This document shows, piece after piece, positions 1 through 64,000 of a stretch of DNA of 64,000 nucleotides. The notes under the pieces were generated by a model, which was given only the letters and a program-made list of their open reading frames with translations, searched no databases and was not told the DNA's origin. A program made the translations under genes and the position numbers. Origin of the DNA: Brugia malayi (lineage: Eukaryota > Nematoda > Chromadorea > Rhabditida > Onchocercidae); the NCBI RefSeq assembly GCF_000002995.4, contig NW_025062477.1, positions 2,622,001 through 2,686,000 of the forward strand, in the 5' to 3' direction. Position 1 is the stretch's first letter. Every line of letters begins with the position of its first letter.

Positions 1-213
1 CGAAAATTGCTCTTCCGATGAGAATGGTATACTCCAATGATACATCTTGCAGATGTACAATTCCACGTACAAGCATAAAAGTGAGCTATCCGACACTTAG
101 TTTTCTAAAGTTGTGAACTTAAACACTAAGTCTCCTCTTTAGAAAACAACTAAAACATTAATGAACCAAAGCAAGGACTTTTCTTTTACAAATTATTACA
201 AATCGCGACTTAC

Positions 214-768
214 GTGTTATTCAGAGCTGCCAACGCTTCATTTGCATCCGACTTATTCTTAAATACCACAAATGCAAAAAGTGGTGGATAACTCGCCACC
301 CAAACTTCGGAGAGCTTTCCGAAACGTCTGAAAACAGAAGAAAATACGTGATGAGAAGGTATCAGTTGTTTGTAAATAAAAATCAAAAAAGTAGATTGGA
401 TGAAATAAGGATAAAATCACATAGACTAAAACTACCTTAAATGTTAATAGATGTTATAAATATTAAAGGGAAGAAAAATCTCACGAAAATGCTTCCTCTA
501 GATCTCTTGCACGTACTGACTCATCAATATTCGCCACATGAAGACGTCCCTCCTCACCACGTTCTGGTGAATAAGTTTTACTGCGGCTTCGGGTTTTTGA
601 ACGTGTACGACTTCGTGAACGTGATCTGGAATTAAACAATGAATTTTCCATTTTTTATTTTTTATTTTTTTTATTAAACTATGCAAATGATGATTTATTA
701 TCAATATACCGTTCTGTTGATGATGAACTTGAACTGGTTTTCGACGTAGAACGTTTTCTTGGTGCCAT
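214..768 (-). CDS. SR-type RRM splicing-factor-like protein, incomplete
   Basis: Three exons can be joined in phase: 768-710, 625-485 and 327-214. The start MAPRKRSTSK is followed by a Ser/Arg stretch (RSRSRSRTRSKTRSRSK) and then an RRM. RNP-2 is LHVANI; the RNP-1 region reads FAFVVF after the SR-protein-like segment VWVASYPP. The VWVAxxPPxFAFV arrangement is typical of SRSF3/SRSF7-class RRMs, so a role in nuclear pre-mRNA splicing is inferred. An RS stretch before the RRM is unusual; classical SR proteins carry it after the RRM. The last exon ends at a strong donor (GTAAGT) in phase 2, so at least one more exon is expected toward base 1 or beyond the window; I could not place it. If the donor is not used, the reading frame stops at once after ALNNT. 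Confidence 0.7.
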
Positions 769-905
769 CTTCCTAAATATATCTTTTATCTTAAGCAGTA
801 ACACATTCATCAAAAAATAGTAACACAGTACGTATGAATTTTTTTTTTTTTGCGTACCATAAGGGAAAAAAATATTAAAACGAATGAGTCAAACACACAA
901 CAAAT

Positions 906-981
906 GATTCATTCTTTCCGGAATGACTTCTTTCCGGAAAGAATGAATCATTTCTTGACTTCTTTCCGGAAAGAATGAATC
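906..981. repeat. Short inverted and direct repeat cluster upstream of the SR-type gene
   Basis: The 16-mer GATTCATTCTTTCCGG (906-921) is followed by its exact reverse complement at 934-949 and again at 966-981. The two downstream copies sit in a longer direct repeat that begins GACTTCTTTCC. The first pair can form a hairpin with a 12-base loop, and each unit carries the self-complementary core CTTTCCGGAAAG. The cluster is about 140 bases upstream of the SR-type gene start. Confidence 0.8.
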
Positions 982-1706
982 GGTTCACACCTATTTCTAC
1001 CTTAAAAAAAGCTCAAAATTTCTGTACGATTACTTCCTTCCTTGTATCCAAACCACACACAACCAAGCAATCGATGACAAAGCAAAAGTGAAAAGGACAA
1101 TGAGAGAAATCAATGCAATGCGGCTAACCACTGCCTCATCTCTTCATCACTATTTTTTACTTCCTTCTACAGCTCACACTATTATTTCCTCTCTAACTGT
1201 TAGCTCTAAACTTGACATTATTATGAGAATAGCACACATTTTGTCCTTATCGATCCTACGTCTACTAGAATTCCCGAGAGATACCAGTTGACCTTACAGT
1301 TCTTTGTGTCACTAAGTACAACACACCAAATTGTATATTTTAATATTCGACAAAAAATTGTATACTTCTCTTCCACTGTCCCTCGTATCTCTCATTTCAA
1401 TACTCTCTAGTAACCCTCTCCCGTCTATCTACCAACAACTCAACACTATCTCCGAACTAAGAAACCTAATTTATGACGGCTAGGAAATAGTTGGGCGCAT
1501 TTTTATAGCTATGCATTTATGGTTAGTTAAATTCGTGCGCGAGTCATTGTGCAAATTTTTTCGGATCGACACTTTTTTATATTAATATGGCAAATTTAAG
1601 TGTAAATTTTGACTGTTATATGTGAGCGTTTTGGATTATATTGTTTGTATTTTTGTGTTTTAATTAGCTATTACAAATTGTTAAGCACTAACTATGTGGC
1701 ACAAGA
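982..1706. other. Spacer between the SR-type gene and the LysM gene
   Basis: AT-rich intergenic DNA between two divergently transcribed genes; presumably holds both promoters. No open frame here shows recognisable protein features. Confidence 0.5.
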
Positions 1707-2799
1707 ATGGAAGGTCAAGATGAGCGCACATTTTTGTGTGGTTATCAACGAACACGCGGATACGGCAGTTTATCAAATATTCATATTTCCGCAAAAACTT
1801 ATCGTACAATCATTCAACATCAGATTAAACCGAATGATACACTTCAAGGACTCGTTCTGAAATACAACACTTCAGTATGTATTTCTTATTAAATTTATTT
1901 CTTATAAATAATTTTTCGGTCAGTTGAAATTGTGCGAAATGACTATAACTTCGGTGCATCGTTGTTTACGAATTTGTTTGTCACTGAGATGAAAGGAAAG
2001 GTCAAGCAATGTTCAGCTATTTACATTATGACATTTTTTTGAAAATCATTTAGAAGAAAATGAAGTAAAAAACTTTATTTTTTGTCATCTCGAATAAGCT
2101 ACGTATAATAGGTGTTTCCCTTCGAAAATCTTTTAAGCGAGGTATCTAGCGTTTCTTAACTTTGGCTGACTTTCTTTTCCTTTATTTTAGATGAAGCAGC
2201 TTAATGATTTGTCTTTTTGATGAGATAGGAACTAGTATTTCTATCAGAATGCGTGGAACGTATTATTTTCTAAGCAATATTAACATTAATTGTAGATGAG
2301 CGAAATAAAACGATTGAATCGTCTTTGGTCGAATGAAAGTCTCTACCTCAAGGAATATATCGAGATACCAATCTATGATGAAATTTTTGAGAAAAATCAT
2401 GCATCGACCTATAAGGATAGACCTATAAGTGTGAAGAAAGACCGGTGCTATGAAGAATCTAAGAAATCGCATGATATCAACGAAGAAAGCCTACAAGACA
2501 TCTTCAGAAGAATTGACATGAATATCAGGAAGACAACGGATACTGTACACAAATTAACGGAGAATTCGGCGTAAGTTTGACGACTTTTAGTACTGATGGG
2601 AATTAATCTAAGAGTTTTCCCCTTTATTTGATGAGAAAAAAATTAGAGAATTCTGATTGCACTTTTTTTTCCAAATTGTCACCCGCTGGGGCGTCTTTCA
2701 AAAATTACCAGCCTTTGACATATGCATCCAGTGACTCTTATTCGTGCGTCCTTTTTTCTTAGGGAATTTCCGCCCTGTATTCTGCAACAGTTAAAATAA
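1707..2799 (+). CDS. LysM domain protein (LYSMD1/2-like)
   Basis: Exons 1707-1874, 2296-2570 and 2763-2799 join in phase to about 159 residues. The LysM domain is split by intron 1: exon 1 ends with IQHQIKPNDTLQGLVLKYN and exon 2 opens with IKRLNRLWSNESLYLKEYI, matching the animal LYSMD1/LYSMD2 pattern (DTLQGIALKY, then IKRANRLW). There is no signal peptide or membrane segment, as expected for the intracellular LYSMD1/2 branch, whose function is poorly known; binding to N-acetylglucosamine polymers is the ancestral role of the fold. The rest is a charged region with DIFRRIDMNIRKTTDTVHK, like the helical tail of LYSMD proteins. The last short exon (EFPPCILQQLK, stop) rests on splice signals only. 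Confidence 0.8.
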
Positions 2800-3522
2800 C
2801 GAAGGAACTGTCAGCAAATATTAAGAATGACTTTTTTTTTAAAGGCAAGTCTTTCACGTCTTCCTTTAGCAGACCTTTTTTAGCCCTGATTTCTTCGCTG
2901 GAAGTTTCAAAATGGAACTTGCACGAAGTAAGCCGAACGGTGAACACTCATTTGATTGTCATTCTTCGGGTTTTCAAAATGAAGCTTATCAAGACTAATT
3001 AGTCGTATTTGTCGTGCTTTTTAGAGGCATTGTTATTCCTGTTTTATCAGGTATTGTATGTACTCCTTATATCCATACAGATGTGCCATGTTCGCCAGTT
3101 GCTTTACTAATTACCAGGAAATTGTATGCTCACAGTGTACATGGAGTTCCTACAAAGTCGTATGCGATTCAAGTTTCCTTCGTTTTTTTATTACCACTAT
3201 TTCTGATCTCTTGTGGGACAAATCAAATTCTGTAATCTCAAATCTTCGCATCTTTGTTGGTATTGGAATAGTACTATATTGTGAACTCACCAATCAGCGG
3301 GAATTATCCGCAAACCATTATCTTGAGTTCTAATAAGCGCCATAGCTCTTCTTTCAAATTAGATTATCATAGAGTTGTAATATTCAATATCATTTTACCT
3401 GAATCAGCATTTCCCATGATTTTATTATGAATATATTACTATAAATTGTTGACTCCCCTACATTTACGTGAAAATTTATCCAACGATGTATAACAAATTA
3501 ATGATAATCACTAAATACGTCT
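2800..3522. other. Spacer between the convergent LysM and RPL4 genes
   Basis: 3' ends of two convergent genes. Open frames near 3014-3333 show no recognisable domain. I see nothing else here. Confidence 0.5.
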
Positions 3523-5546
<2,024 letters not shown>

Positions 5547-6473
5547 AGCACCTCTCTAAAATAATAGAAAAATTTTTTAAAAAACCTGCATGCAAGAAAA
5601 AAATAATAAAAAGTTATCAACATCTAATATACATCTAACTTTCTTTTATTTTTTTTAAATTTCTCTTTTTATCCCTAACATATAGTATCTAGCAACACAT
5701 CTAACTTATTACATTTTTCGAATATACAGCATAATATGCTATCATTCATCTATTAAATACATTACAAATATATGAAACACATAACTGAAGACAAACAATA
5801 CAATAAAATTCTCACACTAGTGATGCTTTAAATGTAACTAATCTACAAAAACAGTCTACAAAATAGTGCCTTCACAGCTTCGTTGCATATAAGAAACCCA
5901 TTATCCTTGGTTTTCTTGGTCAATAAAGAGAATATAGTAGGTCAATACTGAGATAACATAAGAATTCTAAGCATTAATATCAAAATATTAATCAGTAAAC
6001 ACAACTCCAACACATCATTCTCTACCACATAATAGCTGTACCACTTAGAGACCTAAACTTAATCAGACGATATAAGGCTGCAAAAGTTGATTATGCATTA
6101 CAAACTTCGTCTTTACATAGTTCGGATTGTTGGTTCGTTCATATTCGTAAGTGTTGATTAGGACTGGCAGTAGTGGATGGGTGATTTGAAGGAGAGATGT
6201 TGTGTTGGATGAGAAAGTGTAGTGTTATGAATGATTAGAAATGATCTAAGTTAAAGTTAGAACTGTAAAGATATGCGTAGGTAAATGTGCTAGTCAAATG
6301 TGCAAAATATATTTTACCATGTATGCTTATAATTATAATTAGCGATGTATAGTTTGCGTGAAAAATTATGATGTGATTGAAAACGTTCAATAAATTATCT
6401 CTTGTGTAATCCGTTTTTCACTACCATTCATTTAAGGGAAAATATTTCAAAGACGTAGGCTATTTTCGTTCAT
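5547..6473. other. Divergent spacer between RPL4 and the coiled-coil gene
   Basis: About 0.93 kb of AT-rich DNA, presumably holding the RPL4 promoter on the minus strand and that of the next gene on the plus strand. No coding region or RNA gene was recognised. Confidence 0.5.
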
Positions 6474-7739
6474 ATGGAAGTTATATCAGCAGGGATCACT
6501 ATGGACGAAGAGATGGATTGCACGTCAAGTTTATTGACTCAGCATGAAAGACCTGAATGCACTGATTCTTCTACTGGTTAGTATCGCAAAAAAAGAACTG
6601 AAGTATCTGCTTCAGTTCTTTTTTTGATTGTCCAAAAACTATTAAGAGATGCATTTACAAACTTAATGAGGGAAATTATGGTATAATTTTTTGTTTTCCT
6701 GAAAATTCATGTATATTTTTGATGTATATTCCAAAAGGCTGTTTTTTGTTGCTTACAGAAACGGATATGAGTTAAAGCAAATATAGTCACTACTTGTAAA
6801 TTAAATCTTATTAGATTAAACTGGACCATTCATTTCCAGGAAAAGAAAATTGAATTAGGAAGAAGCGTTCAGGAATTATTCTTTTAGAACCGAAGAGACA
6901 ACGACTAGATGATGATGCTGATGAAAAATTAACAGATAATGCGATTAGAACTAAGAGACTAACTCAATTAAAGAAAGATATTGCTATCTTGGAGGCTGCA
7001 GTTCGGCGCGGTCAAGAAACGGTAGAAAAAATGTTAAATATGGCGGTAGAAGACATGGCAATTGATCCATTGGTAACAATTCATATTTGTTAATTTATCT
7101 TATCTCCATTTATCATATTTCGAGTCAAAAATTATGTCTTAGAAAATGTCTGTTTCAGTCTCGACAGGAAGATCTCTTAAGGAGGCGTCATTCACTAATG
7201 GCTGAGATTACTTCTACACAAAAAGCAGCGGGAAGAAGTAGGTTCAAATCTATTGAAATTAAAGAGATAATAGTGTGAACTTCGTTTTTTTAAGGAATAA
7301 CTTAATAGGAAGGAAAATTTCTATCATTTGTACTTATTTTTTATCTTATGTTCAGTGAACCGAGTGGAGCGTTTGCAAAACGGTTCGTTGGTGGTTAATT
7401 TATTGGAGAATATCGGAAACAGCAACGATACTCCTTTTATTAAAGTAAGGAAATTTTGCTGTAAAAAATTTCTGTTATCCGGAAGATAAAAAATTAACGA
7501 CTAAGTAGTGTTATGAAATGAACAGACAGTTTTATGATAATATATCATATTTCAATGGATTTCAGTAATCATTTTCTTCAATTCAAGGTGTTCCAAACTT
7601 GCTGCATTTTAAAAATCATTCGAACTATTCGTCAGATTTCTCTTGTGTTCAGGTTGAAGCATGGGAACTAAAGAAATGCGGTTGTGATTTCTGCAATGTT
7701 TATAATTCATCCCGAATTGAGCTCCCACCACGTGTCTAA
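6474..7739 (+). CDS. Unrecognised coiled-coil protein
   Basis: Five exons in consistent phase: 6474-6576, 6888-7072, 7159-7237, 7356-7444 and 7653-7739, about 180 residues. I do not recognise the family. The N-terminus is acidic (MEVISAGITMDEEMD) and rich in Ser/Thr. The middle is a predicted coiled coil starting RTKRLTQLKKDIAILEAAV and continuing into DLLRRRHSLMAEI. The end is a short segment with a CxxC pair, KKCGCDFCNVYNSS, followed by a Pro-rich stop region. There is no signal peptide or membrane segment. Exon 2 starts at the acceptor CTTTTAG; the earlier CAG at about 6840 would bring an in-frame stop. A small nuclear or complex subunit is possible, but nothing in the sequence proves it. 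Confidence 0.6.
6587..6626. repeat. Perfect 17-bp hairpin in intron 1 of the coiled-coil gene
   Basis: CAAAAAAAGAACTGAAG (6587-6603), loop TATCTG, then the exact reverse complement CTTCAGTTCTTTTTTTG (6610-6626). It starts only ten bases after the intron donor. Confidence 0.85.
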
Positions 7740-9001
7740 ATTATTTTCCTATGAAAGGTTTGTGGTAACGTTTAAAATGCAGATCTTCTTGATTAGTGTT
7801 GTAAATTTAGTTGTGATTGTTGAATCAACTAAAAGACAAGTGAAATTAAGCTGATTGAGTATTAGTTTTCTTAGCAGTTTCCCATTTACGATAACTAAAT
7901 TCCTCTGTAGATAGAGCTTTAAATGGTAATGTATCACCGCTTATTTCAGCCTAGGTGATTATTTCGAGATCTCAACAGCATTGTCCATGATCTATGCTGA
8001 AATATTTATTATTGCATATGAGTCCGTGGGAAGTTTGGTTTATTTTAGAAATTTCAGTGAATCGGTCTGATTTTATTTGATGATTTTATATAGAAACATT
8101 TATATTTCGCTTTTTTTTGAGTTCTAGATTTTGTATAAATATTTTTCTTAAGTTAATGTTTCTCTAAAATCTTTCATTTCTGAACATAGTTAGGGCCATT
8201 TCGTAGCGTTATTTTTTCTTGTCTTTCATTTTTTTTTTTTCTTTAAATTTGGATTGATCTGATTAAATTAGTATTACAAGGAATTAGTCTGATTTTTTTC
8301 TAGCTTTATTGCTTAACCGCTAGTTACTTTTACTTCACGTGCGCTTCTTTTTTGCTCTATTGATGCAGTTATAAACGCACTTTGTGTATATTCACATATA
8401 GTATTAGGTACATGTTCTCTTTAATAACTCATTCCATTTTTTATGAAAAATTTCCTACTACTGCCATTGATTCCAATAAGATAATTATTCCCTAAAGATA
8501 TTTGTCAATGAAAAGCAACTTTTTAGATTTGCTGCTTGAAGACCACTTGTCGCTTTGATAAGTGGCTTGCTTTGTTCAGCAGATGTGTTTGCCAATAAAA
8601 TATTTTTTTTATTTAAAAATGCTTCTTTAACAGTGAATAATGTCATAGTGCATCATCCATACATCGTGTTAGTACGCTGTAGTTTGGAGATAGCTAAATC
8701 GGATATTTGAGATTTTCGATATCTCTTCTTTAATTCCTTTTCCAAGTATTCACAAGCAATATTAGTAAGCACTGGGGTGATTGTGAATATAAACAGATTA
8801 ACTTGTGTTAGGAGGTATCAGTATCGGTGTTTTTGGGCATATAACGTATGAATATGGCACAAAACACTATTGCTATTTTGATAAGCTCGTCGGCTGCTGC
8901 TGTTTTAGTCTTTGACTTTCTCTTGTAAATTAATTTTGCATTGAGTTTTTCTGCTTAATGAAGTGAATGGCTTTGCAAAGTAAATTACTACTGTATAGGA
9001 A
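7740..9001. other. Spacer before the UBXN1 gene
   Basis: 1.26 kb of AT-rich sequence with several T runs. No coding region, RNA gene or clear repeat was recognised. Confidence 0.5.
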
Positions 9002-10908
9002 ATGTCGATGCTGGATCAACTGGAAGAGATGGGTTTCCCTCACGATGTTGCGTATGCTTTTATTCTTTTTAAAAAATCCATTTTTGTAGTTATTCCATAA
9101 TATGAGGAAAATAAATAAATGAGGAAATAAATGAGGAAATAAATATGCAAATTGTTGAAAAAAAAAAAAATGTGCAAGATTCATTGGAACTTCATGCTAC
9201 AGTTATTGATTTTAGCGAAAAAGCGTTACGAGAAACCGGTGAGGCAGGGTTGATTGAGGCAGTGGAGTGGATTGCGGCCCATCAGAAGGATGATGATATA
9301 AATCCGGCGAAACCTATTGAGCCACAATTGCCGGAAGAGGAAAGTTCGATTATTGAATTTGCTGAAGAAGAGGAACCATCGAAACCATCATCTACTGAAG
9401 CACAGCAAGCAATGTCATTCAAATGTGATGTGTATGCATGTTTGAAAAATTTCCACACATAATGTTGAATGACTGACTACAGTAGACAAGATGAAATGTA
9501 AGGGAGAAGAGAGATATTAAAGAGTAACAGCAGATATATTAGTCAAAGAAACGTATTTCTGTAGTTAAGAGACATACTTGGACAGATTTTATCAGTACTC
9601 ACCGCTTTAGTGACCGGTATTCCAGTCAGGTGATGCATGTAAGTTCTTTCTTTTCCATGAATTCAATTCATAAGCATCTAACGTTCGAAGTGTCGTACGA
9701 CAGGTGGGTGATTGCTTGACATGCAGGCGCACATGCTAGGCTTTTTAGATGTGGAAAACAATTAGCCGACGACCAAGCTGTTATGTTCCATGCAGCACGT
9801 ACAAAACATGAAGCATTTAGTGAATCAACGGAAACTGTGAAGCCGTTAACAGAAGAAGAAAAGAAAGAAAGAATAACAGCGTTGCAAAAGAAATTGAAAG
9901 AAGCAAGAGCAAAGAAGGAAGAGGAAGAAAGAAAGGAAACGCTGGAGAAAGTTGGTATTTCTTCTCATTGGCTTTCAAGAATAATTTGCTCGAAATTAAG
10001 TCTCCTCAGTCCTTTGGATAATCATTATAATAGAAAAAAGCAATTATAGGAAAAACGTCGTCGTCTAGAGGGGAAATCAATGGCAAAAATGGAAGAAGAA
10101 AGAAAAGAAATGGAAATGAGGAAAATATTGGAAGAAAAGAAACGTGAAAAGCGTGAAGTAAGACCTTGAAAAAAAAAGTTTTGGATGGAAACTATAATGT
10201 TAGAAATTAAATTATTTGTTAAGGAAATGGAAGCACGTAAACGTGTTTTGGAACAAATTCGTTTGGATCGAGAAGCTCGTAAGCTAGCTGAACAACTGAA
10301 ACAGCCGCAGTCAACAACACTGGAGATTTATTCACCACTGTCTGCTGTAAATGAAGCGCCTCCAGTAAAGGATGTTGATTATTGCCAAATACAAGTACGA
10401 TTACTTAATGGATCAACCATCAAGGAAAAGTTTAAAGTAAGTTTAATTTTCTAACATGGTGGTGATATACGAGCAATCATGGGATTTAGTTTGGTTGAAG
10501 CTTAGTAACTGTATGGCACACATATTTCTGGAATTATAATTTCGTTACACTTCTTCGATTGGACTTTCAATGAATTCACAATATTGAAGTACAGCAATCG
10601 TGTAAAGATGTGCCAAAGAGTATTGCAAGTAATAACATCACTTTGTAGCCAGATGAACCATTGTCTCATGTACGTCTATGGGTAGAAATGCATTGCAAGG
10701 ATGCAATGGGCGGTGTGCCGTTTACCCTTATGACTCCATTTCCACGTAAAATATTTACCGATGAAGATATGGAAGCATCTATCAAAGTCCTAGGTACGTT
10801 TTTAAATGTTATTCGTAAAGCATGTCTACATTGCTCGTGTAGTTTCAACTGGGATTTTCAGGGTTGATGCCTTCTGCAAACATGGTTGTTACACGCACTA
10901 CTCGCTAA
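9002..10908 (+). CDS. ubxn-1: UBX domain protein 1 (UBXN1/SAKS1-like p97 adaptor)
   Basis: Seven exons: 9002-9051, 9216-9431, 9749-9950, 10050-10157, 10224-10436, 10649-10793 and 10862-10908, about 326 residues (human UBXN1 is 297). Domains in order: an N-terminal UBA (LDQLEEMGFPHDVA joined to EKALRETG, then AVEWIAAHQ); a C2H2-like finger split by intron 2 (CDVCGKQL with MFHAARTKHEAF); a long Glu/Lys/Arg coiled coil (LTEEEKKERITALQKKLKE); and a C-terminal UBX domain (CQIQVRLLNGSTIKEKF, then MPSANMVVTR). Family members bind ubiquitin through UBA and the AAA ATPase p97/CDC-48 through UBX in cytosolic protein quality control. All key parts are present and the gene looks intact. Confidence 0.93.
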
Positions 10909-12031
10909 ATTTTTTCCACTCACCTCGCAGATGATGTAAGCAACCACTGTGAGAATTGACCAACTTGTTGAACGCACACTCCGCAAGTAATTTAATTGTT
11001 TTGCTTATGTTTAGCAAAAATACTACCATAGGATCTGTTTTTTAATTTATGACGAATACCAGCTGTAACCATTCCGGAATCGTCTGCTGTTTTGAAAACA
11101 AAATCATGAATCATTACGATTTTTTTAATGTACATTGGTAATGAATACATCTAACACTAAAAAAAATAGTCAATGCATCTACAGTATTCTCAAAAATATC
11201 GGACAATTACTTCATCCATCACAAAATTTTGCATTTCCTTTCCTGGTATTTCTGTGTCCCTTATAAACCAGCTTCCTCTTCTCAACTTGATCTTCACTGG
11301 CACACCGATATTCCCAAATATGCTGAAACGCCTTGAAAGAGTAGATTGGCTTCATTCTTACAGCTGAAGTCTCGATATCGTAAGATGCCGATTCTACTTT
11401 GTGTCCATAAATTATGCTTGAGTTAGTGGGATCAATAATTTGATGCTATAGAGGCAAAAATCTAGAAAAACCGCTTAATTACAATGAAGTGGAATAATAT
11501 ATCGGAATGATGCCGACTTTGTCCGGCAGAGTAAACCAATTATTTTGATACCTCTATTTCAAAAATACAAAATATTCATACGTTACTCAATGTAAAGTTG
11601 CTCAGTGTCATTAAAAGTGAAACTAAAAGCTAAGCACTCATGGAATTAACAATTCTCCATTCAAAAACATTTGAGTTAGATACTAAACATGGTGGTGTTT
11701 TTAAAAGTAATCTGGTAGTGGTACAATTCAGGTGATATCATCTTAAATATGACACAAACTGATACAGTTTAATGATTTGACAATGAATTTAAGATAAGTG
11801 CGAATGACACAAATGTTAGAAAGTTATATACCTTCTGTTATTTAAAAATAAAGGAGACAATTTCCGTAATTAAGATGGGGAAAATGCGCAATGAGGTTAA
11901 TATTTTGAAGCTAAAGATGGCCGTAATTAAAAGCCGAGGCAATAAAAAAAATCCACGAAAAAACAAACTTTGAAGGTAACAACTGGAAATTTTAATACAA
12001 TAACTGCGAGATCAGCTACATGACAGCAGTT
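10909..12031. other. Convergent spacer between UBXN1 and DEK
   Basis: About 1.1 kb between two 3' ends. Open frames in it (for example 11173-11367) show no domain features. Nothing else seen. Confidence 0.5.
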
Positions 12032-14826
12032 TCATGAATCTTCCATTTTCTCTAAAGCCACTTTCACGCGTTCCTTCAGTGCACCTTTATATGTCGCCAT
12101 ATCCAAATTTGGGAATTTTTCCGCAATCTATAAACTTAGCAATTTTTTAAATGAAAGTTAATGAGAGCGGTAGTAGTGTCTTGTTCCAGTCTTCTTACTG
12201 GACTGATTCAGTGGTTATTTCACAGGGGAATCAGCTGCTCCCCATTTGCAGTCAGACGACCTTTCAACTATCAGTATTATGTAAACAAAGTTTTAAAGCA
12301 TATTACCCTGTACATCAATTACTGATTCTATGGTTAACGTTAATAAAAAACCTTCTAACAGAACCTTTAGTCAACTTAGAATGCTAATCATTTATTTCAT
12401 AAGATTTCTCTTTAAGATATTCTAAACCACATAGCGCCAATTAGCTCTGTGTTTCAACAGTCGAAATCCCTACCCTTTCACACATCTGTTTCATTGTACA
12501 ATTAACAAGATCCACAGAACGCAGAATTTCGTTGATAGTAGTTTCCACCTCTGCATTTGAAGGTCCACCATCACCCCACGACGAGTCATCCTTAATATCA
12601 GCGAAACATTTACACTCTTCTTTTTGATATTGATATAAGAAATTCTAAACACTAATTCCAATTATGACGCAAGAAATGTGACCAGTTAAAATAAAAATTC
12701 AAAGCAAACCTTTGCCACAGTGCTTTTGGAAACAGAAGCTAATTTGGTTGAACTCTTCATCCTTTCAGAACGACTTTCTGTTGTGCTTGTCGATTTCTTC
12801 TCTTCAATATCTCCATCACCGCTAGATTCCTCTCCGCTTTGACCAGCGTCGTCATCCTCACTTGATTCTTCCTTTGATTTTTTTATGTTTTTCTTATTTC
12901 CTACAAAAATTTTACAAAATGGCTTCAAAAAATACAACCATTTACTTCCACCTCATTTGCAAAAGCATGACAGATACCTTTCTCTTCATTGCTTTTTTTT
13001 GCTCTTTTCCCCGTCGATTTTGAAGAGCTTCTTCGCTTCTTTGCTGAGGTGACCTTTCTGCCCTTATCTTCCGGTTTTTGCAAGAAATGAAGGACATTCA
13101 TCACCTTAAATAAACTTGCGTGAAATATCCTCTTATTTTGTAACAAAATCTCCAATCACGATTTCCTCTTTATGAATTAATATAGCTTTATATCGCGAAA
13201 AATGTAAGCTGTTATTTAATAAATATACTTACTGCTTCTTCTTTTGTATGTCCTCTCTCGGAACCCAAAATCCTTCCAATCATATGTAACTGAAAAGGTA
13301 AAAACTTTATTCATTGAAAAAAATTTTTTACTATTTTAATAAATTTCTCAGTAATGATAAATAATAGTAGATTGCTTCCACGAAAACCCATGATTACTGT
13401 CATGCAGATTTCAGTTTTAAGAACCGAGACCACGAGCTTCTATCGGAAAGCTACTGTACTATTTCAACCTATCAGTTGGACGTCTGTGCATGGTGTACAA
13501 AATCTTTATGCCATGAATACCAAGTTTCTCAAGTTATTAAAATTCCTGACTGAGCACCTCATTATTTGTAAACTTCATTGCCGTTGCCTTCTTCTTGTCG
13601 AAATCAGCACTCTTTTCATCAAATGCAAAACCGTTAAATCTTCTAAGATCTCTTTTTCTTGACGTTGCTGTCCCAGGTGTGCCGTAACATAGCCTGTGAA
13701 GCCATTTTAATGTCTCATTTTGCGCTTTAGAAATGCCATTATTCACTAAAAAATGAAAAGTATTAAACAAAATATCAAATGAAGGAAATGTCAAACTCAC
13801 AAACAAGACCACTAGGAAAAATACTAAAATCTCGATATTCCTGAAGTTATATTTTCCTCCTAGAGAAAAACATAGACGCGCGAAAATAGTTAAATAGTGA
13901 AAGTTGACATAAAATTATATTATGTCAAATTATGTCACTGCACCACCCTAATTACAACATTCTTGCAATTACCACAATTTCAGCAGTGCTCTCTAAACAA
14001 AATTTACCGAATTCAATGTCTCCAAGACAAGTTCCTGACCCAACTGCGTCCAGGGATGTTTTCCTTGAAGATGGAGACGAAACTGCTGCTAATCGTTCCA
14101 CTGCATGGCGCTGTCTTTTTCCCTCTCTTACAACTGGCTCATCAAGGAGACCTATAAATTCGATACCATTAGCAAAGCAGCCTATTATGTTCATAATTTT
14201 AATAGAGAAGATTCGTGTATAATTTCATATTTATAACCAGCATACTAACTTATCAACTTATCATCATCATTATAACAACTGTCTCAACTCAACTATAATG
14301 ACCATCATGTTCGATCATTGTCCTAAAAACGAACCTCTTTTTATAGGTTTCGGTTTTTCTTCTCTGACCATTCCTGTGGTTTCCTCCATATCATTACCAG
14401 TAGTATTCATTTCACTGCCACTTTTGTTCAGATTTTCAGTAAATGATTCCGACGTTGCCTCTTCCTTTATTTCAGTGCTTCCTTCATTCTTTCTTTCAAC
14501 ATTCATTTCATCTTTTTTAACATCGGCCACTGTCCCCTCTTCTTTTCGACCATCAACTATTTCCTCTTCATCACCTTCATCTTTCGATTTCTCTTCCTTT
14601 TTCGTCTAAAATAACCAAGAAGTAAACCCTGACTACTGAAATACAAATATAGAACAAAATGGTAGTAAAAAAAGTATACTTGGGAAATGCATGAAAACAT
14701 TCCGTACCAAAAAAAAGTAAATAGATTTCATGCTGTTCATAATTTTATTTATGAAATCTTATCCAAAATGATGAATAAACACATTCTTACCCGATCGCTA
14801 GCTTCTTCTTTATATTCATCAGCCAT
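12032..14826 (-). CDS. DEK-like chromatin protein
   Basis: Nine exons: 14826-14791, 14605-14335, 14151-14008, 13745-13558, 13289-13233, 13104-12978, 12900-12710, 12644-12474 and 12127-12032, about 426 residues. The N-terminus is acidic and Glu-rich. A SAP/pseudo-SAP region follows: LHRLCYGTPGTATSRKRDL, RFNGFAFDEKS, then VMNVLHFLQKPEDKGRK, which aligns with human DEK (LHKLLYNRPGTV, FSGFPFEK, ILNFLMHPK). Next come a basic, Ser-rich linker with SSEDDDAGQSGEESSGDG, and the DEK C-terminal domain (EILRSVDLVNCTMKQMCER, then KFPNLDMATYK). DEK binds cruciform and supercoiled DNA and acts in chromatin structure and splicing. The donor of exon 4 (GAG then GTGCTC) is chosen because it gives an alignment without a gap. 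Confidence 0.88.
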
Positions 14827-15263
14827 TGACGTACATACGACTTATTAAGACTACCTCGCAAACTGCAAAAACATGAGTAGACCGAATTAGTACGAAGAAA
14901 AAGTTAAATTGATTTATCATGAGGTTATGAGGTTACCAGTAATTACAATGTATAAATAGTGGTAAATAGAAAAGGAGCAAAAAATAGCGAAGTGTCTAAT
15001 AGCCAATCTCAGATATACCACAACCTCACATATCACAGATTAGAATCACTCAACCCTACCAATTGAACACCACAACCACACCCTCACCTCCCGCCAACCC
15101 ATCACTTTTTAAAACTAAGACCCGCCCGGATGGTCACACCAAAACCAACATCTCATCGTGGCACATTCTCATACAGCTCACCACCGACTCGATATGAAAA
15201 GCTTCAATCCACGGAGTATTGTGATAATGCCATGTAGCGTAGACTTAATGTTAGCACATAGCT
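14827..15263. promoter_or_regulatory. Shared divergent promoter region (DEK / MESH1)
   Basis: 437 bases separate the two divergent start codons. A C-rich stretch at about 15040-15180 stands out from the surrounding AT-rich DNA. The promoter role is inferred from position only. Confidence 0.4.
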
Positions 15264-16946
15264 ATGGACGTATGCATCGTCGTCAAAGCGTGTAATTTTG
15301 CAGCTGAACGTCATCGCTTACAGAGACGGAAAGATGCTTTGCAGACGCCTTATATCAATCATCCTATTGGTAAATTAAACTTTGCTTATTAGAGTTATTT
15401 AGCTTGCAAAATATTTAGAGTTAGAATAGAACAAAAGTATGAAACTGATTATAATTGACCGCAATTATGCTATTTCAAGAATATTTCATGTCATTTAGTC
15501 TTTTGGAAGCATTTCAGTATGTTTTCATCGTCATTGTTGCATTTATCTTCACATGTAATATTTTTCTATTTCATTTTTTTTTTCTATATTTGTATCTTCT
15601 GTATGTTAAGTTAAGACGCATAAAATTTTTGATTAGGATTTATACTTCGAAGAATTTATTTTAGGTGTTGCGAACATATTATCCTCAGAAGTTGGTGTGA
15701 CAGACAGTGCGACGATTGCAGCAGCACTGTTGCATGATACTGTTGAAGATACATCTACTACTTTCCAGGAAATCAGTAGTTTATTTGGTGAAGAGGTGCT
15801 TTTCTCTCGAAACTTTTTGTGGTAGCTCAAAGAAGAACATTTGGTACGAGATTATGATCTGTTGATCTTATTTTCTATTTTCAGATTAGTCAAATCGTGC
15901 AAGAATGCACCGATGATAAAAGTTTACCAGCCTCTGTACGGAAACAGCTACAAATTGAAAATGCGGCAAAACATTCACATAAGGTTAATTTATAATTGAA
16001 CATGAGAGAGCAGAATAGGAAGGAAGCTGAATCATGTATTTATTATTACTAATTATTCATTTTGATTGTATTGTATATTTTACATTTTTTTGAGATATTC
16101 TTGTTCTGGAAAGGACTTGTCCTTCATTAGTGTAAAACCAAATGCTTAACTTATGTCCTTGAATACAAAACCAAATCCTGGAGATTTACAGCAGAGGATA
16201 TTGAAATATAAAGTGAAACGTAGCATCTCGAATTTTACTATTCTTTGTCTCCTGTTCAGCGTCTTAATGGTGTTAGTTATGTGTACCATATGAGGCGCAG
16301 TTTTATTCGACTGAGTTTCAAAAACATAATTTTAAGAAATTGTTCTTGTGTTAAGCAATTTCGAGGAAAAGCAGAATATGGCAATTCATACTTTTCACCA
16401 GAATGTTGAAGAAGACATATCATTTTAAGGGTGAGAATAGAAACAGTGAGTCGATCATTAGTATCACAAAGAAAAATGTGCAACTATTGTAAGAATTAAA
16501 TAGGGTAGAACAACGCAGTCTAGTGAGATATAACTACCGGAGAGTGTAGATTTGCACACACGTAATATGTAAGCATGCAAGGGAAAATATTCTGTGCTAA
16601 GTACTTTTTTTAAAAAGAAGTCGAAATTGAAATTAAATGAAAGTAATATTATTTGAGCATTAAATAATGTGTGATCCCAATAATATGTATACACTGAGCA
16701 GGAATTATTGATTGTCATGTTATGCAGTTCCACAAATACAATCTGTTGTAGGCAAAATTAATTCACCTCGCCGATAAACTGTATAATTTGCGGGATTTGG
16801 AACGTGAGACACCGGTTGGATGGAGTACACAAAGGGTAAAAGAATATTTTATATGGTCGAAAGCAATTGCTTCAGAATTAAAAGGAACTAATGAAGCTCT
16901 GGAAGTCGCCCTTGATGATGTCATTAATAGGTATTTGTACAAATGA
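15264..16946 (+). CDS. MESH1/HDDC3-type HD hydrolase
   Basis: Four exons: 15264-15369, 15665-15795, 15885-15983 and 16752-16946, giving 176 residues (human HDDC3 is 179). It is the stand-alone metazoan relative of the SpoT hydrolase domain. Metal-binding HD-domain motifs are present: the first His in TPYINHPIG, and HDxxED as LLHDTVEDT; the conserved helix [14 protein letters not shown] follows. Known members hydrolyse (p)ppGpp in vitro and act as a cytosolic NADPH phosphatase in animal cells. The last exon reads straight to a stop (VINRYLYK), so no further exon is needed. The upstream ATG at 15248 is in another frame. The gene is complete. Confidence 0.94.
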
Positions 16947-17063
16947 GATTAAACAAAAGTTTACAGGCTTGACAATATTGTGCAATATCCCCTTTTTTTG
17001 CAAATGATATTATTCTTGCTATTGTTTGACAAGATGTTCTAGACTACTCCTGTCGAGAAGTTC

Positions 17064-18025
17064 TAGGGATTTGTTAGAAGGAGTTTTCTTGGTTGTGATT
17101 TGGAGTCTGTAATGACGAATGTGTTCTGTAATAGTATCTGTTGCAACAAAGTTTTATTCGCTAGCAACTACATTTCACAAAATATTAATTAAAACATTGA
17201 CAATATGCTGATAATTTCATAGAGATGTTACTAAGAGTATTTGATGAGGTGGAAGAAATAAACGGATGCTATACATATATAATATAATATAATAAATTTA
17301 AATAAATGAAATACAAATTATATAATGTAAAAAAAATAAATAAATAAATTTAAATAAATGAACCTTAATGAGTGCACGAACCAGCCAAACTGAAGCTTGT
17401 TGACCCTCGAACACTGATTGAAGCAGTGATTTAACATTTTATATAATAGATATTGGTTTACAACAAAGCGCACGATTACAGTGATTAAGAACTGTCCTGC
17501 CGGATGATCTCTACTCTTTGTACAGTAAGAGTTGAGTGATGTCATTTGCTCATAAGAATGATTACTAGGTTAGAAAACACGGTAATATATTGTAGATTTG
17601 GTTTAGAATAAAAGAACAATTTCCAAAAATATTAATTATGCATATATTCTTTGTTAACAACTGTAACATTCAAATAACAGCCAACTGGAAGATGAGTGTT
17701 GGATAAATGATTGCTTACATGATATGTAATTTGGAAATAGTTTTTGTTTGTCTGAGAGATATTTAATTCAGACAATTTTTGGATTTTATTTTCACATATT
17801 ATTATAATTGGTCCTGACATTTCCGAGCGGAAGATGTGAAAACCTTCAGGAGAAAAGATTAGATACAATGTTTGAATGTGTCGGTTTGGAGCATTTCTGG
17901 TTCGTACAGCGATAGGCTGTTATTGTTCATCGTCTTCCAAAACTGATTTGTCGAACTCAGTTGGTCAATTTTTGAATTTCCTTTACTTCTAAAAGGTACA
18001 GCATATTCACTAGTTAATTGAGGGG
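17064..18025 (+). repeat. Left arm of a large inverted repeat (962 bp)
   Basis: This segment is the near-exact reverse complement of 18887-19816. The pairing 17591 with 19321 and 18025 with 18887 shares one register; outer parts (17261 with 19619) are offset by 32. The offset is one 32-base segment present only in the left arm, in the interval about 17541-17574. Otherwise only scattered single-base differences are seen. The arm starts 118 bases after the MESH1 stop. Two minus-strand open frames run through it (17868-17632 and 18086-17859); neither is recognisable. Confidence 0.93.
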
Positions 18026-18044
18026 CATATTCACTAGTTAATTG

Positions 18045-18090
18045 ATCTTTCATTTCATTTACACTTACATTTGCTCTAGTCCTCATTTAT
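18045..18090 (+). repeat. Inner inverted repeat, left copy (46 bp)
   Basis: Exactly complementary to 18330-18375 over 46 bases without a mismatch. The pair brackets 239 bases that contain the plus-strand UEV exon. A 21-base direct repeat of the type CATATTCACTAGTTAATTG lies just to its left. Confidence 0.95.
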
Positions 18091-18128
18091 GTAGTTGTTT
18101 TTGTTAATTAAAAAAAATTTTTTCTCAG

Positions 18129-18344
18129 AGTAAAATAGACAACTTACCGGTGGCAATATATCTCCGAGACACTCATCCTTACAAGGCGCCAACATGTTAC
18201 GTGTGCCCAACGACGGATATTGTACTGAGGGAATCCGAAACAGTGGATGAGTTAGGACGCATTTCTTTAACATATCTTCGTAATTGGACCTTTCCAGGAA
18301 ATCATTTAAGTGGTATAATAATAATAATAATAAATGAGGACTAG
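18129..18344 (+). pseudogene. C-terminal half of a UEV (TSG101-like) domain, exon in inverted orientation
   Basis: After the acceptor TTTCTCAG the plus strand reads the second half of a ubiquitin E2 variant domain: LPVAIYLRDTHPYKAPTCY, then RISLTYLRNWTFPGNH. This matches TSG101 (PICLWLLDTYPYNPP, then YLPYLHEWKHP). No N-terminal half exists upstream on this strand; it is on the minus strand at 18678-18487. A donor is possible at 18313 (phase 1); if not used, the frame stops at 18344 inside the 46-bp repeat after a run of Ile codons. In the orientation shown it cannot be spliced to its other half, so I call it broken. Reversing only the segment between the 46-bp repeats would place it correctly behind the N-terminal exon. 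Confidence 0.75.
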
Positions 18345-18375
18345 AGCAAATGTAAGTGTAAATGAAATGAAAGAT
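18330..18375 (-). repeat. Inner inverted repeat, right copy (46 bp)
   Basis: Reverse complement of 18045-18090. It overlaps the end of the plus-strand UEV reading frame and follows a short ATA microsatellite. Confidence 0.95.
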
Positions 18376-18486
18376 AGAAGAGAGATCGAAATAGTGTGTG
18401 ACAAAATATAATACCAAAATGGAGTGAGTGACTAAAACAATCAAGCCGTCTACAAAATAAATAAGGAACGCTCTTAAATGACAAAC

Positions 18487-18678
18487 AGGGATGGCGCCCT
18501 CCAGACAAAATGCAGTTGAACACGTGTAGTCCGGATAAATGTGATTAAACACGTTCGGTTTGAATCCAGGAAAGTGTCTTAAAGCTGACAGTATGTCAGC
18601 TTTCGCCATATTCATATATTTTGCTTTAGCTCGTTGCAGTAAAACATCAACGGTCGACGAAGCGAGCCTGTCTTTCAT
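18487..18678 (-). pseudogene. N-terminal half of a UEV (TSG101-like) domain, minus strand
   Basis: Starts MKDRLASSTVDVLLQRAKA and continues through ADILSALRHFPGFKP to TAFCLEGAIP, 64 residues, ending at a phase-0 donor (CCT then GTTTGT). It aligns with the first 60 or so residues of TSG101, including the turn before GTIPV. The frame runs on past the donor to about 18076 but loses all resemblance to the family. UEV domains lack the catalytic Cys of E2 enzymes and bind ubiquitin and PTAP motifs in ESCRT-I. The matching second exon (phase 0) is on the opposite strand at 18129. No stalk or steadiness-box exon was found nearby, so even the rejoined unit would be a UEV-only protein. Confidence 0.75.
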
Positions 18679-18742
18679 TACTACAAAATTTCATTTATAA
18701 TCATTTTTTTTTTTATATTGATAAGAATTAGATTTTTGCATA

Positions 18743-18898
18743 ATGGATGACGAATTAGATTTTTGCATGATAAATGCTCAATACTCCACAATAAGTAGTA
18801 GTTCCCATGGTGTGTGGAAATTAGCCAGGATAAAAGAAAGAGATAGAGAATTAAGAGGTGCTTCAATAGAATTACCACACAGAAAACCCCTCAATTGA
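18743..18898 (+). other. Short open frame running into the right repeat arm
   Basis: Starts MDDELDFCMINAQYS, contains KLARIKERDRELRG, and stops 12 bases inside the right arm. One base shift in the A/C run at 18882-18890 would join it to the frame that continues through the arm (LTSEYAVPFRSKGNSK to TDTFKHCI). It lies 64 bases from the minus-strand UEV start, in divergent orientation. Family unknown; it may be the broken 5' end of a gene whose 3' part was duplicated into the left arm. Confidence 0.35.
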
Positions 18899-19816
18899 CT
18901 AGTGAATATGCTGTACCTTTTAGAAGTAAAGGAAATTCAAAATTTGACCAACTGAGTTCGACAAATCAGTTTTGGAAGACGATGAACAATAACAGCCTAT
19001 CGCTGTACGAACCAGAAATGCTCCAAACCGACACATTCAAACATTGTATCTAATCTTTTCTCTTGAAGGTTTTCACATCTTCCGCTCGGAAATGTCAGGA
19101 CCAATTATAATAATATGTGGAAATAAAATCCAAAAATTGTCTGAATTAAATATCTCTCAGACAAACAAAAACTATTTCCAAATTACATATCATGTAAGCA
19201 ATCATTTATCCAACACTCATCTTCCAGTTGGCTGTTATTTGAATGTTACAGTTGTTAACAAAGAATATATGCATAATTAATATTTTTGGAAATTGTTCTT
19301 TTATTCTAAACCAAATCTACAATATATTACCGTGATGACATCACTCAACTCTTACTGTACAAAGAGTAGAGATCATCCGGCAGGACAGTTCTTAATCACT
19401 GTAATCGTGCGCTTTGTTGTAAACCAATATCTATTATATAAAATGTTAAATCACTGCTTCAATCAGTGTTCGAGGGTCAACAAGCTTCAGTTTGGCTGGT
19501 TCGTGCACTCATTAAGGTTCATTTATTTAAATTTATTTATTTATTTTTTTTACATTATATAATTTGTATTTCATTTATTTAAATTTATTATATTATATTA
19601 TATATGTATAGCATCCGTTTATTTCTTTCACCTCATCAAATACTCTTAGTAACATCTCTATGAAATTATCAGCATATTGTCAATGTTTTAATTAATATTT
19701 TGTGAAATGTAGTTGCTAGCGAATAAAACTTTGTTGCAACAGATACTATTACAGAACACATTCGTCATTACAGACTCCAAACCACAACCAAGAAAACTCC
19801 TTCTAACAAATCTCTA
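18887..19816 (-). repeat. Right arm of the large inverted repeat (930 bp)
   Basis: Reverse-complement partner of 17064-18025. It carries the same open frame as the left arm (19044-19280, plus strand, with two residue differences) and the same AT-rich TTTAAATAAAT tracts. The inner edge lies at the CCCC at 18887; the outer edge is at about 19816, where the two arms diverge abruptly. Confidence 0.93.
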
Positions 19817-20065
19817 TTTGACAAATAATAAAAGTAAAAATATCGTAATGAATTTTGAAAAGAAAAAAAAAATAATTAAATGAAGCAATCAGAATGCAAA
19901 ATACAGGAATACATTTTAGATACATCTTACCGATTCACCAACAGTTCCTAAGTTCACAATGTTAAACCAGATATCGATAAAGATTGACAGACTAAAGGCT
20001 TGAAGAAAATATTGTGAAGTATTATATATTTGCGAGATTAGAAAAACCATTTGTCTTTATTATGA

Positions 20066-23000
20066 TCAGTATTTGTGACTTGGAATAGCTGCAAAGCGTG
20101 CTTTGCAACATGCTGATTGATCTACTGTTGAAGGTTCTTGCACTCGATATTCTTCAGTACACCGATCACATATCATTACCGTTGTTTCCGTTCCCATTTC
20201 ATAGATACTAGCTCGAGCTTTATCTGGATGTTGTCCCGGATAATTAAGTATTGTAGAATGAGGAAGCAATAAACCTAGAAAAGAGGTTCAGTCCACAAAA
20301 GAGAAATTTAAAAATTTAATTAGATGCATCCGCTAAAGAACTTTTGGAAGATCTCTGGAAAAGAAATTAAAGCTACCTTTCAGTTGTAATACAGTATAGC
20401 AAAAATAAAACAAAATTTTCAATTAACTTGTGTTAAACATTAATGATAAGAAAACTGAAATAAGGAAAAGTTTGAAATGCTATATTCAACTACTTATGCA
20501 ACATCAAATGAACAGAGAAGTAATATTATGAAGATCGCTCCGTATTAGATAAGTGAGAAAAAAAATATTAACTTCCTAGGTAAAACAAATGAGTAAATCA
20601 AGACAAAGAAAATTTATTTTGAACTATCTTTATTTGCAGATATGCCTTTATTTCAAACCGAACCAATGACTTTTCGTGGCAGAAAGACTTTGAAACTTCT
20701 CATAACTTATTCAAATACCAACTACTAAGCAATTAATTTTCACTTTTCTAATATATACTTATGCACCTCAGATTAATTCTAATAAAAAGAAAGAATTATT
20801 AACTGATAGAAGACAGAAGTATTCGATAGAAGTACTAATACCATTCGTTCTTTCTTGATAACTGTCTTGTTTTATGCGACGATTTTCCGCTTCCAGTTCT
20901 TGTTTTGCCTTACGTAAATCGTTCACTATTTCCAGCAAACCAGCATTTGTAAATATTAACTTGCTATTTTGCTCCTCCAATGTTGCCACACGTTGCCTGA
21001 GATTATTAACGTCATCTTGCGTCTGCGAATCTAAAACGAAAAAGGTGTTTCATAGGAAAAAAAATAATACTATCCTGGTTATTATGCTCTTATCACTCAA
21101 TAGAAAGAAATGTTTTATTAAAGAATGAACATTTCACTACTAACAAAAACAACTCATATATCATCTTACTTTTTCTATTTGTTGGAATAGATAAGACAAC
21201 AACTACAGCTTACAGATAAAAATACCTAATGGATAAAATTATTGGGAGAATGTCAAAGAATTATCAGTATTACAAGATTTACTTAATGGCATAGCTATTA
21301 TTCAATTACAGAATTTATCCGAAAAAACTATTATTTACGGAAACTATTGCTTACTAAAGCACCATAAATTTTCTAAAATTTTATTAATAAGAAAATTACG
21401 CAAGTGCAACCAATATGATAGTATACCAGGTGATTTTTTTCGAATCGATCGAGCATTATAAACCTGTTTCCTATCTCGAAGTGTCGCTTGTGCATCCATA
21501 TTACCAGTCGAATCAACCGACAGCTCATTCCAAATAGTTGCAGGACTTTGTGAACCGATACGTTCCTTGATCTTGAGCAAAGTTGATGGATATGTCCTTA
21601 TGTATGGATTCTGACTATGCTTATTATTTCCGTGAGGACGTGGTTGCAAATTACAATTTTCCAAACATTTGTATGACAGGAGAGCATTCCCTGTTGCTCG
21701 TCCATTTCTGGTCAAATAACACAAACATTTCATTAAACCAAGAGGTGGATCCGAATGAGGATGGCTGCCGTACTTTTTCCTTATGACGTAATATGGATTT
21801 TTTGTGTCCGGAACACCTGCAGCATTAACTCTTATGCTTTTACACGTTGGTCTTCGTACAGTACCAGCCCATGAACCTATAATTTAACTAACATTGCTAA
21901 GTAGCACAGAAGAATAATATATTGAAGTCTTAATTATTTAGAAAGCGACATACCTAAATCAAACATTGAAATTTGGAATTATCCCATAATCTACTTCGCA
22001 AAAAGAAAAAGATTCTAAAAGTGGTATCATGACAAGAAAATGAAAGTATTATTTAACATAATTATTACAACCAGTTATTCCAGAATAAATTTTCTGTTTT
22101 TTTATTCTTATTTATTTTATGTTTTTAAGTATATGTTGTTCTAAGGCATAAATGGAAATGTTTCTTCTATATAAATGCGCTAAAAATAAAAATGTGCAGA
22201 GTCTTCAATTTTTTGCAGCAATATTCTCACCAATTATCTTCGGCAAACTTATATAATTCTTCAACTTGTCGTTTCGATAAAACAAAACAGTATATGACAA
22301 ACATATGAAAAATTATTTAAAAAGAGACATACCTAAATTGTCCACCCAAAGATCTCGCTCGGAAATGAAATCTGTATCCAAAAGAAATGAAATTTCAAAA
22401 GGTTGACCATTTAAATAAATTTTCGGTAATCTTATATTCCTTTCCACAAAACTGAAAACAAATATCCAACGGTTAATTATGCAAAATATTTGATTCGATC
22501 CCGAAAACTACAAATCTGTATCAGCTGCATAAAACTTTAAAATACAATATAAAATCATTTGACAAAATAATAGCACATAAAATTACTCGAAGTTATTTCC
22601 TGATATTATCAACACTGTATCAATCTGCAGGACTGACAACAATAACAAGTGAGCTTCCGAAAAGAAGAAGCTCGACATAATAGCAAAAGAAATTTATTTC
22701 TCCAAAATGTTCAAAATACTATATTCAACAACAACAACGAACTGCTATTATCGTCTAAGATCAGTTTTGAGTAAATAAAAGAATATTTCTGAAGTAAGAT
22801 TTAACACACCATATTTTATTGGATTAGAAAAAAAAAAAAAAAAAACTACGGAATTTTAGAAGTCAGAATATACGAACCTGAAAGTCAACACAGATAAATG
22901 AAATGACCTACGTGCTAATCATATCTTTGATTGGCAAATCTTTGACCTTCGATATGTACTTGTAACTATAGATAACACCATCGACGACAGGTAACGAACT

Positions 23001-23581
23001 GCAATAATTTGTGCACAGTTTGTTCATTAAAGAGAATCATGCTGATGCATGACTAAAATATCTCTTGGAAAAACACTAATACATCATTAACAATTATGTT
23101 ACACAGATATTATGAAAATGGGATGTGTAACCAAGCCACCTATAACTTCCTAAAATTTCCAGGTAACATGGCCTCAGTGGTATTATAATACAAATATTTT
23201 CAAAACCACTGTTCATAATAGCATTAAAGTACTTATATATGCTTATTTTACATATTTATGCAGCACCAGCTTTTAAAAAATAGAAATCTGGTGTAAAGTG
23301 TTGTGGTTTCAATATATGTAATTATAATAATTCCGCTAGCTACAGAAAAAAGTAAAGGAAGGAAGATAAAAATGCTCTTCAGAATCAACTTTTCTAAAGC
23401 TTATTTTAAATTTAAGCTAAACAACTAACATTCCGTCATCAGCACTTGTTGAAGGTCGACTTTCTGTTTCTGATTTCCGTTTCTCTTCTCGCCGATTTTC
23501 ACCATCCCGCTTCCCGAATTCATCTGTGCCAGCAGGCATTTCGACTTCTTGACTCTGTGATAAAATTAACTGCTGCTCCAT
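20066..23581 (-). CDS. Unrecognised 372-residue protein with coiled coil and Cys-rich end
   Basis: Five exons: 23581-23430, 22451-22333, 21876-21427, 21030-20842 and 20274-20066, all in phase. I do not recognise the family with certainty. Order of parts: a charged N-terminus (REEKRKSETESRPSTS); the segment LPKIYLNGQPFEISFLLDT; a large middle exon with CLCYLTRNGRATGNALLSY, two Cys and then PRPHGNNKHSQNPY; a basic linker (LLKIKERIGSQSPATIW); a coiled coil (NNLRQRVATLEEQNSKL); and a C-terminal Cys cluster (ICDRCTEEY, then ACCKARF). The Cys/His spacing plus linker weakly recalls FLYWCH/MULE-derived nematode proteins; that is inference. Exon 3 must run to 21427 (donor GTATAC) to stay in phase with exon 4. 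There is no signal peptide; a nuclear DNA-binding role is possible. Confidence 0.65.
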
Positions 23582-26206
23582 TCAGAACATCTAAAAACGA
23601 AAACAATTAGAATAAAACTTTCCCCAGTGATGACTGTAAACTGATAAAAGATAAATGATGTTTCTTCGAGATTTTCTTCCAAAGTAACTAAGCAATATAA
23701 TACTTTCTTAAAAAAATCATAGGTCATTGCCATTATATGTTAAATTTTTAAAAACCAACGATGCAAATCATTTGATATAACAAATAACTGCTGGTTCGGT
23801 TTCCGTGATGTAAACAAGAAAAAAAAAATCGATCAAAAGTCAATGAATAACCAGGTAAGGTTTAAAATTTAAGCAACAAAATAAATCAACAACAACTGAT
23901 CTGTTGCATTTAATCAAATTCGACAGTAACACAGATTTACAGATCATCCAACCCAATCTTTAAAAATCTAAAAGTATTTAATCCTCAAATGAAGTAACTA
24001 TTCCACAGCTAATCTCATTCCTTAACTAGCATTTCCTTTTCTGTCAACAATAAAAACAAAAAAAAAACAAAAAACAAACACAAAATAATGATAATATACC
24101 GTTATTGAATTACCTATCCAAATTACATCTTATTTTAATTTCATTTCATTTCAGAAATTAATTTCATCCATTAAACGCTGGTAAGATTATTTTTCCATCA
24201 ATATTTTCACCAATAAATAATCCATTGGGATGAAAAATTGCAGTAATAATAAGAAGTTACAATCATTCTGAGATTGCCTTATGTCTCGGTACACTTCCGG
24301 TTCACATTTCCGGTTTCTCTCAGAGCAGAAAACCCTCTCACTTCCATTTCTCTCCGTAAACTAATATACTCAAACTTTCTGTTTTCATTTTCTAACAAAG
24401 TGTTACTCCACAAATACTACTTCTATCTCTCTTTTACGTTCCCTTTTTCCCTCTCTTTCCTTTCACTTCCAATCTCTCATTCGTATATTCTCAAAATGCT
24501 TAATTGCATTCCTCCACGTATCAATCCGTCATTATGTTACGGTTCACGTAAGTGCTTAAGTATGACGCTACTCTAACTCACGTGTACTTCTGTAGCACGA
24601 GATAATGGTCGGCTTAACTAATAAACTGCTAACGCACATACCAATATTTGTGGAATAATCGAGATGATGTATGATATAAAAGTATATTGAAAAATTATTC
24701 ATAAAAATTTTTAATTGAAACATTTCAGAGTAAAAAATAAACTATTGCTTAAACTTTTAAAAATAATAGATCTTTTATCTAATTTGTAAATGTTTTAAAA
24801 TAACAAAACATTTGCTAGGTAATATTTAGAAATCTTTCTAATTTAATCATAAGCGTATTATTATGTTGGATTTTCCTTCTTTTTTTTTTTTTTTTTGATG
24901 CTTTGAATGTTTTTTAATTATATAATAAAGCTATTATAGTATCATAAAATATTACAAATGTTTTCCAGTCCGATTTATGTGTTCTTAAAATTATTTTAAC
25001 TAACTGTAATTATTGGATGTTGAAATGAATTTCATTTTATTATATAAGCAAGAATTAACTTTCACAATTAGCATAAACTTTCGTGTCTTACAAAATTTTA
25101 GCACAATTTAAGGATCAAATTTCTCTGAGACAAACAATGTAGTGATTAAATCTATTTCTAATATGTGAAATTATACTATAAATGTATGAATAATAAATCT
25201 CTCAAATTATTCGGCTATTTTCAGTGATAAAATTTGAAAGGAAATTTTCCTTTCACAATAATATTTGCATGATGGATAAGATTGAATGAATGGGTGATTC
25301 ATTTTCATTTAATATCGAATATTAAATGTTTATCATTGCAATGATTCTTTTACGGTAAGTTAATTTTTTTTTTTTTGATTTTTCTTTTTATCTGTAATTA
25401 TAACAATTATAAGTCATAAATGGTAATCATATGACATTATAATCATAAATAATTTCATCATATCACTCGTACTAAAAATATCTAAAAGATTGCGATTAAG
25501 CAAATAATCATGAATCTATCATATTATATTGTATTGTAAATAAAACTACACCATATTAAATCGTATTTTATATTTTAATAATACTACACTAAAAATGCTA
25601 TATATAAATATATCATATCGCTAATCATTATTTGCGAATGAAAGTAATTGATTAAAGTTAGATAAGTGATTGAATTTCAGTATATCTGAATAACATTCTT
25701 TTTATTTTTACACGTAGTATAGTAAATTACTGAATGAAGGAGAAGAAAAGAAAAAACTGGGTGAAAAAAAAAAAAAGAATTATCGATTATCGATTGATTG
25801 AAAATCTGTTATTTCTTTCAACGTAAAACGTAGTATGAAGCGTAGTATAAAATCTAATGTAAAATATGCGGCATTTCTTTTGTCGTAAAACTTAACATAA
25901 GCTTAGCACATGCTTTATATCAATTAAATAAACTTCATAGAATTCGTCATCCGACCTACTTGTGATGCTATGTTGGCCGAATTTTAGTAATGATTTAATC
26001 ATCGATTTTTGCTCTGTAATCAATATATTAATAATCGATTATTAACTGGTCGATCGATTGTTAGCTAATTGTCATTCATTTCAGAATTGTTTTTATCAAT
26101 ACCTGAAAATTATAATTTATGCATTAATATTACTGTTACTTGTATATATTATGTTTATAGCAAGATTAATGGAGTATTACGTACGTGTAACAAGTAATAT
26201 GTGATA
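23582..26206. other. Spacer between the unknown gene and ferrochelatase
   Basis: 2.6 kb of very AT-rich DNA, divergent between two genes. The frame at 24274-24576 is Phe/Ser-rich low-complexity sequence. A T run lies at about 24881. No coding or RNA gene was recognised. Confidence 0.5.
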
Positions 26207-26543
26207 ATGTATGCTATTCAAAATAGTGGAGTATGGTATACTGCTGTTCGACGTATGACTTCATGGATTGCTAATGAAATTCCTAGTGTTATCAATGAGG
26301 AGAGATCAATACCGGTAATCTTTTTTTTAATTATTAGAAATTACTTAACTTTCTACTCTCAATATCTCACTGGGATCATTTCTGATTTATGAGGAAGATA
26401 TATTCTAAGATTATAAAAGATCTATTTGTGAAGAAGATGTTGGGATAAGAGATATATTTGTTGAAGAAATATACTCGAGATATACTCCAAGAGGTATTGA
26501 GATACATTATGAGAGATAGAGATAATATTATTTTTTTATAAAG

Positions 26544-26584
<41 letters not shown>

Positions 26585-29463
26585 CAGCGATAATATTATC
26601 GCTATTTGATTTATTTTTAGTCAGATAACTCCTCCTCAGCTTGTTCAAAAAAAAAGAATACATCTTTTAACCTCCTCCTTTGAAAATTTCTTTCAAATTA
26701 ATGTTTTTTTCTTTCTTTTTAGCAGTTCCTTCTTCCTATCGGGAAATTTCTTACGATTAATTGGTACTAGGTTATATTGATTTGTTATTGTGCTTTCAAA
26801 TAAGTGTCATATTGCACTGAATGTTTTTCGGTAGTTTCGTGGTAGTTTAGAATGAACTGTCATACACTGAACTTTTAAGTCTTATAACCATATGAAATCT
26901 TGTCACCATCGTTATCACTTCACTTCGTTACCATCAGTGTTTACTTCTGATAAATATATCAATCTACGGATTACCATTATTTTCTCTCATATTTCTTCTT
27001 TTAATCATTTACATCCATAAGAGTGACATCATTTAATTCATTTATTTTTTCCACCATATGTTCTAATGCTTATTCCAGGAGTTAAAGAAGAAAACAGGTG
27101 TACTTGTGGTAAATGTTGGTACACCATCTGGTTATGATTATTTGCCGATCAGACGTTTCCTGCGGGAATTTCTCAGTGATCGACGAGTTATCGAGTTACC
27201 CCGAATACTCTGGTGGCCCATCTTGCACTTTTTTATTCTGACAACAAGACCATTCATCGTAGGAAAATCATACAAGTAATACAATGTTTTCAAGAAGGAA
27301 GAAATTTAGATTAGGTGTAGTAGAATCCTTCAACTATTACTCTCATATTTTTATTAGGCGCCGCTCGACAGTGTATAAAATCGGAAATGGATGATAATGG
27401 AAATATTACAATATTTAGATTGATTTGGAATACAGTAGAAGACGAATGTCCATTGCAGACTGTAACCCGTAACCAGTCGGCTAAATTGGCTAATCGTTTA
27501 AGTGATCAATCGGTAATGTTGCAATAGTTGTCGATTTTGGATGATTAGAAAGATGAATAAGGGTAATGATCTTGTAGATGTCATATTCCTAAGCATATCT
27601 TGGTCGTGGATCAGGCTCTGAAGGTTTTTAATTTTATATTATTTTACCTTTAACCTAATATTAGAATTGATTTTTTATTGCTTAGATAATGGTTGATTGG
27701 GCATTTCGATATGGTGAGCCATCAATTGCTTCCCGAATACGTAAATTTGAAAAGGAAGGTATCTTTTTCCTCCTTTTTTTTTCAAACATTCAAACTAAGA
27801 AATACTTTACTTCGCTTGTCGCAAAAATGGTTTAAATGGTTTAAATGAGTTTTAAATGGTTGGATCGGTTTAAATGAGATTTAGCTTGGTTTTAATAAAA
27901 CCATAAGATTCAAAAACAGGTTTTTTAGGCAGAATATTTTTGAAATATGTTGTCGAAATTTTTACAGAAAAAATTTAAGAATTTCAGCGTGCGACAAGCT
28001 TATCATATTTCCATTATTTCCGCAATTCTCTGCTGTTACGAATGCTTCCATTTTCGATGAAGTGTGTTTGAGTTATCTACTCATTCTTTATATAGCTTCT
28101 ATTATTGAATACTACAGATTTCAAGAACAATTTAGTGAAATTCCAACACTGTACATTACCCACATAACAAGTCTCTCACACGAAAAATCTCTTCATTACT
28201 TAACACGTTTTTTTTGTTACCATTTCAAATTTATTGATTTTTCTTATTCGTCGTCAGAACTAATTTTAGACTTGTCGTTGTTTGATGAAGCAGCGTCGTC
28301 AAATGATTTTGTCGGTAGTACCACCATTTTATGATAACGAATTGTACATCAAAACAATTCTTAAGCATCTAAATTCTGCTCTAAAAAGATTTCGAGCACC
28401 ACCACAAGTAATTATCGTTTCATATCATGGAATACCATTGTCATATCAATCTAGTGGTGATCCATATGGGTTCCAGTGCAAGTACACAACTTCACTTTTA
28501 CGGTTTGTATTTGGAATTTGATGAATTAAGGAAATAATTCATAACAAAACACTGAGCAATGTTTAAACTACTTCAAAATTTTGATCTTTGTGGAATTAGG
28601 TAATTTCAGGCAAAGATGTCGAATTTCGAATTGTGAATTAATAACAACATTCCAGTCCCGATTTGGACCCGCAGAATGGTTGAAGCCGTACACTGAAGAT
28701 ACCGTCATAGAACTAGCAAAGTAAGTTTTCAGCTCAGACTTAACGTAATTTCGAATCATTACTTTATTGCATTATAGGCCAGAAAGATTTCAGTAGTTAT
28801 TCATTTTAAAAGAGGAAGAATTTATCAACACGGTTTTGACATATTAAAACTTAATTTAAGGAGAGATCAAATGCTTGTTACGATGCGCTTTTTTTATTGC
28901 TAGGTATTCTTGAAACTGTAAACATCTCTATATTAATAGTTTATTAATTGCTACTATTAACTTGCTATAAGCAATAAAATTTCTATAGCTTCAAGTAGAT
29001 TTGATCTGTTATTTTTGTAAAATGTTTTAGTTTAAGCCGTCTGAACCAGCTTGAAGCATCTTAATTCAGTAAAAATTTTTGTTTTATTTTTTTTTTTTTG
29101 AAATTTTAATGAATTTCTGGTTTTTGAAAATTTTTTTGTAAACTTTGAGGCGTGGAGTGAAACGAATCATGGTAATTGCACCCGGTTTCTTTAGCGATTG
29201 TCTGGAAACAATAGATGAATTGAAACTTCAACTTGCCGATTCTTTTCGGTATGTTAGTTTGTGATTAAAATTTGGCCGAAAAAGTATGCATTTATGTCTT
29301 GTAATTATATCTGTAAATTTTGAATCCCGATTCAACCCAAGTATAACTTTCTAGAAAACATGGTGGAGAAGAATACGTTTATGTGCCATGTTTAAATGAT
29401 AGCACGGAAGCAATCGATATCCTTGAATCACTCTCTCGTAAACACATCCAATGTTTTCTGTAA
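26207..29463 (+). CDS. Ferrochelatase, alphaproteobacterial type
   Basis: Nine exons: 26207-26314, 27079-27275, 27419-27512, 27686-27758, 27988-28061, 28270-28502, 28610-28720, 29150-29248 and 29355-29463, about 365 residues. It inserts Fe(2+) into protoporphyrin IX, the last step of haem synthesis. Exon 1 codes a 36-residue extension (YTAVRRMTSW) that could be a mitochondrial presequence. Family motifs: VLVVNVGTPSGYDYLPIRRF, KLIIFPLFPQFSA, the catalytic His in VSYHGIPLSY with GDPYGFQC, then FQSRFGPAEWLKPYT and the acidic active-site helix APGFFSDCLETIDELK. The SYHGIP plus QSRFGxAEWLKPYT combination is typical of alphaproteobacteria rather than animals (SAHSLP). Both catalytic positions are kept and all phases fit, so a working enzyme is likely. 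Confidence 0.93.
26548..26603. repeat. TA microsatellite followed by an 18-bp palindrome
   Basis: About 15 TA units end at about 26581, closely followed by the perfect palindrome AGCGATAATATTATCGCT (26586-26603). Lies in intron 1 of the ferrochelatase gene. Confidence 0.8.
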
Positions 29464-31760
29464 CTTCTACTAATCAGTAATATAATTTAATAGATCCCAT
29501 TCCAGACATATTTGTAATCTATTAAAAATTCAAACCATTTCAATGTGATTTTATTACTGTGTCCTCTTCTCTTTATCTCTTTGTCTTTTCTATTTGTCAC
29601 TGTGAAAAATACACGAATTGATGTCAAACGAAAATAATTACATCTCCATCCGTTGGCTTATGTCATAACATAGCATAAATTCAATCAAATGTACGGCAAG
29701 GAACTATTTTACGCTACATCCTCATTAATAAATCTTGAAATATAATCATATTCTAGTTACAAACTGATTTACTATAATATTACAATAACGACATTGTAAA
29801 AATGAGTTATAATTTGAATACCTTCTTAATTTATCTGTTCGTTATTCCATATGATTTTTTTCATGATCAAACATGCATTATTCAGACAACATTATAGATT
29901 ATTATAATGTTTGCTACTTACATCAGTTATGTCACTTACGTCATCTGTTATGTTCATACTTCTGGTCATTCTGACCATTCATTACACTTTCTGTCATCTG
30001 TGATGAAGAGCTGTGATATAAATAGCAATGAATCTAATAACAATTCAGTTGCTTTGCTATAAACTATCCATCAGATTTTCGATTTACACAAAAAAAGCTC
30101 TAATCAATCACATTTTATTCAGCACTTTACAGACATACAAAAAGATATTGGAGCATCTGTTAAATGAGGTAATAAAATGACAACAATCATAAACAAGCAA
30201 TCTTATAAGGATTATTTTTTTTCGTATATAAGGATTTTTTCTACAAATTTGGCACTAATATCATTTGGCACTAATAGCCTTTTTTAAAACATTTAATTGA
30301 ACATGAAAAGTGTTTGCGTGTAACTTTAGCTTTAAGTTATGTTTGTTGACAAGAAGATCATCCTCGAAACAATTTGCACTATCATATGAATAGATAATGA
30401 AATTAAAATTAACAAAAGATAAGTGAAAGTCATACTACTAGGTTTCATTTCTAGGTAAACAAAATAAGATACTTAAAAGTAAAAAGTACTATATTGTTGA
30501 TGATAAGCTAATTATGGAAAATGTGAGACAAAAATTCCATCGCTTTACAGAAGTTAGTTATTTTGAGAGTGAAAAAAAGAATCTTCTTTCAGATTTGTTT
30601 AGTTGTTAAGGTTTTATGAATGCCATTTTAAAACTATTTAAAAGCATTCTTAATTACTCTTAATTAAAAGAAGACTTAAAGCAATTTCCTGTATTTTCTC
30701 CTATTTTTAAAAAGTTAAAATAACCGAAAAGTTTCTACAACTAAATGACTAAATGAAGAAATGTGCTTTCTGATTCTTTCACATCTATTTCCACTCCATA
30801 TAAAAATGGAATTCAAATAAGTTTTTAAAATGAAATTCGCAAAAAAAAATATTCAGCTGAATTCATTAATGGCAGTAATGTTATTAAAAGTGATCCAAAT
30901 TGGGATAAGTGGCAATAATAGTATGGATGAAAAAGGTAAAAGTAAATAATTATATAAATAAGAAATTAAAAAATGCAATTTAATTAAAATGTCAAACTCA
31001 TATCATTCCTTAGCAATTCATATTGCACAATAGTTGGATAAATTGCTTATTAATTCAAAAAAAATTTCGAGGTAAAAAAAAAAAGTTCGAGAAATAAAAA
31101 GAAATTATATTCGCTTGAATAATTCGAAAATACAATGAATTTAACTTATCTGAATTAATCTTTCTTTTTTTTTTCCTTTTCTTTCATTCAAATATTTGGA
31201 GTAGAATTTTATTTTTACTCATAAAGAAACGATGAATAGTTTAAGAGTTAATTATTACTTAGAAATTAAATTGAAAAAAGCAAAATTACAATTAGAATAA
31301 AGTGGTAAATGATGTGAAATGCATGAAAATGGGATAAATGATGAATGTATATTTTAAATATTGTTAAATTTTATTCATTATTATTCCAACATTATCATTT
31401 TTTATCTTTCATCTTACTTATGATTAAGGCTTACTTATCACTAATTTTTGTTTTAGAGTATATAATTGAAAATTTGATTCAAAATTTGACCACTGGTCAA
31501 ACACACATCATTATTGTAATTATAATACGATGAAATTGATAAAAATGCTTGCTAAAAGTTCTATTGTGACTAAATAATTTTGTTGTTTAATAATTTTCTT
31601 TCCCTTTTTTTTTTTTTTTTTTTTTTTGATAATTTAAATGAAAATAGCATATTTCAAAATGTTCCAAAATCTGACAAAAGTTAGCAAAAATTCAAATATG
31701 GCAGTAAGCAATGATGGAAAAATGAATTTTGACATGAAATTACCGCTTCAAGTTGCATTA
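29464..31760. other. Spacer between ferrochelatase and the small membrane protein
   Basis: 2.3 kb of AT-rich DNA between convergent 3' ends. No coding region, RNA gene or strong repeat was recognised apart from homopolymer runs. Confidence 0.5.
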
Positions 31761-33482
31761 TTAGCGCCTTGCATCATAATCCTTCTCATCGATATCATAA
31801 AGTTGCTTATAAAGTGGACAACAGAAGCAACACCAACAGGACAGGAAAACAAGCACTGCAAAAAGGATTTATTGATTGATTGATTGATGAGATCAATCAT
31901 CCGATAAGGTTATCTTATCATTGATGAATTGATTCTGCATTTGATGATAAACATCAGATAATTCATCCAGATGAAATTATATTCACTCTATGCCAAAAAA
32001 TTCGATAATTACTATGTCAAATAAAAAACCAAAAGATGTATTTCATTTAAAATTCTATAATCATTTTTTGATAATTAAAAAAAAAAAAAAGTCATTTTAA
32101 TAAATAAAATTTTTAATAATTTATTTTATTATAAGTGGGAATTAATTAAGAAAGCAAAACTTACAAGCTATTAAAATAAGTGAAGCAATAATAATAGCAA
32201 TTAATGCACCAGTTGGAATAGCAAATGGACAACAAGATGGCTTCCATGAGCCTAAATATGGCCATGTACAGCACCAATTGTAGCTATCCCAATCTGTTGG
32301 CTGTGGACAGTAAGCCAAATATCCTGAATTTCCAAGAAAAAAAAAACAACTAACTAATTAGATTTTTTAATTAACATTTTTAATTAACTAAATTAAATTA
32401 AAAAATTACTATTAATTATGATGGACTTAAAACTTAAAAATTATTGCAATTAGAAAATATTATATAGTTAAGACAAAAAAAAAAAAAGTATTCGTAAATG
32501 CTTGAAGTATTTATGATATTAGCTGAATTAATTAGGAAGAATACCGTATCCCGATGGACACCACCAAATTTTTCTGTTACCAAGGCGTCCCTCGATATAA
32601 TGTGACAATGGATTGTGTAGCTGACCACTCACTATATCACCTAAAATAAAGTGACCACTCACTAATCACCTAAAATAAAGTGACCACTCATTATATCACC
32701 TAAAATAAACTGACCAGTCACTATATCACCTAGAATAAAGTGACCACTCACTAATCACCTAAAATAAAGTGACCACTCACTAATCACCTAAAATAAAGTG
32801 ACCACTCACTATATCACCTAAAATAAAGTGACCACTCACTATATCACCTAAAATAAAGTGACCACTCACTATATCACCTAAAATAAAGTGACCACTCAAT
32901 ATGTCATCTAAAATAAAATTTTGCAAATGTTAAATAGAATTATTAATAATCATATTGTTAATGACAATATTAGAATAATTGATAGTTAGTAATATCAATG
33001 TTATAATCAAGACTTAGATAAAGTTATATCAATTGTTTAGACAATTATTCTCATGCCAAATGCAAATATAGTTATATAGATTTTGTAGTTTTGGTTGATT
33101 AGTTAGAAACTTTTCTGGAAATTTACAGTTCCGGTTAAATCAAATTATTATTATAAATTTGTTTAATCAAATTATATATTGCTTTAATTGATCGAAAAAA
33201 AAAAAAAAAAACTTTTTCAATGTTTATAAATTTATTATCTTTACTTCTCTTTATCAAATTGAAAAAATCCAAATAAATTTCGATTAATCGAAATGGAAAA
33301 AAAAGTGATACTAAAATTCATTTAAAGAAAAAAATAATGGAAATTATTTTCGTGAGCAAAAAAAAAAAATTGCAAAACAGTTAATAATTTCTTCAAATTT
33401 AAGATAAATTTTTATAATAAAAATACTTACTTAGTGCAAATATTAAATAGCAGGGCCAAATATAAGTCGGTTTAATCAGCAT
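31761..33482 (-). CDS. Small Cys-rich single-pass membrane protein (Shisa/VOPP1-like layout)
   Basis: Four exons in phase: 33482-33431, 32640-32545, 32323-32165 and 31855-31761, 133 residues. Signal peptide: MLIKPTYIWPCYLIFALS. The short ectodomain is rich in Trp and Cys (WWCPSGYGYLAYCPQP, WCCTWPYLGSWKPSCC). One membrane helix follows (ALIAIIIASLILIALLVF), then a juxtamembrane cluster CWCCFCC, a likely palmitoylation site, and a short acidic tail (DIDEKDYDARR). The layout resembles Shisa or VOPP1/WBP1 proteins, but I see no sequence match that fixes the family. Intron 1 ends at a splice acceptor that belongs to a ten-copy minisatellite (32622-32918). An ATG lies further upstream in frame (33593); the one at 33482 is preferred because it gives a clean signal peptide. 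Confidence 0.75.
32622..32918. repeat. 29/30-bp minisatellite, ten copies, on a splice acceptor
   Basis: Ten units of the form TGACCACTCACTATATCACC plus TAAAATAAAG; three units are one base shorter. On the minus strand each unit reads a polypyrimidine tract, TTTTAG and the first bases of exon 2 of the small membrane protein gene (GTGATATAGTGAGTGGTCA). The copy nearest the exon (32622-32651) supplies the acceptor used in the model. The last copy (from 32889) is diverged. Confidence 0.95.
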
Positions 33483-35220
33483 ATTTTGTTTAATAGATTC
33501 AGATTTTTCCACTGAATTTGATTTGTAATCGAATCTGAAAATTAAGCTGAAAATTGAGAGAAATTCTTTTTTTTTCCACTTCATTTTACCCAATCGATCG
33601 AGAAAATTAGCCCATCTTACAAAATTTATGAAACATTGCTAATATCAGTGTGAATTTTAAGTAAAATTAAATATTTTGCTTAATGAATGAAAGTGCTATG
33701 ATAGAAATTATTCAATGGCTCTATTTTTAATTTAAAAAAAATAAAAAAATAAAATATAATTTACAAATATGAATTTAATAAATTAGCAAAATGAAATATT
33801 CCGATTATCGTTCATTTCAACAAATATGTGATGTAAAGAATTTATATTTTAATCTGTCATCCATAATTTTAATTTATCATCCATATGAAAAATGAAAATG
33901 AATTTATCTTCTGCAATTGACAATTTCGTGAAATTTCAATTTTTCGAATTCTTTTTTTAGAAAAAAAAAAATGATGATGAATGCTTAGTTTAACGCATAC
34001 TGAAAAGAGCAATGAAATAATGTTGAAAAATCAAAAAAAAAAAAAAAAATGGAGTGAATAAAAACACTGATAGTGTTATCAGTGATCAGTTTTAAACTAA
34101 TCAATATTACATGATGATATGCTTAGAAAATTATCATTTCTCCATATGGTTGTAGTGATAACAGAATCATTAATGAACGATGGGAATAGAATCATAAAGA
34201 TAGAATGAAACACAATTTGAAATAAATTTATTATTAAAATAAATTTCTATCTAACAAGTACATTAATGAAGGAAATTGTGAATCATAATAGAATTTATGT
34301 TAAGACTTTTTTAATTAAAAGTAATTAATAAGTAATGAATAGCAATAATAATCTAATGATAATAATAAATAAATAAATAAATAAATAAAATAATAATAAT
34401 AAATAGTCCTAAAGTTATAGGATACTATTTTCATTATCACAAATTAAATCAGTGTTATCAATTTTTGACCTCACTTCATTACTCTTCAATTTTTTGCTTC
34501 ATACATTGAAGATAACGATCTAAGTATTACTATATTACTGAAATAATTATGCTTACCTATATTTCTCTTGTCTTAAGCTTATTAATTTAAATTAAAACAT
34601 AAAATGAATGATACAGTTTTGTTACATCCAATGATAAGTAATCAAATAATATTAAGTTAAAAGAAGTAAGAAAAACAACAAAAAAAAAAAAACGAGTATA
34701 AGAATTATTAATTTTATCCTACAACTTAATTGGTTTAATTAGATTCTCGAGAAAAGTAAACATTCTCGACTGCTTTTATTGAAGATAAACTGATCAGATG
34801 AAATATATCAGTGTAAAATTTGATGATGAAATGAAAATATTGAAAGCATTATGCTAATGCAAACATGAAGAAGCATTGATAGAAGGTCTATTCTATCCAT
34901 ATCAGTGATGAGTAATTCATTTTTTTCATCAATGAATCATACATTCAAAAAGATTAAAGTGTCAGTGCTTAGCCATCAAATGGAATATACAACTTTATTT
35001 ATACATTAATTACGTGTGATACGCCTGCTTTTAACGTTTAAAGTTTAATGTTTATGTAATTACTTAGATAAATGTTTAAGTATGAATTTCTTCATTTGAT
35101 AGCTATTATATTTTCATATTGTATACAAAATTTTTGTTATAGATGAAAAATTACTAAAGACAATGATTTATGACACTTTTCTTTAGCATAAAGGAATTAG
35201 TTTGAATTTAAACAATACAC
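33483..35220. other. AT-rich spacer, first part
   Basis: Very AT-rich with A runs (for example 34038-34050) and an AATA microsatellite at about 34366-34390. No gene recognised. Confidence 0.5.
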
Positions 35221-36174
35221 TTATCAGTTATGTGAAATTAGACAATTAATTAATAATCATTAAATTAATCAAATTGATATTAACTAATCATTAAATTAAT
35301 CAAATTGATATTAAGTTATCAGTTATGTGAAATTAGACAATTAATTAATAATCATTAAATTAATCAAATTGATATTAACTAATCATTAAATTAATCAAAT
35401 TGATATTAAGTTATCAGTTATGTGAAATTAGACAATTAATTAATAATCATTAAATTAATCAAATTGATATTAAGTTATCAGTTATGTGAAGTTAGACAAT
35501 TAATTAATAATCATTAAATTAATCAAATTGATATTAAGTTATCAGTTATGTGAAATTAGACAATTAATTAACAATCATTAAATTAATCAAATTGATATTA
35601 AGTTATCAGTTATGTGAAATTAGACAATTAATTAATAATCATTAAATTAATCAAATTGATATTAACTAATCATTAAATTAATCAAATTGATATTAAGTTA
35701 TCAGTTATGTGAAATTAGACAATTAATTAATAATCATTAAATTAATCAAATTGATATTAAGTTATCCGTTATGTGAAATTAGACAATTAATTAATAATCA
35801 TTAAATTAATCAAATTGATATTAAGTTATCAGTTATGTGAAATTAGACAATTAATTAATAATCATTAAATTAATCAAATTGATATTAACTAATCATTAAA
35901 TTAATCAAATTGATATTAAGTTATCAGTTATGTGAAATTAGACAATTAATTAATAATCATTAAATTAATCAAATTGATATTAACTAATCATTAAATTAAT
36001 CAAATTGATATTAAGTTATCAGTTATGTGAAATTAGACAATTAATTAATAATCATTAAATTAATCAAATTGATATTAACTAATCATTAAATTAATCAAAT
36101 TGATATTAAGTTATCAGTTATGTGAAATTAGACAATTAATTAATAATCATTAAATTAATCAATTTGATATTAAT
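35221..36174. repeat. Complex AT-rich satellite, 64-bp unit in 12 copies
   Basis: The 64-base unit begins TTATCAGTTATGTGAAATTA. Twelve copies are seen, nearly identical. After copies 1, 2, 6, 9, 10 and 11 a 31-base extra block (CTAATCATTAAATTAATCAA and on) follows, which is itself a duplicate of the unit's 3' half. So two unit lengths, 64 and about 95, alternate irregularly. Confidence 0.95.
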
Positions 36175-38323
36175 ATATTTTGAGTAAGCCATTTTCTCAC
36201 TAATTTTATCATTTATACGTCAAAACAATATGTAATTTAACAGTAAGAATAATCCATTTATTAGTTTAAATTTCTTTTTTTCTTTTGCAAAACGATTAAA
36301 AAAATATTTTATTGAATGCACTGATTATTATTGAATAGTAGTATCCAAGGCATTGTCAATTTTATTTCCATAAAAGTTAACATTTAATGATGCATATTTG
36401 ATGAATCGATAGAGTTATGAACAGAAAATATTTAATAAACAATTGTATGAGTCATTCTGATCAATTCCAATTGGATGAGTCATTCTGATCGATATATGAT
36501 CAATTCCGATCAGTACTTACATATTTAACTTTATGCCTTATATAAATGAATCAAATTTTTAATCATTTGAAAATAATCGATTCATTTATGATTTTTAATG
36601 AAGTTTTTAGTACAAATTTAGCATCAATTAGTAAAGAAAGTAAATTTTATACCATAAATTAATGTAAGAAATCAATTATTTAGAATTTTTGCTTTCTTTG
36701 AATTTCTTAATTGTATAAAGAAAGTTATGTGATAAAATTTAAAAAATCATTTTAAATTTGATAAAACTAATATAAGTGGAACATACTGCTCGTCGCTGTA
36801 TCACACAAAATGAAATATTTGCGCTCATTTGCTTACTAATCAAATAAAGATTCCTGTGATAAACAATTCATACATCCGAAATTACATATAGTTATATAAT
36901 TATTATAAATTTTGATAATTAAAATTTATTGAAATGTTAAAATAAGGTTTTAATTTTAATTTGCATACAAAGTATTTTCATTTTATCAAACGTTCAATTT
37001 CCGTAAATAATTGCTAAGTGAAGAAGAAAAAAAAAAATCTTACTAATACTAATTAAAATAATGAAATTTGGTCCTTCTGCAAATAGATAAATGGAATTTT
37101 TCAATTTTTTTTTTTATTTGAAAAAAGGAGGTAAAACGAAAAGAGAATGAAACTGAAGTAGAAAGAAAGGGAGAGAGAGAGAGAGAGAGGGAGGGAGAGA
37201 GAAAGATAGAAAGAGGGAAAGAAAGGAAAATAAATGGTATGCTTGGCGTGCTTTGGGAATTAACGGTCGTCTGCTCATCACATCTTACTTAAGTAAACAA
37301 AACAACCACTTGTTGTATGCTTGCTTAGACTAAAACATTTATGTTAAAGCTTAAAATTGCGACGATGACTGCAGCTGCAACTGCAACTGCAACTACAGGT
37401 GCAATTGCAGGTGCCACTAGTACTACTAGTATTATTATTAATACAGTGTTAGATAATACACATAAATTTTAATGCTGGCATTTAAAGCAATAAATGTAAA
37501 AGGAGAATTGTAAATATGTCGTTAAGCCAAGATGTCCACTTTTAATCCTTCGTTCTCAATTAAATATTCGATGACAGAAATAAAACAGAAAGAAATAGGA
37601 AAAAAAGGAGAGAAAGAGAAAGAATTGATGATTGCTAATATAATAATTAAATTAATTGATTATAAGTGATGTGATATGTATTGGAAATATATTGGAAGGT
37701 AAAATAAATTAAGAATAAATAAATAAGTAAATGAAATTATTTATTAGCTAAAAAAACTCAAATTTATGGTATATTTTATTTCATTTTCTTGTGTATATTT
37801 TACATTTTATTTTTTTATTTTTTGCAAAGTAAATGACTGAATAAATTTAATAATGCAATGGTTAGAGTTAACATTGATTCAGTGAAAATAAATTCATTAA
37901 ATTTGAATTTACTTAATTTCAACAAAATGGAATTATTTATAGAATCGAATCATCTATTGAGATAGCAATTTTCATTGTGTGCTATGTTCGAAAATGCTCG
38001 TATGATGATGGCACCTTGGTTGTTTTGGGAAGGTGGTGGCAGGAAGGAATTTGGCAATTTTGTGAGGTGGAGGAATTATTCCAGAAATTTTGAACATATT
38101 GCTACTCCTAGAGAAAGTTGAGATTCTTTTAGGAAATGCGTTTCACGAGTTTCTGACTACGTATAATATTTTTATAATTGTATGTGTCTACTTATTATTA
38201 TTTCATTAGTATAATATTTTATTGGTATGTTTATTTTGTATTAATTCGTTATAATATCAAGATTCAGATTGATTTATTGATGTTATATGCTCTCAAATAT
38301 TCATAATTCGTAGTTGTCAGGTG
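36175..38323. other. AT-rich spacer, second part
   Basis: Contains a GA-rich microsatellite at about 37165-37215 and a GCAACT microsatellite at about 37366-37410. The latter lies in a 43-codon frame from 37341 (MLKLKIATMTAAATATAT); low complexity, probably not a gene. Otherwise nothing recognised. Confidence 0.5.
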
Positions 38324-39120
38324 ATGTTGTTGCGATTGAGATTACCAGCAGGATGGCGAATGGTAAGCACAGGAACGCAAAGTTTCAAATCGGATAACTT
38401 AGTTAAGAATTTATTTCTGAAAAAGATCAAGGAATATGAGTCCAAGATGGCTGGAAAAGAAGGTGGACTTGTGGATGCCACACCTGAGGTACGATCGTTT
38501 TTTGATTTCAGCTGTGTGGTCAGCTATAGCAGCATTCGTCTGAAAGCTTCAAGGATTCAACCAAATGGCTTTCAATTTTTTATTGAATCAATGTGATTCA
38601 TTAGAGCATCATTAGAGCATTCATTAGAGAAACAACCGTTCTTTTTTTAGAAGAATATAAGATCAAGCATTTTTTAATTTCTTTGCCACTTTTTATTTCA
38701 TATTTAAGGAATTTTTGATAGTAAATGAATTTTATAATACTACAACACATTCTGTGATATGAACTAGAATGCATTTGACTTGTGAGTCATAGATATATTT
38801 AATATTTGATTGTTGGTCATTTCATTGACAAATGAATATAGCATAATTCATTGCAGACACATCGGTCATTGGAAGATCAGTTGCACCGTTTAGCTAGTAA
38901 GTATCACTTAGAAAATAAAGAAGTGGTGAACGAGTTACCAGTGAAGCAAATGGAAACTCCTTCTATTGAAAGTGCTGTGGCCGTGATGTTCGAGGGGAAA
39001 ACAGTTGATGATTTGAATAAAGAATTGGAAAATGAAATTCAAAAATACACGGAAATGCGACGGAAGAAGCAAGCAGCGGAAGAGGAAATGCAGTCACATC
39101 TTCGAACTGTCAAGCAGTAA
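38324..39120 (+). CDS. ATP synthase-coupling factor 6, mitochondrial
   Basis: Two exons, 38324-38488 and 38857-39120, 142 residues. The first 20 or so residues (MLLRLRLPAGWRMVSTGTQS) form an amphipathic, Arg-containing mitochondrial presequence. The core LVKNLFLKKIKEYESKMAG, GGLVDATPE and LHRLASKYHL aligns with animal factor 6 (LFVDKIREYKSK, GGPVDAS, LFKLKQMFG). The protein is part of the peripheral stalk of F1Fo ATP synthase in the inner membrane. The C-terminal 60 residues (ELENEIQKYTEMRRKKQAAE) form an extra charged helix longer than in vertebrates. A consensus acceptor (TTGTCAG) ends four bases before the ATG, as for a trans-splicing site. Confidence 0.88.
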
Positions 39121-39692
39121 TAGTCAGAAAAGCCTAAAAATAGTTTATCTTGACAAGCTTTTTTTTCAGAGGAGTTTAATTTGAAACGATAATGTATTGT
39201 CATTTTACTGCTGTCATTGACAGTGCATTGGTATTAGCTAATTTATAGTATGCATGAATAGTATGTAAATAAAAAGTTCTATTTTGGTTTACTTCTTTGT
39301 ACTTTGAACTGGTCATGTGCCACAGCATTTTTGTTAATTTCCTTCTCCTAGAATTTGTTTATATTTAAGACATTTCATAGATTCTCATCTAATCATTGAA
39401 ATGGGACGAGCATAAAGTAAAGTCCATTATTCTTTTGATGGTTTTGCTTTCCTTCATTTGAATTGTTTTTTTCGATACGGTATTTTTTATGAAAGGATTT
39501 ACAAAACTACAGTTCGATGAAAAGATATAAATTAGAATTATCTTCGAGTAGTACGTTTTTCCACATTGCATATTGAGTTGTCATTCGTGTTCTTTTTTTT
39601 TTTTTTTTTCGGCTTTTATGCAAATATTAATCACTGTTGTGATGCGTGTTATTCACATGGTTTATAGCAAATCAGGGTTTTCAGTGTTAGAC
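39121..39692. other. Intercistronic spacer, factor 6 to DDX10
   Basis: 572 bases, AT-rich. An acceptor-like TTTTCAG ends at 39684, nine bases before the DDX10 start, as expected for a spliced-leader site. Confidence 0.45.
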
Positions 39693-42600
39693 ATGCGTCA
39701 AACGCGGGATGCGCATAACAAATTTACGAAAAAATGTGTTTCTAAACAACGTAAAAATGGAAAAATTGTAAAGGAAACTGTTGAATCTGTAACCGCGCGA
39801 TATGCTGATTTTGCGAAAGTATGTTTTGATTTCAGGTTAATTTACTTAGTGTGTTCAGGTGTAAATTATTTTTGTTCGCAAGGAGATTTGAATTATAGGA
39901 AGATAGCAGGACATTTACTTCATTCTCGCGAATGCCGTTATCGGGATCGACACAACGAGGCCTTGCAGAAAACAATTTCATAAATCCCACTGACATCCAA
40001 CGCGAGTCATTGCAATATTCATTGACCGGTGCTGATGTGGTTGGTGCTGCCAAAACAGGCAGTGGGAAAACACTTGCTTTCCTTATTCCGGCCAGTTTTG
40101 TTCATGCAGTTTTTTGTATTTATTCAGTAGATTTTCTTACAGATCTTTGCTTTTGGATCTGTTTTCATTTGTGGTTTTGCAGGTTTTGGAGTGTTTGTGG
40201 AGGCAGAGATGGTCGCGTACAGTTGACGGATTAGGTGCTTTGATTATCAGTCCTACCAGGGAGCTCGCTTTTCAAACGTTTCAAGTTTTGAACAAAATCG
40301 GAGCACACCATAATTTTTCTGTTGCTGTACTTATTGGAGGTATGTTTTATGCACTGCTAATATCATATATGTAATCACAAATGCTACTAGTGCGATGATT
40401 TCGTCTCCATTGCTAATCTTCCAAGTCATCTTTTGATAAAGATGCCAAAGTTTAAGGCTTATTTTCATTCTTCAGATGGGCAACATTATCTTGTTAAATT
40501 TCACCTGTAATTTTCTAAAGTAACTGAGAATTATTTATCATTATCTTTCTAGGAACTGATGTAGAATTTGAAAGTAAGCGGATAGGTTCGGTGAATATTG
40601 TGGTATGTACGCCTGGCAGGCTGTTGCAACATATGGACGAGAATAGTACATTTTCATGTGAACAGCTGCAAATTCTTGTCATTGATGAAGCTGACAGGAT
40701 TTTAGACCTTGGTTTTTCGAGACAGGTAAGATATCATTCATTATAAACGACATATACTATAATTTTGGAACATATACAACAGTTTATGCGTTGTAGTATA
40801 AAGAACTTGGAATTAAAAGACCTTCCGTTAAGTTAAGTTCAAGAAAGATTTAACTGCTGCATTTTCTCGAGTGATAATGCATGATCGTAAATCTCTTTTC
40901 TGATTCGAAGACAGAATGCTGTGAAGGGAGCAGTGAAATCAAAAATGTAATGTAATTCATCCTTTTACTCGCTGCAGATGAATGCAATCTTGGAAAATTT
41001 GCCAAAAAACCGTCAGACGCTGCTTTTTTCGGCAACGCAAACCAAAAATGTGAAAGATTTAGTGCGTTTGGCTCTGAGAGATCCACTGTATATTTCTGCT
41101 CACGAAAATGCTCCTCAAGCTACACCAGAATCTTTGCAGCAGGTGAAGTGTTAATTGATTCTCCTAAATTTTTTTTTTAATACTTCCAGATAAGATTGTA
41201 GGATTTAAGAAGTATTCTAGGATTTTTGGAATTCTTTCTTTGCTAATCTTTTGCATAAATTTGCCGTCGTAAGTGATCGCTGGTTCACTTTGCTATGAAC
41301 AAATATAAAAATCGAGTACTGATTTATAGTGAAGGAGTAGAGCAACAAAGATGTGAAATCAGCGAATCATGGAAATTGTTAAGGATGTTGTTCAAATTAA
41401 ATGATAACAATTACTTGTTGAAAATAAACTATTTTTGCAGAGTTATTTTGTATGCAGTGATGAAGATAAATTAAATGCATTATGGTCATTTTTACTGAAT
41501 CACCGAAAGAAGAAATCATTAATATTTGTTTCATGCTGCAAGCAGGTTGTTCTAATTCTTTATGCAATTTTATAATTTGTGCAGGTTATTTTTTTTTTTT
41601 GCAATTATGAAATATTCAGGCACGGTTCTTAACCGAAGCGTTCTGTCATTTGCGACCGGGCCTTTCATTGATGGGATTGTGGGGTACAATGAATCAAATG
41701 AAACGGCTAGAAGTTTTTAAAAAATTTAATAATAAAACATATGGAGCTGCAATGATTGCTACAGATGTTGCCAGTCGAGGATTAGACTTTGCTCGTGTTG
41801 ACATTGTATTGCAGCTGGATTGTCCTGTAGATGTTGATGATTATATTCATAGGTTAATTTTTAGTTTTAAGCAGTTTTTGCTTCAAGAAAGAAAAAGACC
41901 ATATTAATTAATGTTTTATCAAAAAGAATAATGGATTTATTTCACAATTTAATTATTTCATTGTTATGTTTAGAGTAGGACGTACTGCGCGAATGGATGC
42001 CAAGGGTGAAGCAATTTTAGTTCTCACGCCAGCGCAAGAACAAGCCATGCTTACACGACTGCAAGCAAGAAACATTTTAATCACTAAAATTAGGTTTGTT
42101 TTCGCAAAGTTGAAATTTATGCGCTGTTTTATGTAAAAATTAAACAAACACTTGAAAAGAATTAGGTAACTTTTTGGTTTAATTGTCATTTCGAAATTGG
42201 TACTGGATGAATTTGGTAGTTTTGATGTATCGAAGCCAGACTGCTATTACCATTCGGGAACTAAGAAGTGTAAATTTTTCATTCTAGTGTCAATGAAAAG
42301 CAAATAATGGATATCAGCAAACGTTTGCAGTCGGTAATTGCACAATATCCGGGAATGAAAGAATTCGCTCAGAGGGTTTGTTTATTCCCAAATCTTAAGA
42401 CAATTTAATTTTTTCTTGAGAAGAATATTTTCTACTTCTTTTAGAGCTTTGTGGCTTATATTCGAACAATTTATCTGATGCGGAACAAAGATGTTTTCAA
42501 TTTGGACACTGTTGATCTGGCATCATTGGCCAAGTACTGATCATTGGTTGTTTTTCATAATTTCAGAAATTCTTACCTTTTTTGATTATGTTCTTCCTAG

Positions 42601-44599
42601 TTTAAATTTGGCTACCCGAAACTTTTTTTCATTCAGTTTATATGACCTAAAGGCTTAAGTTATTTGTAAATACGACGTCTCAAGAGTTCATCTGTAAAGA
42701 AATGAGTAAAATATTGGCCAGTTGCACTTGATGTGTTTATTAATTGTTGACTGTCATTTTCTAGTTTTGCATTAACTTGCCTTTAGATATTTTTTTTTTT
42801 CGTTCCTTTATAGATCTTATGGACTTGCTGCTACACCGCGAGTTCGATTTTTGAAGCGAGTTGCAAATAAACAGAATTTACACGCAACCATAAGCCAAAA
42901 ACAAGGAGAGAAAAGTGCTGAAGAATTAGTGGAAATGATGATTTCATCTGCAAAGGGAGGAAAAAAAGCGATGGTAAGTTTCTTTTCCATATTCCAGATT
43001 ATTGGGTATTATGTTTACGTATTATTATTATATATTTGAATTATATTTCAGGAAAGTGATGAAGATGATAGTAATAATGAAGACGATAATATAGAGGATG
43101 AAGAAATTGATCTAGGATTAGGTACAAGTGAAAATAATGAAGCTAAGGAAAATCAGAGCGATTTCAATCTATCTGCAAGTGGTAGTGGTTTAGATGAAGG
43201 TAGCGACGATTTTCTGAAAATAATCCGAAAAAACGTGTTCAATATATTTCCAGACAAAGTTGGTTATATTATATGGCAACTCATTTTTTATTTCTAAGAG
43301 TTAATACTTTCAGTATTTTGTCTTTTATGGATCATAAATTACCGAAAGTACTGCTTAATTTTACAAAATATCAGTCGGCATCAATCATATGTCATGTTTT
43401 TGATTTATATACTTAGATTGCCGAGATGCCAGAAGAAACGAAAAGAGAATCAAGGAAACCTGTGACACGTCATGCATTGGCCAGGAAAATTTTGAAGAAA
43501 GGAGTGAAGTTGGGTGTGAAAAAGGTATTCACAGACGACGGAATGGAAATCGTAGTATGATTTTGTCGTTATTTTTTTTTAACATTATTCATTAAAAAAA
43601 TTTTTTAATGATTTTTTAAGCGGAATATATATTTTAGTTTATAATTATTGCAGTATATTTGCGAAAATGAAGCACTCATTTTTGGATTTGGAATAGTCGA
43701 TTCAAGTTTCGGTTTTTGTTGAGTTGATTTGCATCTTTTTTTTCTTTGAAGGAAAACAAATTGTTCCCTGCTACTGTCTCAAATGATGACGAATTGGTCG
43801 GTCTCGATGTAGATGAGGCAAGACGTCAAATGGTACAAATCGATCAGATTGATAAAATGACATATAAGGAGAAGCAAAAGATGTGGAGAAAGGTAGTTTT
43901 GATCTTTATTCTTATTTTTATGATTCAGTAATTTATTATATATTGGTTTTTTCTCTTGCTTTCTCCGTTTCATCTCTCAGGTAAGAATTTCTATGGATAG
44001 ATTTACTCGTGGGAAGGTTAGACTTCAGTTTTTATTGGACAGCGTTTATTTCTTTTTCGTCAAAGTTTCTTAAATAAATATTTGATATTGTCAGAAAAAG
44101 AAAGAGAAACAGAAAGACAAGATAAAGAAATTACAAAACAAGGAGGGTGGAGCAATATTGGATTTGGGAGCTGAAGGGAGTGGTTCAGATGATGGCGAAG
44201 CGGATTTGTCGTGGTTGCCTGATCCTGATAGGCCAAAGAAGTATGACAAAGAATGGAATGAAGTTGAAGATAATTCCATGAATGAATCCGATGTATGTTT
44301 ATTTCTGCGAGTTTAGTATTTAATTATGGTAGCAGTAAAGATGTTTTAGAAAGTTTATTGGATTTATTTCTGTTGAAGAAATATTATTTTAAAAATTCAA
44401 CGAACATCATTGTGTAACTTTTTTCATTACTAGTAAATCTGTGGCAGCAGTGAACTTCATAATTTCACTAACATATTCTCTTTAGAAAGATATGGATGGT
44501 AATGCTAATGATAATAGTGAAATGAAATCAATACGAGGACGAAAAAGGAAACTATTGGATGATGAAGAAAGAGCTTTAGCATTATTGCGTTGTTCCTAA
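39693..44599 (+). CDS. ddx-10: DEAD-box RNA helicase DDX10/Dbp4
   Basis: Seventeen exons: 39693-39818, 39899-40090, 40183-40339, 40553-40725, 40978-41142, 41441-41545, 41620-41852, 41974-42093, 42288-42375, 42445-42533, 42814-42973, 43052-43258, 43417-43554, 43752-43892, 43981-44016 (optional), 44095-44292 and 44486-44599; about 813 residues. Motifs: Q motif [25 protein letters not shown], Ia SPTRELAFQ, Ib [67 protein letters not shown] and [16 protein letters not shown]. The LQHMDE and [10 protein letters not shown] context and the Lys/Glu-rich C-terminal third mark Dbp4/DDX10, which releases U14 snoRNA during 18S rRNA maturation in the nucleolus. Intron 2 begins with GC (see findings). Confidence 0.94.
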
Positions 44600-44897
44600 T
44601 CTTCAAATATCAGCTTTCTTCATTTATAATGATATTTGTGTATTTTATATTACTTTAGTAAATTTTGCATATGTTGTGAACTGTGAATTGTTTAGTTCTT
44701 TATTGTGATTGAAAATAAAATAATTGGATTTTGTTTATAAGATTTTGTTTTGTTCAGTAACTTTTCTACCAGTATCTATCGAGAGCAATTCAGCATTTCA
44801 TGTACATTTATATTTATCATAACTGTAATTAACTATTTTAGTATAATAATTATTGTACTGAATTTATAGACGTTCGGAAGGGATATTACAGAGCAGA
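44600..44897. other. Intercistronic spacer, DDX10 to UTP15
   Basis: 298 bases with a candidate poly(A) signal (AATAAA) at about 44713 and the acceptor-like ATTACAG ending at 44891, seven bases before the UTP15 start. Confidence 0.5.
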
Positions 44898-47800
44898 ATG
44901 GCAGAACCTTACAAGCCAGCAGCTCGTATTATGAGCGATAAAATGGAAAAGCGCTTCTCAAAAGATGTATTATATTGGCGACGTGTGGAAGTTAGTTTAC
45001 TTGATTTTAGAGGCTATTTTTTAGCTTTGTTGGAATTTTGCAGCATTTACAAAAGAAAACAAAGTAATCAATCGTTGAATACAGAAGATGTTTTGTAGTT
45101 GATTTTAAAGAAATTTCATTTCAGCGTTTGGCAGTTTTTCAAGAGCCAGGTAATATTACTAGCACGTTTTTCTCTCCAACAGATAGCAACATGGTCGCTA
45201 GTACTTCTTCTGTCAAGGTTTTTTTTTTTTATACCTTACTACTTTCTGTTTATCTTTGAAAGTGATTATTCGAGAACTAAATAGCAACTCTGGGTGAAAC
45301 AAAAAGAAATTCTTTCCAGCTAACAATTTATGATGCCACAATTTGTGAACCCTTAGTAACATACGGACGTTTCAAGCAAGCTGTTTATGGGGCAAGGCTT
45401 CGTCGTGATGGCAAACTGTTAGGTATGTTTTTTTCTTTTTTGTAATGATTTAATTTGTTGCCTATTTAAGAAATGGTAGCATATGAATTATCATGCGATT
45501 TTTTTTGCATAGTTTATCGAAAAAATTTAAAGTAGATATTAGTTATATAAAATGATTAGAGTCGTAGCTGTTCCGTAAAAGATGGAGTACTGTGGTACAC
45601 TACATTTTAAAGGAATCATATCAGTTATTCACAAAGAGGAGAATATAGTTGGAAGTAATAATATAAGTTAAGGTAAGTTAAATGGTTATGAAAGTTTGAT
45701 GTATTAATGGGACCTTAAATCTAGCACGGAGAAATATATTTCTTGCATCTGTAGTTCTCTGATACCGTAAAAATTGTTTTAACGATAGTTAAGAGGAATG
45801 TTTTCATTATTCATTATTCGAGTGGAATGAAGACTAAGCTGAGTACTATTTTAACCAATGAGAAATGTTATTATGTTTTAAATAATGGGAATTTTATTAA
45901 GTTCAGGAAAGCTTAGTTTGTGTATTTTCTTCCATTCCCACTTTTTAAGAGTTCCAGGTTTCTATGTAAAAACATACGTTTTGCTTGGCATATTTTTTTA
46001 AAAAAAGATTTTTTTTAGCTGTTGGTGACGAAGAAGGAAAGGTTCGTCTGTTTAATGTGCGAAAACAAGCAGCAACTTCTGACGGAAAGAAAGCTCCATT
46101 AAGAGTTTTTAAAGCTCACGAAAGTGCAGTCCATACGGTCCGTTGACATTTCATTTACTTCTACAAAAAATTTACTCTTTATATTCATGTATGATCTTAT
46201 ATGATGTATTGGTTTTAGTTTACATCATTAGCACTGTATTTCATTTAAATTTTTAGGTGGTTTTCACAAGATCTGGGCGAACACTTGTAACAATGGGTGA
46301 TGAAGGTAGTATCAAATTATGGGATATTACTGAGACGAAGTCTACTCCACTTAAAGTATTCACTGCCGCTCATATGGATCACATTCGATGCAGTGATGCT
46401 TCTGTCCTTTCTGATCATCTATTCGTAAGCGGTAATTTCTGCTTTTGCTTTCTTTTTTTCTCACTTATGAGCCATACATCATATCTACTTCATCAAATTG
46501 ATAAAAATGAATCAAGCTCAGCCCTCATAACCGGTGAACTGTAATTTTTCTATCTAAAATTTTAATTTTCTAGATGCATGTGACATTTGCATCACTAAAA
46601 AAACGGATAGCGAAATTTGAAATTTATCTGTAACTTTTGTTTCTTAGGTTCATACGATCATACAGCGAAAGTCTGGAATGCTGAAGCAGAGGAAGCTTTA
46701 ATGTCTGTGGATCATGGCTCACCCATTGAACAAATTTTACTTCTTCCCGGTGACTCATTCATTGTTACAGCCGGCGGACAGCTCATTAAATTTTGGAATA
46801 TTGCTTCTGGTGGTATTTTGCACCATACTCTTCATCATCATCACAAAACGGTAGATATATGTTATGTTTGAAATAAATTCAATTAGTTCTAAATTCTTTT
46901 TCCAAAAATAAGTAAACTTTTCTACAAAAAAAAAAAAAAAAAACCTTTTATAACAGGTTTATTCTTGTTTTCAATTATTTTTGCTAAATATTTTATCCTC
47001 TGTTATGATATATATTATTTTAAAAAACTTCCAGGTGACTTCACTTTGCCTTGCTTCAAAAGGTACTCGTCTTCTTTCGGGTGGCCTTGATAAAAGGGTA
47101 AATGTTTTCAGTCTCGACAGTGGTGACTACAAACTAGTACATTCGTTCAGTTTACCTGCTCAGGTACATATTATAATTTTACAACTACTTTAAACATCGT
47201 TAAAGTTCAGTTATTTTCAGTCGAAAATAACTATTTTTGTCAGTTTGGATGCTTTTTTAAATTTTCTTACTTAAATGTTATTAATAAAGCAAATATTTCC
47301 TTTAGTGTGGCATAGTACTGCTTTTTTAAAATTGGTATATATTTACTTTGTCATTCATTTCAGATACTTACGTTGTCGATTTCGTCAAATGACAAGTTCA
47401 TTGCTATAGGTATGGGTAATTTATTGCAAATTTCCATGCGAAATGAACCAGGAAAGTTGGAACAATCTTTAGAAGCTGCACAAGCTGAAAATGCAGGACT
47501 TGAATACCATAAAAAGTACTTTTTACAAAATTTTAGAATTTTCATCTTTTCAAATTTAAATATATTTAAAAAAAATATATACTTTTGACAATGTTTTATC
47601 TTTAATATTATCAACAACATTATTTACACTTCGCCCGCAAAGTCATATTTCGGTTATCACTACAATACTTTATTTTAGATTGCCCCCAGATGTACCTGTC
47701 GTACGCCAACTATTTCGAGGTGGAACTGTAGAAAAGGCTGAGTTCTCTGCTGCTCGCATTCCGGAGGTTTTTCTCAACCTTGTTTAATCATGAATTGTTC

Positions 47801-48390
47801 ATAATCATAAGGAAGAGAAGCTTAGCTACATTTTTTTATTATATTATTTATTTGTAAAAATGTTTAATTTCAGGCGAAATTGAATAAAGTTGATTTATTG
47901 TTGCGAAGATTTAAGCACTGGAAAGCAGTCGATGTTCTGTTTCGGGAGAAACACTATAAATCACGTCCTGATATTATTGTCGGAGCATTAATGCAGGTAG
48001 CATTAATGCATTTTGCTCCTCAATCACTATTTTTGTTTCATCAAGTTTTCTTAATCATCAGTAATTAAGATTTAGAGTTATGTATTATTAATCGTAGATT
48101 CAGTAAGATACTAGAAACAGTTGCAATCTAAAAAATACGATTCCCTTACACCTTATTTCTTCAGATTTATAAACGTGGAGCATTAACGGTGGCGCTGTCA
48201 GGACGTAAGTCAGATACCATTCATCCAATACTTGTCTTTCTGATGCAGAATTTCTTTCGCCCCGAATATCTGCATATATTACTGAAGACAATAACCATTA
48301 TGTGTGGTTAGTTCTATTTTATTATAGTTCACACTGCTAAGTTAATTATTACAACTGCACGTTCTTTTTTTTTTTTTTTTCTCCAAATCC

Positions 48391-48422
<32 letters not shown>

Positions 48423-49086
48423 TATCAATTGAGAATGGGGCAAAAAAAATGATCGAAAAAAGAAGGGAGGGGACTTTACTCAAAAGGGAATCATTAAGTA
48501 TGTCACACTTTTCTAGAACCAAATGGATGTCTTATATGCTAAGTCACTACTTTAGCCTAAATAAATTTGAGTACATGCATGAGCAGACATGAAGCTGTTT
48601 TACTGGAACATATTTTGTTAAACATGTTACTTTTTTTTTAGAGAGAGAAAGAGAGAGAGAGCTAAATATTTTATGATTTGATTTACAGATATTTATGGGA
48701 ATGAGAATATCGAGCAAAGAATTGCCAGAATATTTTCTAAACTTCATCGCGCAGTTCAGCGAGAAATTGAAGTTCGCAATAAGTTAGCTGAGGTAAACAA
48801 CTGAGTTTTCTTTTCAATGTTCAACTTCGCATATTACTTTTAATGATCTACATAAAGTAGTTATATGTTACATCATCTAATACTAATACTATATGGTTAT
48901 ATTTTCATTTTTTAGTTACGTGGTATGTTAGATATGCTCATTCAAGTATCAGAAATGAACAATGGAAAATTGATAGATAATGAAGAAGATGATAGAATTT
49001 TTGGTGAAGTCGTTGTAACTCCTATTCCTTTTACAATGGATGCTAATGGACGAAGTAAGAATAACGGTTTTTCTAGTACTGCCTAA
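44898..49086 (+). CDS. utp-15: UTP15 homologue, SSU processome WD40 protein
   Basis: Thirteen exons: 44898-44990, 45125-45217, 45320-45422, 46019-46137, 46257-46431, 46648-46850, 47035-47163, 47364-47515, 47679-47766, 47874-47996, 48165-48306, 48689-48792 and 48916-49086; about 564 residues (human UTP15 518). The N-terminus carries WD40 repeats: TSSVKLTIYDATI, VGDEEGKVRLFNV, GDEGSIKLWDITE, SGSYDHTAKVWN, AGGQLIKFWNI and SGGLDKRVNVFS. Then comes the UTP15 C-terminal domain: LLRRFKHWKAVDVLF, IYKRGALTVALSGRK and LAELRGMLDMLIQ. UTP15 belongs to the t-UTP (UtpA) complex that starts assembly of the small-subunit processome on pre-rRNA. All phases are consistent and the gene looks intact. Confidence 0.94.
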
Positions 49087-49402
49087 AGTTTTCTTTGAAA
49101 AATTTTCTAAGTAAACCTTCGATTTTCAGGTTTAGATAAAATTAAAATAAAGTGATATAACATTTTTCTCTTTTTAGTAATGCATTGTTTTTTGTTGTTT
49201 TTCTGTTTTATTTGGTACTAATACCTACACGGGAACATTTGATATGTCAGGTGTTGTTTGGTTACGGATTAGTTTGCATCGGCTTATCTTCTTCCTACTT
49301 GAAACGCATCTTTTGATTAGAACATTTCTATCCTTGGGGTTATTTCATCAATTTTTTGACTCCAATCAACAAGTAATTTTTGGTTTATTCAAAAACAGGC
49401 AC
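49087..49402. other. Convergent spacer, UTP15 to ET-module gene
   Basis: 316 bases between two 3' ends; nothing else seen. Confidence 0.5.
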
Positions 49403-50499
49403 TTAAAATTGTCGAAATAAAAGTAGCAATAATAGAAGGAAAATCAGAGCGGTATTTTCAAATATTTTTCCGGTATTATTGCAGTAATCGGTTTGACAAA
49501 TACATTCGTCACCTATACCCCCTTTCCACAAAACGCTTGTTTCACAATATTCTAACAGTGGCTCACTGATTTGTTGACACATTTTTTGTACTCGTAGAAT
49601 TCCTGAAGTAACTTTTTTATGCTCTTTATTGATAAATGTTCTGATTTATATGTCGCTGAAACACTCACTATAAAATTCATATAAGTACTTCAAACGATTA
49701 AGTGATATAAGTTTCGGTGTTCAGTATGAAGCAGTGAGTGATAAAGTTACAGTTTTTTAAGATATATGAAATAAAAAATGTTGGACTTATTTTTAAAACT
49801 TCAGTAATATCGCTTGACAACGTATGCAAATAATTTTATGAGCATAAATCTCTCATCAGAGTTTACCAAAATCACTTTGAAATAAAGTACATAACAAAAA
49901 GTTGAGTTGAAACATTCTTGCTTTAAGGCTCAATATTTTTACTAATTTAAAAGTTTTGTGTACGTATTTTATACTAATTGTAGTACTTACCGTCGATAAG
50001 AGCGGAACGCTTAATACATGCGGTACCAATACATGTTCCGCCGAAGCAGTTAATGTCTCCGATGCTATCGCACATGTAACATACCACCGAGTATCCTAAA
50101 TCACTCATACTAATCTTTTTTGCAGATCTCCTGTTTATTTTCAATTTTTTAAAATATATGACATTTCGTTTCAATTCCCTAATTTTCATCCCATTAGAAA
50201 AAATTTCTTCTTTTGAAATGAGCTTTTTTTTCAAATTACATGCTGGACAAAATCAAAATATTGAAGATAATGTTGACACAAAAAATGACAAAATTCTGAT
50301 TGCATAAGGAAAAATAACTGCTAATAATTAATTTATACAAATAATAATGATAACAGTTAACAGATCTCTATACTATAATGTTATTTTTACTATTATCATT
50401 ATAACATTATTCTTAATGTAAAATGATAGAAAAAATAATGTAACCTTGTGGGATGACAATATAAAGTATATTGAAAAAGAGTAGAATCACTGTAAACAT
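49403..50499 (-). CDS. Small secreted Cys-rich protein, ET-module/Ly6-like, probably GPI-anchored
   Basis: Three exons: 50499-50445, 50095-49991 and 49602-49403, 119 residues. Exon 1 is only a signal peptide (MFTVILLFFNILYIVIPQ) and joins in phase to YSVVCYMCDSIGDINCF. The mature part has two Cys groups: CYMCDSIGD, CFGGTCIGTAC and CETSV, then the end motif CICQTDYCNN. The final CxCxxxxCNN motif is the signature of nematode ET modules and of Ly6/three-finger proteins. The tail ENTALIFLLLLLLFRQF is a typical GPI-attachment signal. A cell-surface or secreted role is inferred; the ligand is unknown. Exon 1 is placed from phase and signal-peptide logic, since no sequence match can prove it. Confidence 0.7.
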
Positions 50500-53400
50500 A
50501 TATGAAGAGTTGAGTTAAAATGATGAACGAACTATTGGCAATTGAAGCTATAAGTAAGTACTTACTTTTATATAAAGTTATAAGAAACTAGTTCAATTGA
50601 CACGATCGTCAATCATATAATGGAAACATGTTTTCTATATTGTCAATATCCAAAATTTCATTTTAAATTTTAAGATGATATTTGACTACTTATAAATTGA
50701 TATATCAGAATATTTTATCATTTATTAGTATAGTTCACATCGATATTTCATTTCGAATTTGTCATCTTACTAATCTGCAATTAACAAAATTTACAGTAGT
50801 AATTATCGGTGTTAGTTTATAAATGAAATTAATAACATAAATAATTTATTATAAAAATAATCAATACCAAATTTATATGAAATATAAGGATTTACACGAA
50901 TCACGTATACCGTTGTTTACACGGATTTCATCACGAGATCACAGTTATCAATGTTTGTAATGATCAATACTTAGTGATCATTTAAGTGCTGAGAGAGAGA
51001 GTGACAGAGAGGGGACAACATTAGATAATCGTTTTCATTCGATTAAAATGTCACAACTAATTTAATTAATTGTTGATATGAAAAAATGAACCTTAGCCTA
51101 GTGTGCCAATAATTTATGATAAATTTGAAAAATAAATAAATGAATGGATGGATTAAAGGAGAAAGAGAAGGAAATTAATTGCTATACCGTATCCGACGAA
51201 TTATTCCTGGCGATTAAGGACAATAAGCCATAGAGAAATGATATGATGCTTCTCTGATATTTCATCCACTTCATTTGATTGAGTGAGTGGAGTACTTTAC
51301 TCAATCAAATTCCTCTATCGAATTGATTATGTTACTTATACTTTTATCTGTTCACACTGATAATAAGTGTTACTCTATTTAAATAACTCTTACAAACTTA
51401 CTTACTTTAAGAAAAAGAAAAAAATTTCATTTATTTATAAATAACATAGCAATTAAAAAAAAAAAAAATATTCGATATAAATCATTATTCATCCATCTAT
51501 TTCATTTAAAATTTAATTAAAAAAAAAAAAAAAAAAACACTCAATATTTGTGTTATAACATCTTTCATAAAAATATACAATAAATTCAATAAATTTGTAC
51601 AATAAATTCACTTTAAAATACTACTCTAAAATAAAAAAAAATAAAAAAAAACTTTTGAAAAATACTACTTTAAAATTTTCTTAAAATATATTTGAATAAC
51701 TAATCGAAATGACCTGAAAGAGATTAGATGAAATGTGTCGGTAAACAAAAGAAAAAAAAAAAAAAAGAAAGAAAGCAAAAGCTATGCAAGATGAACAAAT
51801 TAAGCAGTAGTTACGTTAAATTGTCAATGATACTATGAGTAAAGGAGAAGAAAAAAAAAAAAGCGACGTGAAGTGAAAGTGAAGAATTGCGTTATATTGC
51901 GTGAGCTATATGCTATGTTCGCTTGCAGAAAGGTAAAATGACGTGAGGTGACAACGAATTGCTCGTGAGGTGACAACGAATTGCTCGTTTTACATTGATC
52001 AAAGAAACCGGCCGCTTTCTATTTTACAATGCATATACTGTAATATGTACTGCATAAATAATAACATCATATATTCATTCTCTGGTTATCTTTCACTAAT
52101 ATATTTTATTTTATTATATAACCAAAAATTAATTCTTATTCAAACTAATTTACTTATTTTCCGTTATTTCAAATTTTTTTAGTAATTGATAATCGCTTTT
52201 TGATAATAATCAGTAATATATCTCATGTACGGTAATTTGATAAAATGATTATGATAATATACAAACGAAAATTGTGCAATTTAGAGTAAATCATTTGACT
52301 TCTTTAATTAGTATAATAATTTAAGTAAATATTAGTATTATATATTTAAATGTTTATTTATTTATTTATTTTTTTTTTTTTTAAAAAAAAAAAGGAAGAA
52401 TTCAATTTTTTTTTACAGTATTATTGTTAATCATACGATCATAAATGGTGCTAGAATGATTTAAAACTAATAAAGGATGAAATTATGAGAAATATAAAGT
52501 TGTGAAAAAGCGGAAAAGAGGTCAACTGAAAAAAAAAAAAAAAAAAAAAGAGGAAAAAAAGATCCTTCAGAGATCGATGAGAAGAAGTATCATCGATATA
52601 GCGGATGACATAACCACGCCCTTGGATCATCATTTTAGCTAATAGAATTTCTTTTTGAAAATATTTGTTGATGAAAGTTAGTTTTGCTATCTAATTCGAT
52701 GCTTCTCAGCAGTAAATGTTTCATTTCCAATAATTTAACTTGTATTTTTGCATTAATTTTGCTTAATTTTTAAATTTAAATTAATTATCAATTTGCATTT
52801 TATTGCATTTCATAGGGAATAGTTGTAAAAGAGTGAAGGAAGAAATACAGAGATCTTAATTTTGATTTAAGATTTAATTTAATTTTGAGTTTTTCTTTTT
52901 TTTTTAACTAATATTAATTTAAACATTAACATTTTCTCTTATCGTAGAATAATTTTAAATCTAATTTATTTTACAAATTAACAGCATTAATAAGTATTAG
53001 TATTTAAATTTTAGTTAATTTAGTGGGAACAAATTGTAAGTTATTTAATGAATTAGTAATATTAATTTAAATATCAATATCTCTTCTTTTTAATTCTTCA
53101 CATCATTTCATACATTAAAAAATTTTAATATATAAAAATAAGTTTCAAAATTTTTTTTTCGTATTTTCTATGCACATCAAAAAATTTTAATATACAAAAA
53201 TAAATTTTAAGTTATTTTAGTATTTTATACTAGGTCTAAGCATTAATATTTTTTCTCATTAATTATTAATATCAATTTATACGAAAGACATAGAAACGGG
53301 ATTAAGTTATTTAATTAATTAGTAATATAAAATTAAATACTGATATTACTTCTCATCAATTCCTTGCATCATTTCATGCAAATGATATTAAACTAAATTC

Positions 53401-53528
53401 TATACTACTTTACTAGTTACCAATATTAATTCAAATATTTTATTAATGTTAATCCTAATTAATGTTAATCCAAGGCGGAGTGTCATAAAATATTTTGAAG
53501 GGATAATAGAAATAAACAAAATGAAAGA
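50500..53528. other. Long AT-rich spacer
   Basis: 3 kb, over 75% A+T, with many A and T runs and a small GA block at about 50991-51014. The ORFs at 51970-52182 and 52451-52633 are low-complexity and not credible. No gene recognised. Confidence 0.5.
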
Positions 53529-54880
53529 ATGATAAATGATACAGAAGGTGAAGGATCATCACAAAATTTAAGTATGAAGAAACGAAATCAGTCTAATCGA
53601 AAGGTTTGTCATTGTTGTTTTCATTATTGAATGAAATTTAAAGTAAAAATAATAATTGAATAAAATATTGTTAACTAATGGAATATAAATGAATGAACTA
53701 ATCTTAAGATATATTTAGAAAGTTAAAAATAATTTCTAGGAACGACGACGTAATGAAGAGATGAATCTTGCATATGCTCGATTACAACGTTGTGTACCAC
53801 ATATACCGCATGATCAGAAATTAGCTAAAATTAAAACTTTACGACTTGCTATGCTTTACATTAAGCATTTAGAAGCAGTAGTAGATGGATCTGTTCGGGT
53901 ATGTAAAAAATTTTTTTTTTTTTTTTTCTTAAAATTTGCATTAAATTCATTCATTTCTAATATATACATGTATTTCATTTAAATGATGTAAAATTTTGAA
54001 AAATTAATTTCAATCAATTTAGTAAAATAGTGGTAAAAAAAAAAAATAAAATAATTGTATTTTTGAACATAATTAAACATGAAAAAAGTTATATTTTCTT
54101 TCTCTTTTGCTTGGTTGAATAATTATCTATGCAATTAACTAATTACTAATTAATTACTACGTGTGAAAAATTTGTAATGAAAGATTAAGAAGAAAAAAAA
54201 AATATATATATATATATATATGATGATAGAAATTATGAATGAGGATTAGAAAAGAATTTGAATTAAAACAAATTTTTGGGATCATTATATTATTATACCT
54301 GTCAATCAAGGTCATTTTTGTCCTTTCGAAGTATTCTTTTTAAGATTCGCTCTTCATCATCACACGAATTAAGACCGCTTGAAGTGGAAGATTTTGCATC
54401 AATTGCAATGGCTGAAATACAAGCAAGAAATAATTACAAGGGTAAGTAAAAATTAATAAAATGTTACCTCATTTCAATTTAGAATTATCATTACCACTTC
54501 TCTCTCTCTCTCTTTTTCTCTTTCCCTCCTTTTCTCGTTCTCTTTCTTTTTCTCCCTAATCTTATCCATTCATTTCATTTGACATATTTGTTTGTCAACA
54601 TTGAGTGAAAAAAATGATTGATAAAAATGATAGTACATATTTGTGTTTGGATTTAATTCAATTTCTTTTAACATTTTTTTGAATTTTTTTCTTGAAATGT
54701 TTTATTTAACTATCATTTATCTTTATTACAGCAAAAAATGGAATTCAGATTGAAATTTTATCATATCAGTCTCAATTTATTTGTCATAGCAATGATAATC
54801 ATTTGTCAATTAACAGCACTGAGTTAACTGATTTCTTCCTTTCCAATAAGTCAACAGATCCCTTTATCATAGATGAATGA
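53529..54880 (+). CDS. bHLH transcription factor, HAND/Twist class
   Basis: Four exons: 53529-53603, 53740-53898, 54345-54441 and 54732-54880, 159 residues. The bHLH domain is split at its basic region: NRK joins ERRRNEEMNLAYARLQ, then [19 protein letters not shown] and MLYIKHLEAV. The NxAYARL, the VP-IP loop and [12 protein letters not shown] fit the HAND/Twist/PTF group (human HAND: [22 protein letters not shown]). It probably binds E-boxes as a dimer with a class I bHLH partner and controls development. The C-terminal part in this model ends with ELTDFFLSNKSTDPFIIDE. A second in-phase terminal exon exists at 55473-56224. The subfamily assignment is inference. Confidence 0.8.
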
Positions 54881-55472
54881 TAACATAATAATCATTCATA
54901 ATGATCTTAAAACTGATCATTGAACTATTGACCTGAAATACGAATAGAAAAACGTGAAAATATCCTTCATTTATTCAGGTAGAGAAACAAATTGAAATTT
55001 TGTTGTCAACAATATTCACTTGACCTGTCATATGACATGGCGACAATCATGCATTAATAAATCATAGAATATACCTGTAAACAACTCTATTGTCTCCTGT
55101 TATATGACTAAATGAGCCATCCATCTTAAATACACCTCAGATGTAATTAATTAATTGCTCTAAATTGTCTCCTTTTATAATCTTGTCATATTCTTGCCGT
55201 CTTTATTTTGAACTTTCCGATGCTAATACTTAAGAAATATTGAGACAAAAAAAAAAAAAATAAGGAATCTTAAAGTTATCAAATATAATAACTTCAGGTT
55301 TCATTAACTCTCAAGCTTCATCTGAAGTAAACTAATCCTAAATTGGTGATTAATTCACTTCACGGATGCAATCATTATTTATTCAATCATCAATAATAGT
55401 AAACATTAATTCTACCGTATCAAATAACGACATTCAAAATATTTCAAAGTAATATAAAAGAATAAATTTTAG
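54881..55472. other. Interval between the two possible last exons of the bHLH gene
   Basis: 592 bases, AT-rich; either an intergenic spacer or, if the distal exon is used, part of the last intron. Confidence 0.45.
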
Positions 55473-56224
55473 ACCTAGCAGAGAAGGAATTGCAACGTGG
55501 CGTTCGAACGGAAGATATTTGTCGACAAACTGTACCAGAACGTTACGCACTGCAGGAAAAAACGACGCAAAATCACTTCTCATCAATTATACGATTTCCA
55601 GTAATACTTCATAATAATAATGCTACTTCTTCTACGTTTATTCATAATAACGGAATCTCTCCGACAGTAATTTCTAATAACGGAATCTCTCCTGCAGTAA
55701 TTTCGAATAATGGAATCTCTCCGACAGCAATTCATAATAACAGAATCTCTCCGACAATAATTCATAATAACGGAATCTCTCCCACAGTAATTCATAATAA
55801 CGGAATTTCTCCGACAGGAATTCATAATAACGGAATCTCTCCCACAATAATTCATAATAACGGAATCTCTCCGACAGCAATTCATAATAACGGAATGTCT
55901 CCGACAGTAATTTCTAATAACAGAATCTCTCCTACAGTAATTCCTAATAATGGAATATCTCCGACGATAGCTCATGATAATGATAATAATCATGATACCG
56001 CAATGTCGACTACAGTAATTCCTAGTAATGGAACGCAGCGGGCAATAATTCATAATACTGCTGCGGCCACTTCAACAGTAATCCGTAATAACGCAACTTC
56101 GCCAACCGTAATTCCTAGTAATGCAACATCACCGCCAGTAATTCATGATAATTCATCTCAGGTTTCATCGTTTTCCGGACAATCTGTCGCAGATAATTTA
56201 AATTATTTTTCTTTTCCTAATTAA
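55473..56224 (+). CDS. Repeat-coded exon, candidate alternative last exon of the bHLH gene
   Basis: The open frame begins at an acceptor (AATTTTAG) with two bases of a split codon, exactly the phase left by the exon 3 donor at 54441. It reads DLAEKELQRGVRTEDICRQT, then a decapeptide repeat HNNGISPTVI in 11 imperfect copies (about 55640-55970), then a Ser/Thr/Asn-rich tail that stops at 56222-56224. There is no in-frame ATG before the repeat array (first at about 55893) and a stop lies just upstream of the acceptor, so the frame cannot start a gene by itself. Joined to bHLH exons 1-3 it would give a protein of about 360 residues. It could also belong to another unseen transcript. Confidence 0.5.
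55640..55970. repeat. 30-bp coding minisatellite
   Basis: About 11 units of 30 bases with the consensus core AATAACGGAATCTCTCCGAC, always in the same frame. The minus strand is open across it as well (156 codons), a consequence of the unit length. Confidence 0.9.
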
Positions 56225-59200
56225 ATTCTGCAAAATCCTGTTTCATCACTTTCAAAAATTTCTTTCATACAACAAATATTGTTTTCCTAGTTTACATTTG
56301 CATTTCTCGACAGATCGGTTATTTATATAATATTCTTTCACTGGCAAAAATATGCAAATATTTGTATAGTATTTACATAGTATAAACCTTTTCGTGATCA
56401 ACTCAACTATTATTGATTTTCCATTAATTGACTGTTTTGTTTTTTTTTCTATGAATGAAAAATTGTTGTATAAAAGTGATAAATATGAATTGTTCCCTCT
56501 TTTTCTTCTCTCTTTTTTTTAAAACATATATAAGTAAAGTTTACTGTTGATTCTTTCTTAATCCCATTTTTCTTCTATTTCCCCGAGTGTAGCACTGCTT
56601 GCGCCACGGGAAATCATAAACAGTTTATCATTTGAAGGATAAATGAATAATAATCCATAGGACGAAACAATGTGCCAATAGTTCGTGAACTTGAAGAATA
56701 ATAGCACTGCAATGAAGTATTGAATTGCGCACTTAGCTCCATACATGCATATGACGTAATGCGCCCCATTCTTTCATGCAACTTTATTACTTTCATTGTT
56801 TAGATTGAATTGTACTATGTACAATGAATAGAAATACCTTAGACGGTAAGTAATCATAAAATGACAATATTTCATATGTAATAGCCAGAAAATCTTTCTA
56901 ATTATGAGAAAATGTTACAAATTTGAAATGAATAGCAGATTGACATTTTATTGAAATTGTTATAATATATTGTGGATATGAATGAGAAATATCATTTAAA
57001 TGATTTATATTTGAACTACTTAAGCATGATCATTCATTTTATCATGCATTTACATATGATTATATCCTTTATAATGATTATTAATTGTAATTGATTGGCC
57101 TTTATTATTATTAATATCGTCATTATTATTAATATTATTATTATTATTATTATCAATTGTTGTTACATTCATTAAAAAGTGCGCTATTTCATTAAAAATT
57201 TCATTAAAAAGTATATTTAGCATTATTGCTTTTCTTTTTTTCATCCATTTATCATCAGATTTCACAATCATAAAGAGTAATTCTTTTGTTTACATTAAAA
57301 AAAAAAATGCTTATGTTGTCAATGACCCTTAAGTAATCCTTCTTGGGAATGTCCTCTTTCCTCTCTGTCCACTACTTTAACGCGCAATGAACTCATCTAC
57401 AAATCTCTAAAATCTGCCTGGAAAAATCAAAAAATAATCAATGGAATAGTTTAACTTTCTTCTTTGTGACTTTCATATACTCTTCAAATCTGTTTCATTT
57501 TGAAACAGAATTTACCGTAATTTTGAACAGATAATTAAAATAAATATTTTAAACAATATTTCAACTGGAAAATATATTATGGATAGTTTGTTTTATAAAT
57601 GTATGAGTGTTAATTTAATGCAAAATTAATCTAATTCAATTAAATCATTCATAGCTTTACGAAATATCTGAAAAAGCACTAAAGTCATCAATTTCACAAG
57701 CAATTACATCTAAGAGAATGTCATCATTTGAGAAATAAAATCATTTCAGATTAAATTGTGTTTTCAGCAATGCCAAACTTTTTTTTTTTTTTTTTTTGCT
57801 AACTTTTAGAAATTTTTGATTAGACTAAGGCACCAAACTTTTTTTTTTTTTTTTGCTAACTTTTAGAAATTTTGATTAGACTAATTTCATAACATAATAA
57901 ACAAATTTTAGGAATTAGAGGATCAACATATAAATATACTTTCAACACTAGTAAACAGTTCTTAAGCTTAGCTTTCACTTAGAAAGTCATTATTTTGCTA
58001 GAATATAAATTCAAACTTTGATTATCTTCAATACTAATTATTTAATTAGTCATTCATTTCATGTAGTATATTTTGATTTGAGTTACAACATCGGTGTTAA
58101 CATCTCTATCTTACCTGTTCATTACCTGAACCGATGATGAAAATTAAAATACAACTGACAATTATGATAAAAAATTGTACAATTAATTTAAAAAAAAAAA
58201 AGAATTTAAGTAAATCTAATAATCAAAAAGATAGTTTAAAATTGATTAAATTTCATCAAATAAACTATAAAATTAAAGATTAAGTTGAAAAAATGAAAAG
58301 ATGAGAAAATCGAAAAGATTAGGTATAATTAAAGGTGAATGTAAAGTGTAATAGATAACAATGCAATTAATTATTCACATGCATCCAAGGAAACGATGGA
58401 TTATCGTCCAATTAATACAATCATAATTTGATGGGAAACAATTACACATTTATATTTGCCACCTAAATTTAAAAGTTAAAACAATTTAGGTTATTTTCTT
58501 CATTTTGTATGTGTCAATTCTTAATCCCTCGTTTTAATCTTTAAATTCTCATTTTGATCTCTAATCTCTCGCTTTTTTAACTGTTCAATACACATACGTC
58601 TGGTCAGTCGGAATGCATTATTCGGTTATCCGATATGTAAGTATTTCCGGTCAAAATGACAATCATTTATTCAACTAGTTCTATAATATTTGTGTGCTTC
58701 TACAGGATTCTCTCGACCTTTTGCTTGAAGTTCAGTGGTTGATCGGTTTCCTCCATAAAAAACTCCTTCGGAGTTCAATTCTCCCACCAGGTTCTGTTTA
58801 CTTAATAACCTGTTTATTTCCCTCTCTCTCTCTCTCTCTCTCTCTCTCCTCGGCAGTGATGTATTTATTATGAGTTGAATTTCTTCAACTGATGGAAGCA
58901 ACTGCGGAAGAACGCTTTAGACTGAGCCGAGAAACAATACAAGTAATGAGATTAAATCCACTCCTCTCCCTCTCTCTCAGCTCCTTTTAAGAAGAAAACA
59001 GAGAAAGGCGAATGAACTTCAAGAATTCTAAATTCATTCAGAAAGATAATTACTTTTGTTTTTCTGATTTTAAATGAAATTATACAATTTCAAACTTCAT
59101 AAAGATAACAAGGCTAACATATTATTTATTGCTTGAAATTAGCATAAGTAAAAATCATTTACATTGTAAAAAACAGGACACTCAGAAATAATACTAAACA

Positions 59201-60071
59201 ATTAAGATTGAAGACGGAAGCTTATTAAACAATTTGATGGAATCAAATTTCAACAACCAGAAATTATTAAAAAGTTAAACTGAAAAACTTATTAAAGCAT
59301 ATATATTAATGCAGGAATTAATCCAGGACATAACGTCAATTAATACAAAACAAATATTTATGAAAAAAAAAAACTATCAATTAATATTATGTCAGCAACA
59401 AAAGAAAAAAAAAAAAGGCAAAAAAGAGGAATGTGAAGTGGATAAAAAGAAGCACAAATGCAACAACAAAATGCAGCAATAGTTCAAATACCGAATAACA
59501 TATTCATCTCTAGAAAACTTGAACGTGAATACAAAGTTTATGGAAAAAATTATTTTAATTATTATTATTATTATTACAAGAACTCCTCAAAGGCACAATG
59601 AACTAGTCAATGAACAGTTGATAAAAAGTGCACTGAAATTGTCATATCGAAGTTTTTACCGAATAAACAGCATTAAAATTTGCAAAGATCAAAACTTATT
59701 TATTTTTTTCAGTATGTCGTTTGCAGCGCAGAGTCTCATTTCATATTTCAGTGCGCGGCTGCGTGAGGTAGAGCGGAACTATACAGAATGAATTAAATTC
59801 GTTGATAATAAAAATTTGAATCCGCTCTTCCTACCAAAAAAAAAAGCTTTATATAACAGTTTGAATTTACTCCTTGATTAAAAATATAACCAAGTTCATC
59901 CATAATAAACTTCCCCTTCAACAACACATAGTTTCAACAATTGATTAGAAAAAATCTCTGATTAGAATCTGAACCTTGATTGTTGTACTAAACTTTTAAA
60001 ACAATCTTAAAACAAAAATGTTTTTAAGGCTATTATTTGGTAGATTCCGGACCTGGAGGAGATGTGAGAGA
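56225..60071. other. Spacer between the bHLH gene and the histone deacetylase gene
   Basis: 3.8 kb of AT-rich DNA between convergent genes. It holds a tandem duplication at 57773-57884 (two copies of CCAAACTT, a T run, then TTGCTAACTTTTAGAAAT), a CT/GA microsatellite at about 58822-58850, and a somewhat less AT-rich patch at about 59715-59790. No gene recognised. Confidence 0.5.
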
Positions 60072-63000
60072 TCATGAATCTGATGTGGACCTAGAATACT
60101 TAGGAGACTTCGAAAACTTTGAACCTAAGAATGATTTAGGAGATTTTGGACTTTTTGGAGACTTTGGTGATGAGATCCGAATTCGTTTTGTTTCTGGAGA
60201 TAAATCCTCAGCGCTAAGATTATGAGATCGTTCATTTCGATTTGGTTTTATGCTATGTTCTTCATAAAATTCGTTATCGCCTTCCACGCAGTTTTCTAGA
60301 ACTGAAATGCACTACGGAAGTTAGAAATTGAAAGTATGACAAAATAACCTTTCTAATGTGATTATCTGTTTTTGTACAAACTGAAGAAATTGTAAAATGC
60401 TACCTTTTTGAAACTTTCTTTCTTACACCAGAATAACTAAGATTACAACTTACTTGAGAAGCATTTATATGAACTTTTCGACACTGTTTCGTCGGTGATT
60501 TCGTCTTTTATTGCTGAAATAAAAATATGCAAAAGTCAGGCCATAATTATGCAATCATTGCGAAAAAAAGTTATCATGACAAAGAGCTACAATACAACTT
60601 ACGTTGCATTTGCACACTGGGAGCGTATGGTAAATGCCGCAGATGTTCAAAAATCGTCGACCTACAATAAATACAATTTTAATTCGACTGATTTATATGC
60701 CTTACAGTTAAAAGCAGCAACTACGAATATAAACTGAAAATTAATTGCAAAAGAAATTAAAAACACCTAGTCCTTAGAATATGATTCTAAAAAATCTACT
60801 GATATTCGTGACTCAATTACAGAAATTACATTTAAAACGAACTTTTTGAAACTCTTATAATTTTCGCATAAACTCCTGTATCATTTTTCTTTTCTTTTTT
60901 TTTTTTTTTGTTTGTGAAATGTTATAAGCAGCAATCATTTAAAACTTACTGCATTTTTTGAAGATAATCGGGTGTGTTCAGATTTGTCATATTTGATGGG
61001 ATGATGTGGAGCTTGAAATCATTTGAGTAGTACTCAAAATAATCGTTGTACGGCAATTCTAAAGACAAAGCAACTTAAAATTTGAAATTGAAAATTGTAC
61101 AGCAAAGAAACACTTCGAAAGCTGTAAAGAAAAAGCTGAAAGCTAAGAGAAAATTATAAAAGCAAAAATAAATCCCAGAAAATTGCAGCTTTAATAGAAT
61201 GAATGAGCAGCTTACCATTTGATATTTCAACATCCAAAGCAATAGCTGTCTCATAAGCCCAGCAACGTGCAACATTACGAATGGTATAACCGCCACCACC
61301 AAGTAACAAAAGTGGTAAATTGAATTTCTTCATGAATTCAACACACTTGCCATGTCCTACAATTAAGAATGCAAAAACGTTTACTTTCATAGTTAAACAA
61401 AATGACGAATAAGATGAATCGCTGACATTTTAAAGCATTTTCATAAAGCATATATCTTTGAAGCATAAGGCTGTTACAACCAATCGGTAGAAGACTTTTC
61501 TGAGATTAGCTTTATGTTTAATATAGGATTACCTTTTAGAGAAAGATTGAAACATCCAAGTCTATCACCAACTAATGAATCAGCGCCACACTGTAAGACA
61601 ATAGCTGATGGCTGGTAAGACAGCATAACCTAAAATGACACGGAGATTTGTTTTTGAGCAAAAGCGTAAATTTTGGATCAAGAATAAATGTAATGAATAA
61701 TCCTTATGTACTGATGCTCAGATCGTATAGGTTAATACACCAAAACATCATTGATGATAAAATCTATTGTACTGTAACAAAACCTATTGCAGATATGTAA
61801 TGATTCAAGCAAACTTAATATATAAACCTGCTCCATAACTGCCCTGAATATACTTTGATACGTGTCATCATCAATACCATCATGCAATGGACAATTTACA
61901 GCATAATATTTTCCTCGACCTGAGCCGATATCCTTAAAATATCTTTATTAAGCAATAAAATATTAGATATTAGAACACTTATACTCTTCTGATCCTACAT
62001 TTCTAATGGTAATAACCATATAAAATTGTCATGCTGTACTAATTAGTTGAAAAAATACCATTCCTTAAAATAATAGTAAAACAACTAAAAAAAAAGAAAA
62101 ACCTTTCAAAACAGCATCGAAAACTGAACGTTACCTGAATATCTCCAGTACCTGGAAAATATTCACCAAATTTGTGAAACGAAACGGTCATTACACGATC
62201 TGTTGTGTAGAATGCTTCTTCGACACCATCACCATGATGGACATCAATGTCGACATATAAAACACGCTGAAATTACACTGCTCGAATATGTTTCATATAT
62301 GTATACAATAGCTAAAACAGAATGAAAATGAAATGGAAAATTTAGGTAAAAATATTAAAGTGAGATCCTTGAAGACTGAAATGAAGAAGGGTGCTAGTGA
62401 ATAGCAGTTGATTCATGTGGTCCTAAGATATCGGTTAATGCCGTTTTAATAAACTAGAGGAATGAAGGTGTAATTCGTTTGATAAATTGAAAGAGAAACA
62501 GGTTAATATTCCCGTACCTGGGATTAATGTTATGAAGTATTTAATGCCGTGAGATTTTTGATTAGGCCAATATATGATGAATATCATTAATGATGAAAAA
62601 TATGAGCGTTATATCAGTTTAATGTTTCCAATTATGTTTCGATCATTATAAAGATTTTTATCTTCATGGTTTTGTGGGTATATTAAGTAGATCTTTACTC
62701 TCCATATCATTAAAACTAAAATAAGTAAACGTAGCTAACCTGATGATGATTGAGAAGCTCAAGAATTGCTAAGACAATATCATTCGTGTAGCAGAATCCA
62801 GAAGCTTCACTTTTCTTGGCATGATGTAAACCACCCATCCAATTTATGGTAATATCTGCTTGCTTTTTGTTAAGTTTCGCTGCTGCGGCTTAAATAAAAC
62901 ATAAAATCATAAGCAATCCACTATATTACTTATCCTCATTTATGCTTTCAAATCAGTAATTCCGTGAAAATTATTCAATTAAATAATTCAATTTTATGAT

Positions 63001-63511
63001 AACAATAAAACATAATTATTTCCTAGAAGGTACGAAGAAGCTTGGGGAAATAAGTCTCACCAAGAGAGCCACCGCAAGAAGTTTGGCAAAATTCATACAT
63101 ACCGTCAAAAACAGGGCAATCTTCGCCAACATTGTCTGCAAGAATTTAGAATAAACACTGCACATAATTAGAGAGCATCAGTATAGAAGGCAGAAGCTAA
63201 GAGAAATACTCGAAACACCATAGTTCCTAACTAACATCAATTCTAACGTAATCAAGGAATATTTGCAGTGGGAGAATCTAAACAAACGGCTACTTTTATG
63301 ATTTAGACTTACATTAAACAGCTTAAATCGTAATCCATGCTTTTAAAATGAAATTACAACTGTGCATAAAATTCAAAAATTAGTAACATCGTTGACGAGC
63401 TTTCGCTGTATTGCTATCAATGGTATCTTCTGGTCGTGCGTTTTTTAAAAATGTTAAGTAATCGTTACTGTGATACTTCGTCATTTCCTCAAATGTCGCC
63501 ACATGCGGTCT
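60072..63511 (-). CDS. hda-1: Class I histone deacetylase (HDAC1/2-like), 5' end outside the window
   Basis: Eleven exons: 63511-63388, 63135-63061, 62888-62740, 62266-62135, 61932-61828, 61629-61533, 61356-61216, 61058-60950, 60661-60603, 60513-60454 and 60301-60072; 426 residues visible. It starts in the catalytic domain at [15 protein letters not shown], so about 60 N-terminal residues lie upstream of the window. Active-site parts: the His pair in [16 protein letters not shown], zinc ligands in [17 protein letters not shown] and [15 protein letters not shown], and the catalytic Tyr in [14 protein letters not shown]. It removes acetyl groups from histone tails in nuclear co-repressor complexes. 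The C-terminal tail differs from vertebrate HDAC1: it ends in an SPK repeat ([14 protein letters not shown]) and a Ser-rich end. The symbol follows the C. elegans orthologue and is inferred. Confidence 0.93.
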
Positions 63512-64000
63512 CTGAAATATAAACAATGGCAGGTATGGAAAAAGAAATTAACAGCAAACTCGAAAATATTACTCAAGCATTTTCCAAAATTAAGTTAAGA
63601 CTGTAGGAAAACCAAAGGGACATACCTATATCATCAGTTTACTATAAAAGTTTAAAAATCATTTTAAAAAATCAGAAATTTTCCCTCACACCTTCTGTCA
63701 ACTTAAAATTCTCGTCGCAACAATAAAACAAGTTTCAAGTCAATTTTTTAGAATGTTAAAGAAATATTTGTTTATAAATTCCCTCATAAAATAAGTGCTC
63801 TACATCTATATTTTCTAGCTGCATATTCGGATTTCAGAATTTTTTGGCTTTTTTAAAGAATTTTTAGGATATTTCTTTTTAAATTTGCTTTACTCTGAGA
63901 AGAAATCATTACGTGGAAGATTAAACGCAAGCCTCTAAATGTTTCATAAACTTTCTTCTAAACCAACCTAATCAATGCATTTGATGAATTTGACGAAAGT
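63512..64000. other. Intron of the histone deacetylase gene
   Basis: No coding sequence here; by family alignment the exon for the first 60 or so residues should lie beyond base 64000. Confidence 0.6.

What the first reader, a model, noticed from the sequence alone, without database searches (positions are those of the whole stretch)
18045..18678. UEV gene with its second exon flipped between perfect 46-bp inverted repeats: a possible invertible cassette
The N-terminal half of a TSG101-like UEV domain is on the minus strand (18678-18487, ends in phase 0) and the C-terminal half is on the plus strand (18129-18312, starts in phase 0, with its own acceptor). The plus-strand exon is bracketed by a 46-bp inverted repeat without a mismatch (18045-18090 and 18330-18375). 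Reversing exactly this segment would put the exon in the right place, strand and phase. That is what a recombination switch, or a recent inversion through a short repeat, would look like. An assembly fault is the main alternative.
Basis: partly seen in the sequence, partly recalled or inferred. Interest (0 to 1): 0.85.

Follow-up and report, generated by a model that had tools for sequence, protein, structure and literature searches.

The report
Worm gene broken by fold-back duplication
In a filarial worm genome, a small gene derived from TSG101 lies in two pieces on opposite DNA strands, most likely because of a one-off fold-back copying accident and a later deletion rather than a genetic switch.

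Summary
Exon 1 (minus), exon 2 (plus) and the perfect 46-bp inverted repeat are as described. Both repeats are best read as one palindrome: its spacer is the exon-2 segment, and its left arm has lost ~510 bp, patched by a 19-bp copy of its own flank. Both 46-bp copies keep gene-sense order with intron 1 of colinear paralogues, so the repeat is probably a product of the rearrangement, not a switch site. Predicted 145-residue proteins of Brugia pahangi and Wuchereria bancrofti join the same two exons; their last ~20 residues were not found here. The genome is probably B. malayi (inferred). Best explanation: fold-back inverted duplication plus a deletion in one arm, breaking a UEV-only gene in one lineage; on this reading exon 2 kept its strand and exon 1 is the inverted copy. 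No reads and no DNA of relatives were available, so polymorphism, a two-event inversion and assembly error are not excluded.

The parts
17064..18025 (+). Left palindrome arm (r), probably the original copy; contains an old dispersed repeat
   Evidence: 7 substitutions in 930 aligned bases against 18887-19816, one 32-bp indel; 54 matches in the genome, a lower bound, including itself and the other arm
18026..18044 (+). 19-bp filler identical to 18002-18020: templated patch at the deletion in the left arm (patch is inferred)
18045..18090 (+). 46-bp repeat, left copy: innermost part of the left arm, part of intron 1 in gene sense, continuous with exon 2
18129..18312 (+). Exon 2 of the UEV gene copy, inside the palindrome spacer 18091-18329
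18313..18329 (+). Mostly (ATA)n tract at the novel junction, where the relatives' proteins continue with GLLQVMMDVLPK
18330..18375 (-). 46-bp repeat, right copy: innermost part of the right arm, part of intron 1 in gene sense, continuous with exon 1
18376..18886 (-). Segment X: intron 1, exon 1 and 5' flank, present in the right arm only
   Evidence: 18800-18886 matches dispersed copies L030, L039 and L038
18487..18678 (-). Exon 1 of the UEV gene copy
   Evidence: 97% identical to residues 1-64 of B. pahangi P0004
18887..19816 (-). Right palindrome arm (R), probably the inverted copy

Best explanation
A duplicate of the 5' part of TSG101 had become a small UEV-only gene in the Brugia/Wuchereria lineage. 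In the lineage of this genome (probably B. malayi) a broken end beyond exon 2 folded back and primed copying of its own upstream sequence. This gave a palindrome with the exon-2 segment as spacer, and the 3' end of the gene was lost. A second event deleted ~510 bp from the original (left) arm, where an exon-1 copy would have lain, and was patched with a 19-bp copy of the adjacent flank. What remains is exon 1 only in the inverted right arm and exon 2 in the spacer on the other strand. The 46-bp repeat is the stretch of arm left between the deletion and the spacer. Shown: both nested inverted repeats, arm divergence, the 19-bp copy, colinear paralogues, predicted proteins joining the same exons in two relatives, no match to their C-terminal segment. 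Inferred: fold-back priming, the order of events, which arm is original, loss of function.
For: Nested inverted repeats whose order fits one palindrome with a one-sided deletion. Minus 18480->18330 matches paralogue intron 1 in gene sense (L022 score 85, shuffle maximum 55; L021 66 against 59), and so does plus 18045->18128 (L021 67 against 45; L022 50 against 46); 0 of 300 shuffles reached any of these four, the opposite orientations were unremarkable, and the arm left of 18045 matched neither paralogue in either orientation (37 to 252 of 300 shuffles as good). Paralogues L021 and L022 are colinear. Predicted proteins P0004 (B. pahangi) and P0005 (W. bancrofti) join the two exons; their C-terminal segment had no convincing match in the window (best E 0.45 elsewhere in it) and none in the genome as a pattern with up to 3 mismatches. 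Filler 18026-18044 equals 18002-18020, like the flank-templated inserts of polymerase theta in C. elegans (PMC5068794, passages). A spacer between inverted copies with adjacent loss is the published sign of fold-back (PMC3907307, passages). The 30 bp of left outer flank extends the match to dispersed copies (3 of 8 copies at 1 of 300 shuffles or fewer, 4 of 8 with no gain; summed, 0 of 300), which fits the left arm as original.
Against: The sequence that once followed exon 2 in this genome is unknown, so microhomology at the fold could not be tested; an (ATA)n tract sits there. The right outer flank also extends the family match weakly (summed, 4 of 300 shuffles as good), so polarity is not certain. 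The repeat taken alone is not significant against L021 (25 of 300 shuffles as good), and L022 has about 60 bp of intron between the repeat and exon 2 that the window lacks. Inverted pairs of the dispersed repeat, inner ends facing, occur elsewhere (L030, L037), so older arms kept alike by gene conversion remain possible. The 46-bp repeat at 0 of 46 and the arms at 7 of 930 cannot separate one event from two. No DNA of relatives was seen.
Confidence: 0.62

Rival explanations
1. Two events: a microinversion of the exon-2 segment by staggered break or template switching, duplicating the 46-bp piece, in a gene already lying between inverted copies of a dispersed repeat kept alike by gene conversion.
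For: An inverted duplication at both breakpoints of an inverted segment is the staggered-break pattern (PMC5080602, passages). Human-chimpanzee microinversions are flanked by inverted repeats (PMC8755829, passages). Inverted pairs of the arm repeat exist elsewhere.
Against: Needs separate origins for the arms and for the loss of the C-terminal segment, which should lie left of 18045 on the minus strand; that sequence matches neither paralogue and the segment was not found in the window. The outer flanks of the two arms show no clear homology to each other (shuffles as good: 290 of 500 for 40 bp, 35 of 500 for 80 bp, 117 of 500 for 120 bp, 140 of 500 for 200 bp).
Confidence: 0.24
2. Assembly or library artefact (chimeric or unsplit hairpin read).
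For: No reads could be examined and no second assembly of the species was at hand.
Against: The arms differ by 7 substitutions, a 32-bp indel and a ~510-bp deletion with a 19-bp patch. If this is the published B. malayi assembly, its PacBio subreads had N50 8,771 bp (PMC7291094, whole text) against a 2.8-kb structure.
Confidence: 0.07
3. Invertible cassette: the exon-2 segment is flipped back and forth through the 46-bp repeats, turning a UEV gene on and off.
For: Perfect repeats; predicted proteins of relatives join the two exons.
Against: The repeat is intron sequence in its original place on both sides. PF00589 was not found in the genome (serine recombinases not searched). The relatives' C-terminal segment was not found.
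Confidence: 0.04
4. A transposon with long terminal inverted repeats that captured a TSG101 fragment.
For: The arms contain a dispersed repeat (54 matches including both arms, a lower bound).
Against: Of 17 fetched loci chosen for copies (L024-L040), 13 show a single copy, 2 a pair with inner ends facing and 2 a pair with outer ends facing (matches over 45 bits). Many copies stop near 17780, well inside the arm.
Confidence: 0.03

Closest known systems
Fold-back inverted duplication with spacer and adjacent deletion (human chromosomes, PMC3907307, passages seen)
   Same: Inverted copies flank a single-copy spacer that continues one arm; sequence beyond the spacer appears lost
   Different: Kilobase scale and inside a chromosome; spacer 239 bp against 766-70,466 bp in that study; one arm later lost ~510 bp
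Polymerase-theta deletions with flank-templated inserts in C. elegans (PMC5068794, passages seen)
   Same: Deletion patched by a short exact copy of the immediate flank (19 bp)
   Different: Inferred here from one footprint; no genetics
Staggered-break inversions of Drosophila (PMC5080602, passages seen)
   Same: Inverted duplication at both ends of a reversed segment
   Different: Does not explain the outer arms or the missing 3' end
TSG101 / UEV family (PF05743)
   Same: Two UEV exons homologous to the canonical gene around C139:11443425-11445385
   Different: No Vps23 core here. Four residues (VFYK) that end canonical exon 1, by a splice site inferred, are absent here and in P0004 and P0005

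Membership tests
Fold-back inverted duplication | Inverted copies flanking a single-copy spacer | tested here: met
Fold-back inverted duplication | Spacer keeps ancestral continuity with one arm, novel junction to the other | tested here: met
   18090/18091 lies inside the paralogue match; 18329/18330 does not follow the paralogues
Fold-back inverted duplication | Loss of sequence beyond the spacer | tested here: met
   relatives' C-terminal segment not found; a short or diverged exon can be missed
Fold-back inverted duplication | Inverted microhomology at the spacer / inverted-copy junction | tested here: inconclusive
   (ATA)n tract, ancestral sequence unknown
Fold-back inverted duplication | Absent from sister species | tested here: inconclusive
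   predicted colinear proteins in two species; no DNA seen
Site-specific invertible cassette | Inverted repeats flanking the segment | tested here: met
Site-specific invertible cassette | Recombinase available | tested here: inconclusive
   PF00589 not found by six-frame search (found in 14 of 14 control genomes); serine recombinases not searched
Site-specific invertible cassette | Both orientations occur | not testable with these tools
   needs reads
Site-specific invertible cassette | Reversal gives a complete product | tested here: not met
   C-terminal segment of the relatives' proteins not found
Staggered-break inversion | Inverted duplication at both ends of the reversed segment | tested here: met
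Staggered-break inversion | Ancestral neighbour of the reversed segment kept on the far side | tested here: not met
   sequence left of 18045 matches neither paralogue, and the relatives' C-terminal segment is not in the window
TSG101 (ESCRT-I) | UEV domain | tested here: met
   (exon 2)
TSG101 (ESCRT-I) | Vps23 core | tested here: not met
   one match in the genome, at the C139 gene

The most novel reading that the evidence does not exclude
The rearranged locus is expressed as something new: a 200-residue open frame runs from the exon-1 start through intron 1, the 46-bp repeat and the antisense of exon 2. The ~950-bp arms could also flip the whole centre, so that both orientations segregate in worm populations.
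Probability: 0.04. Interest if true: 0.6.

Novelty: new member of a known kind. Interest (0 to 1): 0.27.

Why it matters
It shows at base resolution how a fold-back copying error and a one-sided deletion can imitate an invertible gene cassette. It also suggests loss in one Brugia lineage of a UEV-only gene that still appears whole in predicted proteins of B. pahangi and W. bancrofti. The reading predicts which strand the intact gene should occupy in B. pahangi, which a public assembly can check at once.

Tried and rejected
Transposon with terminal inverted repeats: the arm repeat is dispersed, but 13 of 17 fetched loci show a single copy. Second, near-identical copy of the locus elsewhere in the assembly: none in the matches (other UEV matches 80% DNA identity or less). 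A product of this locus in the protein collection: the 200-residue frame found only the two relatives, through exon 1 (2 of 43 candidates at E <= 0.001). The frame itself: 136 codons stay open after exon 1, and 0.27% of random starts in the window stay open that long; notable, but picked after the fact. Selection: dN/dS between the copy and TSG101 is 0.41 (bootstrap 0.245-0.708, 500 rounds; exon 1 0.70, exon 2 0.22), which fits a formerly constrained gene but averages both copies. Wider range of the UEV-only protein: a profile search found only the same two proteins (2 of 38 candidates at E <= 0.001). Literature: 'UEV domain' with 'Brugia' found 0 papers; 'Brugia malayi' + 'inverted repeat' + 'palindrome' found 4, none on this by title; two of 'TSG101', 'filarial', 'gene duplication' found 263, of which the 8 listed do not mention TSG101.

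Full report
What is there. Exon 2 matches the Pfam UEV family above its cut-off; exon 1 alone matches no family. Outside them lies a larger inverted repeat, 17064-18025 against 18887-19816, with 7 substitutions in 930 aligned bases and a 32-bp indel (one search counts 13 substitutions in 970 aligned bases, the other 6 lying in poorly matching flank left of 17064). In the 264 kb examined, comparable long, near-identical inverted pairs occurred at L038/L039 and smaller ones at L036 and L024; that sample was chosen for repeats or UEV hits.

Genome. The assembly has 86,826,992 bases in 139 contigs. Its contig C136 is 14,214,749 bases long, and the published B. malayi assembly has 87 Mbp and N50 14.2 Mbp, though it lists 196 scaffolds (PMC7291094, whole text). 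The published B. pahangi assembly has 80.8 Mbp and N50 11.2 Mbp (PMC7330237, whole text). The gene copy is 95% identical to a B. pahangi protein.

Relatives in the same genome. UEV matches occur at four places. The only Vps23 core found is at C139:11443425-11443583, so the C139 gene is taken as the canonical TSG101. Its exons 1 and 2 are colinear and match the window's at 74% and 80% DNA identity. A degenerate copy at C138 (L022) is colinear too; its neighbour L023 keeps part of exon 2.

Relatives elsewhere. The joined translation found two proteins (2 of 6 candidates at E <= 0.001): B. pahangi P0004 (95%) and W. bancrofti P0005 (82%), both 145 residues. P0004 has the same exon junction, GAIP|SKID; P0005 reads GTIP|GEID there. 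Both end in GLLQVMMDVLPKxLPSDSET. They are predicted proteins; their DNA was not seen. That end had no convincing match in the window (best E 0.45, far from the locus) and, as a degenerate pattern with up to 3 mismatches, none in the genome. The whole-protein search could not by itself find an exon that short.

Where the 46-bp repeat comes from. Read on the minus strand, exon 1, intron and right repeat follow paralogue intron 1. Read on the plus strand, left repeat and exon 2 follow the same intron onwards, with about 60 bp of the L022 intron missing between them. With 300 dinucleotide shuffles each, the right piece, including the repeat, scored 85 (L022) and 66 (L021), and the left piece 50 and 67; no shuffle reached these. 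The opposite orientations did not stand out, nor did the arm sequence left of 18045 in either orientation (37 to 252 of 300 shuffles as good). The repeat taken alone is significant against L022 (0 of 300) but not against L021 (25 of 300). So the repeat is best read as a piece of intron 1 now present twice.

One palindrome. The order is: left arm, 19-bp filler, repeat, exon-2 segment, repeat, segment X (intron 1, exon 1, 5' flank), right arm. This fits one inverted duplication whose left arm has lost X. The filler 18026-18044 equals 18002-18020, the kind of flank-templated insert known from polymerase-theta repair in C. elegans (PMC5068794, passages). The spacer keeps the ancestral junction with the left arm, so fold-back makes the left arm original and the right arm, with exon 1, the copy. 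The outer edge agrees in part: 30 bp of left flank extends the match to dispersed copies (3 of 8 at 1 of 300 shuffles or fewer, one more at 12 of 300, 4 of 8 with no gain; summed 0 of 300), while the right flank does so more weakly (summed 4 of 300). The two outer flanks show no clear homology to each other. In human genomes a spacer between inverted copies with adjacent loss is the published sign of fold-back (PMC3907307, passages).

Alternatives. A microinversion with duplicated ends (PMC5080602 and PMC8755829, passages) explains the 46-bp repeat but needs further events for the arms and the missing end. A switch is unlikely: no PF00589 match in the genome and no complete product expected on reversal. 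Assembly error is disfavoured by the divergence between the arms, but no reads were seen.

Function. dN/dS of 0.41 against TSG101 and the proteins of the relatives suggest a gene under constraint before it broke. Loss of function here is inferred, not shown. A 200-residue read-through frame exists; no product of it was found.

Noticed in passing
L039 (C135:7077001-7087000) 1877-3595 and 6135-7852; L038 (contig C131) 1-1717 and 4781-6500: 99.9% and 99.7% inverted repeats with 1.7-kb arms; L039 has open frames between them that resemble BEL/Pao retrotransposon pieces (resemblance recalled, not searched).
   Followed up: partly
C139 at 7.16/7.36, 7.54/7.64 and 7.82/7.99 Mb: Copies of the arm repeat in mirrored pairs with identical scores and opposite strands, which hints at large inverted duplications on that chromosome.
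   Followed up: no
L022 (C138 near 1845228) and L023 (C138 near 1861470): Two degenerate UEV copies about 16 kb apart on C138.
   Followed up: partly
window 55466-56224: 30-bp tandem repeats inside a 252-codon open frame that encodes a degenerate 10-residue repeat (ISPTVISNNG-like).
   Followed up: partly
window 35191-36272: Array of repeats spaced 31 and 64 bp.
   Followed up: no
window 15637-16946: HD-domain gene pieces on the plus strand (HD_4 above cut-off for 15637-15825), HDDC3/MESH1-like by recalled resemblance; the left neighbour of the palindrome.
   Followed up: partly
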